From assembly GCA_033065855.1 (NCBI GenBank), contig JAVXUO010001206.1, forward strand, positions 181,846 through 245,845: a stretch of DNA of 64,000 bases. The letters are read 5' to 3'. A program made the position numbers and the translations under genes. Below are positions 1-64,000 of this stretch, piece by piece (positions within the stretch are counted from its first letter, which is position 1; every line of letters starts with the position of its first letter). Under the pieces are notes generated by a model. That model was given only the letters and a program-made list of their open reading frames with translations, did not search any database and had not been told where the DNA came from. This stretch comes from Escallonia rubra. Lineage: Eukaryota; Streptophyta; Magnoliopsida; Escalloniales; Escalloniaceae.

Positions 1-9
1 TGGTTATAA

Positions 10-153
10 GGGCAGAGGTGTTTTAATGTCGCATATGATGCGACACATATGATGGTTGCATTTGGCTCTTCTGGTTTGGGAGGAACTTTAACATTTGAGC
101 ATCTCACAGCCCCATCCGTATTTTCAAACTCGGGGTTCCTTACTAGTGGCTGA
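10..153 (+). CDS. Possible terminal exon of an upstream gene (partial)
   Basis: An open frame reads through Cys-Phe-Asn-Val-Ala-Tyr-Asp, then MVAFGSSGLGG and LTFEHLTAPS, to a TGA at 151-153. An AG acceptor lies at 9-10 (TATAAG). The composition (Gly/Ser/Leu-rich, non-repetitive) looks like real coding sequence. I do not recognise the protein. If real, the rest of the gene lies left of the window. It could be a chance frame of about 47 codons. Confidence 0.3.
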   Translation, partial: GQRCFNVAYDATHMMVAFGSSGLGGTLTFEHLTAPSVFSNSGFLTSG

Positions 154-790
154 CGAAGAATGGCAGGGTTGACTACAACACTGGTGGTGGGATGCTGGTT
201 TATTGTTGGTGATAGCGATGACTATTTGGTGTAAGACCTTTCTAGATGTAGCATCCCTAGCACTTTTGGTGAAACCTGAACTTTGGAAAACCTTACTTGG
301 CTAACATTAGCTTGTATAAAGCAATGACAGAACAAATTAGTTCGTTTTCGAAGGGTATTAACCAAGACGTGTAGTTTGCCTTGGATGTTGCCTCAGTTAT
401 TCTTTTGACTATATTCCGGTAATGCTGTTCATACGCACAGGGTGTTCTGGCCATGGCCAACACCTTGGAAGATTTTTCTTTAGTGATTCTTGCCAAATAT
501 AATTCTACAAATTATTTATGAAAAATGAGGCGAGACTGCCTCTGGTTTGATCGAATAACTTAGTGAGCATAAGATGTTCCTGTTATTTTTCAGCACTGAA
601 TTTAGTTTGAGGGAATTAAAAACATATCTAAGGGAACTTTTGTTTGGTCATTTGTCCAATACACCAAAGCAGAAGAATGCCACAGGCACAGTACATTGAA
701 GCCAGTTCGCCTTACACATTGATTTTGGTCTGGTTTTGCAAGGGGGATGTGTTCTTTCTTCTATTGCACTACTGATTTCGGTCAGTTGTA
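154..790. other. Intergenic stretch with no recognised gene
   Basis: AT-rich sequence between the putative terminal exon and the start of the next gene. It would hold the 3' flank of the first and the promoter of the second. A small reverse-strand frame (293-496) has no recognisable motif. I see no repeat or transposon ends. Confidence 0.5.
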
Positions 791-1143
791 ATGGCATCTC
801 GATCAGGAGAACTGAATGCTTCTAAGTGGTCGTAACCTTAAAATGCTTTTCTGCAATGTATCGATCGAGTCTTTCACGGGGATCAACGGCAACAGGATTA
901 GAAAGTTACATGGCTTTCTTCCATTGTACTTGTATTCTAGTAGCCAATCCCCTGGCACTAATTTCCGCTATATGACCAGGGGCGGACCTACGTTGTGCAA
1001 AGGGGGGGCTGAAGCACCCCCTGACTTTTGCGGGAAAAAAATAATAATTCGGGAATCGCACCGCGACTCCGTTCCCGAGATCCCGTTCCCCGAGACGCCG
1101 TTCCCCGATACCCCGTTCCCCGAGAGACGCACACTCGGCAGTC

Positions 1144-1191
<48 letters not shown>

Positions 1192-3256
1192 TACCGTGAC
1201 CGTGACTGACTGACCTTCGGTGGACTAAGCTCAGGCAGGCCGTGAGCCCGTGACGACTGACGAGGCAACTCCGACCAAATCAGGATCTGCCGGCGACACA
1301 TCGACGCACCAGATCAAGTGACGTACCGACGCCTCGACGGCGGCGACGAGACCTGGTCCCTCACTCTGCTCTTCGATTGCTACGCCGAGGTTTCAACCAG
1401 ATCTGGCCCCTCATCCCCTGCCAACGACGACTGACGAGGCTCCCTGGCCTGTGGGTCTTAACTGTTCAGTCCAAACCAGAGGTCCGTGAGTCAGTGAGTG
1501 GGTCTTTAATGTGTCATGTATCATGTATGGGTCGTATACTGAGTGGGTCTTTAATGTGTCTTAATCATGTATGGGCGTATGCAGTCAAACCTTATTCAGC
1601 TAGACATTATCCCATTAAATGTTCAGTTCTTGCACCAAAAAAAAAATTAAATGTTCAGTTCAAACAAGATCTTTTTCGATTTTGTGCAATGTATATATTG
1701 TGCCTTGTGATTTATCAGTTATCACTCAACCAGAAATATTGTGCAATGTATAATGTATTATGTATGTGATATATTGAATTGTTTGACAAAAATATAAATG
1801 GATAACTAGATAAGGGTCTACACGGTTTTAGTTAACTTTGAATAATTAAGATTGACCGAAGAATCTCAGTGATATATTCACCAAAAACATGATGGAAAAT
1901 ACAAATTATACTCTTAAGTGTTTACTAATATATTCTTCTGTATGTTTGCTTTTGGTGAATAATCAGAACAACAAGGAGTATAATTACTAAATTACTAATT
2001 ATACTCCAAGTTCATGCTCAACAACTTCACCATCGTGTTTTTGGTGAATATCACTGAGATTCTTCAGTAAAGAAGTATGTTTGCTTTTCAGCTCAAAAAC
2101 AAACGAATAGTAACGAAGTTGGAGTATAATTTAGTAATTTCGTTTGTAAACACTTGGAGAATAATTTGTATTTACCTTTTTTTTTTTTTTTTACTTGTAA
2201 AGAGTCTTTAATGGCTCTCGTGAAATTTAACAATACTTTTTGTATGCTTTTTAAGTGCGCTTTGTTTTTAATATTATTTTAATAAAAAAAATTGATAAAT
2301 TCGATATAATTTTTGCACTCCTAGAAAAAAGTTTCTGGTTCCACCCCTGTATATGACCTCTTGTTTTAACGATTGAATGCTTTGATAAGATAAAAGAAAG
2401 CCACTGCCTCAACACCACAAAGTCACAGTATTCTCTGTAGATATTTAAGTTTTTGCTCTAATCTGGTAAAGGGCATCCATTCTCTTTGTTTTGTATTACT
2501 GCATAATGCCTTTTCTGCTTCCTTGGTTGTTCCGTGCTGACATATATTGTGCCACTTTAATCCCAGCTTTTGAGTGATATGGACAGAACATTTGCTTCTG
2601 GTTCCGGAAGCACCATAAGGAGAAGACTTGGTGCTGACCGAACCTTGTGCATGGACCAAGCAAAGGGCGAGTTTCCACCAGCAGTTTCAGCCAAACATGT
2701 CCGATGGAGACAAAAACCTTCTGAGAAACAGGAAGCATCGATACAAAGGCTCAGAGGTTTCGCGGCCAACACCTTCCGCCAATTCAGCAATGAGAAGTTC
2801 ACGGGCGTGACCAAAGCCTTACTCATGATGATTGCAACAAATCTGTTTGCTTTCCTAATCCTTCTAGCATGTTTACAGACGGCTTGCCAGGTTAGTCCAA
2901 ACTTTGGTGGTACAGGTGTTTGTCCTATGGCACGGTTTGCGGAGGTGGAGCTAGCTACAACCACGATGCGTGCTAAATTAGAGGCCTTGAATCAAGAACT
3001 GAGATGGATGGCTGGAGAACGGGCGAAAACGGTTGTGGAGAGGATCCAACTTAAGAGGCGCGTCAGAACATTGGAGGATCAACTAGCTCTGTTGAGTTCT
3101 GAGGTAAACAAAATGGGAAGGCTCGATGAGAGCGGTGCGGCAGAGGATAATGATTTTTATGCAAGGGAGGATATTGCAATTGGTGCAAAAGAGAAGGCCG
3201 CAGGCAGGTCTTGGAGAGGCTGGACTCTTCTAAAGAGAAGGAAATCCTCGTCGTGA
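791..3256 (+). CDS. Predicted single-pass membrane / coiled-coil protein, two exons, 240 aa
   Basis: Proposed exons are 791-831 and 2575-3256. The first starts MASRSGELNASKW. It is joined through donor TC|GTAACC and acceptor TTTTGAG|T to SDMDRTFASG. The second exon alone is 225 codons from an in-frame ATG at 2579. In that numbering residues about 80-101 are a hydrophobic helix (ALLMMIATNLFAFLILLACL), the N-terminal part is basic and Ser-rich, residues about 120-180 are heptad-like (coiled coil), and the tail is basic (KRRKSSS). I do not recognise a named family. The topology suggests a membrane anchor with a coiled-coil partner domain. The exon 1 junction is inferred, so the alternative is a single-exon gene from 2579. 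A hAT transposon (977-2349) occupies the intron. Confidence 0.55.
977..2349. mobile_element. Non-autonomous hAT transposon with exact 8-bp target duplication
   Basis: The left end reads CAGGGGCGGACC and the right end, reversed, CAGGGGTGGAACC, the typical CAGGGGYGGA terminus of plant hAT elements. TATATGAC occurs directly before (969-976) and directly after (2350-2357), an exact 8-bp duplication as hAT transposases make. The 1,373 bp hold no transposase frame. Inside are a (CT)n tract at about 1145-1192 and a block of interleaved inverted repeats (1857-2176). It lies in the proposed intron of the 791-3256 gene. Confidence 0.88.
1857..2176. repeat. Interleaved inverted repeats inside the hAT element
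   Basis: The segment starting GAAGAATCTCAGTGATAT at 1857 reappears inverted around 2027-2063. The segment around 1897-1927 (ACAAATTATACTC...AGTGTTTAC) reappears inverted around 2143-2176. The pairs alternate (A B A' B') rather than nest. A near-perfect palindrome of GGAGTATAATTACTAA sits at 1976-2008, and GTATGTTTGCTTTT occurs twice directly (about 1940 and 2074). Confidence 0.65.
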
Positions 3257-3527
3257 GACCATTACTCGTAGTGAACATGTCGAGGTTTACGTTTTACGGA
3301 GTATTTGCTTTGGCAGTCATGTAGGGTCGCTTTATTTTGGGCTAGTCAGAACAGCGGTATAACAACTATGTTTGCGTCTTTTGGGTGAGTAAGAACATCT
3401 TCGTTTCTGTTTTTGGTTTGTCATTGATTTATGGATGAACATTATTGTAGTATTCTGAGCATCATTGAACAAATTAGCTATACTCCACTTAGCTCGAAAA
3501 TGACGTTTTAGTTCAAATTCTTGGAAT
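3257..3527. other. 3' flank of the membrane-protein gene
   Basis: AT-rich sequence following the stop codon at 3254-3256, presumably the 3' UTR and flank. No further coding sequence is visible before the copia LTR begins. Confidence 0.4.
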
Positions 3528-4240
3528 TGTTACAAAAATATACAAGAAAATTGCTCAAATTTTAAGTAAAATTAGTTGGCAGAGGTGCAGACTAGACGAT
3601 TCGCGCCCTTACAGATTACCACCCGTGCAACAAGGTTCTTGGACGTGTCACCTTTGGGATACAACAACCCAGCTTCAAATGTTGTTTCACCCGTGTTTCT
3701 GTATAAAAGAATGAAGAGAAGTCTAAGTGTATAGATAATCAGAAGAAAAGACAAAGAAATATAAATTGTTGTGAGGAAAGATTATGAGAAAAGGCTCCTT
3801 TTATAGGCGAGTTAGATGCCTAAGGTTTAATGAAAAAATAATTGTTAAAAATCTGTTGCAAAGGATTAATTCTAAAATTCATTTTAGAATAGAATAAAAT
3901 GTTGTGATAAAAAATGTGACGATTGGTAATAAAAATAGGAATTGGTGAGATTAAAAGTCTGCATCAACATGGGTAGCCCAAGAGCTATATTTTGTAATAT
4001 CTCATAAACTTGTATCTCTCTCACATGTCATTCTCCCTTGCGCTTGCGAGTATAAGACTCAAGCTTAAAGTGCCAATCTGGGCAAGTGCTTTAAAAAACT
4101 TAAGTATGTGAAAAAAATTCATCTTTTTACTTACGAGCAATATGTGACCAAAGTATCTAAAGGTTGTTCTCAAAACTTTAATGTTTTCCCAAAATCATTC
4201 TTGTAGAAAAAGGGGATATTTTGTTCAAATTACTCCAACA
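3528..4240 (-). repeat. copia LTR (left copy, 3' LTR)
   Basis: This segment aligns along its length with 14900-15646. Shared blocks include AAGTAAAATTA, the GCGCC/GCCTC..ATTACCACC block, a TTTTATAGG(C/T)GAG..AGATGCC/AGAGGCC block, CCTAAGGTTTAATGAAAAAATA and CTCAAAAC near the end. Read on the minus strand it starts TGTTGGAGTA and ends TGTAACA. A third, partial copy lies at 24800-24965. Confidence 0.7.
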
Positions 4241-4743
4241 AAAAATCAAACAACTTCCGAGAGTGGACAGAGGCGAGAATCTCATGCATTGAGAATCTCA
4301 TGTTTCGGTCTTCCCATATTAGAGCCAAAGTGGATTCAACCTTGAAAGGATGCCCACTTGAGGATGGGCAGAAGAATATCACACACATGACACTCGAGCT
4401 ATTATATATTAGACTTCATAAACCAACACGTTATGGCTTTGTTTTATCCCAACTTTCATGAGTGCTCTAGAGAATTAACTCGATTCTCATAGGAAGTGGC
4501 CCCACTTCCGCACTCATATAGGTGAGTCTATCAAGCATCTTCTCATAACTAGTACATCCCATCCATACAGGCTATAGAACTCATCAAGAGATTACAAAGA
4601 ATCTTAGCCTCCAAAATCGTTACGAGAAACGTGTACTTACACTATAGGGAGGGACATTATGCCATAAGAAAAGAATAGTACATGTAAAAAACAAGTCACT
4701 CTACAATTTGTTAATCTCCTTACCTAGTTCTTGGGAACTCAAG

Positions 4744-7150
4744 TCATAAGGAGGTTGATATTATATAGGTGACTTGTACAATTTTGGGCTTAAGTCCCAT
4801 CACCCTGGATGTATAACAGATCTTTTTTCTAGCTAGAGCTTTTGTCAATCGATCGGCGAGATTATCACCGGATCTGAAGTAATCAATATTCATGCATCTT
4901 TGCTGAGGTAAGATCCTACTGTACTGTATTTTCTTCTCACGATCTAGATTTTCCATTACAGTATTTGCTTTGCACTCAGCCAATGCTGCGATGTAGTTAC
5001 AATGGATCAAGACAAGTGGCACTGGCTTTTCCCACATAGGCATCTCGAAAAATAAATAACATAGCCAACCTGCTTATTCACTTGCCGAATCTAAGGCAAT
5101 AAGTTCGGCTTCAATGGTGGATTTGGAAATAATTTTTTGCTTCTTGGATCTCCAACATATAGCTTCACCACTAACGTGAACACATAACCTGTTATTGACA
5201 TGGAATTTCCAGATTGAGAATTCTAATCTGCATTACTAAAACCTTTAAGAATAGCCAGTTGCCTTTAATACATCAAATTGTGGTCAATAGTTCTTTTAGG
5301 ATAACTCATACTACAAAACATCCTAGATGTTCAAAATTAGGTTTAATTGTAAATCTACTAGGGAAAAACAACATATGCAATATCAGACCTTATATACAAT
5401 CAGTAGCATATCAAAGACAACCAGTTATACTTGCATATTCTTTTTGATTCACAACATTAACATCAAGCTCAATAAGATACAAAACGAATTTGAGGATCAA
5501 AAGGAGTGCATGCAGTTTTCTAATCGCAATATTTGTACTCCTCAAAATTTCTTCACATAATGAGCTTGGTCAGGAAATATTTCATCACGAGTTTTAGTAA
5601 TTTTCATGCCTAGAATAACATCTGCTTCACCCAAGTCTTTCATTTCAAAACTCTTTTTCAACAAAGATTCGGTAAATTCAATTATTTGCTCTAAAACCAT
5701 TAGCTAGAACACATGATCAAGTTTATCATGCCATTGTTAGGGAGTCTGTTTCAACCCATGTAGGTGTTTGTTCAACTTACGCATCTTGGTATGATGCGCT
5801 TGTTGCACATAACCTTCTAGTTAGTCCATATATACCTCTTCTTCCAATTCTCCATTCTATTTAGTGAGTCTCTAAGTTATGCAATAGCAATAAAAGCCTA
5901 ATGGATGTTATTCTAGTGACCGGGGAGATATCAAAACATTCATCTACTTGTTTGAAACCACTTGCAATCAACCTTACTTTAAACTTGTCAATTGTACCAT
6001 CAGGTTGAAGTTGTTACCGTAGAATTCCTTTACAACCTATGATTTTACAGCCTAGATGTAAGTCAACTAAATTCCATGTTCAATTAGCCCTTAGAGACTT
6101 TATTTCCTCATTTATGCCTTCTCTCCAAAGGTTAGAGTCTGGTGAGGATAAGCTTCTGCTAGGATAATAGGACTTCCCTTAACATTATACACAAGGTAGT
6201 CAGGGCTAAAGTCTTTTTCTACCCTTGCACGTTTTCTCCTCCTATGTTCTTGGTCTTTTATGTTAAAAAGTTGCAAAGAGCTTGTCTGGTGATTACCTTG
6301 GATGATTGCATAGCTTTAGTTTACACCCTGCTATTTTCGGATTTGAAAGGAAACTTTTCTTCATGAAAGATAGCATACATAAATTGAACAACAATATTGT
6401 CTTCAAGATCAAGACACCTATAGGCTTTATTATTGACAGCATAACCAATAGAAACACAATTTGATGCTTTAATTCCAACAGGTTAAAGTTGTAATAAAAG
6501 TGAGAGAAAGGAACAAAATAAGTTGTTATTATTAGAAGAATCAAATAGTGATCATTTCTTGTACAATTGATTTCAAGTCGTATGATAAGAGTCCAAGGCA
6601 CCATTGCACTTACAAACGTTTCACGCACTACTACAATCATTTTTCTTGTCCGTAGTTTAAAGACATATCCTCACAAAGACTAAGAATCCCCAAACTCTAA
6701 GGTGTTATAAATTTCATTTTCTGTTTCTCTATAATTCATAAGTGCTTTGAAGGATCTTCTTTTTACGCGTTCCATTAAAGGCATACTTTCCGGTCAAAAG
6801 AGCTTCACCCAAAAAGATTCTTGGGTGCACTAGAGTCAGCAAGAATGGCATAGGTCAAATTGATCAAGGTCCTATTTTTTTCTTTCACTCAAACCATTAA
6901 AGCGGAAAAATAAAGAGAGGTAGGCTGATGAACTATCCCTACATAATAGATAATTGTGATAAGGCTTAAGGAGTCGTAATATACCTCTATCACTTCTCAA
7001 TCTTTTATCCTTTATCAAAATGATTTTTTGCTTCCTTGATAAAACAATAAGCATTTCAAAAGCATCACTTTTGCGATAGACATAACAATATTTAGAAAAA
7101 TCATCAATAGAAGTGATAGAGTATCTTTTTCCACCAAGTTTCAAAATGCC
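4744..7150 (-). pseudogene. copia pol remnant: integrase to RNase H
   Basis: At 5043-4744 the minus strand encodes the copia RNase H end. It reads VLIHCNYIAALAECKAN, then NIDYFRSGDNLADRLTKAL and MGLKP, the hallmark of the copia pol C-terminus. At 7144-6872 it encodes an integrase-core start, GGKRYSITSIDDFSKYCYVY with LRSDRG further on. The stretch 6870-5050 has only short, frameshifted pieces of the intervening region. Upstream of 7144 a degraded zinc-binding part (LEKSELFSMTKIT) can still be read. No intact enzyme remains. Confidence 0.8.
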
Positions 7151-7342
7151 TTCAAATTCATATTTGTATGAATTAACTTTAACAATTGAGAATTCTTTTA
7201 ACTTTGTGGTGAGGTTATCAAGTGATTTTGGTCATGCTAAATAATTCACTTTTTTCAAGGTCATTATGCAGTTTAGGCAAAATTATGTACATGATTCGTA
7301 TCTTTGAGATACTTACCATTTATGTGACAAAAACGAGCATAC

Positions 7343-7933
7343 CTGTAGACACCTTATTTTGTAGGTGTTTTTAATTAAATAACTAATAGGCTTTATTATT
7401 AATTAGGGTGCATTATTGAGTCTAGGCTTAGTAATGTGATTTAGTTTAGTAGTTCAGTCTAGTCCAGTTGCATGTTCAGTCCATCAGTCCAGTCCAATTG
7501 TGTTGAGTCCAGTCCAGTGTCTAGATTTATTAAAAATAATTGATTTAGTTGGTCAAGATAATTTGGGGAAATGATTTGTGAATTATCCCTGATGCAAAGA
7601 TGAAATCAATCTGTTTAATGGTTAGGAAATGAATTACGTCCCATTTATAATATCAGAGACAATTACTGAAAATAGGGTAGGATAATGCCACAAAGTTCAG
7701 AAAAATCATTTTTAATTTGTGGGCTGAACCAGTCGGTTAGTTGACTTTTGTCAGTTTGCGATTTTATCATTTATTCTAACTTATCTTCAGCCTTGCAAGT
7801 TAGCATTGCGAATCTTATCAGATTCTGCAATCCCGAGCTCTATAAATAAGGCTCTTGGCCTTCATTTCAAGGGGTCCAGAAGTTTATTCTCTTTAGAGCT
7901 TGCATATCATTTCTTTGTGAAGTGATATTCTTG

Positions 7934-7935
<2 letters not shown>
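7343..7935 (+). repeat. Possible LTR fragment of another retrotransposon
   Basis: The segment begins TGTAGACACC, a common LTR start, and contains a TATAAATA box near 7840 followed by a possible transcription start. It then runs into an (AT)n tract. It interrupts the copia pol remnant, which fits an insertion. The partner LTR and right edge were not found. Confidence 0.35.
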
Positions 7936-7990
<55 letters not shown>

Positions 7991-9169
7991 CACACCCCTC
8001 CGGGCGACAACCCCCTTCCCCCGCCGCCCCCGTTCGGTGACAACCCAATTAGCCACTGCCCCTGCCCTGTCCGGCGACAACCCATGTCCCTCCTCCACGC
8101 TACCACTACCGCACCACCACTGCCGCCTTCTACCACCACCCCCACTCCACAAAAGTATGTACATTTTTTTTATAATTACATATTTATAATAATTACATTT
8201 TTATAGTTACGTGTTAGAATATTTATAATAATTGCATAAATTATGTGTTCGAATATTTATAATAATTACATGTTAGAATATACTAATAATGTACATTTTT
8301 TTTTTTTATATTTATTATTATAATTACATGTTAGAAATTTTATTATTACATGTTAGAATTATTGATGTTAGAAATAATTACATGTTATGATTATTGATGT
8401 TAGAGTTTTTATAATTAGGGATATTATCACTTATATCCCTCACTTTAGGGATAAATTACAGCCGAGGACACATGTTTGCGTTTATATCACTTATGTTCGT
8501 TGACCAAACAGAATACGAACGGTGTTAAAATTTTGCATGAAATGACATGATTGCCCTTGAGACCAAATCCCTCCTCTCTCTCTTGCCCTTCTCTCTTCTT
8601 CCATCACCGTCAACCTCTCTCATTTCTCTCTTTTTCTTTTTTCCCTCATCTCTCTTCTTCCCATTCTCCCACTCTCCAACACCTCCTTCTCCCACTACAT
8701 TAAACCCCAATATAATTTAGGCATCACAGCCAGAGTCTTATTTGAACCACTGCCTGTGGGTACGCACTGTGGAAGATCTCTCAGCTCACCGAGTCGCTGC
8801 ACACTAGCCCCAAGCTCATCATCAGGTCCGTAAACTCGGCTGAGCCCACCCGTCACTCTTGTCTGTGCTCAGATCCGGCGATGTCAGTTAGGGTCCACCT
8901 CAACTGGATCAGGTTCAGGGAGTCCACGTTTTGGTGAAACGACGGTGGTGCTGCATTATCGTGGTATGGTGTATGGTTGAATTGCCTATGAGCCTTAGCT
9001 CCCCTTTTGATCAGATTCACCGATATCCCTCCTTTCCTTCCTCACTCCTCCCTCTATATGACTTTTTGACGGGACGCAATGTAGAGAGATGAGCGAAGAT
9101 GAGATATTTTGTGGGTTTTAATTTCCACGGCTCACATCCAATTCAACTCTTTTATATGCACATCAGGAA
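7936..9169. other. Microsatellites, a lone MULE-like end and unassigned sequence
   Basis: (AT)n at about 7939-7980 passes into (AC)n and a C-rich Pro/Thr-codon stretch. At 8418 the sequence GGGATATTATCACTTATATC then a block like the MULE terminus at 9635 suggests one end of a MULE whose partner I could not find. A CT-rich tract follows (8570-8700). At about 8770-8940 a frame reading KISQLTESLHTSPKLIIR looks exon-like but is unassigned. Confidence 0.35.
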
Positions 9170-10013
9170 GGTGGGTATGGATGATGCACATCCAGTGGGG
9201 GAGTTCATTTCGTAGGTTGCTCGGCAGATCGATGTAAGTTACAAATTAACTTGTATATAGTTAAAATTTCAATAATGTCTTCAATGTCTATTGCATTAAT
9301 GTCTTCAATGTCAAATCACTGTCTGCAGTCTGGTTAGTCATCAGCATACACGAGTAGGAGTACAAGTACCGGGGATTGAAGTTGTGGCTGGATACATCGG
9401 GGGTCGTCAATATAAGGAAAAAGCGTGTAAGCGGCCTACCTAGCGTGACTGCATGTGTCGTGATGGGGGCATCCCCACCCCCATAATGCCCCTCTAGACA
9501 CTGACATCGACCGTGGAGCGACAGTTACACCCGGAGGATGTTCGTCGCATTGCTCGAGAGGTAGTCAGGATGATTAGGGAGGATAAGGTACAAAATAGTT
9601 AGAATTATGAACTCAATATACATGAATAAATATAGGGCTAATTACACCTATATCCCTGAGGTTTGAGGGTAATTACAGCCAAGGACAATAGTTTGGACAA
9701 ATTACACTTATGTCCGTTGACCAGACAGAATCTTAAAAAACCTAACGGTTTTGATAAAATGACATTGTCACCCTTAAATTAGAATGTTATTTTCTTTCAC
9801 ATGCCATTACTTTATCTTTAAAAAAACAATTTAATGTTTACTCTAACCACCACCACCACCACCCTCCCCCCCCGCGCCACCCAACCCCCCCTATCCCCCC
9901 CAACCCAATTCTGTCTTTCAAACTCCCCCGACCACCGCACCCCTTCGTCTCCCTGTCTGCCTCCCCCTTCCTCGTCGCCGCACCACCTTCTCCCCTTTCC
10001 TTCCCCATCGCAG

Positions 10014-10320
10014 CTCACCCGCGACGACTCCTACGTCTGGCCCCGACTCACCGCCTCGACCCAGTCCTCCCTCAAATCCATCTTCCTTACATGCGTCCAG
10101 CGCGATGAGGCCAAGAAGATCATCAAGAAGCTCTGCGATACCATCTCTGAACTCGCCTATGGCATCCTGCCGGAAAATGGTTGGCCGGAGCTCTTACCAT
10201 TCATGTTCCAGTGCGTCTCCTCCGATTCGCCGAAGCTACAGGAATCCGCCTTCCTGATATTCGTTCAATTATCGTAGTACATCGGCGAAACCCTAATTCC
10301 ACACAAAGCACCTCCACGGC
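10014..10320 (+). pseudogene. Captured fragment of an importin-5 / KETCH1-like gene
   Basis: The frame reads LTRDDSYVWPRLTASTQSSL, then KKLCDTISELAYGILPENGW, then PELLPFMFQCVSSDSPKLQ and ESAFLIFVQLS. This is the N-terminal HEAT-repeat part of plant importin-beta family proteins of the importin-5 type (KETCH1 in Arabidopsis), which carry ribosomal proteins into the nucleus. The frame stops at TAG 10275-10277 and continues past it as YIGETLIPH, as in the parent, so a glutamine codon seems to have become a stop. A CAG acceptor precedes the fragment, so a genomic exon with intron tail was captured. Upstream frame (9834-10013) is low-complexity Pro/Thr/Ser. Confidence 0.88.
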
Positions 10321-10349
10321 AATCATGACAACGTTGATCGAAGCCTAAT

Positions 10350-10500
10350 TTGCGAATTAGGGTTTTGAAACCCTAATTCGCAAATTAGGGTTTTTCAATG
10401 AGAATTTGCAGATTGCGATCGCATATTGCGAATTAGGGTTTTGAAACCCTAATTTGCATGTTAGGGTTTTTCAGTGAGAAATTTGCAGATTGAGATTGAT
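10350..10500. repeat. Tandem pair of telo-box palindromes
   Basis: AATTAGGGTTTTGAAACCCTAATT, a palindrome around the AAACCCTAA telo-box motif, occurs twice about 78 bp apart. Each is followed by a related stretch (AGGGTTTTTCA.TGAGAA.TTTGCAGATTG). It lies inside Pack-MULE 1, downstream of the importin fragment. Telo-boxes are common in promoters of translation-related plant genes, but here they could also be a local duplication. Confidence 0.55.
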
Positions 10501-11295
10501 GAAATAGATTACTAGGGAACAAATCAATAATTTTAGGATTTTCAACCCTAATCTTTAAATTAAGCCTTGAAATCTTAATTAAATTTTTTTAAATATATTC
10601 AGTATATACAGTACAAGGGGTAGTATCGTCATTTTAAAAATACGTATTGATGACATCATAAAAAAAGTGTACTTTTTGGACGGAATCTTGACGGATGGAC
10701 ACGGGTGATACATTTTAAAAGTGTTTGGTCACGGTATGTTACATTTTAAAACTTAGTGTCCTTGACTGTAATTACCCTCTAACCTCAAGGATATAGGTGT
10801 AATTAGCCCATAAATATAATATACGATTACTAACAAGAATGCATGCGTACTTTTAATTAGGACATTATTGTTTCCCACTCCGAGCCGGATCTGGATGACA
10901 CTCCCGTGGATGATGACGAGCAAGGTCCAAATCCCTATCTTGATAAGCCCTGAGCCTTTCCCCTTCTTCCCCTCCCCTACACTCCTGGAATTGTGCTCCC
11001 CTCCCCTCCCTAATTTTTATCCCCCTTCCGCTCTTGTTCTCGCCCCCTGTTATATTTGGTTCACAGCTCTGGACAATATTGTATATATTTTGTGTTCAAT
11101 TATAATAGAATTTGAATATATTTTTCTGTTTTAAGGCTAAAGAATTGCTGATGGATCAACAATTATTTAACCATATTGTGGATTGAGAATTGTTTGTGGA
11201 TTGTGATTTGGTTATGGATTGTATAATATACGATTGCATTTGAATTACAAGACGAGGGTTTGGGTACTAAAACAACAAAAAAATTAAAGATTGGG

Positions 11296-11550
11296 GGGAG
11301 TTTTTTTTTTTCTTGTCGTTGAAAGTCTACAAGGACAGTGTTGTGAAAAACAGCGAGGGAAAAGTCCGTCGCTAAAGTTTTTGCCAACAAACCTTTAGCT
11401 ACATATAGTCTGTTGCTAAAACTCCAATATTTTTACCAGCGGACTTTTAGCGATATAATTTCCGTCACTAAAGGTCCATCAGCAAGACCTTTAGATACGG
11501 AAAAATTCGTTGCTAAAGATTTTTTTTAAATAATAATTTTCAAAAAAATA
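11296..11550. repeat. 255-bp direct repeat, left copy
   Basis: The segment starts GGGAGTTTTTTTTTT and ends CAAAAAAATA. It is repeated almost base for base at 12813-13066, with one visible T-run length difference, at an offset of 1,517 bp. It contains CACTA-type motifs (CCGTCGCTAAAG, CTTTTAGCGATA). The right copy begins exactly where the right end of Pack-MULE 2 should have been. Confidence 0.9.
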
Positions 11551-11739
11551 TAGGGTAAATTACACTAAACCCCCTGAGGTTTACACCCGTGTCTCACAAA
11601 GGACCCTAAGGTTCCAATTTCAACAACTAACACCCCAACTTTGCATTTTCGATCCAATTGGACCCAAAATCGATTTTCCGTCTAAAAAATGGTGGATGTC
11701 CATCCACCTTGAGGGGTAATTTTGGCAACACACATTTAT

Positions 11740-11789
<50 letters not shown>

Positions 11790-12543
11790 TGCTCTCCGGT
11801 CAAGGATGCAGCCATGAGAGCTCGCCGCGGTGGACGGACTCCACGCAAGTCATCAGCACATACACCAACCTATGCCAGAATCTTCCTCGATTTTGGTTCC
11901 CGTCGGTAACTTGCGGTGACCATCGGGTTCAGATCCGAGAAGGTTGATGGGTCGGGTACGGTTTTTTGGGCTGGTGGAGCTTGGAGAGGAGTGAGTCGAC
12001 CCAGGAGGCCACGTCCGATGGGTTGTACCGTTATAGTGAATGGCGTCGTTCGCGAGGTGCGAGACCTCCGTGGGGGCATTGACCATGACGGTCTCGAGGC
12101 ACCGAGCGACTTGCCAGAGCTCCGAGGACAGGTCCCTGTACCCAGCTCCGGCAAGGAGGCCGTCGATCATGTCGGCGGAAATCATAGATCTACGGCTTTT
12201 CGCAGAGGAGGAGGCGGCGGAAGAGGAGGCAGAGAAGCACTTCTGGCACATGTTTTTGGTGGCGGGGCTGCCAGTCACACCACAATTGTTGATGCAGAGG
12301 GTCAATATCTCGGGGACGGCCTTGAAATCGGCGTCTTCTTTCTCCGTCTTCTGCGCCATTTTTACCACAAGACAAGACTATCAACTGATTTATTTTGGGG
12401 TTTGATTCAATACGAAAGATCAATCTGAGAGGAAGAGAGAAATGGAGAGGGGGAGGTGGGGGGTTGAGAGGATGAAGGTGCGGGTGCGGGTGGGGAGGGG
12501 AAGATGATTTTTATGGGTGCTGAGAGAGGTCGGTAATGGCAGA

Positions 12544-12583
<40 letters not shown>

Positions 12584-12815
12584 TGTGTGTGTGTGTGTGC
12601 AGAAGAGAGAGTGGCGAGAAAAATCATATTTTCCCTCCAAATGCTTTCTTTTTGTTGGTTACCGAAAATGCCCCTCAAGGTGAACGTCCATCCATAGCTC
12701 TTGTAACGGAAAATCGATTTTGGGTCCAATTGGATCGAAAATGCAAAGTTGGGGTGTTAGTTGTTGAAATTGGAACCTTAGGGTCCTTTGTGAGACACGG
12801 GTGTAAACCTCAGGG
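11551..12815. mobile_element. Pack-MULE 2, right tip lost
   Basis: The left end reads TAGGGTAAATTACACTAAAC, CCCCTGAGGTTTACACCCG and onward. The inverted counterpart runs from about 12660 to 12815 (at least 150 bp of terminal inverted repeat) but stops at CCTCAGGG, lacking the outermost roughly 22 bp. The interior holds a captured chimeric gene segment on the minus strand and (CT)n/(GA)n tracts next to both arms (about 11743-11786 and 12550-12580). The ends resemble those of Pack-MULE 1, hence the MULE assignment. No target duplication can be read because the right edge is missing. Confidence 0.82.
11853..12368 (-). pseudogene. Chimeric captured ORF: SAP A20 zinc finger joined to a DELLA domain
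   Basis: This 171-codon open frame has two recognisable parts. Residues 4-47 (12359-12228) begin MAQKTEKE like plant stress-associated proteins and hold an A20 zinc finger with Cys25, Cys29, Cys41 and Cys44 (C-X3-C-X11-C-X2-C), including NNCGVTGSPAT. Residues about 62-113 (12185-12030) match the DELLA segment of GRAS gibberellin-response repressors (DGLLAGAGYR, ETVMVNAPTEVSHLANDA, IHYN). The parental continuation PSDVASWVDSLLSKL is present just beyond but in another frame, apparently after an 8-nt insertion near 12024-12033, and ends at about 11930. The AN1 finger and the GRAS domain are absent. Whether it is transcribed cannot be told from sequence; an intact ATG and 171-codon frame leave translation possible. 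Confidence 0.85.
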
Positions 12816-13057
12816 AGTTTTTTTTTTCTTGTCGTTGAAAGTCTACAAGGACAGTGTTGTGAAAAACAGCGAGGGAAAAGTCCGTCGCTAAAGTTTTTGC
12901 CAACAAACCTTTAGCTACATATAGTCTGTTGCTAAAACTCCAATATTTTTACCAGCGGACTTTTAGCGATATAATTTCCGTCACTAAAGGTCCATCAGCA
13001 AGACCTTTAGATACGGAAAAATTCGTTGCTAAAGATTTTTTTTAAATAATAATTTTC

Positions 13058-13066
<9 letters not shown>
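12813..13066. repeat. 255-bp direct repeat, right copy
   Basis: Nearly identical to 11296-11550. It begins inside the CTCAGGG of the truncated MULE terminus and runs to the start of the (AT)n tract. The near-identity points to a recent event. Confidence 0.9.
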
Positions 13067-13125
<59 letters not shown>

Positions 13126-13356
13126 GGAAATTATCTTTAGCGACGAAATTTTGTTGCTAAAGGAATTTATAGTCTGTTGCTAAAAGTTGGACTTTTGGTG
13201 ACGAATTTGAAAATTTCGTCACCAAACTTTTAGCGACGGGGTTATTAGTGACGGACTTTTAGCTACGGGGTGCTTGTCGCTAAAAGTCTTTGGCGATGAA
13301 TTTAAGACTTTTAACGACGAAATTGTCTGTCGCTAAAAGTCCTTTTCCTTGTAGTG
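13067..13356. repeat. (AT)n tract and CACTA right subterminal region with terminus
   Basis: (AT)n spans about 13067-13123. From 13126 to 13330 there are at least eight motifs of the TTAGCGACGA / CGTCGCTAAA type in both orientations. The region ends in the terminus TTTTCCTTGTAGTG at 13343-13356. Repeated short subterminal motifs of this kind are where CACTA accessory proteins bind. Confidence 0.75.
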
Positions 13357-14119
13357 ATTACCGTTACCGTTATCGTTACCTTGGTTTGTTGTTGGGATGG
13401 TTGACATGTGTGTTGTTGGCACATTCTTTTTATCTTGCTTTTTCACTTCCTCTTCCATTTGAAGTTGTGCCATGAGGTTCACAATGGACAATTTCAATTG
13501 CTTGTAACATAGCCCTTTTGGAACTCCTTCCGCGAATGGATCAATTACACTGGGAGCTCCCAAGTTTGCTCGTGGTAATGTGTGGTGCCCGAAAGTTCAT
13601 TTTAGCTATCTTGCATCATAAACTTAAATAAGTGTGGCACCAATCACCCTCTAACCATATTCTAATCGAATTCTGGGCAAAAATTTTTGACATGGCTGAA
13701 CACATGAGGGGATTTCTGGAATATTAGGTCAAAATGGGGATTTAAGGTTGATTGTGACCAAAATTTAAGAAGAAGGGAATTAGGCTTTGCATATGGTAGA
13801 AATTGATGTCAGTTGTGGGATTTAGGGCAAATATTGATGGCTGTGATTAGCTCTGGGGCAAAAATTGATGGTTGTGATGGGTTTCGGTAATGGTCGATAA
13901 GGTGACGGTGGTCTTCAGAAATGAGGTGGTAGGGACAGTCGAGAAAGAAGGTCGCGACAGGTTTGGTGATTGGTAAAGGCTGTGGGTGGTGACCATGGTG
14001 ATTGGTAGAGGCAGTGGGTGGTGGGTATGTTGTTTAATAGAGGCGGGGGTGGGCTGCGATCGATGGTGGTACTGGTGCTGGTGAAGATGGAAGGTGGAAG
14101 ATGAAGATGAATATGGATA

Positions 14120-14158
<39 letters not shown>

Positions 14159-14890
14159 AGGGTAATTGCCAAAAATGTCCCCCAAAGTTGAGTTAAATCA
14201 CCACTTCGACGAGTTTATTGGCCAGAAAGTGGTCGCGGGGGAGGGGGGGGGGTTCATGCCACACTTATACAAGTTTGTGGTGCGAGATAGCTAAAATAAA
14301 GTTTAGGGTGCCGAAATCAATCGGGATAAACTTGGGGGTGCCCAACAAAATTAATCCTCCACGAAATTCGGCAAATTGTCGATGATGGTAGCCACCTGAA
14401 TTTGTTCATCTAAACAGAATCCTTTGGAGATGATCCTGTGAACAATCACCTGGAGGTCATGCATTTGAGCTACAACTAACATATTTTCCAACATCTTGTA
14501 GTTAAAAAAGCGGCTACATGCATGTACTTCTTTTTTTCGACTTTAGTGCTATTTTTTACTGCAATGTTTTCTACATTCTTTCGGCAGAATTGTAAGTATT
14601 AGAATAATAATCATAAAGCTCATCAAAAATATTATTTATAATTACGATTCCTCATTTTCCACTTCGCAACATATTTCTCATGCTCCACCAAATTCTTCCA
14701 CATTCATGTTTTAATTTTTTTTTTGTCCACCTTCTTTGGATTCTTGGTGGTTAATAACCAAACTAAAATAAAACATTATCTTGCTAGCCACCTTTTGAAG
14801 TTTTATCCACCAAAACACAATGGCTTATTCAAGTCATTCGAGTTAGTTGGACTGGCAGAAGAAGTGGTGGAATCAGCAATTGATTGCCTT
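13357..14890 (-). pseudogene. copia gag remnant, interrupted by a MULE-like insertion
   Basis: Minus-strand pieces fit a copia gag. Near 14830-14700 the stretch NKPLCFGG..NFKRWLAR resembles the gag start. At 14520-14350 a frame reads YKMLENMLVVAQMHDLQVIV and then LDEQIQVATIIDNLPNFVED. At 13563-13357 KLSIVNLMAQLQMEEEVKK is followed by a Gly/Asn-rich tail. The last two are separated by the inverted-repeat element at about 13588-14330. Confidence 0.65.
13588..14330. mobile_element. MULE-like inverted-repeat element in the gag remnant
   Basis: A left arm with TCATTTTAGCTATCTTGCA and AAGTGTGGCACC is matched by a diverged inverted right arm with TTTATTTTAGCTATCTCGCA and AAGTGTGGCATG, roughly 65-70 bp. 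Between them is non-coding sequence with (GT)n(GA)n at about 14118-14158. No clear target duplication was seen, and the right arm seems about 30 bp longer. Confidence 0.5.
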
Positions 14891-14899
14891 AAAATGTAG

Positions 14900-15646
14900 T
14901 GTTACAAGAACAACTCTAAAAAATAAAGTAAAATTACTTGTTTGAGAAGTGGACTTAGTTGCTCTGTTAAGACAATTCACGCCTCTTCGTATTACCACCA
15001 ATGCAGCAAGATTCTTGATGCGTCGCCTCTGGGATATAACAATCCAACTCTTATTGTTGCTTCGCTACTACTTCTGCACAAGCGAATGAAGCAGAAGTTT
15101 CACCTGATACCTTACCAAAGTGCAAACAAGTCTAAGTGCATAGAAAATAAGAATAAGAGACTGAGAGAAAATTAGTTGTCGTGAGAAAAAAAGTGGGAGA
15201 AAAGACTCGTTTTATAGGTGAGATAGAGGCCTAAGGTTTAATGAAAAAATAGATGTTGGAAATCTGTTACAAAAGATTAATTCTAAAACTCATTTCCAAA
15301 TAATATGATGTAGTAAAAAAGTATGGCTACATCGTAAATTTATAAACTCGTATCTCCTACACTTGTCCTTCCCCCTCTACGCGTGTGAGTTTAAGATTCA
15401 AGTACATATTACTAAGAGGCCATGGAGTGTTCACTTATATACTTCTTAAAGTTCCTTTAAAGGACCAATAAGGGACAAGTGCTTTCAAAAGCTTAAGTAT
15501 GTAAGAAAATCTCGTATTTTCACTTACAAGCACTCAAGCAATGTGGGACTAAAGCATCTAAAGATTTTTCTCAAAACCAGAATTGTTTTTTCAAAACTAT
15601 TCTTGTATAAAAAGGAGATTTTTTTGTTAACATACTCTAGCTAACA
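14900..15646 (-). repeat. copia LTR (right copy, 5' LTR)
   Basis: Diverged counterpart of 3528-4240. Read on the minus strand it begins TGTTAGCTAGAGTATGTTAA. It contains an extra block (about 15390-15470) not found in the left copy. No tRNA primer-binding site is clear at its inner edge, so that edge is approximate. Confidence 0.7.
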
Positions 15647-17539
15647 TGCTCGAGCTTTTGATGTTCAAACGTGAGTGAATGGATCTAACACGTTAGCTAT
15701 GCTCCACTTTTGCACAAAATTGACCTTTTAGTTCGTGTGCTCTAAGATTTCTATGTTCAAACGGGAATGAGGTGGATATAGTTATTTTGGTAGCGAGATC
15801 GAGGGACATCAAAAGCATGTACTCCCCGATTGAGGTTATGCTTTTTTGCTGCTGAAGTAAAGTCAATAAATAGTAATGTCTAAGCCTCGATCCCATCTCT
15901 TCACATTGCGCTCCAGCGGTCTGCCATTTTTTTCCTCCTAACAAATCCCACGTCAATCTTCCATTGCTCTCCTTTACTGAAGCCATCATAGTGACTTCGA
16001 CTCTTTTATCCAAACCAGCAAAACGGAAAACTCTTGTTTAAGGAGATTGCATATTCGCATGCATGAGACTTGTAATGTGCATTAATTGATGGCTGCACTT
16101 TTGGCATGGGTGCATACGAAGGTTATCTATTTCCATTGGCATGGTGCCTTGCATAGTTTGAGGTAAGGAAGCGTAAAGTGTCTCGCACGTATGAAAGTAG
16201 GCAGATCTTAGAGGTTATGCCATGCAGGTGCTTGGTGGATCCTTACATAGACATAGACATGGCATGGCAGCTTACTGCTTAGTGGGACAGCCTCCAGAAA
16301 GTTCCAAACTTCTCTAGCTATTTTCTCTAGTAGTTGTCTTATAGAGAATTTCAAGAGTAGGCTAGTAAATTGAAATATACAATTATTCTTAGGGATAATT
16401 ATAGACACATTACATACCGTAGGAACAAATAGATCACCACCATCCATTGAGGAGGTGGACATGTGTCCATTGCTTGGCCAAACGATCCAAGCATTCTTCA
16501 AGCTCTGTAACATTTTTCTGTGTTATAATGCAAGCATTCTCCCTCATATTTGCGTCCTTGTTCTCTATCTAGCTCTTCTCCTTGCCAACGCAAGGAGTTA
16601 AGCTGACTTGGCGTTCTAGCCGGGGCCCAAAAGTGCCAAGTGTCGAACGGTTGGCTTAAAGTTGTCTAAGGTCTGTCCTGACAGTATTGGATAGTATTGT
16701 GGCTGTCATTCTAACCGGTATTGAGAGATTTGTTGGAGGATATAGTGATTTGTAGAGTAAGATATTTTCCCTGCAGTTTGAGAGAGTGCATATGAGGATT
16801 GGACCTTTTGGTTGTCTCCTCGCATCACTCGTTCTATGCAATTTCATCAATTACAAGCGGAACGATTTACCTGTGACAGTTTTGCACTTTGAAAGGTTGG
16901 ATCTTATCAAACAAATGCTGATGGTTTGACTACGGTGCTTCCAAAGTATGGCCATCAACGAAGCCAAAAGCTAGGATGGTAAAGCAGCATTGATAAGTAA
17001 ATGATGCAACTATTAAGGCAGGAAGTGTAACTCCTAACGATAACTGGTTTTCGTGGCAAAACGAGTGAACACAGAACCATTTTTTCTTCTCTAGTAAATA
17101 GTCTAGACAACTACGGAGCAATAGTCTTCAAAAGAAGTTGGAAGCTAGACCAGTGATGGATTGAATTGGCTTATGATATGCAATACTATATAGGAAAAGC
17201 TAAATTGACTTCCTTCTTTTTTTCCCTACTGTGTACCATGTGTGGCTAGAGTAGAAAGTAGAAACCAAGGAGTTCCATTAAGAGCATGGACTTGTAAATG
17301 TAGTCTTGAGAGAGATTGATTTCATCATTGAAATTGGGGTCAGTTCATGGAGTATAATCACTCAAAGCCAGAATAATTGGATGTTGTGCCATAAATTGGA
17401 ACATTTCTCGTTGAAACATCCTAGTAACTGTGTTGGGTTTGTTAATGGGGTGGTGGGTTGTTATACAAATGCTTACTTACGAAAATGACAAGTGAAACAC
17501 CCATTTTTATTCTTAAAATCAAGGACTACCAGAGCATGT
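15647..17539. other. No recognisable gene or element
   Basis: Mixed AT-rich sequence. Short frames on both strands (for example 16513-16208 and 17121-16930 on the minus strand) lack motifs, and none has splice-linked neighbours that I can see. No inverted or direct terminal repeats were noticed. Confidence 0.5.
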
Positions 17540-18089
17540 TGTCACGGAACGACCTTCCCTAAGTCGGAACCGTGCGGCACTTAGCTAGATTAAGCCCCCG
17601 CTTGCTCGCTAAGTCAGCCTAACTGTAGAGCTGGGCGAAGTTGGAAACAAATATGCAGCGGAACACAAGAGGTTGGGGAAAGGATTCCTAATACACTACT
17701 TGGAGAAAGCCTATAATACTCAAATACAAGGATGTCTTGGATGCCTTGGCAAAATGAGGCCTTTTACTCCACCTCCTCAACGGACGGTGGAGATTACATG
17801 CAATCCTACGGTATACATTATCCTTCTAGAACTCTCTAGACTATTTACAAGCCTCTCTAGTATTCTAGACTACTTCTAGAATACTCTTCTACCTTTCTAG
17901 AGCTACCATCACTACTCTAGAATATTCACACGTGTACAAGACACAATAGTGTAGAGAAGTCTTGAACCTTCCGGAAGCCTTGCCTTCTAATTGCCAAGTA
18001 AGCATCCACTAAGCGTCCCGTGAGCGTCTAATGAGCGCCCGCATGGCGTAACCTCTAAAAATCAGCATCCTTCTGAACGGTCCGTGACA
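17540..18089 (-). repeat. Ty3 chromovirus LTR (3' LTR)
   Basis: 550 bp bounded by TGTCACGGAAC on the left and GTCCGTGACA on the right, so both strands read TG...CA with a 9-bp inverted end TGTCACGGA. On the minus strand the polypurine tract GGTGGGGGAGAA (18101-18090) directly precedes it, and the pol frame stops in that tract. This fixes the LTR as the downstream one of a minus-strand element. The upstream LTR is not in the window. Confidence 0.85.
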
Positions 18090-18100
18090 TTCTCCCCCAC

Positions 18101-18519
18101 CTAATTTGGCGACGCCCTCGTCGCAACCTCCTCGTGATAGCGATCCACGAGGTCTTCGAACTGCCCGAGCTCTTCCGCTAACTCCCAAGTTGCTTCATGC
18201 TCCGACAATCCCTTCCACTTGACCAAGTAGTGCTGCTTTGGTGGAACACCTCGTCCTTGTTCAAGCCTATCCCCAAGCACGTACTCGGCCTCGTGCCTTT
18301 GCAAGTCATGCAAAACTTGCGATGCATCTAAGAGTTTAGCCCCATCGGCTTGGCTCTCCCCCTTGACTTTTCGGCACACATGACAAGTCTTGACACACAT
18401 TTGCACCTCCTTCTTCATTTGAGGCCAAAAGTATGCCGTAGTCACCAAGGCATATGTCCGCCGATGTCGTGACTCCCTCGTATGACCATCTCCCTTAGGT
18501 CTCTCCACTTCGGCACGTA
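18101..18519 (-). pseudogene. Ty3 chromovirus pol C-terminus with integrase core deleted
   Basis: The frame begins with an integrase zinc-binding segment (RRTYALVTTAYFWPQMKKEV and CVKTCHVCRKVKG). It jumps within about 25 residues to a chromodomain (EAEYVLGDRLEQG, QHYLVKWKGLSEHEATWE). The chromodomain directs integration to heterochromatin in this lineage. The whole catalytic DDE core that normally separates these parts is missing. The second CACTA is inserted at 18520, cutting off everything upstream. Confidence 0.85.
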
Positions 18520-18905
18520 CACTACAAGAAAACAGGGTTTTAGCGACGGGGAAATCCGTCGCTAAAAGCCAAAATTTCGTCGCTAAAAGAATTAGCGACG
18601 GATTCACCGTCGCTAAATATCCCTCGTATAAAAGCCGTCACTAATAGTTTAGCGACGGAATTTTTAAATCCGTCGCTAAATATGTCATTTTTACCGACGG
18701 AGTTATTTTTCATTAGCAACGGATATTCCGTCGCGAATTATATTTTTAGGATTTTAATTTTTTTTCTTTTTTGTCAAATTAGCGACGGAATATTCCGTCG
18801 CTAAAAAACTTATTTAGCGACGGAATATTCCGTCGCTAAATAACTGATTATAGGAATACTTTAGCGACAGAATTAATCCGTCGCCAAAAGTCAAATTTTT
18901 TTTTT
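18520..18905. repeat. CACTA subterminal motif array
   Basis: Many copies of TTAGCGACGG and its reverse CCGTCGCTAAA, several joined head to head as TAGCGACGGAATATTCC + GTCGCTA. Such dense inverted short motifs at CACTA ends are known binding sites of the TNPA-type protein. The same motif is used in CACTA element B, which links the two families. Confidence 0.85.
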
Positions 18906-19105
18906 GAATTTTTTTTTATTTTTCAATTACCCAGACCTGTAATACAATTTTTAAATCTCAACAACAACGCGCAATAATCAATGCATAAAGAAATATATAG
19001 AATCAATTATAAAAAATATTTATTATAAAAAAAACTCATATATGTACAAGCCGGGCACGGGGGGCGGGGGGGGGGAAGCTAGGAACGGGCACGGGAAAGG
19101 GCTCA

Positions 19106-20030
19106 TCAGGGGTTCCTGAGTCCCGGATCTGGATCCTGCTGATCCGGGGCCGGGGCGGCCTGTCCAGCAGTGCCCTGCTCCCTGATCATCCGGCACACCA
19201 CTGTAGCAATGCGCTGGATCTCTTCGTCGTCCAACTGAGGCCGAGGAGCCGGTGTCTGTGGAGGGGCAGCATGGGGTGAGGACGCTCCTATCACGGCACG
19301 AGCAGTCGTGCTAGGCAGGCCGCGTATGCGGCCTTTCGTCCGATTCACGACCTCCGGCGTATCCAGCCATCGCTTCAACCCCCCAGTACTCGCAGCCGTA
19401 CTGGTGGACGCTGATGGCTGTCCGGACTGCTGCTCGGACCCCCTTAGCTGTTCATACGAGGCCTGCAAAAATAGTGGTTTAACAATATGTTAGGGCATTA
19501 ATTAACGAAACAGACATTGAGGATAGAAAGAAAAAATATTAACTTAAATAAATTGACTCACATCGATCCGCCGGGCAATATCTGAAATATAGTCGCCTGC
19601 CCGGTGCGTCTCGTCCTTGTCCTTCTTCCGCACGTGCGTCTGAGTATAGGTCAGAGCTATGACCTCATCCTCCTCCAGATCCGGGTGCTCGACCGCGTTC
19701 ATGTGTCGGACGATGTCGTGTGGCACCGACCCCCCCGTGTGCGTCGGATCTCTGTTCTGTCTGTTCTCAGCCCCGCTCTTACTCTTGGCGTCCCAACCTG
19801 GATCCGCAGCCCACCGATCTATCATCTCCCCCCATACACGGTGAGATATCCAATGTGGGGGATATCTCGTCATGTCCGTCATCGGGGCACCCGCGGGCAG
19901 CGCCTTCTTCGCCCGGTCCCGTGCATCGTGGAGCCATCGGCGGTAATTCTTGCCGATGTAGGCAAAGAAAGCCTGCTGCCCCAGTACCTGCTGCTGAGGC
20001 GTGTCAAACGTGAACCCCTCCTGTAAGGCA
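19106..20030 (-). CDS. CACTA accessory transposition protein (Transposase_24-like), two exons
   Basis: Exon a is 20030-19562, with acceptor CAG before it and donor AT|GTGAGT after it. Exon b is 19462-19106, starting after TTTGCAG. Exon a encodes NYRRWLHDARDRAKKALPAG, PPHWISHRVWGEMIDRWA and a KSKSGAENRQNR stretch, typical of the plant Ptta/En/Spm transposase family. Exon b holds GGLKRWLDTPEVVNRTKGRI and the helix DEEIQRIATVVCRMIREQG. The protein is thought to bind subterminal repeats. No ATG is seen at the start of exon a, so the 5' end of this gene is missing or lies in an unrecognised exon. Confidence 0.7.
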
Positions 20031-20123
20031 TTCAATAACACAAATTAACAACATAAAAGAAACTGTAATTTAACATTTACTAACGCTGAAAAAAATACTT
20101 CACCGTACCAGCCAATTTAAGGA

Positions 20124-22340
20124 TTACCTCTCGAAGGGATACATCCACCGATATTGCACGGGTCCACCCATCTTAGCTTCATATGCCAAGTGAACAGGCA
20201 GATGCTCCATTGAATCAAAGAACGAAGGTGGGAAGATTTTCTCCAGCTTGCAAATCGTCACCACAATGTTCTTCTCAAGCACTTCCATGTTACTCACCTG
20301 GATCGTAGAAGAGCATATATCTCGAAAGAAATGAGATAATTCAGTCAAAGTCTCGCAAACAACCCGTGGCAACAGTCCCCGGAAGGCAATAGGAATGAAT
20401 CTCTCCATGAATACGTGGCAGTCGTGACTCTTCATCCCTTGGAACTTGCATTTCGATACATTGCAACAACGAGATATGTTGGACGCAAACCCATCCGGAA
20501 GCTTCAAATTCTTAACCCACTGACAGACCTTCTCCACTTGTTTCTTGTCTAGACAGTAAGGTGCTTTCGGAAGTATGGTCCTCCCACTGACTGTCCGAGG
20601 ATGCAATTCACGGCGTACACCCAACTGTTGTAGATCCCTTCTCGCTTTAAGGTGATCTTTCGATTTGCCCTTGACATTCATCACTGTGTTGAACACATTA
20701 TCAAAAACGTTCTTCTCAATATGCATCACATCCATGTTGTTTCGGATAACGAGCGTCCTCCAGTAGGCTAACTCCAAGAAGATACAAAATTTTCTCCAGT
20801 TGTGCTTTTTCCTGAACCCTGCAATCTTCCGATCCGGCACACCCTTACCGTGTGGTATGTCAGTATCAAGTGCCTCCAGGTGTGAGAGTACTTCTTCACC
20901 AGATGGGTAGTCCAGTGTGACAACCTCACGCTCGATTGTCCCGTCAAATTTATCCTTCTGCCTACGAAACTGATGGCCCGGTGGCAAAAGCTTACGGTGA
21001 CATCCGAACCACGAGGCCTTTCCGCCGTGCTTTAACGTATGACCGGAGTTCACGCCCATACAAGCAGGGCATGCTAGCTTCCCATGTGTGCTCCAGCCAC
21101 ACGTTATTCCCAATGCGGGGAAATCATGTATAGTCCACATCAAAGCAGCCCTCATCTGAAAATTTTGTTTAAGGGATGCATCATATGTTTCGACTCCATG
21201 ATTCCATAATTGTTTTAACTCATCAATCAACGGCTTTAAATACACATCTATGTCCTTACCGGGACTCTTCGGCCCCGGAATAAGCAACGACAAGAACATA
21301 TACGGCTTCTTCATGCACATGCCTGGTGGAAGGTTGTAAGGGACAATAATAACAGGCCAACAGGAGTAAGGCGTGGTAGACTGACCGAAAGGGTTGAACC
21401 CATCGGTTGCCAGACCAAGTCTAACATTCCGAACTTCCTGAGCAAAGACTGGATGCCTGCGGTCAAACTCCTTCCACGCCTCTCCATCAGCTGGGTGTGT
21501 CAGCACATCGGCATCGTTGCTGCGAGTCTCACGGTGAGCCCTCATATGTTCAGCCGTACTGGAGGAGTAATACATTCTCTGAAGCCGTGGTGTGACCGGG
21601 AAATATCGCAATATCTTCCGTGCAATGTTTTTCTTCTTCCCTTTGTCCGGTTTGTACCTCGAATGATCACATACTTGACATAATGACAAATCCTTATTCT
21701 CTTTCCAGAATAATACACAATCGTTATTGCACGCATCTATCCGGTCATAGCTCAACCCAAGTTTCCTCATCATCTTCTTCGCGTCATAGTACGACGGCGG
21801 TAGCTTTTCACTTTCAGGCAGTATTTCTTTGATGAAGGTAACAAACTCGTTAAAACCTTTCTCACTCAGCCTGTGGTCTGATTTCAACTGTAATAACCTA
21901 CAAACCGCAGACAGCCGTGTGTGTTTCGGAGCTCTATCCCACAGTGGCTGTTCCGCAGCTCTCAACAACTCATAAAACTGATGAGCCCCCTCGTTCGGCG
22001 GTTGTGGACTGTCGTTACCCCAGTCAACATTAGCATGCCCAGCATCCATAATCATATCTCGGAAATCATATCGTGCCTCCTCCCTAACTTTAGTTTGACT
22101 AGCCAGGTTGGACGACAATACTATCGTTTCCCCGTGCTGCGTCCACCTTGTGTATCCACCCATAAAACCGTACCGACGAAGATGCCATTTTACTTCAATT
22201 CTTTTTCTCCAGTGCAACAACTCACATCTACCGCACGGACACCTTATCTTATCAAGGTCAACATGTGCAGGATGCGCATAAGCGAAGTCGAGAAATTCGT
22301 CAACGCGACACTCAAAATCTTCAGCATTCTTCCTTTTCAT
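20124..22340 (-). CDS. CACTA TNP2-type transposase, C-terminally truncated
   Basis: One frame of 738 codons. Residues about 20-75 form the transposase-associated domain with CPCGRC and HLRRYGFMGGYTRWTQHGE. Residues about 280-430 are the TNP2 core (RNVRLGLATDGFNPFG, YNLPPGMCMKKPYMFLSLLI, HDFPALG, HGKLACPACMG). Residues about 690-738 begin the DUF4218 region and end at MGGPVQYRWMYPFER, where a GTAATC donor follows. The rest of DUF4218 and DUF4216 is not found in the 94 bp before the next exon, so an internal deletion is likely. The usual start MDRSWM is present as VDQSWM, so translation would begin at the second Met. The central frame is otherwise intact. Confidence 0.92.
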   Translation of the reverse strand: MKRKNAEDFECRVDEFLDFAYAHPAHVDLDKIRCPCGRCELLHWRKRIEVKWHLRRYGFMGGYTRWTQHGETIVLSSNLASQTKVREEARYDFRDMIMDAGHANVDWGNDSPQPPNEGAHQFYELLRAAEQPLWDRAPKHTRLSAVCRLLQLKSDHRLSEKGFNEFVTFIKEILPESEKLPPSYYDAKKMMRKLGLSYDRIDACNNDCVLFWKENKDLSLCQVCDHSRYKPDKGKKKNIARKILRYFPVTPRLQRMYYSSSTAEHMRAHRETRSNDADVLTHPADGEAWKEFDRRHPVFAQEVRNVRLGLATDGFNPFGQSTTPYSCWPVIIVPYNLPPGMCMKKPYMFLSLLIPGPKSPGKDIDVYLKPLIDELKQLWNHGVETYDASLKQNFQMRAALMWTIHDFPALGITCGWSTHGKLACPACMGVNSGHTLKHGGKASWFGCHRKLLPPGHQFRRQKDKFDGTIEREVVTLDYPSGEEVLSHLEALDTDIPHGKGVPDRKIAGFRKKHNWRKFCIFLELAYWRTLVIRNNMDVMHIEKNVFDNVFNTVMNVKGKSKDHLKARRDLQQLGVRRELHPRTVSGRTILPKAPYCLDKKQVEKVCQWVKNLKLPDGFASNISRCCNVSKCKFQGMKSHDCHVFMERFIPIAFRGLLPRVVCETLTELSHFFRDICSSTIQVSNMEVLEKNIVVTICKLEKIFPPSFFDSMEHLPVHLAYEAKMGGPVQYRWMYPFER

Positions 22341-22359
22341 CCAACTTTGATCGACTGAT

Positions 22360-22920
22360 TATGACTAATTAGGGTTTAATTGTGCCGAGTAGTGATGATT
22401 AGTCCTAATTAGGGCTAATTGGGCGTAATTGGGTTATGTTAGAGCTAATTAATGTTAATGAGGGATAGTTTCGGATAATTATAGCTGACTAAGGTTGATT
22501 AGGACTAATTAGAGTTATTTAGTCCTAATTAGGGTTTAATTGTGCCGAGTAGTGCTGATTAGTCCTAATTAGGGCTAATTAGGCTTAATTGGGTTATGTT
22601 AGGGCTAATTAATGTTAATGAGGGTTAGTTTCGGATAATTATAGCTAATTAGGGTTGATTATGACTAATTAGGGTTTAATTGTGCCGAGTAGTGATGATT
22701 AGTCCTAATTAGGGCTAATTAGGCTTAATTGGGTTATGTTAGAGCTAATTAATGTTAATGAGGGCTAGTTTCGAATAATTATAGCTAATTAGGGTTGATT
22801 AGGACTAATTAGGGTTATTTAGTCCTAATTAGGGTTTTGATGGTGCCGAGTAGTGTTGATTAGTCCTAACTAGCGCTAATTAGGCGTAATTGGGTTATGT
22901 TAGTGCAAATTATGACTAAT
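22360..22920. repeat. Tandem 140-161-bp repeats rich in TAATTAGGG
   Basis: The anchor GTGCCGAGTAGTG recurs at 22382, 22542, 22682 and 22843, giving four units of 160, 140 and 161 bp spacing. Each unit contains several CTAATTAGGG-type motifs and GTTATGTTAG..CTAATTAATGTTAATGAGG blocks. Weaker TAATTAGG motifs continue to about 23100. The position, directly upstream of the TNP2 frame, suggests a 5' subterminal or promoter region of CACTA element A. Confidence 0.85.
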
Positions 22921-23100
22921 TAGGCTAACTACAATCAATATGTGCATAATTGGGTTCATTTGGGCTAATTTGGGGTAATTACAGCTAATTTGAATTTCAT
23001 CAGGTTCTTAGGGTTAATTAAAACTAATTAGGCTCGTTAGAGCTAATTAGGGTTAATTGATTTACTAAAATATTGTTAATTAGGACTAATTAGGGCTAGT

Positions 23101-24799
23101 TATAGCCAGCGCTGGAGTCACGATTAGATTCCAGGGGGTGCATGCTAAACATGTCGAATTAACCTAACTAACCTAAATTTAATGCACATTCAACAACCTC
23201 AATTCCGACACCTCATATAGGGTGTCGATATGGTGTCCGATACGTGTTTGACACCTTCGGACACGTGTCCGACACATACCGATTTGGGTTATTTTTTGAA
23301 CTGAGGTACATCTTTGGCACACCTTCAAAGTTGGGTACTAAAAAGCTATACTGGAGGTAAAGTTGAGGGTACAATTTTGGGATTAGCCTCATTTTCCCAT
23401 CAACATGCTTAAATTAACATGCACTACGTTGTAGAACTTAACTCAAAAACTCGATGACGTTGAATAAAATTTAGAGTGACAACATGTCAAGCACCTAAAA
23501 GGTTAAGATACCAATAGCCACCGCCCAAAGATTGCATTTTTTGACACTTTATATGTCTGTTGTTCGCTTTTCTGCACTGTCTCATAACATAAGATCAGAA
23601 AGCATTGCATTTTTGTTTTGAAGAATTACCAGTTACGAGTTTCACATTTAACCATACCCAGCCTGAATACCCGATTGTGACTACTATTACCCACTACGAT
23701 TATATTCGAACATCATTTAAAACGTGACACATTCATTGACAAAGTCCTTCTCTCAGGCTTCGAAGGGGTTTCAATTTGGGATTGTGGTTAATGCAGCGAG
23801 TGCCCTTCATCGTAGGTGGCAGAGCTACGGTCGGTGGGTCTTTGTAATAGGTGTCAGAGCAAGTGGTGGTGAGGGTCGTTGGGTATGGATGTCCAGGCTT
23901 GGCTGGTTACTAGGCAATCGGGTGCTGATTATCGTGGGTCAGAGAGGATGAAAGTGGTTTGTCCCTCTGTTGGGGTGTGTGTTTGGTGATTATAGGTCGG
24001 AGAATGCTGCAATGGGAGCGTGGTGGTTGTGGTCAGTGAAAAATAGGCGAATCTGGTCAAAGGATTTTTGCTTCTAGGGTTTGCCCCCCCCCCCCCCTAC
24101 CCTTCCCTTTTTGTTCTAGAAAGTTGAGATTGGCTCGATTTAGGTGGTGGCAATAGTGCTTCGGCACAGCTTGTGGTGGAGGTGAAAGTGGCTCTATGGG
24201 GCTGTGGTGGTGGTGGATGTATGGTTTAAATTTGTGAGGTGGAGGGAAATTCAGCTGGTGGTGGTGGCTGCCCAGTGGTGGTTGGCCGATTGTTGTTGTA
24301 GTTCAGTGGTTCTTGGCGGCGAGGGGATGGACTAGCGGTGGAGGTGGCTCTGGCAAGGCAAATAGTGCTCACCAAGTGATATAGTGCGAATTGGCGTTAT
24401 GGTCTGGAAGGCGAGGCACCAGAGCTATGGCCAAAAACTGCAGATATTCCAGCGCCAACGTGGGTGCACGAAGATCAAGGAGTCGATGCAGCATGTAGCG
24501 TTGGGATAGGTGCATGTGCTTTGGGATGGCAGTTGGCAGTTGGGGATGTGGTGTTGTTTGTAGTTTATTGGCTATTCTTTTTTTTTCTTGTTCTTAGTTA
24601 GTAGTTATCCGTTTTGTTGGTTGATATTTATCCTGTTTCTAGGTGGTTTTCATTTTGTTTTTAGCTGGCCAGTTCAATAAATATTATAACTTTTAAAGAA
24701 AAAACTTGACTTATTATCGACTGTCATTGCAAACTACCGTTGTATGTTGGAAATAATACCACAAAAATACAAACAACATTAAAACGATAACATAGATAT
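23101..24799. other. Unassigned sequence with a fragment of a dispersed repeat
   Basis: At about 23195-23290 the text GTGTCCGATACGTG..GGACACGTGTCCGACAC resembles the arms of the hAT-like element at 50724-52795. From 23394 to 23615 a segment is shared, diverged, with 25250-25510. The stretch 23800-24560 is GGTGG-rich on the plus strand with no convincing gene. No coding sequence recognised. Confidence 0.4.
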
Positions 24800-24965
24800 C
24801 AGCATGGGCAGGGTCTGGACTAGATCCCTCTCTTAAGACAATTCTCGCCCTTTCGGATAATCATTCTATGTGGCAAGGTTTTGATGCATCACCTCTTGAA
24901 TAGCACATACCCAAACTTCTGCACAAATGAATGAAGCAGAAGTTTCACGCTATAACCCACCAATA
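24800..24965 (-). repeat. Truncated copia LTR fragment
   Basis: The stretch with AAGACAATTCTCGCCCTTTC, GGCAAGGTTTTGATGCATCA and GAATGAAGCAGAAGTTTCAC matches the 14900-15646 LTR (AAGACAATTCACGCCTCTTC and so on) but ends abruptly. It is a third copy of that LTR family. Confidence 0.7.
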
Positions 24966-27253
24966 TATCCAGAATTCTAAGTTGGCCTTCCATTTCACAT
25001 AAGTCGGAAGGCACCAATCCCTTGAGTTGTGAATTTCTTTCACCCCTTTTAGTTGGTTTTTTGGCAATCATGAATTTAACACTAACTTCATACTTTCTAA
25101 ATTAGATGAAGCACGATGAGACTTCACATGGATATATAAGTAATAAACCTAGTCTAGCTAGAATGCAACATGTCAAAGAAGAGATATCATCATGCATGGA
25201 TGTTATACCAGAAATACCTATAACAAGATGACTACCTTTTCTTCCTTTGTTTCCCTCAACATGCTTAAATTCATTCGTTTACACATACTTCTCTGCAGAA
25301 GTCAAGATCAACAACGTTTTAGAACTTAACTAAAAAAACTCAACGACTTTGAAAAAGATTCAGAGTGACATGTCACCGTAAAAACTTAAGAGACCAATTG
25401 CCACCATGGAAGAGATTGCATTTTCAGACTTTCTAACCTCTAATATTCCCGCTGGTCTCTTTTATACACTGTCTCGGAACATAAGAACTGAAAGCATGGC
25501 ATTTTTGGAATTACCAAATGTAAGGTGTTTTGTAAACCAATTTTTAAAATTGGGTTGTTTTTTAAAACTCAATTTTCGAGTTTTAGGTTTTCAGTTTTGA
25601 TTTTTGTTTTGAGATCCAACCTTTAAACTTTTTTTTTATTAGAAGCAAAAAAGTTGATCATCATTTTAACAAAACCTCTTCACACACGGAGCAGTAGCAC
25701 CACCACCACTAGACACTTCCTTCCATCAGCAAAACCTTTACCACATCGCCACCACGACCACCATCCCCATTGCCACACACGCTCACACCAATACCAGTGG
25801 TTATCCCACCGTCGTCACCCTATCACCATCGTGACCCACAATTTTTCCCCGCCATCGTCATCACATGCCTTCGGCAACCACGGGTCTGCTGCACCACTAC
25901 CACACTCTCACCACTGACATCCATAGATCTGCCCCAGCAACACCACCTACTGTCATCGTCACCCACGGATCTGGCCCCCCTTCGATAACCCATGCCTTAG
26001 AAAATGAATACGACCTCAACCCACCATCTCCACCCCACTACAATGGACAACCAATAGGACCTCAAGCAACGCTGCCACCTCAGCACCGTCGCACAACCCA
26101 CAATTTTCCCTACCATTATCACCCCACCATCATCGCCAACAACGAATCTACTCATCGTTGCCATCCCGTTGTCATATCTCTTGTTATTTCTCCCTGCAAA
26201 AGCTTCCTCAAAACAAACCCATTTCATTTGTTGATATCAATCTGATCGTGTTAAAAATGTTCCTCTTATCTAACTCGTTTTATCTTGCTCAGCCAAAGTC
26301 CAAAAGAGATCCATAATTTTTTTGGAAAGCATTTTCCTATGTGAAGTACTACCTTAATATTGTTGGTAATGGAGAATGTCTGAGTCAATGTTAGATGCTC
26401 TTTGCCGACTATACTGCAATGGTTATAACAATTCAGCTACCCAAGATAAAATAGGCGATCATTGGCTATAATTTGTATATTGATATCTAAACAGAAATTA
26501 TCTAGTGGGAGATAATTAATAAATTTGAACATTGATGAAGGGAAGCCTTGACAATTGTTTATATTGCATTAGAGGTGTCTTTGAAGAGGTTTAATTAGTC
26601 ATACCTACCATTAAACCAAAAGTCATTATCAAAGGTTATAACTTTGTACCAAAAGAATTAAATAACAATAACCTTTAGATTAGACCCAAGTATCGATTAT
26701 TAGAAAACTTTCAACAAACATCCCGAAAACTAGTTGGCAAAATATGGTGGAAATTGGGCGAGGAAAGAATTCAAAGGACCGGAGACTAGAAAAAAAACAT
26801 CAATGTATCGGCGATAGTGATGATGTTCAGTAACCAACGGGTGAGATCACAGAATATTGAAACCTTGACCTTCTACTGTCATGAAATCTCTTCATCTATT
26901 AGTTCTCACCTGTCTGTTACACTATACCATATCTATCACCTTTACATTAAATATTTTCTCGATGAGACGCTATAATTTATTACTAGAAAGTAAGGTTGTG
27001 TATGGCGGGCCGGACGAAAGGCAAGTTATCTGAGTGGTCAATATTCAATGTTTGGGGTTCAAATTAAAGGCCATATATAAATTTAGGGGGACCGGTTTTA
27101 TCCGCACCTGAGTGGTGGTATAGAAGTAAACCATCGAAGGGATGCGATAACAAGAAAGAAAAAAAAAAGGCCATCAAAAATCATCCTGGTTATCAACCTT
27201 TCACAACCACCACAGTCGCTGCCACCCAACATTCTCCATAACCCACCACCACT
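24966..27253. other. No recognisable gene; CAC/CCA-rich low-complexity segment
   Basis: 25250-25510 repeats 23394-23615. From 25690 to 26140 the plus strand is CCACCA-rich; its open frames (His/Pro/Thr-rich) follow from base composition and carry no domain. The remainder is AT-rich with no splice-linked exons seen. Confidence 0.45.
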
Positions 27254-30200
27254 GTAATATCCCGAACTTTGGGAGCGGGTTAAATAACCATATGGGTTCC
27301 GAAAAATAAACGGGATATAATTTTGAGCAATGCTCGGGTATTAGTAGTGCATAGGAGCTTAAAAAGATTTTGGAACAAAAATACAATTTTAGAAAAACTT
27401 TGGGGGCATAATGGTAAATTAATGGTTTTAGTGATGAAAAATAATAAAATGAATGTTAGTATATATTTTTAGTGATGTTTAATCAAATCGAGAATGATTA
27501 GAATGACTTTGGGGCTTTAATGCAATTATAAGAAATTTGGGACTATTTTGCAAATATGGAAACTTGAGGGGTTAATTTGTAATTCTTTAAAGTATGCATA
27601 ATATGTCAAACTTTGAGGGTGAGTTGACCACCTTGAGGGGATATTATAAGATAGGGAAAATTGCGTAAAATACCCCTGTGGTTTGGGATAGTTGCAAAAC
27701 ACCCCTGTTGTTACAAAAATTGCAAAGACCTCTCTCTAGCACTTCTTTTGTTGCAACCGTTAGAAAAGTCATCTAAATTAACAGAGCGTGCTTTTCACGC
27801 TCTTGGAAAATGCGTGTAGTAAAAAAATTATACGTTAAAAGACTAAAATACCTTCTTCTTTTTCTCTCTCAAACAATTCTCAATTCCTCCAAAACCTAAC
27901 CCTAGCCACCCTCAACCACCACCCATCTGTCACATGCGCCACCAACAACCAGCGCCGGTGCCGCCGTCACCACCCCAGTCTTGTGCGCCTAGCGGCCGAT
28001 CGAACCATCAAACCCAAACCAAACCAATTGAACCCTAATCCCGCTGAACCCCCAAATTTAAATCGAACCCAAACTAATCGCCGATCGAACCATCAAACCC
28101 AAACCAAACCAATCGAACCCTAATCGCCGCTATAGCCATCAAACCCAAACCAATCGCACAACAACTCGAACCCTAATCGAACCCCCAAACTTAGATCGAA
28201 CCCTAATTGAACCTCAAAACTTAAATCGAACCCTAATTGAACCTCAAAACTTAAATCGAACCCTAATCCAGCTGCGACCACAACAATTCGAACCCTAATC
28301 GCACAATCTCAGATCTAGGATTTCAAATCGCAATCTGCGATTGAAACCCTAGACTAAGATTGTGCAATTTGGGTAAACAAGATACTCGTGACCCATTGTT
28401 CACTCCGCCGGTCCCATCGTTTGCTCCGCCACTTGCGCCGCAATCTGTGATTCCCACTTGCGCTGCCGCGAGCCCACCATCGATCCATTAAGCGATCTCG
28501 TGAAGAAGGAGGAAGAAAATCGGTCATTCTGAAGAAGAAAGGGTGTCATTCTCATTTATATAGAAGGGCAATTTAGCCTTTTTCACCATTCTGTTACGGA
28601 ATTTTTACGGTGCAACGCTTTTACTATTTCATGTGTCTTTTTGTAATTTTTGTAACAACGGGGTGTTTTTGCAACTACCCCAAACCACAGGAGTATTTTA
28701 CGCAATTTTTCCTATAAGATATAGATAGATAGGATAAGATCTCTAAGGAATTAAAAAAAGAATGAAAAAAAAAGAGAGGGGGAAAGGAAACTTGCTATTT
28801 CGGGAAAGAAGAACAAGCAGAAAAGAAAGAAGGAAGAAGAATCAGAGTGAAAACAGAGAGAAGAAAACGCAGAACAGAGGAGAAAATCACGGGAAAGGGA
28901 AGAATTTTGACAGAGAAAAGAGAATGGAAATTCCTTAAGGTGATTTCCTTACCCCTTCTAGTATAATAAATTTCATGTGTTTGTGGGTTCGTATACAGTG
29001 TAGCCGAATATGTGTGGGTGGTGCCTATGTGTGCGTGAGTGTTCTGGGTGTGGTGTAGTGAGGAATTAATGTGTGTATAGTGTGGGTATGTGATGTTGTG
29101 GGGGTTACGAATATATGAGGTGAAACTGTGGGTGTTTAGGTGAATTGGAGGGGGTATTGCGTGAACCTGTGGGAGTGCGTGTAGCAGGTGTATGCGTGTG
29201 TGTTCTGTGAGTGGAGATTGTGAGTACAATGGTGTAAATAAGGTGATTGTGTGTATAGATTGTGTATAGGTGTGATAATGGGTGAGTTGTGAGGGTGAAG
29301 GTGTGTTTCGAGTGTTTGTATGTGAGTTTAATGGTGAATCAATGTGTATGAGAAGTGTGTCACGGCTGAAGGAAGAAGACACGGTGTGTTCTTAAGGTGC
29401 AATAGTGTGTGCCCAAATCTGAATAGTAACCGTTATTGTCGCTAAAGATGAAAATTAATTTAGGCAGTTTTTCCACAACTTTTTATAAATAGTTAGAGCC
29501 CAAATTAGACAAAGTGCAAAACTGTAACCCTCAATGTTTTTATGAGAACTACTCTCTGGAAAATTTTGGTAATTTTCGGGGTTCGAGAAGAATGCTAAAT
29601 TGGGATACCGATTAAAGACATTTATCGAATTATATTAGCATAGCAAACCAAACTATTTTGATCTGAAAATTTTAGGAAAATCTTATTTTACTGATATGTT
29701 TCATATTCTGAAATTTTGGGCCATTCTGAGGCTGATAGGTACTTTTCGCTAAACTGACCTTTTAGCGCTTGGTCCGGACACTGGTTCAGGATTTTCGAGT
29801 AAAAAATTTTCAAAATATGTTTTAGGCCAGAAATGATATCAGGATGCTTAAAATAGCGTTTTAAGATATTTTGGAATTTTTACGGTGCCCGAAACCCCCA
29901 GGGGCATTTTGGTAATTCTCCTGCCCGATGAGGTATTTTGGTAATTTTACATGTAAAAGGTATTTTGTGTAAATTGACATAACATAAGGTTGTTTGGGTG
30001 ATTCTACTTACGGGAAAGCCGTTTGGGTGATTTAAGTTCGAGAGGGACATTTTTGGTAATTTTACATACGCGGTGAGGGAGGTTTATTTTGGGAGTGTGT
30101 GAGTCCGTATTGAGTTATAATATTGTACTGTATGTTGTGTTCTAATGATTCGATTATTCCCTTTAGGTTAAAGCTAAAGACTTCCATTTAGGATAATTTA
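27254..30200 (+). repeat. Possible Ty3-type LTR, interrupted by a MULE
   Basis: A stretch begins TGTAATATCCCGAACTTTGG, a start typical of long LTRs in Tekay-type chromoviruses. It continues past the MULE at 27654-28712 with GGGACATTTTTGGTAATTTT-type text and TTCCCTTTAGGTTAAAGCTAA. I could not find the LTR end, a primer-binding site or pol sequence, so the limits and identity are tentative. A 195-codon minus-strand frame (29382-28795) is Ser/Thr/His-rich and not convincing. Confidence 0.3.
27654..28712. mobile_element. Non-autonomous MULE with exact 9-bp target duplication
   Basis: The left end is GGGAAAATTGCGTAAAATAC and the right end is its inverse, with about 85 bp of terminal inverted repeat (ACCCCTGTGGTTTGGG..AGTTGCAAAACACCCC). 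TATAAGATA stands at 27645-27653 and 28713-28721. The interior has repeated CCAAACCAATCGAACCCTAAT units and proline-rich text. No captured gene is recognised. Confidence 0.92.
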
Positions 30201-32052
30201 GATGCGGATCCAAGTAAGGGATTCTATCTGAACCCTGGGTAAGGACTTTCGTCTGAACCCTTATTTTGATAACTCGTATTCGTAAGTACTCACTTGATCT
30301 ACTTGTGGCTAATGCCAAACTCTGAATTGTGTACTGATATCAACATGTTATTGCCCAGAAAATCCCAATATTGAACCTGAATCGATTATTTAGAAATCTT
30401 GTGATGCTCGCCAGTATTGCATGCTGAGCAATTTGATAATTGTTTGTATCCGTTCTTCCGAATTGTTGTGCCCAAATCCGATAACTATTCACAATCGTTT
30501 TGCTGTTTTTTGTGATTTTCTTCTAGAATTCTGAATGATGACTTATTTTGGTATATTATGGTTATGGAAATCCAATCTGATTTTGGTGAATCGAGCGTAT
30601 GTTAATGCTCATTGATATTGTTGATTTTTCTGTGTTGACTTGGGTATATGTTCTGCAGGGAGGCGGTATAAAGCTGATCTGAATCTTGCATGAAACGCAG
30701 GCTAGCACCCAATGGGACTAGTAATTATATTCTGATACATCATGCATTAGCTTGCCGGAATGGCATTGCAATCGCTCAGGATCAATATTGATTACTGACT
30801 ACTTGACAAATGACTCGGAATGTATCATTTATGGCACTTCCACGTAAGCTATGAACACACTTTCTTGACATCACATGTATTTAAACAAGATTGCGAAGGA
30901 AAAAAGAACAAAAAGATGTATTTCAGTCAAAAATATACATTGTAACTCTTGCGCTGAGAATAAAAAGAAACCTAATATGGAGATCAAAGAAAAATGACTG
31001 CTACACGATTAACTCTAGCATGCGCAAGACGCCAATAATCAACTGAAGCATCAAAAATTTCCCAATCCAACGAAAGAAAAATAGAAATAGAAGATCATTG
31101 ATAGTATTTCAAAGGAATAATCTCTCTATCTTAAAAGACTAATGTGTTTAGACATGTTTCTAAACATTTTCATCACCAAGATGCCCTCTAAAATATTCCA
31201 TGTTACTAAGTACCCGCCTATTTTCAAAACCAAAGCACTTTCGTTAACTGAAAATTATTAGGCAACGGTACCTAAAGCATATTCAAGGCAGTGCTACTTG
31301 AAGCATAATGAAAGGTTGCGTATGTTCTGTATCACGATACTTCGAGGCTGTTGTGCGTGACTAGTCATCCCTCCCCTCGGCTTCGCCCACTACCCTCTTC
31401 TTATTTTTACCGCAACATCTGCAAAGAGGCCTTGGTGTGCCTCGGCGGCGCCTTGGCCTCGACCTTGGCCTCTTTCCCATGTCTTCTCCCACTCCCTACT
31501 CCCCCTTCGCCCCTTCCTCTCTCCCCTTCGTTGCGCCTCTTCCTTCAATTTCCTTCCTCCTTGCAACTTCGGCCGAACGCTCTTCCTGAACCTATCTTGG
31601 CCGCACCCATGGGCCCACGGTAAGTCCCGTTTTGTACAACACGTGACTGTAGCCAACGGTCAATTTACAACACTCCTGAAACGGTCAAAACGACGCATAT
31701 TCAAGTCACGTGCTTTTTGGTTCCTATTTTCCATTTTTGCATTCCTTCTACGCTAAGAAATTTATTTTTGCGCAATTTAGGGAAACGCGCTCATTATGCC
31801 TCGTTCGTCAAACCCCTTTTTGCTAAGTGAGCAACGTCGGCGTGCCTCGACCTTCACCAAGGGTGGTCGGCCTCGGCCTTCCCCTTGGAACCCCCATTAC
31901 TCTCTTCAGACGACGACCGTCACCCTCGCATTCCCATCATCGTCGCGACGACTGTCGCCCTCACCCGCGCGCCGGCTCGGCGACACCCATCACCCGTGCC
32001 CGCACGCCATCTTTCCGACACCCATAACCGCGCCCATGCGTCATCTAGGCAA
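30201..32052. other. No recognisable gene; GC-rich right half
   Basis: 30200-31300 is AT-rich and unassigned. From 31340 the sequence turns GC-rich with repeated CCTCGGC / CCTTGGCCTC text. Its open frames on both strands (for example 31351-31623 and 31796-32266) are Pro/Arg/Ser-rich and lack domains. The GC-rich block leads into the minisatellite at 32053. Confidence 0.4.
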
Positions 32053-32420
32053 CACATGCCCCCAGCACGATGCCCACTTTCGCGACAGACATCGTCGCGC
32101 TGGTGTGCCGCTTTCATGTCACATGTCCCTGGCACCATGCCCTATTCCGCGACACCCATCGTCACGTCCATGCACCGCTACCATATCATGTGCCCTTAGC
32201 ACCATACCCTATTTCACGACAGACGTCGCCACAACCATACACCGCTTTCATGTTACGTGCCCTTAGCACTATGCTATATTCCGCGATAGACGTCATCGCG
32301 CCCATGCACCGCTTTCATGCCATGTGCTCCTGACACCATGTTCTATTCCGCAACAAGCATCGTCGCGCTCATGTGCCTCTCCCATATTATGTGCTCCCGA
32401 GCACCCCACAAATTTCCGCG
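32053..32420. repeat. 67-bp minisatellite, about 5.5 diverged units
   Basis: The block CATGTGCCC..AGCACCATGCCCTATT, CCGCGACAGACGTCGTCGCG, CCCATGCACCGCTTTCATG recurs with anchors at about 32058, 32125, 32191, 32258, 32325 and 32392. Spacings are 67 bp, with 66 once. Degenerate half-units extend left to about 31960. Open frames across it follow the repeat. Confidence 0.85.
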
Positions 32421-35400
32421 CTACTAACATAATCGTTCCCCCGGCTCTTTGGCACACTACTGAGCCCTCCAACATTGGTCCATCTATTCACCACACCAAG
32501 CGCCCCCTACCTTAGACGTGGAACATGCTTCGACCCATTCTCCAGAGTGTGCAGCATTCCGAGGGGCTCTGCTCGTAGTGCTTTGGCATGAGGACCTTTG
32601 GAAGCGCGATAGGCTCACTCTCAAAGACACTATCTCTGCCTGAGGCGACTTGCATGACACAAGGCACGCCTGAGAAGTGACCACGTCACACTCACGTTGT
32701 CGGTGGACACTGGCATTCGTATACCCCTGGTGACGTGTCATTCTCAGGGGACGACACGTGTCAACTGATGACACATGTATACTTTTGCCTATAATTAGAG
32801 TACTTTCGACTTCATTGGGGGACGCAACTTTCATTTGACAAAATCACTTTCTCACTTTAGAATCTAGAGGTATTGAATTCTAGAGAGAGAGAGACACAAT
32901 TAGACATAACACTGGACCTAGACATAACACTGTTACTTGGACCTCAGCTTGGGTTGTCGATTGTCGGCCCTGTTCGTCTCAACCCTCGTCTCACACATGT
33001 TTATGTAACTCCTCTAAATCTTAAACAAAATTTCCCACTTTCATTGTTACAATTTTCAAAAACCCCATATTTCTAGCCCTCTATTAGGTTCACTGTCTCT
33101 TTCTTTCGATGTTCTAAGTATGTCATTGCAGTCCCCTGGAAGGATCCATCTTTCTAGGCGAGGAAAGCTATTCCTTACGTCTACGAAGTATTTGTTTTTT
33201 CCTCCAAATCTAAGGCTAAAATATAAGTCCACTGCACTCTAGATCTTACACCAGAAACTCCGCATTTAGTACAGTTTGACATTTTGCGAATATTCTTACA
33301 TGAATTGAGCCTCACCAGACTATAGCTAGACCCCTCATCTTGCATGTCGAATCCATCATCATGATCTAATCCTAGTTAAACTAGCTCATCGCCTCTCTAA
33401 TCCATCTTCCACCGTTCATCATTCCTGAATACAAATATACTTCTCCCACACCCTAAAATTTATAAGAGCATATTATACACAGAAATTTCATGTCTAAAAT
33501 TGCGAGACAAGAAATAATGCACAAAATTCAATTTATCAAATTTGAGTTAAAGGTTACACCAATTTGTGATTTTTTACACAAAACATATTAAAAATCCGTT
33601 GGTTCGATCTCCGATACGGTCACCATCCGAAGGCCGAAACAACTTGATCTTGAAATACGGACTTTGACTTCTTCAATCTTTACGGTTGAAAGATCGTCGA
33701 AATGATGCTTGATCAAGGGCTTTAAAGCTTTATCCTGAACAAGTGTGGTGATCCTTGACTTGTACAATCTCCAAAGTTCAAGATGAATTCCTCTTTGATT
33801 TTTGATTAAAAAGAAATTAACCTTCGCATTTTAGAAGTGCTAAATTGAAGAAGGAAAATAAATTAGTGGGTACGTTTTTCAAATGAAGCACAAAGTAAGA
33901 TGACAGAGCTTCGGTAAATCTTTGTTTTTTTTATTTTTTGCAGCGACCCTGGGTGTCTCTCTTCTCTACCCTAAGGCCTTTATTTATAGGTAAGATGGTA
34001 GGCTTAATTTTGGAAACTCCATAATTCGGGCTTTGATTTCGTAATCAAAGAGACTTGTCCCCTTCAATTCAATCAGAATTTCTTGATTAAAAGGATTCTC
34101 ATTTTGATTTAATTTAGGAATACTGTTTTTTAGTCAAAGTTGACTTATTTGACTTTTACAGTAATAAGACCACACACTTGGGTTAGACTCATTAACCAAA
34201 TGATTTTACTTGGACTGGTTCTTCCAATATAGTTTGGCGCGAACCCATCATTTTGTTTGACTTTGAGTCGGCACCTTGACCTGCAGGTTCTGCTATGCTG
34301 AATATTTGACTTGTCAACAAAACTTCTCATTATTGACTATTACAAACTTTTAGTGTCTACCATGATCCGCATTGAGGCCATTTTTGGCTGGCTGGCTCCC
34401 TCCACCCAATTCTGAAAACCTAATCATTATCTTGATTGGTCTTATCTGCTTCACTACTCATTATCCCCCAAGTTTGAGAATTAACTATCAACTTCTACCC
34501 TACTCTCTAAGTCTCATCAATGTCATAGAGTGTTTTTCTGGTACGTACGAAGTTTCCTTTTATATTGACTTCCTTAGCTTCTACAATGTGCCCCCGCCCC
34601 CTCTTTCCCTGGATTGTTGTTCAACTCTCACTATTGACCTTGGGCTTCTATCTTCTTTTTGGGTATCAGTTTCATTCTACTTTTTTTAGCCCAATGTCTA
34701 GCCACTTTGGCTACATTTGGTCCACCGGATAGGATAAACCAAAATGATAGGATAAGGGAAGATTTCGTTTCCAGTCGAGCAGAGGAGGATAAGGATTTAA
34801 TCCTATGATGTGTTTGGGACCAACATCGGATTACAAGCCGGAGAGATCTATATATTCAACCAAATCACCACCCACAACCACCTATTGCAACCCACAACCA
34901 CCACAAGCCACCCATCGCAACCCACAACCACCACACGGGGATGGATGCTCAAAATTAGTCGAATCACCAAACTCCTTAGCATTTTAATAAAGCAAATGCG
35001 CTACTGAATTTCCAAATCAAAGAACCAATGAATCCTCAACAGGTCTCAACCTCTGCAGGTCGGTGGCACCAAAGGTGTCAGTGGAGCATAGCAACGTTGA
35101 TGGGTGCTACACCAGCAGCCATAGAATTTCAAAATCAAAGCAGCAATGAAACCTCAACATGTCTCAGCCGCTGCAGGTCGGCAGCGGCAGTGATGACATC
35201 AATGGAGCAGGGCGGCGTCAATGGGTGTTGCGCCGACGGTGGGGTGTTGCACTTGTCTTAGCGACGTATGCCCGTTGTTTTTTTATCCCAAGGGGTTGGG
35301 ATAAAACTACTACCAACCCCCCCTCCTCCCCTCCTCTTGGTATAGAATTATCACACTCTAGTGCGATAAAAGCCGTCCAACTTATTCGTCATTTAAATGT

Positions 35401-36449
35401 GAGGCTAAACTCTGAATATAATTATGTACATCATATCTCGAGCTCTTATTCCGCGTGCCAAATACAGCCTTTGCGTGTTGGTTATGGACATCCTTGTTCA
35501 CCTCTTTCAAGGCTTCCAAATCGAATCAGCACCTCCAGCCTCTAAGATGTCACGGGTCCATCGAACACTTACAAAGATGCGTCATGTGTCAACTATCAAC
35601 TAGAGATTCTTTACCTCCATAGCATTCATCGATGATGCATTATGCTAATGGATGTCTGGATTCTAAGGGGTGATGAAGGTCGTTGCCCTTGTGATTGCGA
35701 AGATCTTTTCATTCTTTGGTTTTGCTTTCGAAGATATCATGTTTGGATAGTCCTTTTAACATTATCATTTTTCGCATTTAGAAAAGAAAAACAAAATCCT
35801 TTTCTATAGAACATGAAAACATGTGTAACATTGTTTGTTCACCATTTTCTAATATAATCAAACAAAATCAGGGAATATTTCCTAATTGTAAAAATTGTTT
35901 AGCTCTCATATCCCTATCATATATAGTTGATGTCTTGTATTTTTTTGCTTTTAGGTGAATCAGAAGAGTTTACATATCATGAACTACTCCACCTCCGAGG
36001 TATAATATGATTAACTAAGCTACTTGCCAAAAAAGATCAAAAGGGAGTTATGAACTAATACAAAGTTTATCAAATTTAAGAACATAAAAGTATAAAAAGT
36101 TGCAAGCAAGACGAGTATCAGTGATTCAAAAGGTTGCTCGATCCGAACTATTAGTTGGTAGATTTGCCGTCTTTGTCTGGGCAGGAGCGGGCATTTTGTA
36201 TCCTCCCTTTCCCCTTCATTCGTCATTATAGCTCACAACAATCTAGATTTCCAGCTCGATCTAAAACTGAGATGCGGTCAACTTTGAGTAAAATCAGCAG
36301 GTGAAATAACTGTTGACAATGAACTGAGTTCATCCTAAAAAATCAGGAGTAACTAACAGAATCAAAATGAAGGGGAGGAGAAATTACAAATAAATGATAG
36401 AAAGTAGATCAACAGAGAATGAAGGAATAAAAAAATGAATGAAAGATGA
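32421..36449. other. No recognisable gene; LTR-like pieces and a tandem duplication
   Basis: 32690-32860 has ACGTGTCA-type repeats before a possible TATA region. At 33960-33985 the minus strand reads CCTATAAATAAAGGCC, a TATA-box context as in LTR promoters, but no partner LTR was found. 34700-34830 (GGTCCACCGGATAGGATAAA) resembles a Harbinger/Tourist MITE end. A 118-bp tandem pair lies at 35006-35245. No coding exons recognised. Confidence 0.4.
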
Positions 36450-36662
36450 TCAAATCTGACAGCCACAACAGAGGAAGAAGAAGCAGAGCGTGGAGACAAG
36501 TACAATGGCCTCCACCACGTACAGAATCTTGAACACGACGTCGTCCACCGCCGATATCTGAACTTTGAGCCGTTTCAGCTTGACCCCCCCAGAAGAGATC
36601 TTCTTCCATGGCCAAACCTCCTTGCTCGCCTTCTTTAACGACCACGCCACTTTCTTCCCCAT
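36450..36662 (-). CDS. Small single-pass membrane protein, 70 aa
   Basis: Frame from ATG 36662 to TGA 36450. Residues 1-35 are strongly basic with WSLKKASKEVWPWKK and KLKRLKVQ. Then comes ISAVDDVVFKILYVVEAIVL, running into a hydrophobic Cys-rich end, VSTLCFFFLCCGCQI. The arrangement (basic head, one C-terminal helix, CCGC end) recalls small uncharacterised plant membrane proteins with an SAVDD motif; this is from memory, not a search. The start is chosen because the preceding in-frame codon is not ATG. A (CT)n-rich leader lies just upstream (36665-36685). It is on the same strand as, and about 1.1 kb downstream of, CALS7. An overlapping frame in another phase (36798-36409) is discounted. Confidence 0.65.
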   Translation of the reverse strand: MGKKVAWSLKKASKEVWPWKKISSGGVKLKRLKVQISAVDDVVFKILYVVEAIVLVSTLCFFFLCCGCQI

Positions 36663-37792
36663 TTTCAAGCTCTCTCTCTCTCTTAGGACTTAGGAGCCGT
36701 TGCTCTCTTCCTCCAGGGACTCTCCTTCTTATTTGTCTGCATTGTACACGCGCCATTTCATACCTGCCTTTCTTACTTTGGAAAGAGACCGTTATCATTG
36801 ATTACATCTCCAAATAGTGGGATATGGCTGGCCGATGTAATATGCCATCACTGGTCTACGAGGGTGTTTTGGTCATTAAGGTCATTGTCCATCACAATTA
36901 AATGAGTGTTCTCCTTTCTGTTTTCAACGGTCCCAAAATAAGTACATATTATACTTTATAAATTATTTAGACACTCGTAAAAGCCAATTTTTTGATGTAC
37001 CCTTTTCATGTTTAGCATCGGTAATAACGATATCATGAACATATAAGCAATTGAGACCGACATTTATGAGTAATATACCTCTGCTAAAATGTACGTCTGA
37101 TCGAATTTTTTACTGTGCAATACATCTGCTGTAATAGAAGAATATTGTAAAATACATATTCGTGACAGCATATTATCGCCATCAACTTTAGTAACAACCA
37201 CAAAACCTCATCTTTCATCGTAAAGCTGCAACGTACAATAGAGAATCAATGTCACAGTTATTTAGGAACGGAAGGAGTAAGTTTTGGGTTCCATTCAGAA
37301 TATTGTAAGACTTTGATTTGTTGCTAGAATGTATGCCAGCTGCTTTGTCATTTTTATCTGAACATAAGAACTCATGCACATGGTGCGAAGGATATGAACA
37401 TAATCATGTGGCTCCTCCATGTATCGCCAATTAAATGGCCTCGGGTAGTTGCCTGTGGCAGTGCTGCTTAAGGATGAAACCCAGCTCGACGAAATTTGCA
37501 CAGAACTACACCACAATCAACTGGAAAGGGAAGTCTGAAATCAAAGTGACGTTTATAATTTACAAGATCCGCAACAACATTGCAGAGGAAGGAACAAGAA
37601 AGAAAAAGGTTGCAATGAACTGCATCTATTATCTTCGAGTCAACTAGTACATGATCACTGTCTCATTTCGAAACTACATCTATTACAGGTACTGAAATGA
37701 TCAGAAGGCGTAAACAATCCTAATTAATGGAGCTTCTGAAAAACAATGAATAAGCTTAAACTATCAAAGAGGAATATGAGATTTATGAAATT
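36663..37792. other. Intergenic region between CALS7 and the small membrane-protein gene
   Basis: Contains the 3' UTR/flank of CALS7 (right) and the presumed promoter of the 70-aa gene (left). AT-rich; no transposon ends or further exons seen. Confidence 0.5.
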
Positions 37793-40700
37793 TTAACTGG
37801 ATGAGGTCTTGTCTTTCTTCCCTGCAAGAATCATAGAAATCTGGAGCCCTCTACTGAAAGCTTGATTGAAGAGTAGCCGTGTTTGGAATTCTGATACGAA
37901 TGGAAACCAGGCTAATACAACTACGGGCATGAATAACACTAGTCCCATTACACATTCATAAGCTCTTCCCAGCTCCATTATCGAATCCCAGAAGCCTATG
38001 CCTTTCAAACAGGGCCTGCAGGCTTGACCAATCTTCAAGACGAAAAGACAAAGAAAAGTCGTCAGAGAACTTCGAAAAAGACACAAGAAGAACCACCACC
38101 TCCCCTTCTCTTTTAAACAACTTTCTTTGTGCAAAATTAAATGCACCACAGGCGATGGCACTTGTGTAAGAAAGGGTAGCCGAAGGAGGCTTTCGACATT
38201 GCAGGGTCTACGGAGAATTCAGCCTATCCCTACTTTTTTTGGAAGGGGGCTGTTTGTGTAATATAAAGCAAACAAGGACAGCACTTATGTTTCCTACAGG
38301 TTCTACATGAATTAATTGAAACATGCCACATACAGACCCAGGGTTTTTCATGTGCTATAGCCAGGTAACCTCATGAAATTCCTGAACAGTCAAAAGTGCA
38401 GCAACAAAATTTTGGGGGCTACATTTGACGCATTTGAAAATGCAAGAAAATGTTTTCTAACTAGAGATAAATGGAAATTTGTGCACAAAAGCTCGGAAAG
38501 GTAAAGTGACTGTATATCCTACTATTTTCTTCAAACGAATATACTTTTCACATGGATGTAAGTTCCGATTTTTAACAAAGGATGCCAAACTTTGTTAGGC
38601 CTAATTATCTTAACTCATTGGGCTTTTACGTAATGAAATACTCAGAGCACTATTTATGGGGTCGGTGCAATTTTGATAGAACTGTCTAATATGCTACATG
38701 GTTTGTGCACTATCAGAATGTACAGAAGTTTGAACTTACCAGAAGAAGGGCCCACCCCGTCGGCAGGAAAGCAAGGACAGAAGCAAATAAATCACTTATT
38801 GTTAGGGCACATACTACAAATAAGACGGTCATAACTGATACGAAGCCAAGGAACAAAAGAGCTTTTAGAATCCGGAACATGAGCTGAAAGTCGGTACCAA
38901 ATTTTCGTCTGCCCATTGATACCATCTGATAAAAAAGGTACACATACAAGCAGCATTAGAGCATTCAACAAGTCAAAAAGACTAAAAAGCTCCTTTGGCA
39001 GTATCGCCCGTAGTTCCAAAATGTTCACGTATGCTCTAGCAAGTGCAAAAAATCTTTGAAAGCTATAAGTAAACGTGATGTTACGGGCAACAACCAAGCT
39101 ACGTTTATCAGAAGCATCTCATTTTTTCTAAACATTGAATTTAATATGAATACCTTTAAGACTAGAAGAGCCGTTGCCATAACAAACCAAGAAAGTCCAT
39201 AAACCTACAACGAACTTACTTTTGTTAATTGTCAGGTAAGATTGACGAATAGCAGAGAATGCATGTTTGTTATCGATAGGGTGGAGGGGGGACAAAAATT
39301 AAAATATTACCAGTATGCTCTTGCTGCCATGAGCAATATCAAGGTGATAGACAATCCCGTACTGGTATATGAAGAAGCGGAATGCAAGGATTATCTCAAG
39401 AACCCTACCCCTAATATTTGTGAATTTTAGGTGTTCCTGTTCTCCGTCCCACCAGGATTCCCAACTTTTATCCGGTGAGATACCAATACCGCCACGATTT
39501 CCCATCCACCTCTTCCAGTCTGTCCAGTCATCGACTGTTTTCTGCCACTCAAACCCGGATGGATTGAACACAAAAGGAGCAAACAACCAGGACGCAACGA
39601 GGAACCACATAGAGAATGTAATAAACAAGAAGAGATTTGAACTTCGATACGATTCCCCGTAGACTTGATAAACAACCAAAAGTATGGCGAGCTCCAACCC
39701 TTTCACGAAGTGACTACGCGAGTATAACCTGTAGTTTTCAGCAAATTTCGCATGGAAAACAACAAACCCACGGCCAGTAGCACGGTATTTAGAACCACCA
39801 TGTAAAATTGTTCTACCATAGTAATGCGCTTTTGTTCCAAGCTGAAATGTAAAGAACACAGAGGCCAGCTGCAGCTGCATAATTATAAAGTCACCGATCG
39901 CTCTGCGAAACCCTCTTTCAAGACCAATTTCCATGACCATAGGCAGCACCAACAATAAGCCCAGCTGAAAGACGGATTGGGTAGCCAAAGCCTCTTCCAG
40001 GGCCTTGCTCTGACGTATAGTTGGATCTTCTAGAATCCGTCTTTCCAACCCGCTCAAAACCATATACAAACGTCCGTATAGAAATAAATATACAGTGAGT
40101 ACAGTAACCTGAAAATCATGATCTCAAATCAAGCTCTAAACATGTATTCTCCATCTAATAGATAGAAGTCACAATCCTTTGAAAAAAGACAGCTGTGAGG
40201 AAGGTAGTAGAGACCCCTTTAAAGTATAATGCATGATTCACAAAGTCACACAACCGAGACCAGCGTACATCCCTCATCACCCTCAACATCCTGGAACCTT
40301 ATACCAATACCTATGTGTCAGGTTTACACATTTTCTCTTTGGCACAGATAACAATTCATGGAACGGAAGTTGAAACACACTGCAGACGTGGCTTAGAGGT
40401 AAGTAGTAACGTCCTCTCAGGAAACCTTGTTTGTGAGTTTTATGAAGGAGATAAGACAAAAGGAGATGGAAAGAAAGATAAATGGAACGAAAAGAGAGAA
40501 AGATTTGCCCTCTTTTCTTTTCAAACTCTCTGTTCAAACTTGAAAAGAAATGGAGAGAAAGGAAAGTAAGGTTGATAAAACATTTGGAATACCAAAATTA
40601 CCCTTTCATCTTTTAACAAAAACTAACACCACATTTCGAGAAAAAGAGCAGTCTAGTAATAGCAACTCCAAAACTTTCTCTTGCTTTCCTTTCTCTCCAA

Positions 40701-43700
40701 CTCACAAACAACACCAAAAGTGGTTTACTCTCTCTTCCAACCCAAACTCACAAACACAACGAAAGTACTCACAATTCTTTCTTTTCTTTTCTGTTCCCTC
40801 ATCTTCAACATATATTTTCTAAGTACTGACTCACAAATCGAAATAAAGGCAATCTACAACATACATTTTCAGAGATTTGCCAACACCAAAAGTTTCAAAT
40901 TTTATGCCGTACAATATAAACAATCCAAACAAACTAGGTAAGAAAAGCCGCTAGATGGGTCCCACCAACTTATGGTGCTGCGAGGGATGGAATGTGCAGT
41001 GGCCTAACCATCTTGGAGGTATCTCAGCGATAGCTACCAAAATTTAATACACTCGACTCAGGCATCAATTTTGGTTTGGCAAGAGCCAAAATCAAATTGC
41101 ACTCCTACATTTTGTTAAAACAGCCAATACTTCAGACCATGACCCAACCCTCTCCTTATTTCTTTTTCTTGTCTCTAAAGCATAGATAAGAGTATGTTTC
41201 CAAAGATATCAAAATCTAATTCCTGGAACCCACTCCAGTCTTGCTTCTCCCATCAGGACTATCTTTACCAGAACATAGTACTAGGCCAGACAACTATAGC
41301 AGATTGCTGTTGAGTAGCATATTACTAATATATTGCAATGGAGCCTATTCACAATTTCCATCAAAGATACGAAAATTAATTAATCCAGAAGTTTGATCTA
41401 TATATTAAGTTAGTCTAAGAGATTATGTTGATCAACATACCATGCTGCTAAAGTAGAAACCCACTGTGGTAAAATAGAATGACAACATTCTGTAGAAGTC
41501 AAAACGGCGCCCAAGCCTATAAACATCACGGCTAAGTGTCTGCTCGCCATTTCCATTCGCAACCTTAGCCTCAAAAAGAGATATCTGATTCATCCCCACA
41601 TCACGACCCTTGCCAACTTGGATATATTCATGATGCGTTATGTAACCCCCACGCAGCGTTGAGTTGTAACCTGAAGAGATTTATCAAATCAAACCCTCGA
41701 ATGGTACCTCATTGGTGCATAATATATTGGAGAACACACAGGTTACCTGAGAAGATGTCCTCGCTCAGGTTGATTATTTTTGAAGCTTTGCTAATGCCAC
41801 CCCTTGTTAAGTGAAAGATTCTGTCAAATATATCTGGATGACCATAATGGAACCGTACCCTGCAAAGATGGTAAGTACATAAAGAAGTCCTTATATTAGG
41901 AGTATTAAGGGCAGCATGGCCCTTTAGAAACCGATAAAGGATCCTACTTATGAGTAAAGCACCATTAAACATAAAGAAGCAAGTGCAGGTAAATCAACAT
42001 GTGACCAGTGAGCGAGAGAGCTGGTGATTAGACATATTTGCAGCCGCATTTGTTTATTCCAGGGTTTAAATCTGCATATTTCTTGAAATTTTAAAATCAA
42101 CATGCTTGTCGTATCTTATACATCTGGAAGCAAGATTATGGTAATAACAAACTATGGTGGTAATAGGGGCGCTAAACATCCAAGTGTAGCTGAGGTTAGT
42201 TTTCCTTCAGATAAATACTTACGAAGATTAAATGTGTTGATAGGGACTTCTTTAAATCCTATAACATGGAACAAACTGTTCCCAAAAGGCCAGCCCCAAT
42301 CTTGTACAGTTAAGCGCGTTAGCTGTATAAACCTCATCCACATTTATGTACCCTCTCTCAACAGTCACAAGACAAGTCTATGGAATTAGACAGGAACTGG
42401 TGCATCAAATTGATCGAACAGAGCACAAAAGTTTATCATGTATTCAACCTGGGAAAAGAAACAAGAGTAGGGAACGTGGTTGGATATTCAGACTCTGGCA
42501 TGGTTTGGGGTCAGGTTTTGCAAGACCCGAGCCTGATACTAAACTAACTTCAGCTCGAGCCACTATTTATCCGAAACCAAACCACTACCCAAAAGATTCA
42601 TAAAAATTTCCTGAGTTTCGAGGGCACTTGCATATGAGCCTTCTTTTGTCATGCTTGAGGTCAAACTCTTTCAAATATACAACATGAATTCTGGCAATGC
42701 AATGGATACATTTCTTTCGTGCAGTGAAAGACTTCAGCGCCTAGTTGTATTCAGGTGATGATCGACGTGCCTGTTATTTCAAACGCGCTATAAAGCATTC
42801 TGGATAGTGGCCTTAACAAAGTTACAGCTTGGCTTTGATCATTTTGAAACAGGGGATACGGACTACTAAACCGAGGAGAATGGACTCTTGTGGCTGTCGA
42901 CACTATAATTGCAGCAAATGTAGATACGAAAATCAGTTAAGGGAGATTTTGACATAGCCGAAGAAGAGGATTAGGGACTTCATTTGTGGCCTTAATGAAG
43001 TTAAACCTTGGCTTTGATCATTTTATAGCAGGGGATGCGGACTAATGAACGGAGGGGAACGTACTCTTAACGGCTATGGTCACAATAAATGTAGAGAGGA
43101 AAATCAGTTAGGGGGGTTTGACATAGCCGAAGAAGAGGATTAAGGACTTCAGTTGTTATATCTGGGCGTCCATCAAATGCTCCAAAATATGTCTTTGCTG
43201 TTCTAAATAATAGAGCATCACCTGAAAATACCTAAATAATTATAGGAACAGCCAATCAAATCTCTGTTTTATAAAAAGCCAATCATCTGCTCAAGCTTGG
43301 TAGAAAAACACGTGTTGTCACTTCTGGGCTTCATTCTTTGTGAAACTTTAGTTCCACACCCCCCCACAAAAAAAAGAAAAAAAAGAAATAAAATAGTGAA
43401 TTTGATGTTAAATCACAAAATCACTTGTTCTAATTTAGAGAAAGCCACTGCAAAATTTTATCTTTTTCTTTCCAATGCGACCATACCTTAGTGGGTTTGC
43501 CAATACCCTCTGGCCAATAGTAACAAAACTAGTCTCCTGGTTGGACATGAACCAAGCAAGTGATGAAACACTGTATATCAAAAGAAGGGATAAATTAGAA
43601 TAACTGCTCCAGTGTCTACAATAATTGCCTCAAGGATCTCTTTGACCTAAGCTATGATATCGAGATCAGTTACAAAGAAGAAAAAAAAATGGACTGGCTA

Positions 43701-46700
43701 ACCTTCCAGTGAAAATATGTTCCCTCAATCCCAGAATTGTCGGAGTTCTCTGCCCACGATGAGCTCTTCGAAATTCCTCTAATACATTTCTCATTTTAAA
43801 AGCTTCCTCAAAGTTATTATCCTGGAGATAAACAGTAATAGTCACTCAATGATTTATCATTTAAGCATGTTATGCGTTGTTGGCCCATTCTCTAACAGCC
43901 TAAGCTTTTAACTGGGAACATAAAATATATCTTCAAGATAAAGGAAAACGGTGACTGCCTGATTCATGTCTATGGTCTGTAGTGCTTCACCACGAGTAAA
44001 AATGATGGCATGATTTTGATTTTCAGGTTTCCCTTCACCAATATCTGTTGGGGGGCCTGGCAGCTTGATACGATAAATTTCCTACACTTGCAAGATGTAA
44101 GTTATCAACTTAATAAGTGAAAAAAACAAGTCCACACTGCACTATCATACATACTGTATAGCGTTTCGAAATAATGTTTTTTTCTCCGCTTCACATTATA
44201 CGACGTACCTCATCTAACTTATCGCCACCCTTGACAAGAACAGAATAATAAACTTTTGCAGATTTTCCATTGACAGTCTCCTCTCTCTCATCTATGTAAG
44301 CTACCCGCAGAGATGGATACCTGAAAACATCACTAAAGTATCAAATTCTGTCGACATTTCGGATCACTATCGACTCCTGCTAAACTTCATTTACAAACAC
44401 TCTACCTACATTATCATGAGATTCAGAATGTTATTATAACAACTTTGGTCCTTTTTTTCACTTGATTTCTTCTGAGCACCATAGACTTGACAAGAAACAA
44501 CATATGTGAACTTCAAATCTGTCAAGGCTTGTGCACGCTCCTTCAGAGTTCTGTATTCCTGATTCATATCAATGGTCCGGTAGCCGCCAAAAATAGCTTG
44601 AAAGGAAAAAATTGTGGTTAGCATGCTTTAATGTTAATTCATGATGTCCATTAGAAAGAGTGGAATAAATAGGTGAAGACATCAACTTGAGTCTCGATAA
44701 GTGACAGAAACCACTAACCATTATCCCCGGCAAAATCCAGGAAGCATTGAAGTTCAAGGGCATCCTTGTAATACATCATCCCTCTCACTGGAAGAAACAA
44801 GTAAATAAGACGGTATTGGAAAGGCAATATATATTTGTGTTCCCAGAGGAGACAGATATATGATTTTGCGTTTATCTAAACCTGTTCTAGAAAGTGTCTG
44901 CCCCCTGTAGGACACCCATTGACGTGTAAATTCCGTTTTGTCTTTGCTGGAATATCCACTTTTTAGATCATCGATCCGCTCTTCAAAATTCTTCCACTCA
45001 TCTAGTTTTGTGGAAACAATGAACAATCTAGGAGGTTATAAACAACACATATAACGAGGAACCAAATTCAAGCAATAGGTTCAAAACTCACCTGGATATA
45101 TCTTTTGAAGGTAAAATAGAATTGTGATTCCATCCTCATTTTCTTCTCTAAGCTCTTCTTCAGAGTAAAGAACATCTTCCTTGTAATAAGGAGTCAGCAC
45201 GCTAAATTAAAAAAAGAAGAAGTGAGATTGAATGCTAGGGTAGCAAGACAGTAAGCATAGTCACTATATTTCGTGGCAAACACTTGTAGATTAAGCAAAG
45301 GAGGGTATGCGTTCATTTATGCAACCCAGAAGTGGAAGTGTCACAAGTTAACGGAAAAAAATGACATAGACGAGCTTCAGAGATATAATTAACGTTGTAT
45401 GTACTGCATTAATTGACAAGTTGCGGAAACAGAAAACAACTAATATTAGCAACACCGCAAATCATCAAACAGATTAGTGGTTCATTACATTTAGGAAACT
45501 GTTTGATTATTGTTTATATCAGTTTAAGCCAGCTAAACAGACTTACATGAAAACGGCATTTTTGGACCTTGAACAAATCGAAGTAACCAAAAACAAAGTC
45601 AAAATAATAATGGCCAACAACGGATACAAGATTTTATGTAGCTCGTCAATGCCTACATCCACGAAAGATAAGCAGCAAGATTGCCGCGGACTCGAAGAAG
45701 AGAGATCGTCCCTTCTGATTCACTATAGTCAGACTTGCAGGACAACAATATCCAAGTATAGTGGGTAAACTCACACAGATGCAGTCAACAGAGTGGAGAA
45801 ATCCCACCTACCCGGATCTTTATCTTTCCCACATAGATTAGACACAATAATACCCTCTTTGATAGATATAACTACTAAACTACTTAAGGGGTCGAACTAT
45901 AAGGACCTGCTCAATCTGAAATGCCGTCATACTCTCGGATCTAAGGTAGAGGAAAGGCATTAAATTGGTATGTAGCTACTGTAGCAAGGTAATGTTGTTC
46001 AAGGTAAGTAGTATCAGTTAAGACTTCGGTCCTAGTTGAAGTAAGCAGGCATTAACACTAAGTGAAGCCTCTCGGGGATATTATATAACTCCAGTTCTCT
46101 TGAATGCTTTGAGGTTGTTACAACAGATAAGAAGTCTTCATATTCAAACAATTTCAAAAGACAGATTGTTAACATCAAGCTTCAGCTTCCACCCAGCAGG
46201 TGTTTGTCAGGCATTGGAGCCCGATGTGCGTTAGGCCACACAAACACACTACCTCTATTTGCTGTCATAAATGGAACTCCGGGATTCAGGAGTTGTGCAT
46301 ACTTATGGAAGTTTACTGATCATGGTACCCCCGTATAAGAACTACTTGCTATTACTCATGTTGTATGCCATTACTATATTTCCCTATTTTCTGTTTGTAT
46401 AAGCCTCAAGCTTTAAATAAACGTCAAGGTACATTCTGGTCCATCTGCTGCTTCATCTCATTCAAGTGCCAGATCCGCCATCACTTTTATGATTATCAAT
46501 CATAAACATAGCAAATTCATCTAGGAAAATTACTATTTTCGATATCTTCAAGCTTTTAGTACGAAAACTACTCCTGACTGAAAACCTGTACTGGTTTCCT
46601 TACTAACATCAGCTGCGAAGAGGGTACGAACATGAATAAAGGTCATCACTGAGTTGTTATAACAGCAAATAGACGATCAAAACCCTTCCACTTTCTTTCA

Positions 46701-49700
46701 ATCTTTGGAATAGTCAATGTCTTGCTAACTTCAGCTTCAAAGAGTGTACATACTTAAATAAAGGTCATCATTGATTTCTTATAACAGCGAATAGACGATT
46801 AATGCCCTTCCACTTTCTTCCAATCTTTCGAATGGTCGGGAAAGATCAGATACCAACAAGCGAGAAAAGTAGAGTATAAAATTGACTGCTCGAGAACCCA
46901 GATTCCAGGTTTCAATCTGATATGAACTGACCTAAAAGAAAGCATGTTACGAACTTTTGGAGCAGATGGCATATTCATATACAATGAGTTTGTAAAGAAA
47001 GTGATGCGGCGACGAGCTTCCAAGTTTGTAGGGACATTTATGGCAGATTCTTTGACAGATAGGAGCAAATAGAGCCTAACAACCTACAGAAAGAATATCA
47101 GAAACAAAATCAGAGTAGGTTTATACATGATAAACGACATTTACTAGAAACGAAAAGATTGAGGGCAAAATACCTTCTCCCTCCAAGATTTGGTTTGTGT
47201 GAGACGGATATTTATCCTTTCAAACTTCTCTTTTTTGTCAATCTGATTTTCTGTATGGTATGGGTGAGCTCTTTCAAGGATTCTAAAACAGAAAGAGGAA
47301 GAGAAAAGAAAACAAGATTGTTAATGCCAATTCTAATTTACAGTAACAAGTTTTTGATAGAACCCGATAAGCTAGTAGTTGACCAGAACTTACTCGAGCT
47401 CATTGTTCATAATATCCTGTGTGATAATCTCCACAATATCTTGAAGGATGTTAATGATTTGGGATTTATATAGTTCTTCATCTTCATCAACTTTCTCTAG
47501 CTGCAAGAATACCAAAATACATTCTCAGAACAGGCTACCAACAGCTTCTCCCAGGCAGTTTATAGAACTGAGGAAAATCAACATAACAATCATGTCACCA
47601 GATGTTTCAGAAATTTCTCCAATTTATCATTGAGCAAAGGCAAGCCACTCATCCTGAATTCAGTTAAAAATCTCCTCTGTTGTATGCTAAGATCTACTTC
47701 ATCAAATATCTGCATAATTATCCTGAAAAAAAAAACCAAATTAATCACATGGCTGCTTAGAAAGAGGCGATGAAAGAAGATTACTTGCTTATCCAGGAAA
47801 TGTTACATCTGTAACAACAGGCATCAGATATAAAAATCATACACTAAAAGCAGAGAATTAAAATGGGGAAAAAATGGTTTCTGGGCTCTGCCTTACATCT
47901 TATCCCCTTCATCTTCCAAAAGGCCACACAATATATCCTTAAGTGTCTCATAGCATTCAACCACTGCAGACCGCATATAATCGTCGCCTTTAATCTTCTT
48001 AAACAGGTCAGCATCCTCTTTTCCCTTGAAATCTTTTGCCATGTCTAATGCGATTGGTATCTTATGTAGATGAGAGAGTCAAGAAGTCAAATACCAAAAG
48101 TGTATTTGACATCTACAGGTAAGATAAGAAGTATTATAAGCTATACCTTACTAGCAAGCAAGAAAGGAGGCCACTGGACAACGGAGACTCTACGTGATGT
48201 ATAAGGTACAAGAAGCAGATCTCTCTCCCTTAGCAAGGAAAACAATATGTGTCAGTATCTATAGTCAAACAGATTAAGATTTTGGCTGAATTTAATGTTT
48301 ATGCATTGCATCTCAGAGAAGCAGCTCCGACCTATTGCTGATCAAGTCTTCCATCCGCATCGAAAAAATGAATTCATTCCACACCTGAGAAAACTTGGCA
48401 AGATTCTTTCTTTCCCAGGAATCATCCTGTTATACCAGCAGTTATCTCAAGCAAAAGAGCAGAAGTACTAATAGATGATGAGCAGAAAGAAGCTTGATTT
48501 GAAGATGTTGTTCGCAAGTACAATTTATTTGCTTTATGCACTATAAAATGCAAAATTGCGTAATATTAATGTGAATACCAACAAATCACTACCTGACGAT
48601 CTCTTTTGGTTTCCTCTTTCACTAACGGCACAAGGTGTTTACAGAAAGCTGAAGGAACAGATTCAAAGCGTGACCGCAACATACCAAGTGTCCGTATCTT
48701 GAAAAAAGCGAAATTCATGTGGTATTAATCAGAAAAGAATTTTCCATCAGTGACACAGACTATGAAAAACAAGACTCAGATTGCGTTATATCCTTTCTCT
48801 TGCTGGAATCACCAATCATGGGTTTTTTGTAGGTTGCTAACATATGTTTATCTTGTTTCATAACAGAACGACCACTAACCTCACCCAGGTGACTGAAGGC
48901 TCCATATATGCCACCAAAAATGGTAGCAAATATGGCATACCATATTTGTGTGTCCATAAAATAAACCTAAAGAGCAATTTTCACATTAGTATCTAAAGAT
49001 GTAGTGTAACATTTGCAAAATGAACGTTTCTCTGGTCCACTTACCAGGACAATAGGAGCCCATACAGCGATAACAACGCCAATATTGTGAGTCACTAGAA
49101 AATTCTGCAGGTCAGTGCCGTAAATACATAAAAAGAGTGCAGTATCGACAAAGTAATTGAGATGTACCGTTTGGAAAGAACTCGTGCCATTCATAGTTGC
49201 CGACTGACATTGTCATGATCAGCTTTGTGGGTGCAACCAAAGGCAATATCTATTACCAAATGCAAAACTTAAAATAATCAGTTTGGGAAAACTTTCATCT
49301 GGTGAAGTTCGAGATGGCGTTATATAAATTTATCATAAGGCTACTTTATTGACTCCTTGGAACTTAAAGTTAACTCATCGAGGAACTCATCGTTGCATCA
49401 AGAATTTAAACAACCATTTTGAAATAGGAAAAGGTCCATTTTACACTGTCTTGACTCTCCAAACCATTTTACACCTGAGGTCCTGGACTTGTCAAGTGGA
49501 TGTTAATTACATTTTAATGTACCCATAAGCTACAAGGCGCCTTACCCCCAGAGAAGAACCCAACATATACAAAGCAAATAAATGGGACAAAACAAACTCT
49601 TAGTTATCCAGAAAGCTAGTGGTTCCTGTTAAGTTATCATCTGCTCTAAAAGCTTAAGCTGTTAGAGAGTGGGCCCAACAATGCATATCATGCTTAACAC

Positions 49701-52700
49701 TCCCCCTAAGCGTGCAAGCCCCCGATTGCACATAGAGAGACAAATCAAGGTGCACTACCAACAAGTGAACAAATAAACGGAATGCAAATTGCGCTATTAA
49801 AAAGGGAGACCAAATACACAAGTGGGAAGAATCAAACCCAAGACCTTACCAAACCAGAGCTCTGATACCAAGTTAAGTTACCATCTGCTTTTAAAAGCTT
49901 AAGTTATTAGATAATGGGCCCAACAATTCATATCATGCTTAACAGATCCCAATACATCTCAGAACTCAAAATCACACTTCAGTCATGAATCCTCAGATTA
50001 CTTTGCGGAAAAAGTCACCCTGCAAAGACTGGAGGAATATGGCCCTGCCATGGTGACCCCCCGTTCGTAGGCTTTGAAACTCAACTCTCATTGTACACAT
50101 CCCAGTGTAGTGAATGGTTATACCATCTGATGAAGAAAAACTTAAGAAAAACTGCATGGAGTTAGTTTTGTGGTCGGTTTTCATCATAAAAGTGGATTAG
50201 TTTTTAACGAGAAGAGGAGTGCTTTGAGATTTCTGGGAGGGGAAGTGGTTAAATTTGGCTAGAATTGAGAAGTGATAGGTTGCTTGAAATTTATATTACT
50301 TGTAGTATCACTAAAAGCTTTTCATTATTTTGAGAAAAGAGAGGACTAATCCTGATTCTACAATCACTACAGTGCAACAATAGAAAGCAGAGACTGTAAG
50401 ATTATTTTAGAACGACAATATAAATGGAAAAAGTAAATTTTCTTACATCATAGCTTTCACCCAAAAAGATAATAGACTAAATAGTGAATCTCAAATACAC
50501 TCGATTTCTAAAGGTAACAGACATAAGTAAATTGGCCCCAACAGAATTTTTCTATTGTTTTCATTTTTTCCTTATTATTGATCTGTAACTCCAACAGCAC
50601 GTTAATGTTTTTCCTTAATTAGACACACTACAACTCTAAACATAGCATTAGTAACGGTGTGTCTTGACCATGCTCAAATTAAAATTCCGAATTAGTGCCC
50701 TTTTCTTGTTACTATCTCTATCTCTAGGTTACATGGACCCTTCACTTTGGAGTGAAGGGGCGGTGTCCAGACGACACGACCCTGACACGGGTACGGGGGC
50801 CGTACCGGACCCTTTGGATTGAGATCGGACACGGCTCATGTCTCTGTCGCTACTTAGAGGATGAAGAAGATTCTTGGGCAACTTTTAATCCGGATGAAAT
50901 GAAGAAGGAAAAAATGAATCTGCAGAAGAAAGAAGAAGAGAAGGAGAAGCAGAAGATGAGGGAAGAGGAGGAGCAGCAGCACAAGGGAGAGAGAAGGATG
51001 TCTCTATAACTTCACCTCGAGAGACGCACAAACTTGTCTTGCACTCTTGCAAGTTGAAATGATGACTGAGAAGGGGTTTTCAATCAGCCATAACCTTTTT
51101 TTTGCCTTTTTGCTGTCTCATCTCCCACAAGCCCAGTACTACTGTACCACACATCCCTGGGATGGGATGCAAAGCATGGCCTCTTAAATGTTATTTCAGC
51201 CTTTTAACTGTACAATATCTCCAACTATGTTAAAAATCTAAAATATGTTACTTTTTGACAATGACAGCTCAATTTTTAAATTCATAATTTTTAGAGTTAA
51301 TTACGCGGTTGACCACTGTACTATTAGGCAAATTTCACTTTGACCACTGAACTTTGATTTGTGTCAAAGTGACCATTGGACTCTTTAATTTGTTCAATTA
51401 AGTCATTCCGTTAGGTTCAGTTAACAAAAAGTCTGTTAAGTGTCCATGTGCGAGGCACATGTGGGGGCAAAATTGTCAAAACATAAAAACTCAATTTTTT
51501 TTATATTACTTCTTTTTTTCTTATTTTTATCCTTTTTCTACTTTTCTTTTTCTTTTTCTTCTCCTATTCTTCTTCCTCCCCAAAAGTCAGATCAACCCAA
51601 TTCGGCCTTGAGCTCTGCTCCTGGGTTAACTCACCACCACCTCCACCTCCACCGTCCACCGGAAACAGCTGCCGCGGATGCTTTTAATTTGTGACGGATA
51701 CCGGAATTTGTGATGGAACCGGGTCGGAAGGAAGGATACCGAAATCGAAGACAAACGCGTCACCGGCGCGCATTGAGCATGAGTCCTCGTCGCAATGGCA
51801 AATGCGTCGCCGGCGTGCTTCGAGCACGAGTCCTCGTCGCCCGCATTGCTCCAGCCACCGTTGGCATTCACGACCGATGCATTGGAGGTGCCTGATTGCA
51901 GAAGAGGGCAAAGACGAAGCAACTAGCCGATTGCGCCGATGGATCGTTTTTTGGTGTTAATGGGTTAGTTCTAGATCTGTGGTGTTAATGGGTTAGTTTT
52001 TGGTGGTAGTGGTGGACTGTATTGGTGGCGGTTGTGAGTTTAATGGTGGAGGACAGAAGGTGGTTGTGGGTATGGCGGTGGTTGTGCTTGGTGGTAGTGT
52101 TGGGTTGGTGTCGGGGTTGCGCTTGGTGGTGGTGCTGGGTTGGTGTCGCGGTTGTGCGTGGTGGTTGGTGGTGGAGCGGTGGCTGTGCTCAGTGATGCTG
52201 ATGCTTGGTTAAGGTTGAAGGCATCAAATGAGAAAGAAGAATGAAGATGAAGAAGAGAAGAAGAAGAAGAAGAAAAATAAGAATAGAGACTGACGGATTT
52301 ACCCCTAAATTAAATGAGTTAACGGACATTTTGTTAAATGAACCTAACAGAATGACTTAATTGAACAAATTAAAGAGTTCAATGGTCACTTTGACACAAA
52401 TCAAAGTTCAGTGGTCAAAGTGAAATTTGCCTAATAGTACAGTGGTCAACCGCGTAATTAACTCTATATTTTAATGACAGCTCAAGAGATACTTCTTTGC
52501 CAACCCTCTCCAATAGTCCAATTTAACACATATCTTGATGCTCTACCTCACATTCCTAGCATTCTATTCAGAATATTTATGTATACTATAGTAATTAGTT
52601 ATATACTTATATATGGTGTTTAGTAGCGCACTATAGTAGGAATATAAATGTAATATATATTATGTACGACGTGTCCCCGTACCCGTGTCCAACTTTTGGA

Positions 52701-55700
52701 CGGTGTCCACGTATCCTAGAATTTCGAAAATAGGCTAGTCCGACACTCGGACACGTACCCGATCCGGACACCGACACCGAGTCCATGTAACATAGCTCTA
52801 TCTGCATGATAGACTTATTATGCTACATGTAAGTCATAAAAATTGACTTGTGAAAAAATCAGACATATGAAGTTAGCCTAGTAAACAGAATTCCATATCC
52901 AATCATGGTCACCATAAGCTAGAAGCCTAGAAGCCTTTACAGACGCAGCTTGTGTAGGATAAACTTTAAGTTATCTCACCAATAGAGAAAAGTAATAACT
53001 TGGCACAGCTACACAGTATGGCACATGGTGTTTATGTGCTATGTGGCTACAAGTTTTACTAGAATACTTACAAGTGAGTGATGAGGATCGTGGCAAATAT
53101 ACTGTGGTTTATCACAGCCGTCAGCATTGCCGATAGCTAAAACAAGGACTTGATATGCTTGTGATCTTGTGAATTGAGAAGCCAGTTGGCTGCTTTTTTC
53201 ACTAGAGGCCTTAGTACACTCCACTGTATGCAAGTTGGGTGGCTAAGTCACCTAGTTTCGGAACAAGGGGTATGAAAGTTTTGCACGAGAGATATCAACA
53301 CAGAAACTTATGAAGGGCCTGATAGAATTACGCATATTGTGGTGTATAACCATATTCCAAGATTCTTTTCTCATAAAATCAAACCCAAGTCTATACAAGA
53401 ACTTAGTGTACTTGCATGTATGCAAATTTATATAATTTTCTTCTTTTTATTATGCTCTAGTTGTCTGTACTTGCATGATGTTCTTGTCTGCCTCATTTGA
53501 GGTGGTGAAAATCGAAGGCACAAGGCTGAGTCCTCTTAGTTGAGGCCAACTTAGAAGAAGGTACTACCTGTCCTGGCCCGCTCTGCAGTTAAACTTGAAA
53601 TGACAAGATGTGTTTCTTATCCCGTTTACAGGCTCAGCAATATTAAAGTGTACAACATAGGGCCACTGGTGAAAGACAAAAGCATGCAGTGCATAAACGA
53701 CAAAAAATCAGACATAATGTTTCGACAAAGATTAATATTTCAACCGATAAAGCAACAAACTTGTGCTTATAATATCGAAGGATAACATTACCTCCACATA
53801 GTAGCTGAATGCTAGCTTGCTTACTAGCAGCATGATCCAAAAAAATGTGTATCTGTTAGTGGAGAAAAAGAATGAACTAAGCCAATAAAAATCTGCATCA
53901 GAAAACTAGCAATAGCAACCCAACCAACACAGCAAACCATTGACACGCGCGCACACATACATAAAAGGCACCAGAGTAAAATGCATATGCCTACTTACAT
54001 GTGTGTTTACTTAGTCGTAACTACAAAAACAAAATACACTTTCTTACTTCAACAGCGAAAAAACGTCCTCGTGCATTCCTCTTCCAACATAAAGCTTTGG
54101 CTGGAGGATAGTAGACACTAGTTAAAATCACGCCAAAGAAACAAACTGCAGTACAGAGCACCAATCTAAAAGTGCTTGCCTGAGCCCACCACATAAGAAA
54201 AGTTATAATACGCCAGTTTGAACGCTCCATGGTTCTCCGTAATGGTGGAAGCAGGAATAGTAACGCAGCCAATATGTTGGGTATCAAATAAATTGCAACA
54301 AAATAGTTATAAGATGACTGATTCCGCCAGGTACCTCCCAAGGTACTAAAATATTTCACAAGTCCGGTTGGATTCTGAACAGATCTAGAATAACCAATTG
54401 GCAGGATTATAACCCAAAAGGCTGCAACTGCAAACTTCAGGAGGTAGCGAATTATCTGGGAAAATTTCAAACTCCTCCAGGCATGCCAGCTAAGTATTAT
54501 ATCTAGAGTAGCTGCAGAACAGAAGAAAGGATAATAATGGTTAGAAGACTCCGGAAAGCAAGAAATAGAAAGAATCCTCATTATGTGGAAAAGAACAACT
54601 GCTGCCACCGTGGCTATATATATGACAGAACCTTGCAAATGGTAGGAGGATCCCACATACCTTGCAAAAAATTGAGGACGGCGGAAGTGATGAAAATGCT
54701 CAAGATGCTTTTGAAGACATCCTCATCAAAAAGTAGAGAAAGAGATCCTTGCTGATGCCATGCAACAATAATCATGGCCTGGCACAAAAAAAAAAAATCT
54801 GAAGGTTGTAAACTTCTCAAAGAAACGGAAAATTACCAACTTCTCAGACCTTAAGGGTACCTGCAAGGCCAATATAAAGAATATCCACATTCGGTCAAAA
54901 CTCCTATAAAGGTGCCAGAATGTACGGACTTCAACAAAATTTGTCTTGGGCTTTCTTTTTCCAGAATTGACATTGTTGCGACCCTGCAAATACATGCTAA
55001 TACTGTTATGTGTCTCTCAAAATATCCTGAGTCCTGACTAGAGGAGCTTAAGAAGGACATGTGTATTGGCGACACCAAAAGCTTCAGAATATATTGGGTG
55101 ACTATGATATCCTAAGTGCAGTTCCTCCGTAGAACTCACCATATATATTAATTCCCAGAATGCTTCACAGATACATAGAAACACTTCAGAAGCAAAAAAA
55201 AATAGCCAAGATGAATCCTATAACATGGATAAGACATAAGTTTGAGCTAGATGAAGGCAAAGCCTACGTATATATGCGCATCTATGAACTTACAGTGATA
55301 TATAAGCTACATACATGCCCATATATTAGTGGTGAGGCCGGAGAAAAAGCATAAGATAACTACCTTAAACATATGTATCTTTGAAAGGATTCACTAAATT
55401 TTTCATCCTAAGAAACCAAACAGAGTGACCGTCCCACCAAAGTCTCCCCTCTATGTGCAGATATATATCTATGTCCATATATATGTGGGCATAAGGTGGA
55501 GTTCCGCATCCAACACTGGAGAGAGAGCATCTCTGCAAGCTCCCACACGTCGGCAAAACCAACTGGACGATCGCATGCTCTATATAACAAAAGCCGGTCC
55601 ACCAGTAAGAAAAGCATTGGTGGACCACCCACTACGGAAAGTAGGGGATGGCGGCAGCCATCTGCACTGCTTTTATCATAGCACCATGTAATGATGTATA

Positions 55701-58700
55701 GCCAAGAATTTAGGTGTGAGTATGTGTATGCAGGTGTGGATGGTTATGCGAAAGTGTGCTACGCAAATGGCTTGATATGTCTGCACCGTAGAGAAATGCT
55801 TCTGAGTTCATAGTCTTCACATAGATCCTACCACACATCTCCATCATGACCTTTGATTCTCTGAACGAATTTAAGTTGTTTCGTATTCAGCAATACGACA
55901 ACTGCTTCCATTGGTGAAGTAAGGAATAACCTCCATGTATTTCATTTTCTTCTTCCTCCTCATTTATATACAACTTATCAACAATTAAGTTTCCAGTAAA
56001 ATACGAATACTTGTTCATATTAACATATGCTGATATATTAGAACACTAATAAGCACATATGTACAAAAACTATTCCTTATTCCTTCGAACTCAGATGGCG
56101 AAGTATATATACCGAATTAGCGGGTAATTTCTTGTCTGCATGAACAAAAAAAGCTGCTTTGGGATTCATTGGCCACCCTAACTTAAAGCATTTGTCAGAC
56201 CTGAAATACAATGGCAGTAAAAGGTCAGATGCCTTAGCAACTAGGAGTGCGGAAAGAGCAGAAGAGTAACTTCTTATATTGACGACAATTACCAAAAATA
56301 TTCATTTAGGTCGTCGTAGTTTCTCCATGCTGAATGACTTGCTTTGCCGCCTTTGTTTCTTCTGGCTTCCTTTTTCCACCCAAAATATTAATTAATCGAT
56401 AAACATATGTAAAGAAAGTAGTAGTAGCTGATGTAAGCTTGAATTACCTTGCGCATGACCTCATAGATGGGTGTCACAACATCCCGCAGAAATGATTCTT
56501 CACTACGTGCCGTTGTTTGATATGTGCCTCCACTGACGGCTTGGACATTGCCAAATAGAATTCCATGAATCTCACTGGCCATCTTATTGTGTTCCGTGAA
56601 CAAAGAAAAGACATTACACAAGCAAAAAAAACTTATCAAAAATGTAGTACATAAAGTTCTCATCATTAACATAGTTCTAATTAGAAAGGAAAAAAACAGA
56701 TCAAGACTGACGAGAAGCACACACGAAGCAAGGCATAAGATTTGCAGTACTACTAGATGATTAGAGCTGTTTCCAAATTTTTTATTGATCTCAGACCACG
56801 AATTGGTTTTCTTGACCTTATGAAGTAAGACTGCTGGCATGTACAGGGTACAATTATGAGGAAGTACATATATTTCACAAAGAAAAAAAGAGAAAGGAAA
56901 GAGAAATGAGAAGAAACAAGAGACCACAACGTAAAAAAATTTGCGTTTTTGAACATCAATAGATTAACAAGAATAATGCCAAAACTAGCAGATTCTAAGT
57001 TTACATTTGAGTGAAAGCACTACATACATTGCTGAATAAGAGAAAGGAAACATCTAGTTTAATACACAAGAATACATACATTGTGGAAAATATAGCAAAC
57101 GCATTCAGGAATGAACCGAATATTTGAAGCTTCCCCCCAAATAAGAAGATAAAGCCCAATGTAGAGAAGCTCTAGTTGTTGCTTATCTGCATCCTGTGTA
57201 ACCCTGGAAAAACTGAAAAATGATACGAACACTATTTGAGAATTAAAGTTTTCATATAGAACTGTTATCTAGTAAATGAACAATTGAGAATACTCTGTAG
57301 GTTAAGTTGTCTAAAACAGGTTAACTTACTTAAGATTTGACGTGCAGTGCAAATATCTACACCATGAAGAATAATTTTTGAAAATTTTCTCCATCAGATT
57401 CTTCACAGTACGGGTATCCAACTGCAATAAGTTTCGTATCAGTGTCCAAATCTAAGCAGAGTCACAAGAAAGACTGTATATAACAAGTAAATGTAAGAGT
57501 AAAGACTTGATATCCATAATGTTTGATGATGTATAGAAGAGATAATGGAGATTACCAGCTCATAATCATCATCATTCTTGGACCTTATGTCAATGTTTGC
57601 GAGTAGCAATATCAAGTGCTCCCGCTGATTTGCCACATTTCCTTTCTTCATACGAGAAAGATGAGAAAACAGGACGTAGTCAGAATACTAACAAATCCCT
57701 TCGCATCGATTGAATGAGATAAAAGGATAGAACTACTAGCAGACGAACTGAAAAGAGCAACCGTAATAATCCCCATTACGGATGAAAGACGCGGTCAAGA
57801 AAGTCCGGGGCGGAATATAAAGTCTTAGACTATCGTAATTCACAGTCTCCAGAAACAGATTTCCCAAATACGTTGAGACTCTCTAAGAAACATATCAATC
57901 ACATCTCGTTTGTTGATGTTAACAACATCACAGAGAAGCTTTAAGAATTTAAAAGTAAAGGGATGGTATCGAAAAGGGAAAAGACGAGCCATATGGTTCT
58001 AATCATAAATCACTTGTTTAGTAGGGACAGTAGTTCTATGGCTGTCTTACTATCGTTGAAGAATGTAAAGAATATCTTTGGTGTCTAGAGACTTGTTAGA
58101 TAAGTAATTTCTTGCATAATGGACTTCAATTTACGGGACGAATTAAGCCTAGTTGTTAAAACTTTAAGCGCAATACTTAATGTTTAATTCTGGCCTGAGA
58201 CCATGTCCACGTCGTACGTGTACTGCAATAGTGTTTGCAAGAGATTTTAAGGAGAGGTGAAACGCGATCTTCTTATTTTAATCCGTTTTTCTCTTCTTAT
58301 AATGGTCATATTTGTAGCCCAGTGCTTCACCTTACTTGAGCATTCTTGCCTCAGATTCCAGAAATCTGTCTGCTTTAGAGCAGATGGTTTCTAACTTCAG
58401 TTTGTTGATGTTCATCCATCAGGATAGTTATAAAAAGGTGGCCGATGGTTGTAGGTTCAGTGCAGCATCACGGCTAAGCCTCGAAAAATGGATAATCTCA
58501 TGGCTCCAATCCATGTCTTTCTCGACTCAACAAAGTGCTATCTTGATTACTCAAGGGCTGCTACATGAAATCCTTTTAAACTCAAAAGCTACCATGAACT
58601 CGTTACTGTCTCCATCCGTGTTCATATCAGTTTTCCTCTTGGCATCTCTGCTAATAATAATCATGCCACTCTTCCAAATGGTGCAGTTATGGGCGTTCTT

Positions 58701-61700
58701 ATAAGTGTCCAGACCATCTAAGTTAACTCATTGCATCTATTTGTGCTTGTTCTAACTTCTACCATATCATGAATGTCTTCGATCCTTATTCTGTCCCCCT
58801 TTCTTGTTTTACCACACATAGACATATCTGCATCTCCGCTGGACCAATTTACAAGCTTGTTTTGCTGTCCTTAAAACTGCTCTAGAAGCTTTCCCTTCAA
58901 CTGAGTTGCTCAATATTACTACACTTTGCTTTCTAGGGTAGGAGAGTTCTGATCTTTGCACAAATTGTTTCTGATGTGTACTTCCAAGTTTAGCGAAAAC
59001 ACCCATACCATTATTTCCAACTGCTGTTAGTCTTGTCGCAAGCACCACGTCTGAAAGGATGGATGCTGGCATCCCTCGCCAACAGAGAAAGAAGTGAGAG
59101 ACGGGCTAGTTTTCAATCGTAAAAGGAGGAAGCTGACATCATGAATTCAGTTGGGAAAACTCAGAAAAGGAAACAGTTGAAGCAACATTGGCCTGGACCA
59201 TTTACAACCAGCTGGTTCCCACTTGAGGTAGATAAGCTTTTTAAGTCCCTTTAGCAACTAAAAGTAAAAGGGTGAAACTGCATGTTGTGGAAGACGCATA
59301 CGACTAGAATGAAAGAAGAAAGAGATTATGACAAAGAGCCAAACAGCCCACATGCCATATGATGGAGGAACAGAACATAAGAATAGAAGTGCATGTAAAA
59401 TACCTACACTTATCAAAACTTTGGAAAATAAGTAGCAAACAACGATTAACCTGGAAACCAAAAACAGCAGAAAGCCATTCAAGAATGTCATTAATGGATT
59501 TATCCCTGTCCTCGGGCATTCTGAGCATTGGAAGATTATCCACATTACGCAGAGCTCGCAGTGCTGCTCTAATCTACAAGAGCAGAAAAAATAACGTCAG
59601 ATAGAGAGACTGAGCATGCGGGCATTCAGTACTAAGAGAAATTTTTGCAGACGACATCTGCGAGATTACAATGACATCTAATATACAACCTCGGGAAGTT
59701 CCATAATTGCTGGTTTAGGCCGGACAGCATACAAGGGAAGAATGTTATAGTGTTCGTATTGTTCTCTTTTCTCCTCAACATCTTTGGCATATCTTTGCGT
59801 CTGCAGTTGCAATATCAAGACACAACATTGCGAGCAATTAAACATTTAGATGTAACATTCACTTCAAAATCTGTACATATAATCAACGTTTAGATGCAAC
59901 CTCAAGATCAACGTTTGCAGATGGCACTACTGTCTTAAGTACATCATACAACACTGTTGCAATTTGATAATTCTTGGCCATCTCCTCCCTTTAGTAAACC
60001 CAAACAAACAACATCAGCCAAAGGCAACACCTTAACATAATGGACAAAGGTCAATACGTAAAATGAACCCTCACGGTTTTTTCGTATATTGGCCCTCTCT
60101 TATATTCTTCTCGTAGAAGTTCTGGTAATATTTCTGGATTTCCCTGGGGTCACTTCTGGTAAGTTTGGGTTTTGTCTCTTCATCTTCCTGCAAACATTAG
60201 AGACATTTAAGTTATATTGATATGGAATAAGTTTCATGTGAAGAGTGTGCCACTTCTAAGATTTGAGTGATCGTGTTGAATAACAAAAGCCATATAGATC
60301 TTTCTAAGTACCAGTCACTACTTCCTATTTCTATCGAATGTATCATATCCTTCACAAGTCGGAAACTGAAAATGAGTTCAAAACTAAGGATACTGCTTTA
60401 AGAGTTCTGTTATTAAGCAAAAATATGATATATTTCAAAAAAGTAGCTATTCAAGGGGTTTTGTTTTTCTTGTGATCTAGATAGAAAAGGCGAAATATCA
60501 TAATTTGCCTTTTTTATTTAGATCACAAGAGAAACAAAACCCCTTGAATAGCTACTTTTTGAAAATATTCAATAAGGAAAACCATTTTCCACAGGCCAGG
60601 TATCATACATATCTATACACGCATTACATCTAAGTACAATTTCATACGTAGCTGTACACATAGTTGTAGTCAGTGTAGTCACTGATTGCTCTGGAAAGCT
60701 AAACTTATTAGAGAAGGAGCCAGCTATCTTAGGTCACGCTTGAAGGAGCCAGCTAACATGTAGTCTCCACTTGCATGTTAGGGAAGGGACCAAGTTTTAG
60801 AATAAACATGCAAACTGACGTGTGATTACTGGCATGCCAAAATACTCAAGGAGAGACTTGAACCAAGAACTTGCAAAACAAAAGCTTTCATATCACGAAA
60901 TTTAAATTCATAGTTTGTGACTTAGCAAGAATAGTTCATTATTGGGAGGTTCATTACTTTGCAATGAAAAGTCATTTTCCCTTTTTAGATGGAGCTTTAA
61001 TTCATGTGTACATTTGCATGTGCATGTTAAGACTGCATTATGCATATAGTGTATGCAAAATATCTTACATGCTTTTATATCCCCCTATATATCGGTGGAG
61101 TATATAACTGCTTCTTATGCAAGTACAAAGAACCTATATCATATTCTCATATACGTGCAGATCTTACATTTATGGTTAGAACTTAGAACAAATGAGAACC
61201 ACTTGGCAGGGAACTGGACCAAGCTGCTGGGAAAAAAGGGGCCTTTCGCTTCGTAACAAAAGTAAATGGTGTTTCCTGAAACTTTCTTTAAAGTACCTTT
61301 CAATGTGGGGAGGTTTACATACCTCTTCTGCTCAAAAAGGACACAAATACATGAGAAGGGAATACTGGGTGGAAAACCAATTTTAAAAGGGGAATGTAAT
61401 AGGTGACACTAATTTAAGGACGCATGTGACACCAAGAGTTCACTTCTTCAAATCGAACATGAGTACTGGGGCCAAGTATGTTGCTTTTAAGCTATATAAG
61501 TTTTTGCCCCTAGGTGCAAAATTTCCCTCGTGCCTTAATAATGGCAAAGGTGTTGGGTCTCGTAAAAAGAAGATGAGTAAGTGCAGAAACAAAAAATGCC
61601 TTCAAAGGAGTGCATTTGACTCTTTACACCACAGAAGGGTTAGGGAGACCACCAAAAAAGTCCATTTCAACATTTTTCAGTTCATCCCATTTCTTATCAA

Positions 61701-63305
61701 TCCCATAAAGTTTCATAACTTTTAGCATTGTTGTCAATTGCTCCTCCTACTAGACCTAAGAAACCTGGGAAGGCATCCCTAGCTCAAGTAATTTATAGTT
61801 CAACTAAACCCCTAGCTATATCCCACAAAAGATATCAAGAACCAATAACAATAAGGAGACCACATAAATTATCACCTAATAAAAATGATTAAATGCCAGA
61901 ATTCAAGGATAAGATGCCAAGTTTCAAAGGGAGGTGGATAGACAACACAAGCATTGTCAGACATGAGATCTACCCTCTCAAGTCTATGTAGGAGATAGGT
62001 CTTGAACTGGCGAACACCACGTCCGCTCGACTTAGGATCCATCCTGTGAGCCTTCTCAAATGCATGGAAACGGCCTAGTCCAAAAAAAGGAAACAAGCAA
62101 GTTTATGAGTTTAGAGTGCGTTGCATTTCAAAAAAAGTTACTCGAAAATACAATTGGTTGAAATCTTTCCTCCTGCACTATGTCTTAGCAGTTTCAATAA
62201 TTATTTCGAGAGGATAATTATGAAACCCAACCAATCTTTTTTTTTTTTGGGGATCAACCCCTATACGCTGCAAACGCTAGTTTGAAGATGATGGAAAGGA
62301 TGTTTGGGGATTCTCTAATCCTCTGAAGCAGATGTAATTGCTTATACCCATGGTTAAATAATTCAAATTTATACAAAGATACAACCAACTACTTCAAAAT
62401 AAGGGACAACTTTAAACCATGGAACTTGCTGAAACCGCTACTCCCTTTATATGGATCCACTCATTTCTGGGACCTAATTTCTGGCATAAAGCTTTAATCT
62501 GAACTTTTGCTTGATAGCAAAAGATTAAAAAGTATGTAGTGAAGCTCCCTTGGAACCATATTCAAAATCAGTATGTAGGAAAGCTCCAGCCATTTCATGT
62601 CTTTTGAAACTACTAGTTTCATCACCAACTTTAATTTATCGATCCAACTCTCACTGGAGAATATAACTTTGCAAAATTCATGAAAAGTCATGTAGTGAAT
62701 GATTGAAATGAAGCAAAAACTAATTCATTACCACATTATCAAAGATCCATACACGTGCATTTTCATCCTCAAGATTCAGCCCCGGATTCATATGAAATAA
62801 ATACTTTATGCTAGCCCTACAGGCACTCCCTAAATAACTAGCGTCACTCCTCCGTACTACTACTTTATGCACGTAATTCGTACCACATACAATCATGCAA
62901 AAGCATCGCAGGGAGTGCGCAGTAGGGCTACCCTTACTCTAAAATCCCGTCGATTATTAGCACAATCCGCCTGACAAATTAAAGATTGACATTTTTTTTT
63001 TCTCTGACCATCTTTACTAGTGCTCTATTCCACCTAGCTAACTCTAAAATCTAAACAACCGAAACAAAGCAAAAACCAATAGAGTACTCACATAGGTAGG
63101 CAACTCGAGGGTTTTCCTTGCCGACCTCATTGGCTACACGCAGAATCGGAGCGATGGACGCGAGGGACGAGGGGACGAGCTCGCTGTCGGCGACGGGCTC
63201 GTCGGCGGCGCCGCTCTCCACCATGGTGGAAGCCCTCGTCATCCTCCTCGACAGCGACCTCGGCGGCCCCACCTCGTCCTTGCTGCTCCCGCTCGCACTC
63301 GCCAT
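37793..63305 (-). CDS. CALS7: Callose synthase 7 (1,3-beta-glucan synthase), 42 coding exons, 1,916 aa
   Basis: Makes callose (1,3-beta-glucan) from UDP-glucose at the plasma membrane. CALS7/GSL7 is the phloem isoform that lines sieve-plate pores. The 42 exons, given in separate entries, join to one open frame of 5,751 nt. Residues 1-110: [12 protein letters not shown], then [19 protein letters not shown] and [19 protein letters not shown], diagnostic for CALS7. Residues about 315-440: FKS1-like domain ([25 protein letters not shown]). About 485-750: first membrane helix set. About 1020-1780: glucan synthase domain ([63 protein letters not shown]). About 1475-1900: second helix set, ending [13 protein letters not shown]. 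The product ends shortly after the GKKDK motif, slightly shorter than the Arabidopsis protein as I recall it. No frameshift or stop was found, so the gene appears functional. Confidence 0.97.
42807..43158. repeat. Tandem duplication, about 179 bp, in CALS7 intron 36
   Basis: GTGGCCTTAA begins at 42807 and again at 42986. The copies share CTTGGCTTTGATCATTTT, CAGGGGATRCGGACTA and GACATAGCCGAAGAAGAGGA but differ by many substitutions, so the duplication is old. Confidence 0.85.
43861..43912 (+). repeat. Relic TRIM LTR in CALS7 intron 34
   Basis: TTAAGCATGTTATGCGTTGT, then TGGCCCATTCTCTAACAGCC and TAAGCTTTTA match the reversed 73-bp LTR of the TRIM at 49627. About 50 bp remain, without a second LTR. 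It lies in opposite orientation to the intact copy. Confidence 0.75.
46618..46855. repeat. Tandem duplication, about 121 bp, in CALS7 intron 28
   Basis: AAAGGTCATCA..TTATAACAGC and CCCTTCCACTTTCTT.CAATC occur twice about 121 bp apart (first at about 46638, second at about 46760). The copies are diverged. Confidence 0.8.
46932..49249 (-). other. CALS7: CALS7 coding exons 18-28
   Basis: 18 49249-49168; 19 49094-49045; 20 48966-48880; 21 48697-48593; 22 48426-48332; 23 48228-48147; 24 48060-47897; 25 47722-47599; 26 47500-47394; 27 47282-47174; 28 47083-46932. They encode the end of the first helix set ([25 protein letters not shown]), [18 protein letters not shown], the [20 protein letters not shown] link and the start of the glucan synthase domain. 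Intron 17, before exon 18, is the largest (53791-49250, 4,542 bp) and hosts a TRIM and a hAT-like element. Confidence 0.93.
49627..49944 (-). mobile_element. Complete TRIM / SMART-type miniature LTR retrotransposon, 318 bp
   Basis: Two direct LTRs of 73-74 bp (49627-49699 and 49871-49944) start (T/A)GTTAAGTTA.CATCTG and end ATATCATGCTTAACA. On the minus strand the right LTR is followed at once by the initiator-tRNA-Met primer site TGGTATCAGAGC (49870-49859). The left LTR is preceded by the polypurine tract AGGGGGAGTG (49709-49700). Flanks GTTCC and GATCC are a 4/5 target duplication. With no coding capacity and such short LTRs this is a terminal-repeat retrotransposon in miniature. It sits in CALS7 intron 17. 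Confidence 0.93.
50860..51009 (+). pseudogene. Exon-like Glu/Lys-rich segment inside the hAT-like element
   Basis: After a TTAG acceptor a frame reads [20 protein letters not shown] and then a Glu/Lys/Gln coiled-coil run to GERRMSL and stop. The first part is of non-repetitive, gene-like composition. It may be a captured terminal exon of a host gene that I do not recognise. The C-terminal part is low-complexity. Confidence 0.4.
51294..52464. mobile_element. MULE nested in the hAT-like element
   Basis: Long inverted ends of about 150 bp: GAGTTAATTACGCGGTTGAC, CACTGTACTATTAGGCAAAT and so on, matched with few mismatches on the right. Flanking 9-mers TAATTTTTA and TATATTTTA agree at 7 of 9 positions, an imperfect target duplication. 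The interior contains a roughly 54-bp tandem repeat (about 51756-51850) and GGTGGT-rich sequence. No captured gene recognised. Confidence 0.85.
53792..63305 (-). other. CALS7: CALS7 coding exons 1-17
   Basis: Exons (5' to 3'): 1 63305-63092; 2 62074-61974; 3 60187-60075; 4 59988-59901; 5 59800-59690; 6 59573-59451; 7 57645-57556; 8 57421-57330; 9 57212-57080; 10 56582-56448; 11 56369-56293; 12 56200-56113; 13 54983-54861; 14 54778-54661; 15 54511-54180; 16 54100-54048; 17 53852-53792. Phases were checked across every junction. The start ATG at 63305-63303 is the first Met before [10 protein letters not shown]; an upstream in-frame stretch lacks ATG. Intron 15 (54179-54101) begins GCAAGC, a GC-AG intron. 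Confidence 0.93.
60431..60570. repeat. Long near-perfect hairpin in CALS7 intron 2
   Basis: An arm containing AGTAGCTATTCAAGGGGTTT, TGTTTTTCTTGTGATCTA and GATAGAAAAGGC is followed, after a short AT-rich spacer, by its inverse. About 50 consecutive positions pair with three mismatches, and pairing extends somewhat further on both sides. No known MITE terminus or target duplication was identified. The transcript of intron 2 would fold into this stem. Confidence 0.9.
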
Positions 63306-63398
63306 CTCCACCAACCAACTCCCACAATCTTACTCTCCTTCCTCTTGCTCCTCGTAATTAGCGCAATCATCATCAACGTAAGCATCTTTACGCGCGAG

Positions 63399-63406
63399 TA
63401 TATATA
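63399..63406 (-). promoter_or_regulatory. CALS7: Candidate TATA box of CALS7
   Basis: TATATATA lies about 95 bp upstream of the start codon, next to (GT)n and (GA)n tracts (63411-63443). A start site about 30 bp downstream would give a 5' leader of roughly 60-70 nt. Position and composition fit a plant core promoter; no transcript evidence is available here. Confidence 0.45.
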
Positions 63407-63443
63407 CACATGTGTGTGTGTGTGCAGTCAGAGAGAGAGAAAG

Positions 63444-64000
63444 TGAAAAGATTCTTTGAGTGCGGGTACAACGTAGCCAGGAAAGATAGTGTGGCTTTCG
63501 GTTTCTCCGAGAGCAAGTAAAGAATTGGAGGGAGGGGGAGATGGGTGATATGTTGCTTTTAGGATCTGCTGCTGTGTGTGTTGGTGCTGCCCGGCTTTAA
63601 TTTCAAAGTCCCGATAACGCTTTTTCGCTTTGGCTTTCTTTTTTGGTTTTCAATGCACAGACACCCGCACTTCGCTTTGCTTCGCTTTGCTTTGCTTCGT
63701 GTTGGATACAAACGGTCCCTTGTCAGTCGTCACTTCCCGCCCTTTTTGAGGGCCTATTGTCTTCTCACAATTGGACGGGTTTTAATTGAAAACCAGTACG
63801 TATACTACTACTATTTGTAACTTGGAAGTTGGATACCACATTTGTCATCCCAAATGTAAGGACATTTGTTTGTACGTGTTTTTTGAAAAGTATATATTAA
63901 ACCATAGCTAGGTTGTTTGAATACCATTTCTTAACATACATACGCATGTGTTAAAAACGAAGGGTATGAAATTTCAATCATATATATTTTGTAAGGGGTT
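63444..64000. other. Upstream region of CALS7
   Basis: Presumed promoter region running to the window edge. It contains a CGCTTTGCTTCG-type short repeat near 63672-63695. No gene or transposon end recognised. Confidence 0.45.

Follow-up and report, generated by a model that had tools for sequence, protein, structure and literature searches.

Analysis of a 64,000-nucleotide stretch of Escallonia rubra DNA (the window) revealed a transposon with a reading frame that joins an A20 finger to a DELLA domain. We consider it quite probable that this element belongs to a multicopy, non-autonomous Pack-MULE family with a two-gene chimera as its interior, of which it is one copy truncated at an end, and that the element is a recombinant and its fused protein a young by-product. 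Chimeric Pack-MULEs are known, and the steps of their assembly are usually gone. The present element was confirmed as an object of this known kind, and its interest lies in a traceable assembly rather than in a demonstrated protein: candidate source genes, both types of single-gene element and the amplified fusion coexist in one genome, and a putative template switch can be mapped inside a TIR, so that sequence data offer a direct test of how multi-gene chimeras arise.

Table 1 Features of the chimeric element and its flanks (window coordinates)
Feature	Position	Strand	Evidence and remarks
Chimeric Pack-MULE, window copy	11553..12815	- (coding orientation)	inverted repeats, duplications at sister copies, left end GGGTAAATTACACT at 11553
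3' (DELLA-side) TIR, mosaic	11553..11734	-	outer ~121 bp of SAP-MULE type, from ~130 inward of DELLA-MULE type
5' (SAP-side) TIR, SAP-MULE type	12653..12815	-	~18-19 outermost bp missing
Fused frame from ATG, 168 codons + stop	11853..12359	-	ORF list and sequence
SAP-gene-derived stretch (5' leader and first ~61 codons)	12176..12545	-	element 276-645; 94.9% to gene L019, gaps counted
Stretch related to the C3100 DELLA/GRAS gene, 77%	11792..12178	-	element 643-1029
Junction, 3-bp overlap CCG	12176..12178	-	protein SMIS/ADMIDG; alignment to single-gene elements and genes
A20 zinc finger (PF01754)	12234..12299	-	Pfam, residues 24-45, E 2e-9
DELLA domain match (PF12041)	12009..12164	-	Pfam, residues 69-120, E 1.8e-10, profile 1-56 of 69
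8-bp insertion GGTACAAC (minus-strand letters)	12022..12029	-	interrupts VHYNP; alignment of copies
251-bp direct repeat (perfect) flanking the element, left copy	11302..11552	+	repeat search
251-bp direct repeat, right copy	12818..13068	+	repeat search

The frame lies on the minus strand (12359-11853), and a Pfam profile search placed both domains in it with scores exceeding the Pfam cut-offs, while neither an AN1 finger nor a GRAS domain was detected in the frame by the same search. By PDB sequence search, the DELLA part matched the structures of RGA and GAI (best E 1.3e-5), and the A20 part yielded weak matches only (E 0.08-0.19). Counted from its ATG (12359-12357) the frame comprises 168 codons; the earlier note was thus right in assigning it a start codon of its own, but its length of 171 codons is reached only if a GTG is counted (12368-11853). 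The significant E-values for both domains, together with a SAP donor gene in the same genome, place the fusion beyond chance. Moreover, the identical in-frame join was found at other genomic sites (L002-L007), so that the two halves must be contiguous in the genome. The chance that the fused frame is an assembly artefact appears practically negligible: the perfect 251-bp repeat around the window copy may indeed be an assembly join of two alleles, but the same join recurs with different flanks and different 9-bp duplications. The claims that a SAP-type A20 finger and a DELLA part share one open frame, and that this frame resides within a MULE, were accordingly borne out, the latter by 168-bp TIRs and by the target duplications of sister copies.

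Compared with SAPs (A20/AN1), the fusion has the same N-terminal A20 finger, with 63 of its residues 1-64 identical to the host gene, but is devoid of AN1, whereas SAP-only elements keep both fingers. With the DELLA proteins (GAI/RGA/RGL) it shares a DELLA domain match in Pfam, the nearest intact gene being C3100 (DELLA + GRAS), but it differs by the absence of GRAS, an interrupted VHYNP and three missing residues near LExLE. A narrow search of the open-licence literature returned no A20-DELLA fusion.

A search of the host assembly (566 Mb, 3222 contigs) with the 516 bases of the frame gave 27 matches, which were sorted by surrounding sequence, repeat counts being lower bounds. Twelve chimeric elements (L001-L012, with L001 as the window copy) were recovered alongside eight DELLA-only elements (L013-L017, L020, L025 and L026; the row L027 lists L014 once more) and four SAP-only elements (L018, L021, L022 and L023). 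The remaining matches corresponded to two intact genes, one coding for a SAP and one for a DELLA/GRAS protein. Nine of the 12 chimeras matched the whole query, and in L010-L012 the start codon of the SAP part and the first cysteine of A20 have been lost. An ATG, an A20 finger with all cysteines and the DELLA part were retained in one open frame by seven chimeras (L001-L007), while the A20 frame was broken in L008 and L009. The SAP-only elements hold nearly the whole A20 + AN1 coding sequence in an open frame of 180-182 codons (4/4 copies), and the AN1 finger was recognized by Pfam in L018. Among the DELLA-only elements, L025 has degenerate ends. Chimeras L010-L012 contain an additional, later stretch (582-1455 in L010). 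A third captured gene is not claimed here: the extra stretch matches a repeat (at least 49 matches, with 40 of 230 candidates scored), which points to further recombination with another repeat or MULE.

The inverted repeats of the window copy (11567-11734 and 12653-12820) measure 168 bp and are 89% complementary. In a comparison of the TIR ends of 20 elements, each of L002-L012 showed an end-to-end likeness of 90-92% over 170 bp. Perfect 9-bp target duplications were observed at nine of the 12 chimeras, where they all differ from one another, and also at four of the eight DELLA-only elements (that of L015 in an AT run) and at two of the four SAP-only elements; shifts of up to two bases were allowed, with all perfect duplications at shift 0 except L015, and one end could not be located in L001, L022, L025 and L026. 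Duplications with one mismatch were present at L011 and L020 and with two mismatches at L007 and L016, while none was found at L023. The different perfect duplications around the chimeras demonstrate that the chimera moved as a unit and argue that it is a mobile, multicopy Pack-MULE. The element is probably non-autonomous; no transposase frame was seen inside it. Genes for MULE transposases are abundant in the genome: at least 150 matches to the MULE transposase (PF10551) occur in the assembly, all above the cut-off (150 of 3309 candidates scored), and none of the scored matches was linked to these TIRs. Many of these 150 scored matches have equal scores and open frames some 777 codons long, perhaps reflecting a recent MULE burst. 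As a further observation, the SAP-type TIR had 471 candidate places, of which the 40 scored showed 94-100% identity; some of the scored places form element-sized inverted pairs (C2221:513741-515078 and C1518:463807-465186), which probably represent more packed elements.

According to Pfam, the intact SAP gene, with A20 and AN1, is located on C1808 (L019/L052) and the intact DELLA/GRAS gene on C3100 (L024/L053). TIR ends were not seen at either gene locus; host gene fragments with TIR-less donors elsewhere, a trait of Pack-MULEs, are thus present, with the reservation that C3100 is only 77% identical in DNA to the DELLA half of the window copy. The expectation that both donors reside in the same species therefore held for SAP, where the protein match is nearly complete, while for DELLA only a relative was found. 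Given this low identity, either the DELLA capture is much older or the donor was another or a lost gene. Two further DELLA genes of the genome (C2705 and C1653) shared no 21-mer with the five elements tested. Elsewhere, three A20 matches within 10 kb (G000:C2362:199484-209077) in open frames of 174-189 codons probably constitute a SAP gene cluster.

The assembly of the chimera could be followed by comparison with the single-gene elements. Bases 1-653 of L002 are collinear with SAP-only L018 (94%), including the 5' TIR and the spacer, and bases 651-1273 are collinear with the DELLA-only elements L013, L014 and L016 (86-90%); the diverged DELLA-only element L020 aligned in pieces with 82-83% identity. 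Gene capture is the usual picture for Pack-MULEs, and a DELLA-MULE might in principle have captured the SAP portion from the SAP gene without an intermediate. This route is extremely improbable and was rejected, however, as the chimeras share with the SAP-MULEs the full 5' TIR and spacer (to about base 284), which are missing from the gene, and each of the 12 chimeras has a 5' TIR that is of SAP type at no fewer than 30 of the 31 sites.

The 3' TIR, by comparison, proved to be a mosaic. At 30 diagnostic sites, fixed between the classes as sampled (12 chimeras, three of the four SAP-only and four of the eight DELLA-only elements), its type switches from SAP to DELLA between positions 121 and 130 in 12/12 chimeras. 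The 3' TIR of L002, for instance, carries 18 SAP-type sites and one DELLA-type site before the switch and none and 11, respectively, after it (Fisher p 2.2e-7, an optimistic value computed at the best cut). A clean switch is contradicted at position 5 and, in certain copies, at a few isolated sites. The mosaic also explains why, on average, SAP-type ends resemble the 3' TIR of the chimeras more closely (90%) than DELLA-type ends do (84% and 80%). Because the same switch recurs in all chimeras, a single event is most likely ancestral to them all, and the 12 copies most likely descend from it. These data indicate that the chimera descends from two pre-existing single-gene Pack-MULEs: it consists of the 5' end of a SAP element and an outer 3' TIR of SAP type, with DELLA-element sequence throughout the section that begins midway in the SAP frame and extends into the inner 3' TIR. 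The earlier description as a transposon-built chimera was thus correct with respect to the MULE, but the object is a recombinant of two single-gene Pack-MULEs in 12 copies and not a private event.

While the mosaic can be read directly from the copies, the underlying repair mechanism is one that we infer from sequence. A break or stalled fork within a SAP element would have been the starting point. Repair would then have copied from a DELLA element, entering at the 3-bp overlap and leaving through the homology of the related TIRs. In the most economical reading, the middle of the SAP-MULE, including the AN1 part, would thereby have been replaced by DELLA-MULE sequence, and the product would later have been spread by MULE transposase acting in trans. 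We are inclined to generalize, with some reserve, that Pack-MULEs exchange captured modules by TIR homology at one end and microhomology at the other, and that two-gene fusions are built stepwise from a pool of single-gene elements. Like Pack-MULEs in general, the elements have long TIRs, 9-bp target duplications, pieces of captured genes and multiple copies, and they form two-gene chimeras; the difference is that here the pieces were apparently joined by recombination of two Pack-MULEs, leaving a mosaic TIR, with the single-gene elements still present. The proposed course agrees with the gap-filling and template-switching (FoSTeST) models that PMC8277862 developed on animals for the origin of Pack-TIRs. 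Common to both are a short junction overlap, a template switch and later amplification by transposition, whereas in our case a second packed element would itself have served as template and TIR homology is the site of the other junction. PMC3310237 describes it as an open question whether recombination gives rise to tandem-TIR MULEs, and no title on a fusion between two Pack-MULEs emerged from our narrow search of open-licence literature.

A frameshift in the VHYNP-type part had been noted before and was traced to the 8-bp insertion GGTACAAC. The insertion is present in 10 of the 12 chimeras (eight by sequence; L004 and L006 inferred from identical translation) and missing in L009 and L012, which keep HYN(P/L)SDVASW but have a broken A20. 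Hence A20 and VHYNP are not both intact in any chimera (0/12). The insertion creates TACAAC-GG-TACAAC, resembling an excision footprint or a repair duplication. Compared with the gene on C3100, the frame of the fusion differs by -9, +8 (VHYNP), +2, -39 and -4 bp, after which the DELLA frame is regained at HRKLPTGTKIEEDSGI; downstream, a 1-bp deletion gives GWCMC and then a stop. The -9 bp change is common to the DELLA-only elements L013-L016 (by alignment) and L017 and L020 (by translation) but not to L025, with L026 outside this comparison. Three codons are missing at the LExLE region of the fused frame; the DELLA profile scores above the cut-off but is covered only at positions 1-56 of 69. 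An E-to-G mutation of the DELLA motif in the chimera was considered and rejected, since the intact C3100 gene also reads DGLLA. We further observed that L010-L012 share the deletion of the SAP start, while the 8-bp insertion is carried by L010 and L011 and not by L012, a pattern that hints at exchange between copies.

To assess constraint on the protein, distinct changes of the SAP half in nine chimeras, including L008 and L009 with their broken A20 frames, were compared with the parental SAP gene. Eleven nonsynonymous (one of them a stop) and nine synonymous changes were counted, whereas random placement, which kept mutation types but not neighbours and counted each distinct change once, predicted 11.0 nonsynonymous ones (P(N<=observed) 0.59). 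The in-frame DELLA part, with the majority of the nine chimeras as ancestor, gave 5:4 (expected N 5.7, P 0.44) and the SAP-only elements 19:9 (expected N 18.1, P 0.71), the lone stop in the latter count arising from a doubly changed codon of L023, which itself keeps an open frame. Selection on the protein was thus detected neither in the SAP half nor in the DELLA part of the chimera, at low power given 20 distinct changes in the SAP half, nor in the SAP-only elements, despite open frames in 4/4 copies. Youth accounts for the fact that chimera frames are open, pairwise identity among nine chimeras amounting to 95.7-99.9% (gaps ignored).

C>T or G>A made up 12 of the 13 changes in the SAP half of five distinct chimeras that align without gaps. 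Over whole elements such events accounted for 58/107 in chimeras, 83/170 in DELLA-only and 28/46 in SAP-only elements, counted within repeats only, with the majority base as ancestor, in eight of the nine full-length chimeras (L001 left out), five of the eight DELLA-only and three of the four SAP-only elements. Their rate was higher at CG and CHG than at CHH (p 0.0004, 3e-8 and 0.002, respectively). The excess is probably that of methylated, silenced repeats, and the chimera is most likely a young, recently moved and silenced element.

The chimeras might code for a working A20-DELLA protein that serves as a decoy in signalling by ubiquitin or gibberellin. This proposal is consistent with the seven open frames with complete cysteines and with PMC7237032, which describes a SAP that remains active without AN1 and increases gibberellin in transgenic tobacco, so that a translated A20-only product need not be inert. 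Against it stand the 11:9 ratio expected without selection, the lost codons at LExLE, the interrupted VHYNP and the damaged A20 fingers of L008-L012. The decoy that the earlier note had suggested is therefore unsupported as a protein under selection, and such a function is highly unlikely; the fused protein is most likely a young by-product without visible constraint, and the data lend no support to a function of the A20-DELLA fusion as a protein.

Any effect on the host would most plausibly come from small RNAs matching SAP. The window copy shares 198 of its 1248 21-mers with the 7-kb SAP locus but 24 with the 8-kb DELLA locus and none with two other DELLA loci, and 461 of 1081 21-mers of the SAP-MULE L018 are identical to the SAP locus. 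In Oryza, small RNAs and 24-nt-directed methylation of MULE-derived genes have been reported (PMC4858842). However, 24-nt silencing of the elements need not reach the gene, and we regard action of the elements on the host via small RNAs targeting the SAP gene as rather unlikely overall. Such action, which the earlier note had also proposed against the parents, would be possible on the SAP gene and less so on DELLA, and the open A20 + AN1 frames of the SAP-only elements, together with the many exact SAP-locus 21-mers, make a concrete small-RNA experiment possible.

Turning to the flanks of the window copy, its own target duplication cannot be assessed because the end of the SAP-side TIR is missing; its sister copies have duplications. 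The truncation falls at a GGG(AG) microhomology. The left copy of the 251-bp repeat stops at the element, while the right copy continues toward a CACTA-like end at 13348-13356 and so resembles the site in its unoccupied state. The repeat would reflect either the joining of a break at the element end to an empty sister or homologue, or two alleles merged in the assembly.

Further along the window, a CACTA-type end (18520), a tnp2 transposase frame (22358-20124) and an integrase zinc-binding/chromodomain frame (18637-18101) suggest that the region 18101-22358 consists of nested transposons. Exons of a 1,3-beta-glucan (callose) synthase (39299-40123) and of an importin-5-like gene (9822-10277) were also observed.
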